DNA of 31,024 nucleotides from a virus: the IMG/VR virus record IMGVR_UViG_3300019850_000087, positions 1 through 31,024 of that record, one strand, 5' to 3'. Positions 1 through 31,024 of this stretch are shown here, in pieces. A program made the translations under genes and the position numbers. The notes under the pieces are model-generated. The model was not told where the DNA came from. It saw only the letters and a list, made by a program, of their open reading frames with translations, and searched no databases. Numbering within the stretch: the stretch's first letter is position 1; every line of letters starts with the position of its first letter.

Positions 1-141
1 GGAGCTGGTAAATTAACTGATAATGAGACTTTTTACGGTGCGATAATTATAGATGACCCTAATAAAATCAACTCAGACGGATCTGAAATCTTGAGTAATG
101 AACCAAATGAAATTTTTAACAGCACAATAAGGAGCAGGCGA
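1..141. repeat. Direct terminal repeat, left copy
   Basis: Bases 1-141 are identical to 30884-31024. The overlap lies in the middle of the terminase gene and keeps its frame, as expected when a circular assembly graph is cut at an arbitrary point. The length of 141 matches a common maximum k-mer size of short-read assemblers, so I read it as an assembly overlap of a circular or circularly permuted genome, not a biological terminal redundancy. Confidence 0.95.
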
Positions 142-942
142 AATGGGAAACACACACCTATAATTCTTATTCAGCAAAGAGTATTTACTAATGATTTGAG
201 CGGGTTTTTGCTTAGTGGTAAAGGCTCTATGAAATTCAAACATATAAATTTGCCTATTGTTACAAAAAAGATACCTCTTTGGGCTGCAAAAATGGATTTA
301 AAAGAGATTGAAAACTTAAAAACAAATCCTGAAACAGCATATTTTTTTGATGCACAATATATGCAAAATCCACGCGAGAGAGATGGCACAATATTTACAG
401 AAAAAGAATTAAACTTTTTTGATGTTAAGAAAATAAATATATCGGAAAATGATTTGTTAATTTCTCACACAGACGTGGCAGACGGTGGGGGCGACTATCT
501 TAGTACTGTTTTTGCACTTATAAGGAACAACAAATTCTTTATTATAGATATAGTACACTCAAAGAATATAAGTAATATAACTACTCGAAAAATAGTGAAT
601 AAGCTACAAAAATACAAGATAATTAAAGCTCTATTTGAAAGCAATAATCAGGGGCGCATGTACTCAAAAGAAGTACAACGGCTTGCAATCGAAAATAAAC
701 TAAATATAGATATTCGAGCTTATCCGAATACGACAAACAAAATAACTAGAATACTCATGCAGTCGGAATTCATTAAAGAAAGTGTTTATTTTGTGAATGA
801 TAAGCAACAAACAGTCGAATACAAGCAATTTATGAACCAATTAGTTAGATTTAATGCAAATGGTAGGAATAAAAACGATGACGCACCAGATACGCTTTCA
901 GGGCTTTGTAACTATGTACGAAAGATGTACAAGCTACAATAA
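1..942 (+). CDS. terL: Terminase large subunit, C-terminal part (gene split by the contig join)
   Basis: This is the C-terminal 313 residues of the DNA-packaging motor. The reading frame is open from base 1 and continues the frame of 30413-31024 once the repeated ends are merged, giving a 470-residue protein. The early part carries the Walker B strand (AIIIDDPNK, residues about 171-179 of the joined protein). The second half is an RNase H-like headful or cos nuclease. Its acidic residues are visible in SHTDVADGGGDYLS, in ALFESNNQG and in DDAPDTLSGL near the end, which is the usual D/E/D pattern. A TTG at 91 could be mistaken for a start but is internal. The gene ends at TAA 940-942, directly before the hairpin at 946-963. 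Function is confident from motifs; which packaging strategy it uses cannot be seen. Confidence 0.93.
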   Translation, partial: GAGKLTDNETFYGAIIIDDPNKINSDGSEILSNEPNEIFNSTIRSRRNGKHTPIILIQQRVFTNDLSGFLLSGKGSMKFKHINLPIVTKKIPLWAAKMDLKEIENLKTNPETAYFFDAQYMQNPRERDGTIFTEKELNFFDVKKINISENDLLISHTDVADGGGDYLSTVFALIRNNKFFIIDIVHSKNISNITTRKIVNKLQKYKIIKALFESNNQGRMYSKEVQRLAIENKLNIDIRAYPNTTNKITRILMQSEFIKESVYFVNDKQQTVEYKQFMNQLVRFNANGRNKNDDAPDTLSGLCNYVRKMYKLQ

Positions 943-963
943 AAAAAGCCCCGCTTGGGGCTT
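941..963 (-). terminator. Intrinsic terminator between terL and the leftward early block
   Basis: A 7-bp stem AAGCCCC / GGGGCTT (946-952 with 957-963) has a GCTT tetraloop. Read leftward it is followed by seven U, so it ends minus-strand transcripts coming from 1309. Read rightward it lacks a U tract, but the same stem may still help to stop terL transcripts, since the two genes converge here. Confidence 0.85.
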
Positions 964-991
964 CATAGCATATTCTTAATCTATTAATCTA

Positions 992-1309
992 TTATTCTAT
1001 TATTCTATAACAGATTAATCTATTATCAAAGATTATTTGAAAATCTGCATCATCAAAATTGCGATTTCTTTGATTATAAAAACCTTTGCAAAATTTAATT
1101 TCTTCCTTTGTCCAATATAGAATTTCAACTATATTACTATCGCTAAATTCTAATTCTTTTTCATTTATTTCAGTGTTAAATCCTTTTAATTCAACATCTA
1201 AATATATAACACTAACAACATCTTTTGCGTCGATTAGTTCTATAATAGTTCCAATACTAAAGTCAACAATGTATTCCCCTTTTTCAGTTCTATAAAAAAT
1301 GCTTTCCAT
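992..1309 (-). CDS. Hypothetical protein, isolated 105-residue gene
   Basis: The protein is acidic and probably soluble (MESIFYRTEKGEYIVDFSIG... start; about 105 residues) with alternating beta-like segments and no membrane segment or known motif that I recognise. It is the last gene of the leftward block but stands alone. Hairpin terminators lie downstream (941-963) and upstream (1422-1459 and 1532-1567), and it has its own TATCTTTG box at 1335-1342. That arrangement is the classical layout of a moron, a cargo gene expressed independently of the phage programme. Function unknown; anti-host, superinfection or defence roles would be guesses. Confidence 0.7.
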   Translation of the reverse strand: MESIFYRTEKGEYIVDFSIGTIIELIDAKDVVSVIYLDVELKGFNTEINEKELEFSDSNIVEILYWTKEEIKFCKGFYNQRNRNFDDADFQIIFDNRLICYRIIE

Positions 1310-1334
1310 AATCCTTTTCTTTAATTGTTCGATA

Positions 1335-1342
1335 CAAAGATA
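1335..1342 (-). promoter_or_regulatory. Bacteroidota-type -7 box for the isolated gene 992-1309
   Basis: On the minus strand these bases read TATCTTTG, an exact match to TAnnTTTG. The box lies 26 bases before the ATG at 1309, placing a start site roughly 20 bases before it. No clear TTTG -33 element is seen at the usual distance, so promoter strength is uncertain. Confidence 0.55.
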
Positions 1343-1421
1343 GTGTAAAAGTATATACTATATGTTAATGAAAAGTAAAGATTTGTGAATTAATTGTTAA
1401 AGAAAGTATTAAATCATAAAT

Positions 1422-1459
1422 AAAAAAAGCTATTCAGACCTCCAAATCTTGAATAGCTT
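1422..1459 (-). terminator. Leftward intrinsic terminator, second of a tandem pair
   Basis: A 10-bp perfect stem AAGCTATTCA / TGAATAGCTT (1427-1436 with 1450-1459), 13-nt loop, then seven U on the minus strand. Together with the hairpin at 1532-1567 it closes the early operon downstream of the gene at 1601-1996. The flanking bases resemble those of its partner, suggesting a duplicated terminator module. Confidence 0.8.
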
Positions 1460-1531
1460 AGGATATTTTTTAACTGTACTTTTAAAGTAACAACAATGGC
1501 AAAGATATAAATAATATTAAATCATACAAAT

Positions 1532-1567
1532 AAAAAAAGCTACTCTATACGTTTATAAAGTAGCTTT
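1532..1567 (-). terminator. Leftward intrinsic terminator, first of a tandem pair
   Basis: A 9-bp perfect stem AAAGCTACT / AGTAGCTTT (1536-1544 with 1559-1567), 14-nt loop, then seven U on the minus strand. It lies about 35 bases after the stop of the small terminase candidate. Confidence 0.8.
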
Positions 1568-1600
1568 CGCCAAATTCTCACATTATTAATGTGTTAATCG

Positions 1601-1996
1601 TCAAATATCCAATTTTTCATCCAACTTTTTTGCAATTTCTTGAGCTTCTTTTGCTGTAATGTCGATGTTTCTAACAGTACTTTTTTGCTCAATAGTATGA
1701 AAGTTCCCCGACAGGGCTAAAAGCTCTTCTTTTGTTGCTAAAAGCTTGTATAATGCTATCAACCCAACCCCTTTTCCCTCTTCAAGCCTTTCTCTTATAT
1801 CAATCTTTTTTAGTACCTTATTACGATTTAATTCGCTTTTTATAGCGTCCAATTCGTCTAATTTTTCGTTAAAAATATTATAAAAAGTAGATTTTGAACA
1901 AGGCAATAAGGCTACCAAATCTTCTACAAAATAAAGATTATTTTCTTTAATTAACTGAATAGAATCTTTATATAATTTTTTCTTATCGTATGCCAT
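1601..1996 (-). CDS. terS: Probable terminase small subunit (HTH protein)
   Basis: This 131-residue protein begins MAYDKKKLYKDSIQLIKENN and has a segment VEDLVALLPCSKSTFYNIF (about residues 24-42). The segment has the shape of a helix-turn-helix with a serine/threonine-rich recognition helix. It is followed by a long helical region with the phrase LIALYKLLATKEELLALS. This layout (N-terminal DNA-binding helices, then an oligomerisation coil) is that of small terminase proteins in Bacteroidota phages, which recognise the packaging site and load the large subunit. It is encoded about 650 bases from terL but on the opposite strand, separated from it by the isolated gene 992-1309. A plain transcriptional regulator is the main alternative. 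Confidence 0.6.
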   Translation of the reverse strand: MAYDKKKLYKDSIQLIKENNLYFVEDLVALLPCSKSTFYNIFNEKLDELDAIKSELNRNKVLKKIDIRERLEEGKGVGLIALYKLLATKEELLALSGNFHTIEQKSTVRNIDITAKEAQEIAKKLDEKLDI

Positions 1997-2013
1997 TACT
2001 CCCTTTGTTTTAG

Positions 2014-2198
2014 TTAATATTTCCTATATTTCTTGTTAAAATCTTCTATTCTTATAGGCTCGATTTTTTTTGCTTTGCCATTCTTGACTATTGCAGTAAT
2101 AAAACCCCACTCATTGATTACGAGTTCTCTTTTGTCTTTGTTAATTTCTTTTGTTTTTTTAACAATTCATCTGCTCTTTGTCTCATTCTTACGTCCAT
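2014..2198 (-). pseudogene. Small unknown gene needing a -1 frameshift at an A7 tract
   Basis: From the ATG at 2198 the frame reads MDVRMRQRADELLKK, then after seven adenines (T7 at 2154-2160 on the plus strand) meets a stop, giving only 26 residues. The -1 frame is open for the rest of the interval and ends with TAA at 2014-2016, 17 bases before the terS ATG, as expected for a neighbour in a tight operon. A single slip on A_AAA_AAA joins the two into a 61-residue basic protein that contains ELVINEWGFITAIVKNGKAK. There is no start codon in the second frame. The gene is either broken by a 1-base deletion, recoded by ribosomal or transcriptional slippage, or affected by a homopolymer error. Confidence 0.5.
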
Positions 2199-2203
2199 AA
2201 TCC

Positions 2204-2404
2204 TTAATTTTTTGCGTATAATAAAATAAAATTCCCTTTTATATCAGTGACTTTTACCTCTTTAGCATTTCTAAATTCATTATAAGCAAATCTTGCGAAT
2301 GTAGAAACATGGTTCACATTTGGCAGCTGAATACGCCTTTTAACATCTTTTTTGTGTGTAAAAAAGCGCTTGTTAAATCTGATTGTAAATATAAATGTTT
2401 CCAT
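2204..2404 (-). CDS. Hypothetical protein, 66 residues, basic
   Basis: Small basic protein, rich in Phe, Arg and Lys (METFIFTIRFNKRFFTHKKD at the N-terminus), with no membrane segment. It ends 5 bases before the ATG of the frameshifted gene 2014-2198 and begins 5 bases after the stop of the next upstream gene, so it is part of the same leftward operon. I do not recognise the family. Its sequence suggests a compact alpha/beta fold, perhaps nucleic-acid contacting given the charge, but that is a guess. Confidence 0.65.
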   Translation of the reverse strand: METFIFTIRFNKRFFTHKKDVKRRIQLPNVNHVSTFARFAYNEFRNAKEVKVTDIKGNFILLYAKN

Positions 2405-2409
2405 TATTG

Positions 2410-2781
2410 TTAATTTTTTGTTAAATCGTCTAATCTATCTTTTATCAACTTCAAATGAAATTTATCAGTACTGAATTTAAAGCTCTTCCCGAAGCCGTTA
2501 AAATAATCTATATAGGCATCTTTCAAACCTACATAGGCTTTAGGATTAAAATAAAAATGCTCGCCAAATTCAAGTACATAATCGTACCATTCTTGAATCG
2601 TTTCGGCATCTATGTTGTTGTCCACGAAATATTTAACAATTTCAAAAGAATAAAAACTGCCATCGCTAAAATTAGCTACTTCTCCAACATTGTCGCCCAT
2701 CCAGTTATCAAATTCAATGTCCATTATTTTTGCAAAAGTTCTAACATATTGCAAACAGACTGAATTATATTTTTCTTTCAT
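2410..2781 (-). CDS. Hypothetical acidic protein, 123 residues
   Basis: Acidic aromatic-rich protein starting MKEKYNSVCLQYVRTFAKIM and containing FDNWMGDNVGEVANFSD and ETIQEWYDYVLEFGEHFYFN. The composition (many Asp, Tyr, Phe and Trp) is that of small soluble phage early proteins, some of which are host-takeover or DNA-mimic proteins, but nothing specific is visible. It is separated by 60 bases of A/T-rich sequence from the methyltransferase gene upstream, with no clear promoter box in between, so it is probably co-transcribed. Confidence 0.7.
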   Translation of the reverse strand: MKEKYNSVCLQYVRTFAKIMDIEFDNWMGDNVGEVANFSDGSFYSFEIVKYFVDNNIDAETIQEWYDYVLEFGEHFYFNPKAYVGLKDAYIDYFNGFGKSFKFSTDKFHLKLIKDRLDDLTKN

Positions 2782-2841
2782 ATTTTAATTTTTCGCTAAG
2801 TTAAACTATTCTAAAAATATTTCAAATGTTTTAACAAATTA

Positions 2842-3609
2842 TTAATATAAATCGAATAACGTTGGGTAATTTTCATAGTTTGTAATTAAAATTTCAGTTC
2901 TACGATTTTTCAGGTTTACCCTTTCGCTTATTGTGTTAATATTTAATTTATATTGCTTTGCTAACTCTAAAATAATAGGAGTGTCAAACTCCGAAATTGC
3001 AAACCTTATTCCACTTTTTACTAATATTTCAAATAAATCCTCCGTATCTTTTTTTGTGAAACGATCTGAATAGTTATTACAAGTGTTAAGATATGGGGGG
3101 TCGGCATAAATAAACGTGTTTTGTTTATCATTAACTTTAAAAGATATTTTATTTATAACATTTCTAAAATCAGTATTCATAAATTTAACATTAAATAATA
3201 ATTTATTTGTACTGTAAATATTTTGAAGTAGAATTTCTTTTGAATTATCAACTCCAAAATGTAAAGCATCTGGTTTTCCCATGTATCCAAAATTACTCAA
3301 AAATAAAAATCTAACAGCCTGTAAAATAGTGTCTTTCTCTTTGTTTACTTTCCAATAATTCCACAAATCATCATGTATAGGCATTTTATAAACAGCTTCA
3401 TAAAGTGAGTCTGGATTATTTTTTGTAACATTATATAGATTAAACACTTCGCTATCAATATCATTACAAATATTATATTTTGCTTTCGGCTTATTAAAAA
3501 ACAGCCCCCCAGCTCCAAAAAACATTTCGCAATAAATCTCATGTTTTGGAAAATAACTTACTATTTTATTTGCTATTCTACTTTTATTCCCTATTCTTCT
3601 CAAAATCAT
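2842..3609 (-). CDS. dam: D12-class DNA adenine N6-methyltransferase (Dam-like)
   Basis: The protein transfers a methyl group from S-adenosylmethionine to adenine in DNA. Its 255 residues fit the D12 class, with motifs in the order expected for the alpha group. There is an N-terminal RRIGNKSRI segment, the SAM-binding FFGAGGLFF at residues 30-38, an acidic ICNDID after the second strand, and the catalytic YADPPY at 168-173. The target-recognition region lies between. The target cannot be read from sequence, but GATC is the usual target of this class and GATC is scarce in this genome. It lies 4 bases downstream of a 79-residue gene and near a PD-(D/E)XK nuclease gene. The role is probably protection from host restriction or marking of phage DNA. 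It is complete, with no missing key residue. Confidence 0.92.
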   Translation of the reverse strand: MILRRIGNKSRIANKIVSYFPKHEIYCEMFFGAGGLFFNKPKAKYNICNDIDSEVFNLYNVTKNNPDSLYEAVYKMPIHDDLWNYWKVNKEKDTILQAVRFLFLSNFGYMGKPDALHFGVDNSKEILLQNIYSTNKLLFNVKFMNTDFRNVINKISFKVNDKQNTFIYADPPYLNTCNNYSDRFTKKDTEDLFEILVKSGIRFAISEFDTPIILELAKQYKLNINTISERVNLKNRRTEILITNYENYPTLFDLY

Positions 3610-3613
3610 AATG

Positions 3614-3853
3614 TTATATATTATTTAAAGCGTTAAAAATTTCTGGTATTGTTATTAAATATCCCTCTTTGTTTAATATGTACTTTCTAAGCGACTTTTG
3701 CACGTCATTAGGTGCTTTTGAGCGTCTTATATTGATATGAAATACTTTTGCCTGCTCCTGCAGCAAAAAAGCTATTTCTGTCCTAATATCCATATCCCCA
3801 GTATCCAAAAAATCTAAAATTTTAACTATTATTGCAGCGTGTTTATTATTCAT
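3614..3853 (-). CDS. Hypothetical protein, 79 residues
   Basis: Mostly helical, neutral to basic small protein (MNNKHAAIIVKILDFLDTGD..., with IRTEIAFLLQEQAKVFHINI in the middle). Its start overlaps the end of the nuclease gene 3846-4247 by 8 bases and its end is 4 bases from the methyltransferase start, so the three are translated together. No known domain is recognised. Its position between a nuclease and a methyltransferase invites the thought of an accessory subunit, but nothing in the sequence demands it. Confidence 0.65.
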   Translation of the reverse strand: MNNKHAAIIVKILDFLDTGDMDIRTEIAFLLQEQAKVFHINIRRSKAPNDVQKSLRKYILNKEGYLITIPEIFNALNNI

Positions 3854-4247
3854 AACTTTTTGTTATAATTGTTCGTAAATCTTTAACATATAACTGTTTA
3901 CTTAATTGTTGGTACGTATATTGCAAATAATAGAATCCGTTTATATTCGCTAAATTGGACTTAACTAAGTCATTCTCATAGCCTTTACCTCCTCTATTAT
4001 GCCGACCGGTCATGTACTGACCGCCGTTTATTTCTATGATAATTCTCATTTTTAGAATAAAATAATCGGCTCGAAATTGACGTTTAGTAGGCATTATATT
4101 TGAGAAAACTACCTCTTTGCTAAATTGTAAATTATTTTTGCTTAAAAACTGCTCGAACTCTTTTAACAGCAATATATTTGTTAATGAATTTTTAGGTTTC
4201 ACCGAGCTCCTTTTTAACCTAGCTCTTGAATATTTAACTTTACTCAT
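3846..4247 (-). CDS. PD-(D/E)XK-type endonuclease (Vsr/DUF559-like)
   Basis: A 133-residue nuclease-like protein. The core reads FRADYFILKMRIIIEINGGQ (residues about 58-77), which gives the Asp and the E-x-N/x-G strand of the PD-(D/E)XK fold, followed by GRHNRGGKGYENDLVKSNLA and a strand GFYYLQYT. In related phage proteins the same order (D, E-I-x-G-G, RH-x-RG, D-x-x-K-x-N) marks a small nuclease thought to act on recombination or replication intermediates. The basic N-terminus (KYSRARLKRSSVKPK) suits DNA binding. It overlaps both neighbours by 8 bases. Junction resolvase, mismatch-type nicking enzyme or restriction partner of the nearby methyltransferase are all possible; the first seems most likely. 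Confidence 0.72.
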   Translation of the reverse strand: MSKVKYSRARLKRSSVKPKNSLTNILLLKEFEQFLSKNNLQFSKEVVFSNIMPTKRQFRADYFILKMRIIIEINGGQYMTGRHNRGGKGYENDLVKSNLANINGFYYLQYTYQQLSKQLYVKDLRTIITKSYE

Positions 4248-4452
4248 CTATCCATTTATTTAACATCATGAAACTAAGTTCAATAGCCTCTTTCTCAGTA
4301 TCGCAACCTCCTCTGTATTTTATTGTTCGATAACGAATAAATAAACTTTTTTCTATCCTGTTAAATCTCACGATAAATTCATATCTGTTATGAAACAGAT
4401 AAAACCCGTGCGCTGTTTTTTCTTTTAATTTCGTAAATTCTATTTTTGTCAT
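4240..4452 (-). CDS. Hypothetical protein, 70 residues
   Basis: Basic small protein (MTKIEFTKLKEKTAHGFYLF start; FIRYRTIKYRGGCDTEKEAI near the C-terminal half). Predicted beta strands come first and a helix last, similar in outline to AP2-like or Arm-type small DNA-binding folds, but no motif settles it. It overlaps the nuclease start by 8 bases and shares one base with the stop/start junction of the 117-residue gene upstream, so translation is coupled. Confidence 0.65.
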   Translation of the reverse strand: MTKIEFTKLKEKTAHGFYLFHNRYEFIVRFNRIEKSLFIRYRTIKYRGGCDTEKEAIELSFMMLNKWIDE

Positions 4453-4805
4453 TATTTTTTAGGTTTTTCGTTATAAATTAGTTCTGTTTGTTCTATAGCA
4501 TAAAATAAATTTTGCAATTCATGTACATGAATTGGACAATCAATAACTATTCTTTTGTTAAAATAAATGACTGGATTCTCGTAATGCTCTTCACTATTTA
4601 GTATTGTTATATCTCCAAAAGTGTAGCCAAATTTATTTTTTGTAAACCCAAATTTTAACAGCCATTTTTCTGTTAATAAAATAGGTTCGTAATTAACTAT
4701 AAAATCGTTATCATTGAATAAATCTACAAAATCCAATAATCCAATCTGCCCAACTTCGCCCCGGTATTTAACAAAATTTCCTATTCTTAATTCTTCTATT
4801 TTCAT
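4452..4805 (-). CDS. Conserved Bacteroidota phage protein of unknown function (MKIEELRIGNFV family)
   Basis: The N-terminus MKIEELRIGNFVKYRGEVGQ, the middle ILLTEKWLLKFGFTKNKFGY and the C-terminal VHELQNLFYAIEQTEL form a pattern I recognise from many phages and mobile elements of Bacteroidota. These appear in databases only as hypothetical proteins. The order is a small beta-barrel-like start, then a helix ending in the His-(E/Q)-LQN-L-(Y/F) signature. It is soluble, with no signal peptide. The family tends to sit in early or replication blocks, as here. Its activity is unknown. The recognition is from memory, not from a search. Confidence 0.75.
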   Translation of the reverse strand: MKIEELRIGNFVKYRGEVGQIGLLDFVDLFNDNDFIVNYEPILLTEKWLLKFGFTKNKFGYTFGDITILNSEEHYENPVIYFNKRIVIDCPIHVHELQNLFYAIEQTELIYNEKPKK

Positions 4806-4874
4806 AACATTAATTTTTTAATATTCTTTTTCAATTTGTTCGGAAAATACTTGTAACATCATTTTTTCTGATTT

Positions 4875-5336
4875 TTAAATTAAATTATACTTTTCTAGTT
4901 GACTTCTCAACGCCCAAACTTTACGCCCGTTTTTTTCTAACATTGTGTATTTTTTCATATCTACTCCGTATTTGTTAACCATTTCAACTAATTCCATATA
5001 TGTGTGAGTTTCAACATATTGGTTAAATTTAATTATGTCGGCAATTTTAGGGCTGTCGTAAACAAAATTGTCTATCAAATTGTTAACAGCATCATTTAAT
5101 CTGCTATCAGTTAATTTATTACGTTTGATGGCTTCGGGCAAAAGATTAAAAAACGCATCACTCATTTTTGGGAATGCTGCCTTTAATTTGCTAAGTCCCT
5201 CAAACATGCCATGTTCGGAAAGATTATCGGTATAAATCGAAATTTTGTTACTCTGTTTTTCAAACTTTTGCAAACTTTCGTTATTTGTTGCTAAGCTTTG
5301 CTTAAATTTGTCTAATTCGTTGCTTAATTCTTGCAT
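4875..5336 (-). CDS. Putative helicase-loader-like replication protein
   Basis: A 153-residue protein with a coiled-coil-like N-terminus (QELSNELDKFKQSLATNNES). A helical region follows: LSKLKAAFPKMSDAFFNLLP, then NDAVNNLIDNFVYDSPKIAD. The pattern of AFP, a run of helices, and a final P-x-IADI resembles the N-terminal domain of phage helicase loaders (the G39P/DnaI type), where it contacts the replicative helicase. No ATPase motif is present, so it would be a loader or inhibitor without an AAA+ domain. It lies directly downstream of the replisome organizer, the normal place for the loader partner. The assignment is by analogy and position. Confidence 0.45.
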   Translation of the reverse strand: MQELSNELDKFKQSLATNNESLQKFEKQSNKISIYTDNLSEHGMFEGLSKLKAAFPKMSDAFFNLLPEAIKRNKLTDSRLNDAVNNLIDNFVYDSPKIADIIKFNQYVETHTYMELVEMVNKYGVDMKKYTMLEKNGRKVWALRSQLEKYNLI

Positions 5337-5393
5337 AATTATTAATTAAGTTTATATAGTAGCTTTATTTTGCATTTTAAATATTAATCGGTA

Positions 5394-5401
5394 CAAATAT
5401 A
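5394..5401 (-). promoter_or_regulatory. Bacteroidota-type -7 box upstream of the loader-like gene
   Basis: The minus strand reads TATATTTG, an exact TAnnTTTG match, 58 bases before the ATG at 5336 in a 137-base gap after the replisome organizer. The -33 element is not convincing. It may give a second start for the distal early genes. Confidence 0.45.
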
Positions 5402-5473
5402 CTACTTTTGTTTTTTATTAGTTTAAATCGCTTATTTTGCGCCTTTAAAATCATTTTAGCAATTTACTTTTAA

Positions 5474-6463
5474 TCAGTTTCCAAATAAGCCGGCTTGTTT
5501 AATCCCTTTTTTAATCGCTTCAATAGTGTTAACATACTCTTGTTCAGTAACTTCATAAGGATTTTTCTTTTTTTGCGCAACTTTTTTCTTTTCGCTTCGT
5601 GAATTTACAAGTAATGTTTCAAATTTTTCTCTTAATTTGCTAGTACTTCTTATGTTTTTTTTCCAAAATTCATTTTCTGATAAATAAGCCCAGACTTCGC
5701 GCAAATTTTCAAATGTGAATTTATCTTTTTCGACTATTAATCTGATATGTTTAATGTTTTCGACTTTTGTTTTTTGGATTGAATTTGAATTTATATTTAG
5801 CTCCTGTAAATTTTTTTCAAAAAGCTTGTAAAAAGCTAAAGTAGTTTTGAAGTATTGTTTTTCAATTTCGGAATTAAAATCATTTTCGTTTAATAAAAAT
5901 AAAAAAACATCTTTCTTTTCTTTCTTATTCTTACTTATTATAGTTCTTTTACTTCTTATATTGTTGTCGTTTTGTGTGTCGTTTTGTGTGTCGTTTACTG
6001 TGTCGCTTTTTATTTTTGTCTCGTTATAATCGTTTGTATTGCTGTTTATTACATCATTTTTTACTGTGTCGTTTACTGTGTCGTTTACTGTGTCGTTTAC
6101 TGTGTCGCTTTTTTCTAATAAATTGTAAGTAGTTGTATTATTTGCGTTTATAGCATCGTAATCACAAATAGTAAATAGTGTAGCAGTACCAAGTATTTGA
6201 ACATCAATCATTTTATTTTTTATGCATTTATTCATAAATGTTCTAAATTTTCGCATTGTGCATTCGGGTAAAAGTTCTGCTAATTTACGATAAGAAGATA
6301 AAAATTGACCTCTTTTAATCAGTAATATTTTACCATTAAACATCATTTTATTATCCATAAAATTAGCCGATAAATACATATGTAAATACCATGTAAATTC
6401 AAGAGGTTTATTGAATAACCATGTGTTTGATATATTGTTATTCACTTTTATAAAACCATTCAT
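5474..6463 (-). CDS. Replisome organizer / replication initiation protein (lambda O-like layout)
   Basis: A 329-residue protein. The N-terminal 100 residues (NGFIKVNNNISNTWLFNKPL..., KRGQFLSSYRKLAELLPECT, then TMRKFRTFMNKCIKNKMIDV) have the form of the winged-helix domain of phage replication initiators. A hydrophilic linker contains two blocks of a four-residue repeat (DTVN / DTQN). The C-terminal part is helical (EVWAYLSENEFWKKNIRS) and resembles the helicase-recruiting half of such proteins. Initiators of this type bind the origin and bring in the loader and host DnaB. The 12-bp repeats that encode the linker lie inside the gene, as the iterons do in lambda O. Its start overlaps the preceding gene by 4 bases (ATGA). 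Confidence 0.7.
   Translation of the reverse strand: MNGFIKVNNNISNTWLFNKPLEFTWYLHMYLSANFMDNKMMFNGKILLIKRGQFLSSYRKLAELLPECTMRKFRTFMNKCIKNKMIDVQILGTATLFTICDYDAINANNTTTYNLLEKSDTVNDTVNDTVNDTVKNDVINSNTNDYNETKIKSDTVNDTQNDTQNDNNIRSKRTIISKNKKEKKDVFLFLLNENDFNSEIEKQYFKTTLAFYKLFEKNLQELNINSNSIQKTKVENIKHIRLIVEKDKFTFENLREVWAYLSENEFWKKNIRSTSKLREKFETLLVNSRSEKKKVAQKKKNPYEVTEQEYVNTIEAIKKGIKQAGLFGN
5966..6005 (-). repeat. 12-bp tandem repeats inside the replication initiator gene, block 1
   Basis: Three full 12-bp units (5966-5977, 5978-5989, 5990-6001; gtcgttttgtgt twice, then gtcgtttactgt) plus a partial unit. They encode the (N)DTQ/NDTV linker. With block 2 they are candidate initiator-binding iterons. Confidence 0.85.
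6056..6107 (-). repeat. 12-bp tandem repeats inside the replication initiator gene, block 2
   Basis: Three perfect units gtcgtttactgt at 6068-6079, 6080-6091 and 6092-6103, flanked by partial units on both sides. They encode repeated NDTV. About 50 bases of unrelated coding sequence separate this from block 1. An A/T-rich stretch follows at about 6108-6145. Confidence 0.88.
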
Positions 6464-6729
6464 GCTAATTCTATATTTAATGCATCAAAATTGTATTGAG
6501 CTGCGTTGTCGTCTGGGTATGCTTCTAAAGCCTTATTAACACGCTCCCTATAATGCCCATATAAAGTTGATTTATAAGCATTAACTATTTTTCTATACGA
6601 TACCTTTAAAAGCATCTCTACTAAGAAAATTTTAGGCAATTTGTTTAAATTCTTTGCGTCTAATTCTAAAATTTCGCAAATTGCTAACAATACTTTTTTG
6701 CTTTTCGAGTTCAAAAAATTCTCTTTCAT
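6460..6729 (-). CDS. Hypothetical helical protein, 89 residues
   Basis: Helical basic protein (MKENFLNSKSKKVLLAICEI start, then KIFLVEMLLKVSYRKIVNAY and YGHYRERVNKALEAYPDDNA). The ATG of the downstream replisome organizer overlaps its stop by 4 bases, so the two are translationally coupled. This suggests a role beside replication initiation, but no DNA-binding or enzymatic motif is recognised. Confidence 0.68.
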   Translation of the reverse strand: MKENFLNSKSKKVLLAICEILELDAKNLNKLPKIFLVEMLLKVSYRKIVNAYKSTLYGHYRERVNKALEAYPDDNAAQYNFDALNIELA

Positions 6730-6732
6730 AAT

Positions 6733-7022
6733 TTACTCTCTTATTAGTTCAAAAAATAATACTTCCCAAAAATCATCGGATTTTATAAACTCTTTTGTTT
6801 CAAGGTTATAATAGCCTAATTCTTTTATGTTATCGGAATTTGAATGTAATTTTAGTCTTACTTTGTTTTTTTGAATTTTACTTCAAGAAATAACAAAATC
6901 TTATTCTCAATTTCTAATGTAAAAGAATTATCTAGTAAATCGTAGATATGACAATTTATTGAATAATTGTCAAACATATTATTGACTATTTCAACTGCCA
7001 ATTCTATTGTTAATTTTTTCAT
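6733..7022 (-). pseudogene. Unknown small gene split by a -1 shift at an A7 tract
   Basis: From ATG 7022 (MKKLTIELAVEIVNNMFDNY) the frame gives 54 residues and stops at 6858, just after seven adenines (T7 at 6866-6872 on the plus strand). The -1 frame is open from there to TAA at 6733-6735, 3 bases before the next ATG at 6729, and has no start codon of its own. A -1 slip gives 96 residues with a convincing C-terminus, ELGYYNLETKEFIKSDDFWE. A longer reading from an ATG at 7058 is possible, but 7022 fits the operon spacing (5 bases after the upstream stop). Either a frame-shifted gene or slippage-dependent expression. The context AAAAAAACAAA is identical to that in the gene at 2014-2198. Confidence 0.5.
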
Positions 7023-7026
7023 AATC

Positions 7027-7233
7027 TTAAATTTTTGAATAAATTTGACTGAAAACATACAGAGGTTTAGCCCCTGTTTTTATGTTTGCTATTTTTTTAC
7101 CTTTTTCATCTTTCAAAATAAAAGGCTCTGATTTTTTATATTCAATAATAGTAATTTTTGTACTCATATCTATATTAGTTATTTTTACCTCTTCGCCTGT
7201 AATCCAGTTTTTAAATATTGCTCCTGTTTTCAT
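7027..7233 (-). CDS. Hypothetical protein, 68 residues
   Basis: Small beta-rich protein (MKTGAIFKNWITGEEVKITN start; KITIIEYKKSEPFILKDEKG later). The pattern of short strands with Gly turns suggests an SH3-like or OB-like barrel, with no decisive motif. It overlaps the stop of the 128-residue gene by 4 bases (ATGA), so it is translated by coupling. Function unknown. Confidence 0.65.
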   Translation of the reverse strand: MKTGAIFKNWITGEEVKITNIDMSTKITIIEYKKSEPFILKDEKGKKIANIKTGAKPLYVFSQIYSKI

Positions 7234-7616
7234 AATTTTTTAATTAAATCAATATAATCATCTAATTTAGAAGATTCCAATTTTAATGCTTCTAACATTA
7301 ATTTATTAATTTTTTTTACATCAGTTAAAGGATAGACAGCATATATTTTACTAAAATTTATACCCAACTGGAAAGGAGGGTAGTCATTATTAAGGAAAAT
7401 ATTATTATCAATATAGCAGTCGTTTAACGCCTCTACCTCTGATAATTTTATGTCATTTACTTTTATATTTCTTGCAATTTGGGGGGGGATTGCAAATAAA
7501 ATAATTTGGTCTTTCCCTATTTTTTCAGTGCCATTTTCTAGCCTGTATGTCTTTTTAGCGCCTATATAATACTCATCCTTTTTTGTTAATATTTCCTTAA
7601 TTATATCTAAGTCCAT
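7230..7616 (-). CDS. Hypothetical protein, 128 residues, with an internal C8 tract
   Basis: Soluble protein beginning MDLDIIKEILTKKDEYYIGA, with a middle segment ILFAIPPQIARNIKVNDIKL and a helical C-terminus (NKLMLEALKLESSKLDDYID). The IPPQ codons contain eight cytosines on the coding strand (G8 at 7491-7498 on the plus strand). This is unusual in so AT-rich a genome and is bracketed by the inverted pair TTGCAAT / ATTGCAA. A one-base change in this tract would switch the gene off. Family not recognised. Confidence 0.68.
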   Translation of the reverse strand: MDLDIIKEILTKKDEYYIGAKKTYRLENGTEKIGKDQIILFAIPPQIARNIKVNDIKLSEVEALNDCYIDNNIFLNNDYPPFQLGINFSKIYAVYPLTDVKKINKLMLEALKLESSKLDDYIDLIKKL

Positions 7617-7627
7617 AATTCTTTAAT

Positions 7628-7810
7628 TTATTTGTTAATAAATTCTTCTACTTTATCAAAGCCTTTTGCTTCTATTTGTGCCCTCATATCCCACGAAAGA
7701 CTATTGGATTCCTCACACTCTATAAATCTTATTAGAATAGAGAAAACAGTTTCAATTAATCTTTGTTTAAAATATTTCAGACTTCCAGTATTTTTACAAT
7801 ATGGTTACAT
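7628..7810 (-). pseudogene. Small gene with a stop at codon 2 (probable nonsense pseudogene)
   Basis: The ATG at 7810 is followed at once by TAA, then by 58 open codons ending at TAA 7628-7630, 11 bases before the next gene. The open part looks coding: YCKNTGSLKYFKQRLIETVF at the start and SLSWDMRAQIEAKGFDKVEE near the end. There is no other ATG, GTG or TTG in frame before the internal ATG in the WDM segment. An AAA to TAA change at codon 2 would explain it. Alternatives are initiation on a rare codon such as CTG or ATT, or chance. Confidence 0.45.
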
Positions 7811-7822
7811 GAATACTATATT

Positions 7823-7909
7823 TTAATTGGAAAACTCCTTTTTTTGATAATTTAACATAATCGAAACGTTTTTTAACGCTTCGACTATGTAGTTTTTTAG
7901 CCTTTTCAT
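7823..7909 (-). CDS. Small ORF coupled to recT, 28 residues
   Basis: Begins MKRLKNYIVEALKNVSIMLN; its ATG overlaps the recT stop as ATGA, the same coupling used by several real gene pairs in this operon. It is basic and helical. It contains an imperfect hairpin sequence (CGAAGCGTT ... AACGTTTCG, about 7861-7885). Too short to classify, and could be a chance ORF. Confidence 0.4.
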   Translation of the reverse strand: MKRLKNYIVEALKNVSIMLNYQKKEFSN

Positions 7910-8799
7910 TTCAATTTTTCTACTAATTCTGTTTGCTGTTCAATTGACATATCGTATTTATCTAACACCGTTTTAATCTGCTCTTTAGGTGCTATAAGTG
8001 TTTTATTAAATTGCGCATCAGTTAAAATCGGTTTTTGCGTTTCGGGGTCATATATCTGATTTTCAAAAGCTTCATCTACTTTTTCGGATACTGTTTGTAT
8101 TTCTATTTTTTCGCTTTCAACTTCGCTCTCTACTATTTCAAAATCTGTATTTTCAGTATTTCTAGATTGCTTGAAGTCGTAACTCTCATCATCTAACATA
8201 ATAGCCGAACTTGTATTTTTTGAGTTTAAAACACGCTTTAAAAGCCGTCTTAATGCAGCTTTTTTGTACATTTCATACTTGAAACCACCACCCCAAATAT
8301 TTTGAGTTTTTGCGACTGATTTAATCGCTTTTATATCATTCATATTCAAAAGCTCAAAGTCAATCGAGCCGTCAGCGTATTTGACAAAAGCATAAGAGCC
8401 GACAACTTCGCTTTCCGAAAATGGATTTATCGCATGTTGTAATTTTGTTTCGTTCCCTCTTTGTGCTGTGAAGTTGTCCTCTTTTCGCACAATATCGGAA
8501 TAGATTTGCGAAATATTAGCATTTTGAGAAGCTAAAAAAAGTAAACCTTGATACATTATTTCAGCTTTCACTTCGCCTTTGTAAGGTATTAGTACCAAGT
8601 GTTTTAGGCTCGGGTTGAAAGATAAGCCGCTCGCCCAAACTTCCAACGCCGATTTTAAAACAACTTCGGGAGAAGCTGTTAAATTTTTTGCAGCTGTTTT
8701 TAAAAATTCTACTTCTACGGCAAAATTTACACCGTATTTTTTTGTTTTTTTTGTTAGAGCAGCTTCGTATTGCTGCACAAATTTAGTGATGTTACTCAT
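7906..8799 (-). CDS. recT: RecT-family single-strand annealing protein
   Basis: The 297-residue protein is expected to bind single-stranded DNA and anneal complementary strands during phage recombination and replication. The RecT signature is clear: about residues 60-90 read NPSLKHLVLIPYKGEVKAEI followed by MYQGLLFLA, the conserved N-P-x-L-x-x-(Y/V)-x-I-P-Y region. Later GSYAFVKYADGSIDFE and the basic KYEMYKKAALRRLLKRVL complete the fold. The C-terminal 80 residues are acidic and variable, a usual host-SSB-contact region. It follows the RecE-like exonuclease gene by 29 bases, so together they form an exonuclease/annealase pair. Confidence 0.92.
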   Translation of the reverse strand: MSNITKFVQQYEAALTKKTKKYGVNFAVEVEFLKTAAKNLTASPEVVLKSALEVWASGLSFNPSLKHLVLIPYKGEVKAEIMYQGLLFLASQNANISQIYSDIVRKEDNFTAQRGNETKLQHAINPFSESEVVGSYAFVKYADGSIDFELLNMNDIKAIKSVAKTQNIWGGGFKYEMYKKAALRRLLKRVLNSKNTSSAIMLDDESYDFKQSRNTENTDFEIVESEVESEKIEIQTVSEKVDEAFENQIYDPETQKPILTDAQFNKTLIAPKEQIKTVLDKYDMSIEQQTELVEKLK

Positions 8800-8807
8800 A
8801 TCTATAA

Positions 8808-8846
8808 TTTTTAAATTAGATTTTTAAATTAGATTTCTAAATTAAT
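8808..8846. repeat. 13-bp tandem repeat between recE-like and recT
   Basis: Two perfect units TTTTTAAATTAGA (8808-8820 and 8821-8833) and a degenerate third (8834-8846). It spans the stop of the exonuclease gene and the recT leader. Probably slipped-strand duplication, though it also sets the A/T-rich leader of recT. Confidence 0.75.
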
Positions 8847-9644
8847 GTTTTGTATCGGATTATACGGCATTTCAAATAGATCTAACTCTTTTTTAACTTG
8901 TTTTGCTTTGCCGTTTTTTAGTAAAATTGCTCTATTAATTAACGGCTTAAGCATATGAAAATAATCACTTCCGGGGACTTCAATATAATTGAATTCGTAA
9001 GGATCTGTATTTTGAATAAACACGAAAATAAACCGGAAGTCTTTTTTTTCGGATAATTGTAGCAAATAGCTATAATAAGAAGCTTGTAACCAGTAACTGT
9101 AATTCATAATCACTTGTCGCATATTGTGCTGCGTAGGAATAACATTAGTGGTTTTCCAATCAATTAAGATGTTTTCATGTAAGTTAGTTACGTCTAATTT
9201 GCATTTTAATACTTCATTAATATTTTCTTTACTTCGCACGTTCAAAAAATATTCCTTTTCGGCTTCTGAATTTTTGCACCAATTTTTAATATTTTCATCT
9301 GATAAAATATCATTTACAAAATTTAAAGGGGTTACAATTTCACGGTTCTTAGATAACTCTTTTATTTTGTCTTTATAAACTTTTGTGTTTTTGAACCCTC
9401 TTTTTTGCAAATCGCTTTCATCAAAATAATCTAATTCATTAATTTCAATGTATTTTTTATCAAAATTATCTGTTTTGTTAATTGCATCTGATAATTTTTC
9501 ATGTACAGCCGACCCAAATATCATAGCCTTTGTGGGTGTGAATTTCGTTTCTAAAGCATGCAAATATTGGGCGTCGCTTTGTATTAAGTACTTTAATGTA
9601 CTATAATTAATTCCTTCTATTTCGTAATAATCTTTGTTTTTCAT
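8829..9644 (-). CDS. recE: RecE-like PD-(D/E)XK exonuclease
   Basis: A 271-residue nuclease, likely a 5'-3' double-strand exonuclease that makes the 3' tails used by RecT. Key residues are visible: GSAVHEKL with His48, the strand LKCKLDVTN with Asp151, then LIDWKTT with Asp162 and Lys164, and later LQASYYSYLLQ, the helix that follows the catalytic core in YqaJ/RecE-type nucleases. The acidic residue of the E-x-K position is Asp, as in several phage homologues. It is shorter than E. coli RecE because only the nuclease domain is present. Immediately upstream in the transcript lies a hairpin (9658-9692). Confidence 0.88.
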   Translation of the reverse strand: MKNKDYYEIEGINYSTLKYLIQSDAQYLHALETKFTPTKAMIFGSAVHEKLSDAINKTDNFDKKYIEINELDYFDESDLQKRGFKNTKVYKDKIKELSKNREIVTPLNFVNDILSDENIKNWCKNSEAEKEYFLNVRSKENINEVLKCKLDVTNLHENILIDWKTTNVIPTQHNMRQVIMNYSYWLQASYYSYLLQLSEKKDFRFIFVFIQNTDPYEFNYIEVPGSDYFHMLKPLINRAILLKNGKAKQVKKELDLFEMPYNPIQNINLEI

Positions 9645-9657
9645 ATCGTAATATTAT

Positions 9658-9692
9658 AAAAAAGCTAAATATCAAATGTTAATATTTAGCTT
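9658..9692 (-). terminator. Internal leftward terminator or attenuator ahead of the recombination genes
   Basis: An 11-bp perfect stem AAGCTAAATAT / ATATTTAGCTT (9662-9672 with 9682-9692), 9-nt loop, then six U on the minus strand. It falls between the 149-residue gene and the RecE-like gene, so read-through would set the level of recE/recT and everything downstream. Confidence 0.7.
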
Positions 9693-9711
9693 CTGATTAG
9701 TTAAAAATTAG

Positions 9712-10161
9712 TTAAATATCGTAGTCCGGTCGGCTCTGCTCAATCTCTTTTGCATCGTCAATAGATTGTATTCTTGCCTCTTCTACGTGCCGATTTAGCA
9801 CGTCAAATTCCTCAATCGGCACGTATGTGTCCAAATCACTTTGTTTTTCTGCTTTGTTTTTTATTTCTCTTATTGCAGCAAAATAATATTTATCAAAGAC
9901 TAAACTTTTGAATTCAATACTAATTTTCAAACTATCTGCAATATCTGAAAGCATTTTTTGAAAATTTGTGATGTTCTCAAAAATAAGATGCTCTGTTTGC
10001 AGTGCGAACAAAACATTAAACGTTTTTCTTGTAAGTTCTACAAATCTCTTTTTTGCTGTATACTTTGCCTCTTCTTTATTGATGCGCTCTGCAATTAGTT
10101 CAAGCTCTTCGTTTGAGAATAGCCCCGTTTTTGCAATTTCTAATTCTTTTCCTGTTTTCAT
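9712..10161 (-). CDS. Hypothetical helical protein, 149 residues, acidic C-terminus
   Basis: Helix-rich throughout (MKTGKELEIAKTGLFSNEEL; NKEEAKYTAKKRFVELTRKT; KMLSDIADSLKISIEFKSLV), ending with an acidic tail ARIQSIDDAKEIEQSRPDYD. It lies just upstream of the RecE-like/RecT pair and, in position, could be a partner of the recombination machinery. I see no catalytic motif and do not recognise the family. An acidic flexible C-terminus is reminiscent of single-strand-binding proteins, but an OB-fold is not evident. Confidence 0.7.
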   Translation of the reverse strand: MKTGKELEIAKTGLFSNEELELIAERINKEEAKYTAKKRFVELTRKTFNVLFALQTEHLIFENITNFQKMLSDIADSLKISIEFKSLVFDKYYFAAIREIKNKAEKQSDLDTYVPIEEFDVLNRHVEEARIQSIDDAKEIEQSRPDYDI

Positions 10162-10170
10162 GATATTTTT

Positions 10171-10695
10171 TTAAAATGGTTTAATAAAATTCACATCGTA
10201 CTTAAACAAGCTTGCAGGTCTTATTAAATCGTCTGTTTTTGTTCTAATCCACAGCCCTCCTTCAAGTTCTGTCTCAATAATCTCTATGTTAATTTCATCT
10301 GTTTTTGTGTAAATTAAAAATGATTGTGTGTAGTAATCTTTTGAAACATGGCTGACCTGTTCATGTATTCCTATAATTATAAAACGTTCATTTTCGGGAA
10401 GTTTTATTTCAAAAGCCTGTTCTTTAAAATTCACAACTACCTGATAAACATTATTTATAGCAATTTTGGGGATTTTAGTATAACTACGATTTTTTATATA
10501 TTTTACTTCAAACTTTTCTTTTTTTGTAGCAATGCGATGAAAACATGTCCCCCATACATCGCTTACGATGTAGTAACCGTTGCCGCTGTCGCTTTGCTTT
10601 TGCGGCAAATCGGTAAATTTTCTAACTAATACATGAAAATCTGATTTATTTTTTCTAAAACTTTCTTTGAACTCTTCTAAATTTGTGTAAATCAT
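10171..10695 (-). CDS. Hypothetical beta-rich protein, 174 residues
   Basis: Begins MIYTNLEEFKESFRKNKSDF and contains alternating strands (HVLVRKFTDLPQ, NVYQVVVNFKEQAFEIKLPE, RFIIIGIHEQVSHVSKDYYT). No transmembrane segment, no enzyme motif. Separated by 9 bases from the 149-residue gene downstream and 18 bases from the gene upstream, so co-transcribed in the early operon. The beta pattern suits a small binding protein. Function unknown. Confidence 0.7.
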   Translation of the reverse strand: MIYTNLEEFKESFRKNKSDFHVLVRKFTDLPQKQSDSGNGYYIVSDVWGTCFHRIATKKEKFEVKYIKNRSYTKIPKIAINNVYQVVVNFKEQAFEIKLPENERFIIIGIHEQVSHVSKDYYTQSFLIYTKTDEINIEIIETELEGGLWIRTKTDDLIRPASLFKYDVNFIKPF

Positions 10696-10713
10696 AATTT
10701 TGAATTTAAATTT

Positions 10714-11118
10714 TTATTGTTTTTTTAATCTATTTGATTTTAATTTTGGGAAACAAGATGCTAATATTTTTGCAGTCTTGTTATTATACTCAAACCCAAA
10801 ATTTGCTGCTGTTTCGCGTCCTGTATTATCTTCAATTTGGTAATATTCTTCTATTTCTGATAATAACTTTTGCTCATTTTCTGAAAATTCAGTTTGAGAG
10901 TAAAAAGGTTTAAAATTGTCTTTTCCTTTTTTGCGAGAAAATCCGTAATCGGTAGCAAGATTATAACAAAGTCTATTTGCTACACGATATATTTCTTCTT
11001 GCTTTGCTGTGATTATTGCAAATCTGATTTCTTGCAACATGTCCTCTTTTTCGATTAATTTAAACAAAGGATTAAATGTACATAAGTGATAGTATATAAT
11101 GTTTGTAAATTTTTCCAT
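10714..11118 (-). CDS. Small protein with a sigma-region-2-like outline, function uncertain
   Basis: The 134 residues begin MEKFTNIIYYHLCTFNPLFK and continue IEKEDMLQEIRFAIITAKQE and YRVANRLCYNLATDYGFSRK. The phrase EDMLQEIRFAI resembles the D-x-x-Q-E-(V/I) helix of sigma-70 region 2, and the C-terminal ETAANFGFEYNNKTAKILAS looks like a helix-turn-helix. If so it could steer transcription from early to late genes. The middle, however, is short and lacks the usual spacing between regions 2 and 4, so a general DNA-binding protein is as likely. Low confidence in function, good confidence that it is a gene. Confidence 0.6.
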   Translation of the reverse strand: MEKFTNIIYYHLCTFNPLFKLIEKEDMLQEIRFAIITAKQEEIYRVANRLCYNLATDYGFSRKKGKDNFKPFYSQTEFSENEQKLLSEIEEYYQIEDNTGRETAANFGFEYNNKTAKILASCFPKLKSNRLKKQ

Positions 11119-11122
11119 TTTT

Positions 11123-11368
11123 TTACTTTATAGCATCATAAACAGCATTTACAAAATCTTTTTTGTTTTTATCAGAATAGCAATATGTTGAAAATGATTT
11201 CCCTTCAAATATTATGTTTATTTTATTACTCATAGATCTCTTTATAGCAAATAAAATAATATTTTCTGAAGACTTCGCAGAATTTGAATCAATAGTGAAC
11301 TTTTTTCCGAATGCATTAATGCTTGTATATGTCATTCTGTTTAATTCTTTTTTTGTAATTTTCGGCAT
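11123..11368 (-). CDS. Hypothetical basic protein, 81 residues
   Basis: Basic small protein (MPKITKKELNRMTYTSINAF; NIILFAIKRSMSNKINIIFE; SDKNKKDFVNAVYDAIK at the end). Strand-strand-helix pattern. The ATG is 4 bases from the stop of the preceding gene region and its stop lies 4 bases before the sigma-like gene. Not recognised. Confidence 0.65.
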   Translation of the reverse strand: MPKITKKELNRMTYTSINAFGKKFTIDSNSAKSSENIILFAIKRSMSNKINIIFEGKSFSTYCYSDKNKKDFVNAVYDAIK

Positions 11369-11466
11369 TTTTTATGTTTTAAATTTTAGTTTTAAAAATG
11401 CGGATGCGCTCCGGCGGGCGGTTTATTTCAATTCTATTTTAAAATTGTGTTTTCTCCCTGATGTAA

Positions 11467-11928
11467 CTATTTTTTTGCCGTTTGGACATTGCCAAACTCC
11501 ATCTTTTTTTCAATATTTATAAGCTCAGGTTTTTTCATCTGCAATATCATTCTCCCATGTTTTGCGCTCCAACTACACGACTTAGCGTATTCAGATGTAT
11601 GATCTATTCTTAGAAATATATTTGATTTTAAAAATAAATATTTTGTTTCGCCCATAGAATACCCAGTTTCAAAATCAGCGAGAATGTCTTTAGCCTTTTC
11701 TCGAAGTGTTAAATATTTTCTATATGACATATTAAATGATTTTGATTTTCTTTTTTGGGAAGCAATTTTGTCTTTTCTTGCCTGCTCAGCTTCTAATTTT
11801 TCGAGCCAGCCGAGGATTTTTTGGAAATTCAAAGCTTTGTATGCTATCTTTTTACTTAGAAACGTTCTTAGATTTTTGCTTGTTACATTGTTTTCTTTTA
11901 ATAATTCTAAAATTTCTGCCTTTTTCAT
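11467..11928 (-). CDS. First gene of the leftward early block, basic helical protein of unknown function
   Basis: A 153-residue, Lys/Arg-rich protein. The N-terminus MKKAEILELLKENNVTSKNL has a compact helical look, followed by a charged coil (LEKLEAEQARKDKIASQKRK) and a segment KSFNMSYRKYLTLREKAKDI. Being the first gene after the divergent control region, it is probably the earliest expressed and could be a regulator or host-directed protein. It ends with TAG, rare here. A 98-base gap with a G+C-rich patch (11400-11422) separates it from the next gene. No family recognised. Confidence 0.65.
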   Translation of the reverse strand: MKKAEILELLKENNVTSKNLRTFLSKKIAYKALNFQKILGWLEKLEAEQARKDKIASQKRKSKSFNMSYRKYLTLREKAKDILADFETGYSMGETKYLFLKSNIFLRIDHTSEYAKSCSWSAKHGRMILQMKKPELINIEKKMEFGNVQTAKK

Positions 11929-12155
11929 AATATTTAATTTTTTCGTTCATTGCAATATTAAACTAATCCAAACTATTTTTAGCAGCATTAACATCAATTT
12001 CACAGTATTAACAAGATTTTAACAATTAGCTCAAAACCATTTATTTACCTAATCTTAGAGTTAATAAGACTTTGCTTTATTTATGCATATTTTGCAATAA
12101 ATTTTGTATTAACATGTGATTAACTATATTTGCATATAAATAAATACAAAACAAT
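11929..12155. promoter_or_regulatory. Divergent control region between the early block and the plus-strand block
   Basis: A 227-base A/T-rich non-coding region separating the leftward gene 11467-11928 from the rightward gene at 12156. I see one good rightward promoter (12103-12132). For the leftward direction no exact TAnnTTTG box is present; the best candidate is TAATATTG at 11953-11960 (one mismatch), embedded in the 16-mer TTAATATTGCAATGAA that recurs at 13512 and 13554. Likely the main regulatory switch of the genome. Confidence 0.6.
12103..12132 (+). promoter_or_regulatory. Rightward promoter for the HTH / membrane-HTH genes
   Basis: -33 TTTG at 12103-12106, 18-base spacer, -7 TATATTTG at 12125-12132. 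The spacer is one base shorter than the usual 19-21. A start site near 12137-12139 would leave a leader of about 17-19 bases before the ATG at 12156. Confidence 0.65.
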
Positions 12156-12329
12156 ATGAAAAGTTCGTTCCTTAAAGTAAAAGAGGTTGCTATTGAGTTG
12201 AATATGAAAGATGAACAAGTACGAAATCTAATAAGGAAAAAAAGATTAGTAGCTTATAAGTTTGAGGGAGAGTATAGGATTCATAGGATCGACTTAGATA
12301 AATATATTAATAAAGGTAAATTATTTTAA
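12156..12329 (+). CDS. Excisionase/MerR-like helix-turn-helix protein, 57 residues
   Basis: Sequence starts MKSSFLKVKEVAIELNMKDE and continues QVRNLIRKKRLVAYKFEGEY, then RIHRIDLDKYI. This is the HTH_17 / excisionase layout: a helix, turn and recognition helix (VKEVAIELNMKDEQVRNLIR) followed by a beta wing (LVAYKFEGEYRIHR). It would bind DNA as a small regulator or architectural factor. No integrase is found, so a role in excision is unlikely; control of the divergent promoters around it is the better guess. It is first in the plus-strand block and ends 10 bases before the next ATG. Confidence 0.82.
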   Translation: MKSSFLKVKEVAIELNMKDEQVRNLIRKKRLVAYKFEGEYRIHRIDLDKYINKGKLF

Positions 12330-12339
12330 AAGTTTGGAA

Positions 12340-13437
12340 ATGAAAAAAACTAAAAACATCCTAAAATTAAGCCGTTTATCTATTTCAACGATTAGTTTTC
12401 TTACTGAATACTTGGCAATTATGACTTTTGAAAGCTTATTTTTCGACATAAACTATTATGTATCTGTTTTTGTTGCTATATTATTAAGTATAATAATTGA
12501 GCTTATGAGTTTATTTTTTTCGCTCGAAAGTTTAAAAATGTACGATGTTGATACTACTAATTTTTACCTTTTTTTAGCTATTGCTGTTTTGTTTTATTCC
12601 TTGTCTTTTTTTCTAAGCGTTTCAGGTTCATATAACTACGTAGAGCAAAAAACGAACAAAAATGATGCTATTATACAGAATATAGACAGTATGCGGAATA
12701 ATGAACTAAAAATAATTAATGAGCGTATATTATTAAGCAAAGAAAATATTAATAGAATTTCGCAAAATCCTTCAGGATGGTCAAGAGGCGAGCGCAAATT
12801 TTTGACATCAAAACAATTAAATAATATTGCAAGCGAAAAGAAAGCGTACAATGAGCTTCTAGATAAAAAGAAAATAATTAATCTACGATACGATAAAAAC
12901 CGCTCTAATCTGCTTAAAAATGATGATAAGAAAGCAAATAAAAGGGGCGAGGTTGCGACAATTGCAATATCTATATTATTAGTAATTCAAATTGTAATTA
13001 CTTTTATTTTAGCTCGACTAATAGCAATTGAAAATAAATCAGAACATCGTAAAACTATATTAACTAAATCAAAAAACTTAATTACAGACTTCGTACATTC
13101 GCAAATTGAACGTTCATTTCTAGACGTGCAACGCGATTTGAATAAAATTTCATATGGGTCTAACAAAGAACCGTTTGAACGGTCAAAAATGGACGGATTG
13201 GACGGCCAAAACGGACAAAAAAAGGAGCTAAAAGTAACTGGATTTGTACAGCAAAAAATGAACGTACAGCCGTCCAAAGTTGAGCGTTCAATACAACAAA
13301 AACAAAATGCTTATTTAGCAAAATACCCGAAAGTTGTAAAATTATTGTTAAATTCTAATAAATCGCTGGGAGAGATAGCAAAGGCAACGGGAGTAAACAA
13401 ATCAACAGTTTTTAATATAAAAAATGTATTCAAATAG
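12340..13437 (+). CDS. Membrane protein with four TM segments, coiled coil and C-terminal HTH
   Basis: A 365-residue protein from ATG 12340 (a TTG at 12334 would add two residues). Hydrophobic segments lie at about 14-35, 39-61 and 74-95. A charged coiled-coil region (100-200) contains QNPSGWSRGERKFLTSKQLN. A fourth hydrophobic segment follows at about 205-230 (ATIAISILLVIQIVITFILA). The cytoplasmic C-terminal 100 residues end in SNKSLGEIAKATGVNKSTVF, a helix-turn-helix of the resolvase/invertase type. A membrane-tethered DNA-binding protein is unusual for a phage. It could anchor phage DNA to the membrane, act as a one-component sensor, or serve in exclusion. Topology is inferred by eye. Confidence 0.75.
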   Translation: MKKTKNILKLSRLSISTISFLTEYLAIMTFESLFFDINYYVSVFVAILLSIIIELMSLFFSLESLKMYDVDTTNFYLFLAIAVLFYSLSFFLSVSGSYNYVEQKTNKNDAIIQNIDSMRNNELKIINERILLSKENINRISQNPSGWSRGERKFLTSKQLNNIASEKKAYNELLDKKKIINLRYDKNRSNLLKNDDKKANKRGEVATIAISILLVIQIVITFILARLIAIENKSEHRKTILTKSKNLITDFVHSQIERSFLDVQRDLNKISYGSNKEPFERSKMDGLDGQNGQKKELKVTGFVQQKMNVQPSKVERSIQQKQNAYLAKYPKVVKLLLNSNKSLGEIAKATGVNKSTVFNIKNVFK

Positions 13438-13495
13438 ATAGATTGTTTTTGTTAATATCCTGTAAAAATGTTGTAGGATTGTTAAAAAGTTGAAT

Positions 13496-13579
13496 AAGGG
13501 TTTCAGATTAATTAATATTGCAATGAAACAAAAAATAAAGGGTTTCAGATTAATTAATATTGCAATGAAACAAAAAATA
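13496..13579 (+). repeat. Perfect 42-bp tandem duplication over a start-codon region
   Basis: Bases 13496-13537 and 13538-13579 are identical. Each copy carries the 16-mer TTAATATTGCAATGAA, an ATG (13523 and 13565) and the stem halves GTTTCA / TGAAAC, which could pair over the start codon. The unit is 14 codons, so both ATGs are in the same frame. Confidence 0.95.
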
Positions 13580-14440
13580 TTAGTATCTTTTTCAGGCGGA
13601 GAAACATCAGCATATATGGCAAAAATGTTAAAAGATAAATTTTCAGATGTATATGATATTTTTTTTGTCTTCGCAAATACAGGCAAAGAGAGAGAAGAAA
13701 CTCTAATATTCGCAAATAAATGCGATAAAGAATTTAATTTAAATCTTGTATGGGTTGAAGCTGAGACAAATCCGCAAAAGGGGAAAGGCGTAAATGCTAA
13801 AATTGTAAATTTTGAAACTGCAAGTAGAAACGGAGAGCCTTTTTATGATATGATTAAAAAACATGGCATTCCAAACATTCAAATGGCAATTTGCACACGG
13901 GAACTAAAAGACTATGCAATAAGAAGTTATTGCAGAAAAATCGGTTTAAAAAAGTCTGATTATAAAATTGCAATTGGTATCCGGGCAGATGAGATTGACC
14001 GCATAAATTCTAAACATAAAGAAAAAGGCTTTGTTTATCCATTGATTGAGAGCAACATAATAAAAGCTCAAATCAATAAATTCTGGTCGGAAATGCCTTT
14101 TCGGTTAGATTTAAAAAGCTATGAAGGTAATTGCGACTTTTGTTTTAAAAAATCTGATAGAAAGTTACTTACAATAGCAAAAGAAAATCCAAAAATTGTT
14201 GAATGGTGGAATAATATAGAAAAAGAATTTGGATATTACAACCCAAGAAATTCCGAAAAATTACCATTTAGTTTTTTCAGGAATAACAGAAATGCGGAAT
14301 ATTTTATTGAGCATTCATACGATAATTTCAGATTATCAATTGATGAAAAATTAAATACTGTTTATACAAAATCACTTTTTGATGAACTTGATAAATCAGG
14401 CTCTTGTGAAGAGAGTTGTTTAGCATTCAATTATTTATAA
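13565..14440 (+). CDS. PAPS-reductase-family PP-loop protein
   Basis: From ATG 13565 the protein has 291 residues (305 from the first repeat ATG at 13523; 316 from a TTG at 13490). Residues 7-16 read VSFSGGETSA, the PP-loop that binds ATP or an adenylylated substrate. CTRELK at 110-115 matches the (C)TR-x-LK of phage phosphoadenosine-phosphosulfate-reductase-like proteins. GIRADE (138-143) is the usual second nucleotide element. There is a C-x-x-C pair at 190/193 and a C-x-x-x-C pair at 281/285, with Cys110 as a possible nucleophile; four cysteines could hold zinc or an iron-sulfur cluster. Role unknown: sulfur transfer to nucleic acid (DndC/TtuA style) or nucleotide chemistry is more plausible than sulfate assimilation in a 31-kb phage. 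Confidence 0.85.
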   Translation: MKQKILVSFSGGETSAYMAKMLKDKFSDVYDIFFVFANTGKEREETLIFANKCDKEFNLNLVWVEAETNPQKGKGVNAKIVNFETASRNGEPFYDMIKKHGIPNIQMAICTRELKDYAIRSYCRKIGLKKSDYKIAIGIRADEIDRINSKHKEKGFVYPLIESNIIKAQINKFWSEMPFRLDLKSYEGNCDFCFKKSDRKLLTIAKENPKIVEWWNNIEKEFGYYNPRNSEKLPFSFFRNNRNAEYFIEHSYDNFRLSIDEKLNTVYTKSLFDELDKSGSCEESCLAFNYL

Positions 14441-14444
14441 CGAA

Positions 14445-14483
14445 AAACTTAAATTAGTTTGTACTCAAATTAATCTTAAGTTT
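14445..14483. other. Long imperfect hairpin just after the PP-loop gene
   Basis: Left arm 14445-14461 and right arm 14466-14483 form 17 pairs with one bulged C and one G-U, closing on a TACT loop. Only three U follow the stem, so it is a weak terminator at best. It may instead protect the mRNA 3' end or be a protein-binding site. Confidence 0.65.
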
Positions 14484-14500
14484 ATGTTAAAAATTTTCAC

Positions 14501-14508
14501 TATCTTTG
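14501..14508 (+). promoter_or_regulatory. Rightward -7 box before a terminator (possible small RNA promoter)
   Basis: TATCTTTG, an exact TAnnTTTG match, followed by GAACCG. No good -33 TTTG at the expected distance. The next element downstream is not a gene but the hairpin terminator at 14533-14567, so any transcript would be about 50 nt. Confidence 0.4.
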
Positions 14509-14532
14509 AACCGATAATATGAGAATTTGGCT

Positions 14533-14567
14533 AAAGCTGCTTTGCAAACGTGCAAGGCAGCTTTTTT
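14533..14567 (+). terminator. Strong rightward terminator between the convergent blocks
   Basis: A 14-bp stem AAAGCTGCTTTGCA / TGCAAGGCAGCTTT (14533-14546 with 14551-14564, one U-G pair), AACG tetraloop, then a U run to 14567. It separates the plus-strand block from the end of the structural block. Confidence 0.9.
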
Positions 14568-15163
14568 TATATAGTTTTAATTGACTGTATTATAAAACTT
14601 TCCACGAATTTAACACAGATTTTTAGATAAATATTTTCTGTTTGCCCATTGTAGTTATTTTTTTTAAATTGATCTAACTCAAAAGCTAATTTATTTACAA
14701 ACATATCTAAGTCTTTTATATTGCTCGAATTAATAGCAGTATAAGCCAACGATTTAATATATTTGTTTGATATTTTATTTAATCCAATATCGTAAATATC
14801 AGAAAATAATATATAAATATTTTTACCTGTTTTTATGTAGTTTATTGAATCATTGTTATTTATTTCATATGTATCTATTAAATCTAATATAGTAATATTT
14901 ATCCTAGTTTTTAACAGTTTATTAAATTCATTCTTTTTAACATATTTTTCAAATATTGCAAAGCTATTATTAACATTATTTACAGATTCTTTTAATTTTT
15001 CAATAGTTTTATTTTGTGCCAAATCGGTAGTAGAAAGCCTTTTACCTATCCTATTTATTTTTATTGCAGAAAATGCTTGTGGTAATGCTGAAATTGCAAT
15101 CAATATAGCCAAAAACGCTTCTACATTGCTCTTTAATGTTACCAAAATACTATCTAAAATCAT
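14567..15163 (-). CDS. Single-pass membrane protein at the end of the structural block
   Basis: A 198-residue protein with one hydrophobic segment at about residues 13-36 (NVEAFLAILIAISALPQAFS), followed by a short basic stretch and a long helical hydrophilic domain (IEKLKESVNNVNNSFAIFEK). N-terminus short and outside or periplasmic by the charge rule. It shares one base with the stop of the upstream gene (TAATG junction). Its late position fits a holin, a pinholin-like protein or a membrane accessory of lysis, but it is long for a holin and no endolysin is next to it. It could also be an exclusion protein. Confidence 0.62.
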   Translation of the reverse strand: MILDSILVTLKSNVEAFLAILIAISALPQAFSAIKINRIGKRLSTTDLAQNKTIEKLKESVNNVNNSFAIFEKYVKKNEFNKLLKTRINITILDLIDTYEINNNDSINYIKTGKNIYILFSDIYDIGLNKISNKYIKSLAYTAINSSNIKDLDMFVNKLAFELDQFKKNNYNGQTENIYLKICVKFVESFIIQSIKTI

Positions 15164-16227
15164 TATGCTAAAATATAATTAGTTAAAATATCGTAAATTC
15201 CTGTTACTTCCAATAAATTAAAATTGTCAATTAATTTGCTGTATGAAATTTCTGGAAGTTCGCTAAATAGATAAAAATCATATGTTTGTAGGTTGGTATT
15301 TGCACTTTCATCGAGCAAAGTTTCATAAACACTTATACTATTATCTGTTAGAATATCTTTTACGGTATAAATGTTACCATTATCGAATAATATTTTTTGC
15401 CCACAAACTAGGTCTTTCAACTTTCCAGATGCTGAATTATCTGTTACAACATCGGTTACAGTATCAAAAGCCAAATTAGAAACTAATACCAAATTTTTAA
15501 CAGTCGTTTGGTCTTCAATTCCGATACTATTACAAAGTCCTAAATTTTTGTTAATCAAATCTATGATAGCATTATTGCCTAATATGTACGTTTTTAACTT
15601 TTGTTTAACAGTATTTCTTACTGATAAGTTTCTGTATTCAGTGTCAATAACATCATTTTCTCGTAAACTTTCTGCTTTTTCGTAGCTGTATGGTAAAAAA
15701 TGTTCTATATAATGCAGTGTGTTGCTATCAGTTAAAAAATCGCTGTACGGTGCTTTAAATGCATTTGTGCGATAGTCTTTGTTAGTTAAAATTAATCTAA
15801 AATTATTTGTATCTATAAAGGAATTATTAACAGTCCCTTTGTAAACTAAAAATGTTAAATCTATCCTCAAAAAGCTACTTTTCTCTACATCAGAAACCGA
15901 AATGTTAAAATTTTCTGAAATGCTTGTGTCTGCTGTATAAGTTTCGGCTTCATCTACATATGTAAATTTAACATCTTTTGAAGTTTTTAACATTAACAAT
16001 TGTTTAGCCTGTGCTTCGGTTGCAAATAACAAAAAGTTATACTTATCATAAATTTTATGGTAGATAGTTTTTTCTTTGCCGTACAAACTTACTGTAATAT
16101 CGTTAGTTACAATATCTTTAAATAAAGGTCTTGACTTTGCGTAAAAATTAAACTCATAACCATCTGTTATATAAAGCCCGTTTATTGTCGCTTCGCCTGT
16201 ATTCGTATATGTTAATTTTCCGTTCAT
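15163..16227 (-). CDS. Tail tip / baseplate-region structural protein (unknown)
   Basis: A 354-residue, beta-rich, weakly acidic protein (MNGKLTYTNTGEATINGLYI start; DVEKSSFLRIDLTFLVYKGT in the middle; ending LEVTGIYDILTNYILA). Long runs of alternating hydrophobic residues and many Thr/Asn/Asp are typical of virion tail proteins. It follows the fibre and the 403-residue protein in the tail part of the late operon. No catalytic motif. I infer a virion component from position and composition, without a family name. Confidence 0.6.
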   Translation of the reverse strand: MNGKLTYTNTGEATINGLYITDGYEFNFYAKSRPLFKDIVTNDITVSLYGKEKTIYHKIYDKYNFLLFATEAQAKQLLMLKTSKDVKFTYVDEAETYTADTSISENFNISVSDVEKSSFLRIDLTFLVYKGTVNNSFIDTNNFRLILTNKDYRTNAFKAPYSDFLTDSNTLHYIEHFLPYSYEKAESLRENDVIDTEYRNLSVRNTVKQKLKTYILGNNAIIDLINKNLGLCNSIGIEDQTTVKNLVLVSNLAFDTVTDVVTDNSASGKLKDLVCGQKILFDNGNIYTVKDILTDNSISVYETLLDESANTNLQTYDFYLFSELPEISYSKLIDNFNLLEVTGIYDILTNYILA

Positions 16228-16245
16228 TTTAAAAATTTTTATATG

Positions 16246-17457
16246 TTACGAAAATAATAATTTACTTGCTGTATAATCTATATCCATTCCTAATAAATCT
16301 ATAGTTGGTGGTATATCTTCGCTGTCTGCCTTTGTCCTTAACAGAAATGTTATTAACTGTTTATTTAATACGGCGTTTTGAAGTGCTGTTATTCCTACCG
16401 AATTAAAAGTTATAGTCATTTGTGTGGAGGAAAAAGAGCAGCCCGAAACTTCGGAATATCTAGTCCCAAAATTACTATAATCTGAACTTTGTGGCGTTGT
16501 GTTAGAATTTAACAAGTATAAAGATATTTCCTCATAAAAAGAACGCCCTGCATCAATCTGAATCTGTAATTGCAAATTATTGAATAAAAACGGTATTATG
16601 TTAGTAAAATCAAACCTCAATATCCCTCTAGCAATCGTGTAAAATGAATTTAACAAACCAGAATAAACCGCAAAAGAAGTATTATAATTTCCATTAACTA
16701 AATTTCTAGCCACCTCGAAATCTAAGTCCCCAGCATCTAAATGGTATTTATCTGATAATAAGGAATATGTAGATGAAAAAATCTCTGGTATTAAAATACT
16801 TGTAGCAGAGGTAAATACATCATTTGTTGAAATGCTACCTTTTACGGCAACAGTATATGAACCATCGGCAATACCAACGGGGGCAACGACAGTAGGATTT
16901 AATATAACAGTATCGCCATCGTTTACATTTTGTTCTATAATAGTAGTAAGTTGTTCACTATCAACCGTCCACGTAAATAATAATCTTATAACTCCTTTGC
17001 TTTTTGCCGTTACCGATAAGGTAGCACTTAGATTTGTGTCAATACCTTTTACGTAATCGTTTGCCACAAAGCTATTTAATACGATATTTGCACCGTTTAT
17101 GTTTTCGGCTCTAAAAATTTGAGAGTTCCAAGTCTTATTCCCATTTGAAATTTCAAGATAATAATAGGCATCCACATCAAATAAAACCAATAAATTTGTT
17201 TTGTCTAAATAAAAATATCCGTTTGCGTGCAATTTAATTAATGTATTATCTAATGTTATAGTATTACAAATTTCATGCGTTATAGGGTCTATTTTGTGCG
17301 CTAAAAAGCTGTTAATATTTGTTGTTTCTCCCTCTGCATCAAATAAAAACATCGGAATATCTAAAATAGTAGAGCGAAACCCAATTTTTATGTTATCAAA
17401 ATATCCGCTTCTATCAATATCCTTTGTTTTATCAGATTTTATTATAAAATTATTCAT
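16246..17457 (-). CDS. Baseplate/fibre-associated structural protein with Ig-like region
   Basis: A 403-residue protein. N-terminal half: MNNFIIKSDKTKDIDRSGYF, then MFLFDAEGETTNINSFLAHK, and YYYLEISNGNKTWNSQIFRA. These resemble upper-baseplate proteins of siphoviruses that start with a compact beta domain. Residues about 135-220 (TLSVTAKSKGVIRLLFTWTV; PVGIADGSYTVAVKGSISTN) look like an Ig- or fibronectin-type fold. The C-terminal half (FYTIARGILRFDFTNIIPFL) may be a carbohydrate-binding-like jelly roll. Position after the fibre gene supports a host-contact role. Specific function unknown. Confidence 0.6.
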   Translation of the reverse strand: MNNFIIKSDKTKDIDRSGYFDNIKIGFRSTILDIPMFLFDAEGETTNINSFLAHKIDPITHEICNTITLDNTLIKLHANGYFYLDKTNLLVLFDVDAYYYLEISNGNKTWNSQIFRAENINGANIVLNSFVANDYVKGIDTNLSATLSVTAKSKGVIRLLFTWTVDSEQLTTIIEQNVNDGDTVILNPTVVAPVGIADGSYTVAVKGSISTNDVFTSATSILIPEIFSSTYSLLSDKYHLDAGDLDFEVARNLVNGNYNTSFAVYSGLLNSFYTIARGILRFDFTNIIPFLFNNLQLQIQIDAGRSFYEEISLYLLNSNTTPQSSDYSNFGTRYSEVSGCSFSSTQMTITFNSVGITALQNAVLNKQLITFLLRTKADSEDIPPTIDLLGMDIDYTASKLLFS

Positions 17458-17478
17458 AATTGCAAATTTAACAAAATT

Positions 17479-18648
17479 TTAATATAAATCATTCCATATT
17501 GTGCCATTAAATCCTTGATGCTTATTTGTTGTTGTATTATAGATTATATCTCCAGCCACCGCTGTTAAACTATCTCTAACAGTTGTTGATATGCCAGTCA
17601 TTTTTAGCATATTACCAGCAACCTTTATATTTCCATCTACATCTAATTTTTCGGTTGCGTTCCCATTTCCTAATTTCAATAACCCTGATTTTGATAGAGA
17701 AAGTTGAGAAACCTCTGATTGTAATAAGGCTAAAGCTCCACCATTGGAATATTGATTAATTATATCCCAAATGGAAGATGACCCTTGAATTCTTATCCCA
17801 TTATCAGATTGGTATTTATATAGTGAAATTTGCTCTGTTCCAGTTATTGTGCCTATTCCAATACCGTTTGCATTTTGACTAATAATACTATCCACCAATC
17901 CCAATGTATCTGACCCATGAAAGGGGATATAACCATCTGTTAAATTAGTTAATTTGATAGTTTGAAATGTCGGGCTGGCTGTTGTTAGCAAATCTTGGTT
18001 TATATCGTAACCGTCTATTTTGTCGGCATTTAATCCGCTTATTAACGTGTTTGCTGAAACTGTTTTAAATTTTGTATTAATATCATCCCAAATAGCCACA
18101 GACCCATTTATTGGAGCGACCTCTCTTGTTGCAACTTCTTGCAAGCTAGATATTTCACCAATTTTAAAGGTCCCTGAAGTTTCATCAAATATAAATTGAT
18201 AATTAGTTAATGTCCCTCTATCTACTTCAATTCCAGCTGTCCCAGCTGTAACCCCTGCACCGACCTCTCCGTTGTTTATTAACAAAATATTATCCTTAAC
18301 TTCTACAGTCTGCGTGTTTACAATTGACTGAGTGCCATTAATATACAAATTCCCCTGTACTGTTAGATCAAATTGTGCAATTATATTCCCATTGACTATC
18401 AAGTCATTTATAAAAGTTTTATTTCCATAAATTGTTTGAGAAATATTCGCTATATGCCCAAATACCACTCCATCACCTGCGAACTCCTTACCTGCTATAT
18501 TATTATGATTTATAGAGCTTTCCAATGTTGAAAAGTCGGTATATTTTACGATATCTGTATCTTCACTATCCGAAACCATTATTTTGTCTGATGCTACTAA
18601 GCTTGTTAATTTGCCTACAAAATCACTCCAAAATCTTTTCCCTGCCAT
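17479..18648 (-). CDS. Tail fibre / receptor-binding protein candidate
   Basis: A 389-residue protein whose repeats of N-G, T-S and V-x-G-N (GNKTFINDLIVNGNIIAQFD; LTVQGNLYINGTQS) are typical of trimeric fibre shafts with beta-helical sections. The C-terminus reads TAVAGDIIYNTTTNKHQGFN and ends NGTIWNDLY. That ending, G-D-x-x-Y-N-x-x-T-x-x-x-x-x-(Y/F)-(N/D)-G-x-x-W, is common at the tips of Bacteroidota phage fibres. The N-terminal RFWSDFVGKLTSLVASDKIM would attach it to the baseplate. It is probably the adhesin, though the neighbouring 403-residue protein also could be. Confidence 0.72.
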   Translation of the reverse strand: MAGKRFWSDFVGKLTSLVASDKIMVSDSEDTDIVKYTDFSTLESSINHNNIAGKEFAGDGVVFGHIANISQTIYGNKTFINDLIVNGNIIAQFDLTVQGNLYINGTQSIVNTQTVEVKDNILLINNGEVGAGVTAGTAGIEVDRGTLTNYQFIFDETSGTFKIGEISSLQEVATREVAPINGSVAIWDDINTKFKTVSANTLISGLNADKIDGYDINQDLLTTASPTFQTIKLTNLTDGYIPFHGSDTLGLVDSIISQNANGIGIGTITGTEQISLYKYQSDNGIRIQGSSSIWDIINQYSNGGALALLQSEVSQLSLSKSGLLKLGNGNATEKLDVDGNIKVAGNMLKMTGISTTVRDSLTAVAGDIIYNTTTNKHQGFNGTIWNDLY

Positions 18649-18667
18649 GTCTTTAATCTTTAATATG

Positions 18668-20173
18668 TTATACTATAATACTTTCACTTACTTCTGTTAA
18701 TATTTCAATACCATTCTCATTGAGTAACTCTACTTTTTTGTCATCATAATATTCTAACATAATAGTTACTATACCACTGTTTATATCTGCCTTAGCCTCA
18801 ATTATATAACCTTTCCCATTCGGTGTTGTTATAAATTTGTCTCTGAATTTATATCCTGTTTTTTCGTTTAAATCAAAATACGGGACTTTAAAAGTATTAA
18901 TAACGTCTAAACGTTTGAAGTTTGGATTTAATGTTAAATAAGTGCCAAACTTTTCGGGAGTAGCTTCATAAGATACGCTAGGATTTGTTATTACCCAATC
19001 ATAATACCATATTGTAGCCCTGTTATATACCTGTAAGTCAATATAATAATTCTTTAAAATATAGTATTCATGTAACCATTTATTATATTTTGAAGTGGGG
19101 AATATAGCCCCCTGTGGCACATCTTGTCTATTTAATGTTAATACTTCGTTAAAATTAATAGGGTCATCTGTTATTTCTGATTGTTCAGCTAATATTAATG
19201 AATATTTATTTTGCGATGTGTGTTCATTGAATACCATAAATTCAAGTGCAGTCCCTATATTCTCCGTACTTAAATCTTTATTTTCTAGTGTTTTATTATC
19301 AATATCCATAAATGCCGTATCTGTTAGAAAAACTTTTTCGCCAAAGCTTAAATTAATACGTCCTATCTTTTTCTCTTCATTTGAATTAAAATTATTAAAA
19401 TCTATCGAATAGTCTAAATCAGATAAATTAAATAATTCCGTATTTGATGTTAATATTTTACTAAGTCTTTCAAATTCATACTCTCCATTATTATTAATAA
19501 AAAATCCCTTATTAAATATTTTACTCAAATCATTGAACAAGTCCTCCAAACTTATTTTTATTACTCCATTTGTAGCTGGGGAAAAATAAAAGCCGTTATA
19601 TGTTATAAATAATTGATTTGAATTAAAAGTGTAGGCTGGATCAGTATCAAAATTCCATTTAATAAATAAAAAAGGAGGTTTAAAGAATTTATTAACAAAA
19701 TTATCTAACCTTATAGTGGTATTTTGAAATGTTAATGAATTGTCATTTAATATTACGTCAAACAAATCGCTACTGATTATTTTACTGTTATCTATTTTTG
19801 TACTTATTTTTTCAGTAAAATTCTTCGGCAATTCATTTGCGTTATTTATCTGAAAATCTTTTAATTTTATTATTTTTTTGTTAAAATTTATATCAATACC
19901 TAAATAGACCTCTCCATCTGTAAATAAATCATAAGACTTTGTTAAATAATTGTAACTATATACTTGAAAGCTCAATAATGACCTTGTACTTTTCGCTGTT
20001 AATATTTTGTCAAAATCGTTACCTATCATACTAACTTCAATATCAATCGATTTGTCAAATATCAATTTTGATACTTCAGACTGTTTAACCCCAAACGCAC
20101 CATTCATAGGACTTTCAACTTCTACAAATCCGTTACCGTCCTCAAAATCTATATAAAGTTTGATAAATTTCAT
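18668..20173 (-). CDS. Distal tail / tail-hub protein
   Basis: A 501-residue protein directly downstream of the tape measure, overlapping it by 4 bases (ATGA). This is the standard place for distal tail (Dit) or tail-hub (Tal-like) proteins. It starts MKFIKLYIDFEDGNGFVEVE and has KSIDIEVSMIGNDFDKILTA, a region like the N-terminal beta-sandwich of hub proteins that receives the tube. Many strands follow, and the end (KADINSGIVTIMLEYYDDKK) looks like the closing barrel of such proteins. No peptidase or lysozyme motif is visible. It probably forms the ring or hub at the tail tip. Confidence 0.65.
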   Translation of the reverse strand: MKFIKLYIDFEDGNGFVEVESPMNGAFGVKQSEVSKLIFDKSIDIEVSMIGNDFDKILTAKSTRSLLSFQVYSYNYLTKSYDLFTDGEVYLGIDINFNKKIIKLKDFQINNANELPKNFTEKISTKIDNSKIISSDLFDVILNDNSLTFQNTTIRLDNFVNKFFKPPFLFIKWNFDTDPAYTFNSNQLFITYNGFYFSPATNGVIKISLEDLFNDLSKIFNKGFFINNNGEYEFERLSKILTSNTELFNLSDLDYSIDFNNFNSNEEKKIGRINLSFGEKVFLTDTAFMDIDNKTLENKDLSTENIGTALEFMVFNEHTSQNKYSLILAEQSEITDDPINFNEVLTLNRQDVPQGAIFPTSKYNKWLHEYYILKNYYIDLQVYNRATIWYYDWVITNPSVSYEATPEKFGTYLTLNPNFKRLDVINTFKVPYFDLNEKTGYKFRDKFITTPNGKGYIIEAKADINSGIVTIMLEYYDDKKVELLNENGIEILTEVSESIIV

Positions 20174-22956
20174 TTCAATATCTTTTTTGTCGACCCGTTT
20201 GCAAATTTAACATAAATAAAACCGTCCTTTTCGTATGTATATGCGTTGTTTTCTGTGTTGGTTGCAATTTTACGCAAATATAAATCATTTAAACCGTTTG
20301 AGCTTTTTATGTTAGAAAAATTATTGTCTTTTAAATAACCTTTATTTATTGCATTCGTTAGGACTTTAGAATCCTTATAAGCATTAGCCTTGATTACAAA
20401 TTCACCGTTTGAGAGTTTAGCGTCTATACTGTCGCTCGTTGCCGTGCCGTCTCCGTGTACTTCCCCACCTGTCGCATATTGTTGCTTATTGTTAGCTAAA
20501 ATATTAGATTTTGCGGCCTGAAAAGCACCTTCAACAATTCCAGTTAAAACGGCTGCAGTCGCAATTCCTACGAAACTTTTTTCGCCAATTTCTTTTGCAA
20601 CTATTTGAGCAATAGCCAACTCTATAATTTTCGCAGTTGTATCCAAAGCCATTAATAAAATTTGTTGGTTGTAGTTATCTATTTCATTTTTTGCTTTATC
20701 ACTCATTAATGTTACCTGTGCAAACATAGAAAACATTGTATTAATACTATCCCCTGCAAGCTGTTTCCATGCTTCTTTATTAGCCTCTTGACGTGCTAAG
20801 TCATCGGCTAGTGCTTTGTCTTTTAACGCTTTTTCTTTTGCCAGTTTGGCTGTTGTTCTATCAATTTCATCATTTTTTAGCTTTTTATCTCTTTTTGCAA
20901 TTTCATTTTGTGCATCGGTCTCAGTTTTTAACTCAATTTTAACATTGTCGATTAATCCGTTTTTAACTATTTCGGCATCTATTAATCTTTGTTTAGCATA
21001 TTCTTTATTTTTAGCTATCTGCTCAGCTGTTAATTTTATTATTTTGTCTTTTGCTGCCTTTTCTTTATCTGCCTTGTCTTTTGCTGCCTTTGCGTTTTGT
21101 TCTCTAATAACATCCGCAGCCGATTTTGTAATGCTTGACATATCAACACCTAACGTAGTAAATTTACGTCTTAAGCTGCGTGTTAAATCTGCACCACTTT
21201 TAATGAAATTATCAAATAACAACTGCCCTTGTTTAGTTACGTTTGGAGATAAATTTTTTCCTAATACATCGCCCCATTTAGCTATTTGTATAATATGGTC
21301 TAAAGATTTTGTTAAATTATTATCATTATCATCTAATGTTTTTTTAACAATTGCTACATTCCCAGCTCCATATTTGTTAATATTTGTTAATCCATAAATT
21401 GCCCCACTAAACAACTGAGTTAAAGACCGTCCAACCCTTGAGATAGTCCCTTTCCCACTGTTTAGTGATAAAATAAATCCGTCCCACGCACTTTGAGTTT
21501 TAACAATATCTCCCGCAAGATTATCATTCATTGTTTTAGCCATGTTCCCAGTTGCGCCGTTCGCTTTTATTAATGCAGCTGTTAAATCATTTGCTTTTTT
21601 AGTATTTTCTGATAATACGATTGCCGTAGTGGCTGAACGTTTGCCGAAAAGCTCCATTGCCACTTTATTTTTGTCGGTTGCTGTTAATATTTTCTTTTGT
21701 GCCTCTTCCCATGTTAATCCTTTTTTCGAAAGTTCTAAGAATACGTTACGTAATCCAGTCGCTGCTGTGCTTGCATCAATACCATTATTTGCTAACACAC
21801 CCAAAAGTCCCACTGTTTTTTCTAAGCTAAAACCCGCAATTTTTGCGGTTGTCCCTACAATCGGTAAAGCCGTTGAGAGTTTAGCCATGTCCAAGGCTGA
21901 CTTTGTCGTAGATAATGCTAACACATCCGCAACACGTGCAGACTCCGAAGCATTTAATCCAAATATTCTTAACGTTGAGCCTGCTATTTGCGCCGCTTCT
22001 GTAAGGTCTATTCCAGTTGACGCTGCAAGTGCTTGAATTCCCTTAACAGCATCATGTATCTGTCCAGAACTGAAACCTAATTTTGCCAATTCTGTATCTA
22101 ATTCTATTATTTGCTTTGCCGTAAATTGAGTAGAAGCTCCCAAATCCTTAGCCTGATTTGATAACAGTTTGACTTCCTTAGTAGTAGCCCCTGAAATTGA
22201 CTTTAAAACTGATACAGATTTGTTGAATTGAACAATAGTTCTAAAACCGTTTTTAAATAATGATATAACAGTTGTTAATGCACCAGCAAGCCCCAAAGCC
22301 CCTATAAATCGTCTTATAAGCCCATTTATAGCATCTGTATAACGTCCAACCTTTTTTTGATGTCTATTAATTTCCTCATCGTATTTTTGTAATCTTGTTT
22401 CGTTTTTCCTTATTGCTTTTGTTAAATTCTCATATTGGTTTTTACCCTCTTTTGTTGTTAGATTAATGTTTTTTCGTTGAATTACTAATTTTCTGTTAAT
22501 TTGTTCTATTTCTTTAATACTTTTCCCCTCAGCATCTATTTTTTGCTTTAATGCTTTTTCTAGTTGTATCTCTTCCCGTGTTGCTTTGTTCTTTTCTTTT
22601 AATACTTCACGCCCTTTTAACAAGACTTTGTTTCTTTTTTCGGACGCTGCTAAGGTTTGAGCAAAGACTTTTTTAGTTTTTTGCTCAATGGCTAAACGTT
22701 CTTTTTCGAGTGCCGTTAATGCTTTTTGAGTAGTTTCAAGTTTAGCATTTACGGTTGTTTGCTTTTCTGTATAGCTTATAAGTTCCTTAGCCGATTCCCC
22801 TGTGTTGTTTTTGCTTATGTTACGATAACTTTTAATAAGTTCATCATTTTGCTTTTTTAATTCAGTTTCTGATTTTATTAACTTATTTATAGCTGCTTGT
22901 ATATCCTTAAAAGGATTGCCACCCTCGTATATGTCTTTTCTTTTTAGTTGTGCCAT
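20170..22956 (-). CDS. Tail tape measure protein
   Basis: At 928 residues this is the longest gene. Residues about 18-205 are coiled coil. About 240-440 are the TP901/PhageMin_Tail core (AKDLGASTQFTAKQIIELDT; LAASTGIDLTEAAQIAGSTL; LLGVLANNGIDASTAATGLR). A Lys/Ala-rich coil follows near 670-740, then a hydrophobic stretch (IELAIAQIVAKEIGEK...). About 100 residues before the end is the common tape-measure tail motif ATGGEVHGDGTATSDSI. It sets tail length and guides DNA passage. By the usual 1.5 angstrom per residue, the tail would be on the order of 140 nm. Its start overlaps the upstream gene by 13 bases. Confidence 0.95.
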   Translation of the reverse strand: MAQLKRKDIYEGGNPFKDIQAAINKLIKSETELKKQNDELIKSYRNISKNNTGESAKELISYTEKQTTVNAKLETTQKALTALEKERLAIEQKTKKVFAQTLAASEKRNKVLLKGREVLKEKNKATREEIQLEKALKQKIDAEGKSIKEIEQINRKLVIQRKNINLTTKEGKNQYENLTKAIRKNETRLQKYDEEINRHQKKVGRYTDAINGLIRRFIGALGLAGALTTVISLFKNGFRTIVQFNKSVSVLKSISGATTKEVKLLSNQAKDLGASTQFTAKQIIELDTELAKLGFSSGQIHDAVKGIQALAASTGIDLTEAAQIAGSTLRIFGLNASESARVADVLALSTTKSALDMAKLSTALPIVGTTAKIAGFSLEKTVGLLGVLANNGIDASTAATGLRNVFLELSKKGLTWEEAQKKILTATDKNKVAMELFGKRSATTAIVLSENTKKANDLTAALIKANGATGNMAKTMNDNLAGDIVKTQSAWDGFILSLNSGKGTISRVGRSLTQLFSGAIYGLTNINKYGAGNVAIVKKTLDDNDNNLTKSLDHIIQIAKWGDVLGKNLSPNVTKQGQLLFDNFIKSGADLTRSLRRKFTTLGVDMSSITKSAADVIREQNAKAAKDKADKEKAAKDKIIKLTAEQIAKNKEYAKQRLIDAEIVKNGLIDNVKIELKTETDAQNEIAKRDKKLKNDEIDRTTAKLAKEKALKDKALADDLARQEANKEAWKQLAGDSINTMFSMFAQVTLMSDKAKNEIDNYNQQILLMALDTTAKIIELAIAQIVAKEIGEKSFVGIATAAVLTGIVEGAFQAAKSNILANNKQQYATGGEVHGDGTATSDSIDAKLSNGEFVIKANAYKDSKVLTNAINKGYLKDNNFSNIKSSNGLNDLYLRKIATNTENNAYTYEKDGFIYVKFANGSTKKILK

Positions 22957-23399
22957 TTGCTCTGATTTACTTTGTTTTTCTCTATCGCTCTATCAAATAA
23001 TTCATAAGCTTTACCAGTACTTGTTTTCATTATATCTATGCTGTTATGAATATTTAACGAAGTTTCTATAAATCCGACAAAATCACTTATTAACGAATTT
23101 TTAACGCCTTTTCGTTGTGGCTCTGGCTCTAAATAAATAGGGTTTTTTGTTTTCAAAAACAATGCTTTTTTATATTGTCTTTCTGCTATTTCTCTAAGTC
23201 CTGAAATATCAAACTTTTCTAATTGTTCTAACAATCCTAAAAATATGTTAACATCAGTCGAAATAATAGAACTATTTTTATAGTGTAAATACTTAAAGTC
23301 AAACGTTTCTACGAATTTAAACCAATAATAGACTGGTAATTCATAGATATTTGTATAATATTTTGTTTCCTTTTTAGCCTTTTTATTGAATAGCATCAT
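22944..23399 (-). CDS. Putative tail assembly protein (chaperone position)
   Basis: A 151-residue protein (MMLFNKKAKKETKYYTNIYE start; YYWFKFVETFDFKYLHYKNS; IFLGLLEQLEKFDISGLREI) between the preceding tail gene and the tape measure. It overlaps them by 4 and 13 bases. Tail assembly chaperones occupy this slot in siphoviruses, often made as two products by frameshifting. Here I find no slippery site joining it to its neighbour, and the two are simply coupled by ATGA. The function is inferred from position only. Confidence 0.6.
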   Translation of the reverse strand: MMLFNKKAKKETKYYTNIYELPVYYWFKFVETFDFKYLHYKNSSIISTDVNIFLGLLEQLEKFDISGLREIAERQYKKALFLKTKNPIYLEPEPQRKGVKNSLISDFVGFIETSLNIHNSIDIMKTSTGKAYELFDRAIEKNKVNQSKWHN

Positions 23400-23872
23400 A
23401 TTTTTAAACTCTTTACAAAATTATTAACAAATCCAAAGATAGTTTTTTTTATGTTAATTTCAATAAATTTATCTTTATTTTCATCTATTAAACCGAAAAC
23501 ATTTGACAAATTAACATTATCGGAAATTAAACCATCTGGCTTTTTTGCATCTCCAAAAATTAAATAATGGTCTTCTAATTGTTTAACATCAAACGTTTTA
23601 TAAAAATCGCCTTTGTCGAATAAAGTTACATGGTTGTACGGTGCGCCCTCTCTTTTCTTTTTCTTAATAGTACTTTGTGCGTACGAATTTGGCGAAACAG
23701 CAGCGTATGTTTTTATTTTATTCCCATCGCTTGTAACCCCGTCTATGTATAATTGAGCTTGATTAAACTCAATCATAGCATCTTTATTTTTATCTAACAT
23801 GACAGAACTATCAATGACTTTATTAAAATCAAAGTTATCAAATTGTCTCTTTATGTTATCAAAAATTTTCAT
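23396..23872 (-). CDS. Tail or neck-associated protein, 158 residues
   Basis: Begins MKIFDNIKRQFDNFDFNKVI and has an N-terminal helix, then QAQLYIDGVTSDGNKIKTYA and PYNHVTLFDKGDFYKTFDVK. The C-terminal NLSNVFGLIDENKDKFIEIN ends the domain. The pattern of Gln-Leu-Tyr, D-G, Y-A, V-T-L-x-D-x-G-D-F-Y and (I/V)FGL belongs to an uncharacterised family I have seen in tail modules of Bacteroidota phages. It follows the tail tube gene after a terminator-containing gap. Structural minor protein, minor tail protein or tail-completion factor are all possible. Confidence 0.6.
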   Translation of the reverse strand: MKIFDNIKRQFDNFDFNKVIDSSVMLDKNKDAMIEFNQAQLYIDGVTSDGNKIKTYAAVSPNSYAQSTIKKKKREGAPYNHVTLFDKGDFYKTFDVKQLEDHYLIFGDAKKPDGLISDNVNLSNVFGLIDENKDKFIEINIKKTIFGFVNNFVKSLKI

Positions 23873-23888
23873 TTTAAAAATATTTCCT

Positions 23889-23896
23889 TATATTTG
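23889..23896 (+). promoter_or_regulatory. Rightward -7 box inside the late block (possible small RNA promoter)
   Basis: TATATTTG, an exact TAnnTTTG match followed by CAAA, on the strand opposite to the surrounding late genes. The -33 position (TTTC at 23867-23870) is only a weak match. A rightward hairpin terminator lies 56 bases downstream (23952-23978). Confidence 0.4.
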
Positions 23897-23951
23897 CAAA
23901 AGCATAATAATATATTTCTGTGTTTTTGTTTCATATCATAGTTAGGTTTTT

Positions 23952-23978
23952 ACCGCTCCATTTTTGGGGCGGTTTTTT
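23952..23978 (+). terminator. Rightward intrinsic terminator in the late block
   Basis: Stem ACCGCTCC / GGGGCGGT (23952-23959 with 23966-23973, one U-G pair), six-base loop, then six U reading rightward. No plus-strand gene precedes it, so it either ends a small RNA from the box at 23889 or blocks antisense transcription into the late operon. Confidence 0.75.
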
Positions 23979-23986
23979 ATTGTTAC

Positions 23987-24008
23987 AAAAAAAGCCCAAA
24001 ATTGGGCT
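23987..24008 (-). terminator. Leftward terminator after the tail tube segment
   Basis: Stem AGCCCAA / TTGGGCT (23993-23999 with 24002-24008) followed by seven U on the minus strand. It ends, or attenuates, the head-to-tail-tube part of the late operon before the tape measure part. Confidence 0.8.
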
Positions 24009-24013
24009 CTTTT

Positions 24014-24151
24014 TCACTTTTTAGGCTCTTTTTTGCCCTTTGTTGGTATATCTATATGTTTAGCCCTTTCGGGCTTTTTAATTGCCTTATTCGGCTTCGC
24101 TTCGAGTTTTTCAACATCTACCCATTTCCCGTTCCTTTTCTCTAATCTCAT
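24014..24151 (-). CDS. Small basic protein, 45 residues, after the tail tube gene
   Basis: Sequence MRLEKRNGKWVDVEKLEAKP followed by NKAIKKPERAKHIDIPTKGK and a lysine-rich end. Highly basic, no hydrophobic core, so probably an extended or disordered protein. It starts 13 bases after the tail tube gene stop and ends just before a terminator. Short basic proteins beside the tail tube occur in Bacteroidota phages. The ATG and the position in the operon support it as a gene. Function unknown. Confidence 0.6.
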   Translation of the reverse strand: MRLEKRNGKWVDVEKLEAKPNKAIKKPERAKHIDIPTKGKKEPKK

Positions 24152-24164
24152 AACATTCTATTTA

Positions 24165-25058
24165 TTAAGCAATTGTTAAACTAAGTGTGTTATAAGCTTC
24201 AAAGCCTTTTGTAGTCATATTAGTAATATCCTGCAATGTCAATGTAGCTGCTCCAGCCGCAAAAGTGCCTGTAAGTGAATAACTTCCGTTTAAATTATCG
24301 GTTATATCTGTAATTGGAACCTCCGCACCGGCTGCATCTTTTAATAAGAAATCACCAACCACAAAACCGTTGTACCCAAACGAGCTGTTAACGTCTGTTA
24401 TGGTAATATCAATTTTAGTTGTGCTAGTTGTTGCGCCTACTGTTAATTTAACATCCTTAACACCTATAAATTCAGCGATAGGGTCGAATGTTTCTGATTT
24501 AACATAACTTCCTTTGTCATTCCATTCAATCGGATTTGCAAAAGAAATATATAACTCAGTACGTGCCAATTTAGTACCGTCCGAAACTGTTTGCTTATTA
24601 ATATTAAATTCACTAACAGAGAAAGGTTTAAAATTAGTTCCATCGCTCGACCAACCTTTAATATATCCGTTTGATGTTACGATAAAAGCTGCCAATCCAC
24701 TTTGATTATTAAATTTTCTCAAAGCTTTATGATTGTGCAAGCTAATTAAAGGCATAGTTCCCTTTAATCTTACTTTACCCTCTCTTACAAATTCTCTTTC
24801 ACCTGCGATACCGTCCTCATAAACAGAGTCTTCCACATCCGGCTCTAAGATAAAGAAACTAGGCAGAGGAAAAGAACGGCTTGTTTTTTCTTTGAAAAAT
24901 TCACCTACCCAATTTGTTAATAATTCAGCATCTGTAATGTTAGTAAATTCAAAATTTTTCGGTGTTATGATTAATTTTTCATCATACCCGAAATTTTCAG
25001 AGCAGTGTTGTAGACCTGTATTTCCTACTGTTACACCGCAATTAATAATATTTGCCAT
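24165..25058 (-). CDS. Major tail tube protein with a C-terminal Ig-like domain
   Basis: A 297-residue protein beginning MANIINCGVTVGNTGLQHCS. Its N-terminal two thirds (ELLTNWVGEFFKEKTSRSFP; REGKVRLKGTMPLISLHNHK; GWSSDGTNFKPFSVSEFNIN; RTELYISFANPIEWNDKGSY) have the alternating strands of a tube subunit. The last 90 residues (VGATTSTTKIDITITDVNSS; GNGSYSLTGTF-like; AAGAATLTLQDITNMT) form an Ig-like decoration. Its place between the neck genes and the tape measure is standard for the tube protein. The assignment rests on position, size and beta-rich composition. Confidence 0.68.
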   Translation of the reverse strand: MANIINCGVTVGNTGLQHCSENFGYDEKLIITPKNFEFTNITDAELLTNWVGEFFKEKTSRSFPLPSFFILEPDVEDSVYEDGIAGEREFVREGKVRLKGTMPLISLHNHKALRKFNNQSGLAAFIVTSNGYIKGWSSDGTNFKPFSVSEFNINKQTVSDGTKLARTELYISFANPIEWNDKGSYVKSETFDPIAEFIGVKDVKLTVGATTSTTKIDITITDVNSSFGYNGFVVGDFLLKDAAGAEVPITDITDNLNGSYSLTGTFAAGAATLTLQDITNMTTKGFEAYNTLSLTIA

Positions 25059-25079
25059 TTTATTCTATTTTAGTTAATA

Positions 25080-25796
25080 TTAAGTTAAACATTTATTTTT
25101 AAGTACTTTAAATTCAAAAATTGTTTCTATCGCATCCGTATAACTATCGGAAAAAACATTTTTATTCTTATCCTGTGAACCATAAAAAAACCTATCGGTT
25201 TTTTCTGTTAAAAATTCGTTATTAATATATTTATGAAAGTATTTTGTTGCATATGTTTTGTTAATTTCAGTCAAAAACAAATTTAAAATATTTGTTAATG
25301 ATTTTTTGAAAGTGTTAGTTATTCTTTCAGTTGTTAAGTAATTTTTTCTGGTCTCATCAACAAAGACCAATACCGGATTAACTTCATAATCAATTAAATC
25401 TTTTAGCTCAGTGGGGGGGGCAGTCTCTTTGTAATCAGTTACTAGCCAAATAAATGGATATTTTTTAAATCTTTCGCTTTCTGTTTTGCTCTTTAACGTT
25501 AGTATATTGTTTAGCTCAATCCTAGTTCCGGTGAAAAAGTTAATTGATAATTTTGCGTTGCTATAAGACTGGATCTCAATTAAATTATTAGTATTTAAAG
25601 TTAATGTTTTGTTAATAATGTTTAACACTTCATATTTGCGATTATTAATTAACAGATTAGCACCGATAAAAAGATTCTCTGTTTTGTTTAAATCAATATC
25701 CACAAATCCAGCGTTTAAAACAGCATTTGAATAGGTATAATCCAAAGCGATATTCTCAATAATAGTTCCTAATATGTCAGATAAAAATTGTTTCAT
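25080..25796 (-). CDS. Neck / tail-completion protein candidate
   Basis: A 238-residue protein (MKQFLSDILGTIIENIALDY start) with beta-rich middle (NLFIGANLLINNRKYEVLNI) and a region RFKKYPFIWLVTDYKETAPP. It then has long helices (ERITNTFKKSLTNILNLFLT) and an aromatic C-terminus. It overlaps the connector gene upstream by 4 bases and precedes the tail tube gene, the usual place for a head-closure or tail-terminator protein. The T-A-P-P-T codons contain a C8 tract (G8 on plus at 25413-25420). No clear family recognition. Confidence 0.6.
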   Translation of the reverse strand: MKQFLSDILGTIIENIALDYTYSNAVLNAGFVDIDLNKTENLFIGANLLINNRKYEVLNIINKTLTLNTNNLIEIQSYSNAKLSINFFTGTRIELNNILTLKSKTESERFKKYPFIWLVTDYKETAPPTELKDLIDYEVNPVLVFVDETRKNYLTTERITNTFKKSLTNILNLFLTEINKTYATKYFHKYINNEFLTEKTDRFFYGSQDKNKNVFSDSYTDAIETIFEFKVLKNKCLT

Positions 25797-26410
25797 ATCC
25801 TTGTTTGGTAGCTTAATTCAGTAAATAATAAATTTAGATACGTATCATTGTTATAATTAGACCAGTAAAGGAAATCAAATAAAGTTCCATTTACGCTTTG
25901 TTGCGGAATATCTTCTCTAACATTCTCATTATCACTAGAAAACGTATCCGTTAATACATCGTAGTCGTAATTTTTAAAAGGTATTAAACCGATTTTTTTA
26001 ACTACATTGTTGTATTTATCAAATATGTAATTATTAGATGTTACCTTTTCGGAATTTTCACTCAATGGAGTTTCTAAGTTCGTGCCTAAACTTATAATAT
26101 TGTTAAAAACAAATTGGCAATATACATAATCGGCAATAATAGAACGTTTTAACGTCTCATTTAACAGACCGTCAAAATGATAAGTTTTGCCGTCTAAGCC
26201 TAAATAATCGGCACCGTCTTTTAAGTCTAACCATTTTTGTGCAGGTGTTCCGCTTTCAATAGCTGCTTTAAATTCGTTAAACATCTCTACTCCAAACACT
26301 TTACGCAAAAAAACAGTTTCATAAAAGGATATAGCATTGTTCAAACTTTCAATCTGATTTATCGGTATTGATATTTCATTAACAAAATATGTATCGTCTA
26401 TTAACAACAT
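25793..26410 (-). CDS. Head-tail connector protein candidate
   Basis: The 205-residue protein (MLLIDDTYFVNEISIPINQI; FYETVFLRKVFGVEMFNEFK; WLDLKDGADYLG) follows a pattern I know from Bacteroidota phages: helices leading to (L/F)-L-x-x-x-(L/F)-G-x-x-(L/M)-(Y/F)-x-x-F, then a G-x-P-x-(Q)-x-W. There it lies just after the capsid and is annotated as an uncharacterised or connector protein (DUF6712-like, from memory). It likely forms the adaptor ring under the portal. It overlaps the next gene by 4 bases. Confidence 0.65.
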   Translation of the reverse strand: MLLIDDTYFVNEISIPINQIESLNNAISFYETVFLRKVFGVEMFNEFKAAIESGTPAQKWLDLKDGADYLGLDGKTYHFDGLLNETLKRSIIADYVYCQFVFNNIISLGTNLETPLSENSEKVTSNNYIFDKYNNVVKKIGLIPFKNYDYDVLTDTFSSDNENVREDIPQQSVNGTLFDFLYWSNYNNDTYLNLLFTELSYQTRI

Positions 26411-26422
26411 TTTACAAAATTT

Positions 26423-26986
26423 TTATGATACTTTATATCCTTCTGCCGTAATTTCTTGACTTGTTAAATATGTTAAATCGTCTCTAATGTCAGCGTAAAA
26501 ATAATCGCCAGCATCACCATCTAGTCTTATCTCTGTCCCTAATTTACTGAGTGTAAACCTACTCATAAGGAACTCATCTCCTACCCCAAAATTTAGCAAT
26601 GCTACATCATATCCTAAAGCTGCCAAATCTGAATGCTGCTTTAATGGAAAATCTAAGCTTTTAGTTACACCACCAATATTAAATCCTATGTCTATTCCAT
26701 TAGCTAACGGTGCACCAGCATTATTCCCCCAGCCTCCAGAATCGAAAGAACCCGAATCCGCTAATAAAAATATTAATCGAGTAATATAGTATTGTTCCCC
26801 AGCGGAGGGTTGTATGTAAAACCGAACAGTACCCAAACTACCATAGACATTCATATTAGATGAAGTTAAGTTAGTCCCGTCAATTGATAGTCTTTGGATT
26901 AATGGAAAACGTTTTGGGGTTTCCGAACGTGCGCCACTATCTTTTTCAACTATGTTTTTTGCTTGATTAAACCATGTAAGACCCAT
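26423..26986 (-). CDS. Virion structural protein, 187 residues
   Basis: Gly/Ser/Asp-rich beta protein: MGLTWFNQAKNIVEKDSGAR, GSLGTVRFYIQPSAGEQYYI, DSGSFDSGGWGNNAGAPLAN, GDYFYADIRDDLTYLTSQEI. A strand-rich sandwich with a long loop is expected. It sits between the capsid region and the connectors, so a capsid decoration protein or a head spike are the leading options; a neck whisker protein is another. Not recognised beyond composition and position. Confidence 0.6.
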   Translation of the reverse strand: MGLTWFNQAKNIVEKDSGARSETPKRFPLIQRLSIDGTNLTSSNMNVYGSLGTVRFYIQPSAGEQYYITRLIFLLADSGSFDSGGWGNNAGAPLANGIDIGFNIGGVTKSLDFPLKQHSDLAALGYDVALLNFGVGDEFLMSRFTLSKLGTEIRLDGDAGDYFYADIRDDLTYLTSQEITAEGYKVS

Positions 26987-26992
26987 AACTTT

Positions 26993-27139
26993 TTATTTTT
27001 TAGATTGTTTCTTTTTGCTTGCTGGCTCGTATTTCTTAACAATACCCTTGCCTACTAAATGCGCGGCAATTTCGGGGGCTAAGTCTTTCAACTCATCCTT
27101 TTCGATTATGCCGTGTTTTTTCAAAAATACTACTTTCAT
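26993..27139 (-). CDS. Small head-region protein, 48 residues
   Basis: Sequence MKVVFLKKHGIIEKDELKDL, then APEIAAHLVGKGIVKKYEPA and a Lys-rich tail. The layout resembles a common small phage protein found right after capsid genes (M-K-V-x-F-L-K ... A-x-x-L-(V/I)-x-x-G-(I/V)-(A/V)). In related phages it is only annotated as hypothetical or as a small neck or head protein. It starts 62 bases after the capsid stop, past a terminator-like hairpin, and ends 6 bases before the next ATG. Confidence 0.68.
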   Translation of the reverse strand: MKVVFLKKHGIIEKDELKDLAPEIAAHLVGKGIVKKYEPASKKKQSKK

Positions 27140-27155
27140 TTTACCGTAATTTATG

Positions 27156-27194
27156 TTAAAAATTTAATAAAGGCGGTCGATTTTCAACCGCCTT
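27156..27194 (-). terminator. Leftward hairpin after the capsid gene (partial terminator)
   Basis: An 8-bp stem AAGGCGGT / ACCGCCTT (27170-27177 with 27187-27194), 9-nt loop. On the minus strand it is followed by UUUAUUAAAUUUUU. The interrupted U tract suggests partial termination that would make capsid mRNA more abundant than downstream mRNA. Confidence 0.65.
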
Positions 27195-27201
27195 GTAATT
27201 C

Positions 27202-28395
27202 TTATGCTGTAATGTTAGTAATATCGGTTGTTATTGCTGTAGATTTGATAAAACCGCCTTTGTCAGCGTTTCTAATTAACATTAATGCACGTTTACGAGC
27301 TTTAAAAGTTAACAAATCTTTCACAAAACCGTCATTAACGTAATTCATTGAAAGCTCAATGTTTCCGTCTGTGTATAAATCAGCGTAACGGAAGTCCCCG
27401 ACTAAAAGCGTGCCTGCTGTTATGTTACTATCAAAAACAACTTTAAGACCAGCAATTTTCCCAGAAATTGAATAATCTGGAAACAATAACAAACCGTTTG
27501 CGTCTTTAGCAAATAAGATAAGTAACTCATCTACAGGATTTAACACTAAAGTATCGGGCATATATTTATTTGATGCTTTTGCAATTTCATTTTTTAACAA
27601 AACAACTAAATCTCTAACATTAGCCAAAGCTGCCTTTGTACCTGCATAACCTACTGAATTAAAAGCGGTTGCAATTGTATAAACACCTGTTAAATTTGGG
27701 CTTATACCGTCACCGACTGCAATTTGGTTTCCAAGTTTTAACGAAAGATTAAGATTTAATAATCTTTGTAGCTCGGTTTGCATATAATTAACATCTTTCA
27801 ATGCTTCTTCCGATACTGGAATACTATCACCGATTTTTTCTAAAGGTACGGCATATTCTTTATATGTTACTGCGCTTTCGGGATATGCGCCACCCTCTGC
27901 AATGGTTGCAGCTGAACGTGTAACCGTTTCTTGGTCAACATATCTCAAAATTCCGTGTGAATTTGCTCCAATTGTTCTAACATTAACAGCTTGTTCAATT
28001 GCGGTTGGTGCATAGTCTAGTTGAGAAATGCCATCGACTCTAAAAGCCTCTGTATCTGAAGTGATTGAGCTTCTTAATACGTTTGTTTTTAATGTTAAAT
28101 TAACTGCTCCGCTTTTAGTTTCAAGTAAATTTTTAAATTCAGACTCTTTGCTTTTTAACAAATCTTTAAACGAAATTTGTTTTTCTGATTTGTCTTTTAA
28201 CATTTCGCCCTGTTTAGCTACAATGTTTTCAAGCTCTGAAATTTTGCTTTGCAATTCGCTTGTATCTACTTTACCATTAAGCATTTCAATACTTTTTTTA
28301 ATTTCGGCAACTTCCTGATCCGATTTTTGGGTATTTTCTTTTAACAAAGAATTAACCTTTTCTACTGTTTGCTCTAAAAACTTATTTCCATCCAT
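27202..28395 (-). CDS. Major capsid protein, HK97 fold
   Basis: A 397-residue protein. The N-terminal 100 residues are a coiled-coil scaffold (EKVNSLLKENTQKSDQEVAE; SELQSKISELENIVAKQGEM), matching the HK97 delta domain that the protease removes. From about 105 the mature fold starts (VLRSSITSDTEAFRVDGISQ), with AATIAEGGAYPESAVTYKEY leading into the E-loop and PLEKIGDSIPVSEEALKDVN, both characteristic of phage capsid proteins of this type. Later, LVLLKNEIAKASNKYMPDTL, the Leu-Asn-Pro phrase and the P-domain strands follow. It lies directly downstream of the protease, the usual order. Confidence 0.93.
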   Translation of the reverse strand: MDGNKFLEQTVEKVNSLLKENTQKSDQEVAEIKKSIEMLNGKVDTSELQSKISELENIVAKQGEMLKDKSEKQISFKDLLKSKESEFKNLLETKSGAVNLTLKTNVLRSSITSDTEAFRVDGISQLDYAPTAIEQAVNVRTIGANSHGILRYVDQETVTRSAATIAEGGAYPESAVTYKEYAVPLEKIGDSIPVSEEALKDVNYMQTELQRLLNLNLSLKLGNQIAVGDGISPNLTGVYTIATAFNSVGYAGTKAALANVRDLVVLLKNEIAKASNKYMPDTLVLNPVDELLILFAKDANGLLLFPDYSISGKIAGLKVVFDSNITAGTLLVGDFRYADLYTDGNIELSMNYVNDGFVKDLLTFKARKRALMLIRNADKGGFIKSTAITTDITNITA

Positions 28396-28402
28396 TTTTT
28401 AT

Positions 28403-29104
28403 TTATTTTAGTGTTAACTTATTTATGATTTCAATTGCTTTCTTTTCGTTTATTTCGCCTTGTTTTGAGTGTTTTAACAACATTTCAAAGGTCTCAGGTT
28501 GAAACTTAACTAAAAGGGTTACAATCTTATCTAATTGTTTTTTTGTATTATCTGAATAGGGGAGATTTAACATAATGTCCAATTGTGAGTATATGTTATC
28601 AAAATCCAATTCTATTTGCTTGTTTTGTTTAATGCTAATTGTTTGCGTGTTTTCGTTTGCTCCGAAAGACACGGTACTGTATTCGTAGAGTTTCCACTCT
28701 TCTACCATATTGGCATTCATGCTATTATCAAAATGTTCTTTTATCGGAATTGCACCTATTGAATGTTCCAATGTCCGACCATTCTCAGCAAAGAATAAAT
28801 AATCACTTAAAACATCTTGACTTAATTTTTTAGATAAATTTAATTTACTAACAGCTAGTAACCCGTAATTGTCTACTTTGAACTCAATCGGTAAGCCTAA
28901 AATATCTTTGTAATTATGTGAATATAAATGTTTTATCCTGTTAAATTGGTTTTTAATGGTTCTATTAAATGAAGTCGGTAAACTTATGTCCCCGTCTGAA
29001 TCCTTATTATTAAATCCATTAACATAAATTTCTACGATTCCTTGTTTGCCATCTATATTAACTATTTTTTCTGTTAATCCTTTTATTTTTATATTCTTAT
29101 CCAT
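28403..29104 (-). CDS. Prohead maturation protease, HK97 family
   Basis: A 233-residue serine protease that cleaves the capsid delta domain during head maturation. VNGFNNKDSDGDISLPTSF (28-46) is the family's opening strand-turn. His63 in HLYSHNY and Ser115 in EHSIGAIP are the likely catalytic pair. EYSTVSFGANENT (141-153) is the typical end of the fold. The C-terminal third is a helical tail, often a scaffold-contact region. It starts 3 bases after the portal stop and ends 7 bases before the capsid ATG. Confidence 0.93.
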   Translation of the reverse strand: MDKNIKIKGLTEKIVNIDGKQGIVEIYVNGFNNKDSDGDISLPTSFNRTIKNQFNRIKHLYSHNYKDILGLPIEFKVDNYGLLAVSKLNLSKKLSQDVLSDYLFFAENGRTLEHSIGAIPIKEHFDNSMNANMVEEWKLYEYSTVSFGANENTQTISIKQNKQIELDFDNIYSQLDIMLNLPYSDNTKKQLDKIVTLLVKFQPETFEMLLKHSKQGEINEKKAIEIINKLTLK

Positions 29105-29107
29105 TTT

Positions 29108-30319
29108 TTAACCGATTAAGTTGTTCGCTTCTTCTTCTGAATATCCTAAACTAATAACTAAATTAATCGCTGTCTGTTGTGATACTTCATTATTAATCAA
29201 CGATTTATTTATGTTTAACATTATGTTAGAGTTAATATTATTTACTTCTGCAAGTTGTTTTTTATCTGTTTGAATTACTGAAATTTGAGATAAATCTAAT
29301 TTTATTAAGTCTTTTTTTAGATATTTTGCAAACATTAAATTAAAGTTGTCGGCTATTTTTTGAGCGTCAGGGATTATTTTATTTTCATATACTCTTTTTT
29401 CGGCAGCGTTTTGGTTATTGAAAGTACTTTGCTCTAGGTTGTTAGATAATAAAATGCTATGGTCGAATACATTATTAATTTCTACTTTAGCACGTTTTAT
29501 AGTTTCATCAATGCCTAAGTCATTAATATTTAATGCTGTACGAATAAAATCGACTGGCATATCTACTACCATATATTTATATTGATTGCTTAAAGTTCCG
29601 TACTTATCTAATTTTTCTTGAGTAGCCTGTAAATCAATTTGAGAAACTTCGCCAAATCCATCTTTTGGCTGCTTAGGGCTGAATACTCCTATTGCACCCC
29701 TATTTTCTAACATCACCGCCTCCGTCTCTTCTGATTTTATTATATTATTAAGTTTTTTATTAAGAATTGATATTTTGCTCTTCGGGAACATTATACTAGA
29801 CAACCCGACACCTGAATTACTTATAGATGAAACATTATTGTTGTCTATTTTTATAGATAAATTTATTTCTTCAAAATAGATACTTGCCCCTTTAAAAAAA
29901 CTTTTAAAGCCATTTTCATACACTTCCAATTTATTATAATTAACATTAAAAGCATCGTCTATAGAAAACGCCCATAACTTGCTATTGCTGTTAATGTTAG
30001 AAAACCCTACTGGGTTGTCTATGTAAATAAATACAGTATTATATGAATTTAATATTTTATGTATTGATTGTAAAAATTCGGTCTTAGATTGGAACGGGTT
30101 TGGATTTTCTAACAAATTATTAACAATATCAACATCCGTTTTAAATATTATTTTTGATAACATTTTAGCCTGAGATTCTATGATATGATTAACTTCGGAC
30201 ATTAAAATCCCATCTATTGTAGATATATTGCTAAAATTAGCGTTAAGACCCCCAAATCCTGTAAAATTAACAGGGTAAAATTTATCTGCTTTTTTCCTTA
30301 TTTTAAATGGATTTATCAT
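29108..30319 (-). CDS. Portal protein
   Basis: A 403-residue protein, first gene of the structural block. The N-terminal region has IDGILMSEVNHIIESQAKML, and LLENPNPFQSKTEFLQSIHK is the N-P-N-x-(F/Q)-x-x-x-x-F phrase of HK97-type portals. Later SQIDLQATQEKLDKYGTLSN and EQSTFNNQNAAEKRVYENKI belong to the stem/clip region, and the end LVISLGYSEEEANNLIG is the usual C-terminal helix. It forms the dodecameric DNA gate on the capsid vertex and binds the terminase. The order portal, protease, capsid supports it. Confidence 0.9.
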   Translation of the reverse strand: MINPFKIRKKADKFYPVNFTGFGGLNANFSNISTIDGILMSEVNHIIESQAKMLSKIIFKTDVDIVNNLLENPNPFQSKTEFLQSIHKILNSYNTVFIYIDNPVGFSNINSNSKLWAFSIDDAFNVNYNKLEVYENGFKSFFKGASIYFEEINLSIKIDNNNVSSISNSGVGLSSIMFPKSKISILNKKLNNIIKSEETEAVMLENRGAIGVFSPKQPKDGFGEVSQIDLQATQEKLDKYGTLSNQYKYMVVDMPVDFIRTALNINDLGIDETIKRAKVEINNVFDHSILLSNNLEQSTFNNQNAAEKRVYENKIIPDAQKIADNFNLMFAKYLKKDLIKLDLSQISVIQTDKKQLAEVNNINSNIMLNINKSLINNEVSQQTAINLVISLGYSEEEANNLIG

Positions 30320-30326
30320 TTAGCCA

Positions 30327-30359
30327 CAAAGTTATAATAAAATTTTCGTAATATACAAA
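30327..30359 (-). promoter_or_regulatory. Leftward late promoter with full Bacteroidota consensus
   Basis: On the minus strand: TTTG (30356-30359), 21-base spacer, TAACTTTG (30327-30334). Both elements and the spacing fit. A start site about 5-7 bases after the -7 box would fall around 30320-30322, only 1-3 bases before the portal ATG at 30319, implying a nearly leaderless mRNA. Confidence 0.75.
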
Positions 30360-30387
30360 TAATTTTAACATTTTATCACAAAAATAT

Positions 30388-30395
30388 TAACTTTG
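30388..30395 (+). promoter_or_regulatory. Rightward -7 box for the terminase gene
   Basis: TAACTTTG, an exact TAnnTTTG match, 17 bases before the terL ATG at 30413. No TTTG at -33; TTTT at 30363-30366 is the nearest. It is back-to-back with the late promoter; both share the same -7 word TAACTTTG. Confidence 0.55.
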
Positions 30396-30412
30396 TTTCA
30401 AATAAAAAAATT

Positions 30413-31024
30413 ATGGTTGAAGTAAATAAATTATCTGATAAAGAATTGTTAATATTAAAAACTAAGCTATTGCTAGATTTTGGCTTTTTTTTGCGTTTCT
30501 TTTTTAAAATTGTTAATGGAGAAAAATTTTTATTAAACTGGCATCATGAACTGATAATAAACGAATTAACAAATATTTATAATAAAAAATATGATAATCT
30601 GATTATTAACATCCCTCCGAGGCACTCAAAAACTACTTTAACAACTTTTTTCACTGCTTGGTCTTTGGCTAAAAACACAGAAAGCCTATTTTTGTATATC
30701 TCAGCATCTGAAAAATTAACAAATGACAATAGCCGAACGGTTAGAAATATTTTGTTAAATCCTATTTTTAAACAGATTTTTAACGTTGAAATTTCTCAGG
30801 ATATAACCGCAAAAAATCACTGGCGAACTGAAAGCGGCGGAGGTATTACAGCGGCGACAATTAATGGGCAAATAACAGGGTTCGGAGCTGGTAAATTAAC
30901 TGATAATGAGACTTTTTACGGTGCGATAATTATAGATGACCCTAATAAAATCAACTCAGACGGATCTGAAATCTTGAGTAATGAACCAAATGAAATTTTT
31001 AACAGCACAATAAGGAGCAGGCGA
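30413..31024 (+). CDS. terL: Terminase large subunit, N-terminal part (runs off the window end, continues at base 1)
   Basis: These 204 codons hold the ATPase half of the packaging motor. The ATG at 30413 follows an A/T-rich leader and lies 18 bases after a TAACTTTG -7 box. Residues 66-75 read NIPPRHSKTT, the deviant Walker A loop typical of phage terminases, followed by an adenine-binding or coupling region. The last 141 bases duplicate bases 1-141, so the first 47 codons of the window-start copy are the same codons. Joining base 30883 to base 1 restores one uninterrupted frame of 470 codons plus stop. The gene is transcribed away from the structural block, divergently from the portal gene, whereas in many phages terminase and portal are co-directional. 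Confidence 0.95.
   Translation, partial: MVEVNKLSDKELLILKTKLLLDFGFFLRFFFKIVNGEKFLLNWHHELIINELTNIYNKKYDNLIINIPPRHSKTTLTTFFTAWSLAKNTESLFLYISASEKLTNDNSRTVRNILLNPIFKQIFNVEISQDITAKNHWRTESGGGITAATINGQITGFGAGKLTDNETFYGAIIIDDPNKINSDGSEILSNEPNEIFNSTIRSRR
30884..31024. repeat. Direct terminal repeat, right copy
   Basis: Exact second copy of bases 1-141. Removing one copy gives a circle of 30,883 bp. Confidence 0.95.

Follow-up and report, generated by a model that had tools for sequence, protein, structure and literature searches.

The locus raises the question whether a run of 12-bp repeats lying inside the initiator gene of a phage is the place at which its DNA replication begins, or a stretch of repetitive coding sequence whose only product is a peptide. 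The window (the whole analysed stretch of 31,024 nucleotides) is a virus record with a 141-bp terminal direct repeat (1-141 = 30884-31024), and because these terminal bases are identical at both ends, it very likely represents a genome of 30,883 bp in its entirety, with the terminase large-subunit gene probably spanning the join. Judging from its sequence, the genome (29.5% GC) belongs to an uncultured small tailed phage, whose nearest named relatives infect Flavobacteria. Neither the whole initiator nor the capsid protein, used as queries in IMG/VR, retrieved a close relative, and the relatives of the initiator C-terminal domain and of the capsid are mainly Flavobacterium and Polaribacter phages. 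A limited literature search, covering titles and abstracts, found no mapped origin for Flavobacteria phages; the locus offers a testable origin for an uncultured phage related to this group.

The iteron array and the gene that contains it

The elements of the locus are the following:

5474-6463, minus strand: gene of the initiator (replisome organizer, 329 aa), with a match to phrog_2514 (DnaD-like helicase loader, E 3.6e-29)
6131-6463, minus strand: N-terminal domain (aa 1-111), predicted winged helix, homolog of the SPP1 gp38 N-domain, putative iteron-binding domain
6064-6110, minus strand: iteron block 1, four AAACGACACAGT-type sites at 12-bp spacing
6009-6063, minus strand: spacer between the iteron blocks, 55 bp
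5962-6008, minus strand: iteron block 2, four sites at 12-bp spacing, the last one degenerate
5880-5959, minus strand: candidate unwinding element, AT-rich, adjoining the iterons on the C-terminal side
5525-5926, minus strand: C-terminal domain (aa 180-313) with PHROG 'O-like' matches, putative helicase-recruiting part

The repeats are directly observed. On the plus strand the 12-mer GTCGTTTACTGT occurs at 5990, 6068, 6080 and 6092 and nowhere else in the genome, while GTCGTTTTGTGT occurs at 5966 and 5978; on the gene strand the unit AAACGACACAGT is found at eight sites, starting at 6100, 6088, 6076 and 6064 in the first block and at 5998, 5986, 5974 and 5962 in the second. The array lies about 350 bp into the gene, between the N- and C-terminal domains. 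Tandem Repeats Finder reported a period of 12 in both blocks and a super-period of 102 bp (5965-6151), and the best self-match of the gene at lags of 10 to 13 (0.886) exceeds the maximum of 1000 dinucleotide shuffles (0.75) as well as the 0.73 that other 990-bp stretches of the genome reach at best. Exact matches, Tandem Repeats Finder and shuffles thus bear out the original prediction, made from the sequence alone, of 12-bp repeats inside the initiator gene, as two blocks with eight sites and a 55-bp gap. Its reading of a D-T-V-N linker holds as well, since the repeats encode DTVN and DTQN.

The A/T-rich flanks that had also been noted are present as the stretch 5880-5959, but the A/T-richness is modest for a genome of 29.5% GC: the stretch is less stable than 94-96% of the 60-bp windows, i.e. 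it falls into the top 4-6%. It lies on the same side as in the case of the AACAATGATAA repeats of SPP1 and its relatives. GC skew, proposed earlier as a check on an origin near 6 kb, tracks gene direction and carries no origin signal here, so that it proved uninformative.

Several other features of the genome may be mentioned. Upstream of the initiator, on the same strand, a RecT-like annealing protein is encoded next to a DUF3799/exonuclease VIII-like nuclease (7906-9644), forming a recombination pair. Immediately downstream, a 153-aa protein (4875-5336) is by position a candidate helicase loader; profile searches against Pfam and PHROG gave no match for it. A perfect 42-bp tandem duplication (13496-13579) at the putative start of a phosphoadenosine-phosphosulfate-reductase-like ORF doubles the peptide KGFRLINIAMKQKI.

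Relationship of the initiator to known replication proteins

The PHROG profile search revealed that the phrog_2514 match spans nearly all of the initiator protein, while the Pfam search identified no family at E<=0.1, the RepA_N domain included. Homology of the N-domain is directly established: tblastn identified SPP1 gene 38 (E 3e-5) and Staphylococcus phage phiSP119-2 (E 1e-11), and homologs are present in initiators of Staphylococcus, Bacillus, Vibrio, Shewanella, Pseudoalteromonas and Enterococcus phages. An alignment of 14 sequences contains seven invariant columns; the N-domain of this phage is divergent, with 25-34% identity and a long branch in the tree. The C-terminal domain is common to Flavobacterium phage elemo and Polaribacter phages Danklef and Freya.

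The closest worked case is SPP1, whose gp38 (G38P) binds direct repeats of oriL within gene 38, an array that is a proven origin (PMC6316719). Both systems exhibit homologous N-domains, direct repeats with a AAACGACAC-type core right behind this domain in the gene, and AT-rich DNA on the same side. They differ in that the SPP1 repeats form one block with a frame-shifting spacing of 11 bp, whereas those of this phage are in-frame, 12 bp apart and arranged in two blocks, and in that the C-domains are dissimilar. SPP1 furthermore encodes a loader (gp39) and a helicase (gp40) of its own and possesses oriR as a second origin, whereas neither an oriR-like cluster nor a helicase was found in this phage; the motif scan described below revealed no second cluster anywhere in the 31-kb genome. 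Staphylococcus phages phi575, PVL and StB27 likewise combine the same N-domain family with iterons in the linker, and for 80alpha an origin has been proposed within ORF20, whose product is 26% identical to gp38 (PMC5499656). These staphylococcal initiators, 80alpha ORF20 among them, differ from that of our phage in the 11-bp spacing, in their C-domains and in their Firmicutes hosts.

The original prediction had called the protein a lambda O-like initiator, and one may ask whether the locus is a genuine lambda O-type origin, i.e. a true member of that family with O-type iterons. The layout, with iterons between two domains within the initiator gene, and the C-terminal half of the protein agree with such a description, as phrog_391 ('replication initiation O-like') matches with E 5e-7. 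The 'O-like' profiles, however, cover only aa 129-313 and score weaker than phrog_2514; none of them reaches the N-domain, where the DNA-binding domain of lambda O would be expected and where the match is to SPP1 gp38 and DnaD-like loaders instead. Lambda iterons are longer and palindromic, while those observed here are 12 bp long with a gp38-type core, and no P protein was recognised in this phage. Membership in the lambda O family proper is therefore barely credible, and of the earlier designation the layout and the C-terminal half stand, while the N-domain does not.

The structure model of the N-domain (mean pLDDT 87) exhibits a winged helix. Among the solved structures matched by this model are initiators of plasmid replication and a complex of Rep with DNA (4pql with Z 8.2 over 91 residues, 4pt7 with 7.7, 5kbj with 7.6); CRP-like rows are mixed in among these whole-domain matches, and unrelated winged helices score as high. 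4PT7 is a staphylococcal RepA (PMC7145576). The matches to TubR and CRP-like folds were taken to reflect the common winged helix only. RepA_N initiators such as pSK41 Rep, with a winged-helix N-domain of their own, give a whole-domain structural match to our protein (Z 7.6-8.2) that is within the range of chance arrangements, and exhibit no detectable sequence relation to it. In the pSK41 plasmid the Rep N-domain binds repeats central in its own gene, the protein can do without the linker encoded there, and the C-domain makes contact with the primase of the host (PMC5703833).

By analogy with pSK41, a scheme of loading, opening and recruitment probably applies to this phage as well. The N-terminal winged-helix domain would bind the eight AAACGACACAGT iterons between the domains of its own gene, several bound copies of the initiator would make up a nucleoprotein complex, this complex would open the AT-rich stretch that follows on the C-terminal side, at 5880-5959, and the C-domain would recruit the host replicative helicase, while the same DNA would code for a flexible (DTVN/DTQN)n linker. 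The host helicase is proposed as the target because no phage helicase was recognised among the PHROG matches of about 40 ORFs; primase and polymerase were not recognised either. From homology and the motif we infer that the initiator binds the iterons, that the DNA melts, that helicase is recruited and that the array serves this phage as an origin.

The array as a probable DNA element

A sequence motif was derived blindly, by expectation maximisation on the linkers of 16 relatives with this phage left out; it is 11 bp long and reads AAAcGACAgag. When both strands of the genome were scanned (62,028 positions), the top five and eight of the ten best matches were array sites, whereas for each of 200 column-permuted versions of the motif no more than five of the ten best matches fell into the array, and none equalled the placement of the real motif. 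As a positive control, the motif was retrained without SPP1-like phages and scanned on the SPP1-like phage 049ML003. Its five best matches fell into the replisome organizer gene (35915, 35948 and 35967) and into non-coding DNA (4640 and 4659), i.e. into an in-gene array (35915-35977) and a non-coding array (4640-4669) located 13.5 kb apart on the circle. This distance agrees with the published distance of about 13 kb between oriL and oriR of SPP1 (PMC6316719), and the motif recovered both SPP1-type origins. The second array, lying in non-coding DNA, shows that the motif is a DNA element.

The main alternative to consider is that the repeats matter as protein: they would encode a flexible Asp/Thr/Asn linker that grew by slippage, and their DNA sequence would have no role of its own. 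All eight sites of the array lie in one codon frame at a spacing of 12 bp, which preserves the frame, so in this gene, considered by itself, slippage could conceivably have produced a peptide repeat; the near-identical copies resemble, and could stem from, recent duplication, and linkers are generally repeat-rich. The unit fits, however, a motif of relatives with different linker peptides and frame-shifting spacing: the 11-bp spacing of the sites in phi575, SPP1, StB27 and EHTP1 takes them through all three codon frames, an independence of frame that is directly observed. Moreover, the 12-mer GGACACAGTGAC is translated as SDGH in L108 and as VTDT in L107 and L110, and it is the three-frame sites together with the same 12-bp unit in another frame that argue for conservation of the DNA rather than the peptide. 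The non-coding array of the 049ML003 control points in the same direction, as do the codons of the array in this phage: GAC is found in eight of eight units and AAC throughout, both being the less used codons of the genome (GAC 27%, AAC 29%).

When IMG/VR was scanned by DNA pattern alone, for three units of GACACAGT spaced 12 bp apart, four contigs were retrieved, and in three of them, the viral contig L108 included, the match lies in the linker of an N-domain homolog. The same pattern gave 13 matches in genome contigs, of which one alone, in the Bacteroidales MAG L117, belongs to an initiator of this kind, while the others are unrelated repeats, a result that the peptide reading may claim for itself. 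In L117 (5200-6537) a gp38-type N-domain is followed by a GACACAGTAATC 12-bp array, a prophage-like case in Bacteroidota. The pattern also matches unrelated genes for DTVD-repeat proteins, as in L109, where a 1049-aa protein contains some thirty such repeats, and its DNA unit GACACAGTAGAT (around 11962-11993) mimics the iteron; the iteron pattern alone is not proof of an origin. On balance, we consider a pure peptide repeat very unlikely.

A further possibility is that the array is an operator, at which the initiator controls its own operon while replication begins elsewhere. Initiators often regulate their own genes, the array lies within the operon, and binding for control and binding for initiation look alike in sequence comparison. 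Against an operator speak the position of the array, about 350 bp inside the gene and not at a promoter, the lack of any other motif cluster in this genome, and the homologous SPP1 array, which is a proven origin (PMC6316719), all of which render this explanation highly improbable.

Since the repeats match the origin repeats of SPP1 and its relatives, they very probably are the start site of phage DNA copying. We consider it very likely that the array is a theta-type origin built like SPP1 oriL, at which the phage's own initiator would bind the iterons, the AT-rich DNA would open and the host helicase would be recruited. The iteron origin originally predicted in the linker of the initiator gene is thereby supported by comparative evidence from the motif, the relatives and the periodicity survey presented below. 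One stretch of DNA would here be under two constraints, as a set of binding sites and as an open reading frame.

Iterons across the initiator family

An origin such as SPP1 oriL is of an already known type, and the more interesting part is the family-wide rule and its 11- and 12-bp variants. Eighty IMG/VR loci with the N-domain were fetched, and periodicity was analysed for 48 non-redundant members, two or three of which had been found via the repeat itself. Most distinct loci exhibit linker arrays with a period of 11 or 12 and differing sequences. Examination of the relatives for repeat-less initiators, which had been suggested with the original prediction, came out in its favour, as in 46 of the 48 the linker surpasses the remainder of the gene in periodicity, with a few exceptions; no clear 10-13-bp array was seen in SL25, Vib206, L027, L047 and L130. 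The linker periodicity exceeds that of synonymous recodings (p<0.05) in 39 of 48 relatives; where the signal is strong, the best match falls at a lag of 11 in 29 members and at 12 in 13. The 12-bp spacing does not form one clade in the best N-domain tree and arises in several places; the AU test does not reject a tree that unites this phage with the 12-bp lineages of the GACACAGTA type (p-AU 0.64).

N-domain identity and linker similarity are correlated (r 0.28, 0 of 1000 permutations); among pairs under 45% identity the correlation is absent (r -0.05), and therefore no recognition code is claimed. For the gp38-type family as a whole, there is about an even chance that the origin is kept in the linker of the initiator's own gene, with a frame-shifting spacing of 11 bp or a frame-keeping one of 12 bp and with iterons that diverge by lineage (GACAC, GGCCA, AACGCA, CAACATC and ACCCCTC types). 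From a few worked cases, SPP1 and the 80alpha proposal, this would lead to a simple rule of origin prediction across a large family of phage initiators, and if true, it would provide a natural series of matched initiator-iteron pairs from several bacterial phyla, with key and lock in each gene.

Among the C-domain relatives, arrays accompany gp38-type N-domains in L127 and L136. Two others, L128 and L132, possess unrelated N-domains and 10-11-bp linker arrays (AACCACCCTTC and CAACACGCTT, respectively), which suggests in-gene iterons in further initiator families. The notion that the repeats follow the N-domain only was dropped, given these two arrays with other N-domains and L130, with a gp38-type N-domain and no clear array. 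Array length also varies between near-identical phages: L061, an N-domain homolog, exhibits twelve consecutive 11-bp iterons, compared with about six in its close relatives L041 and L045.
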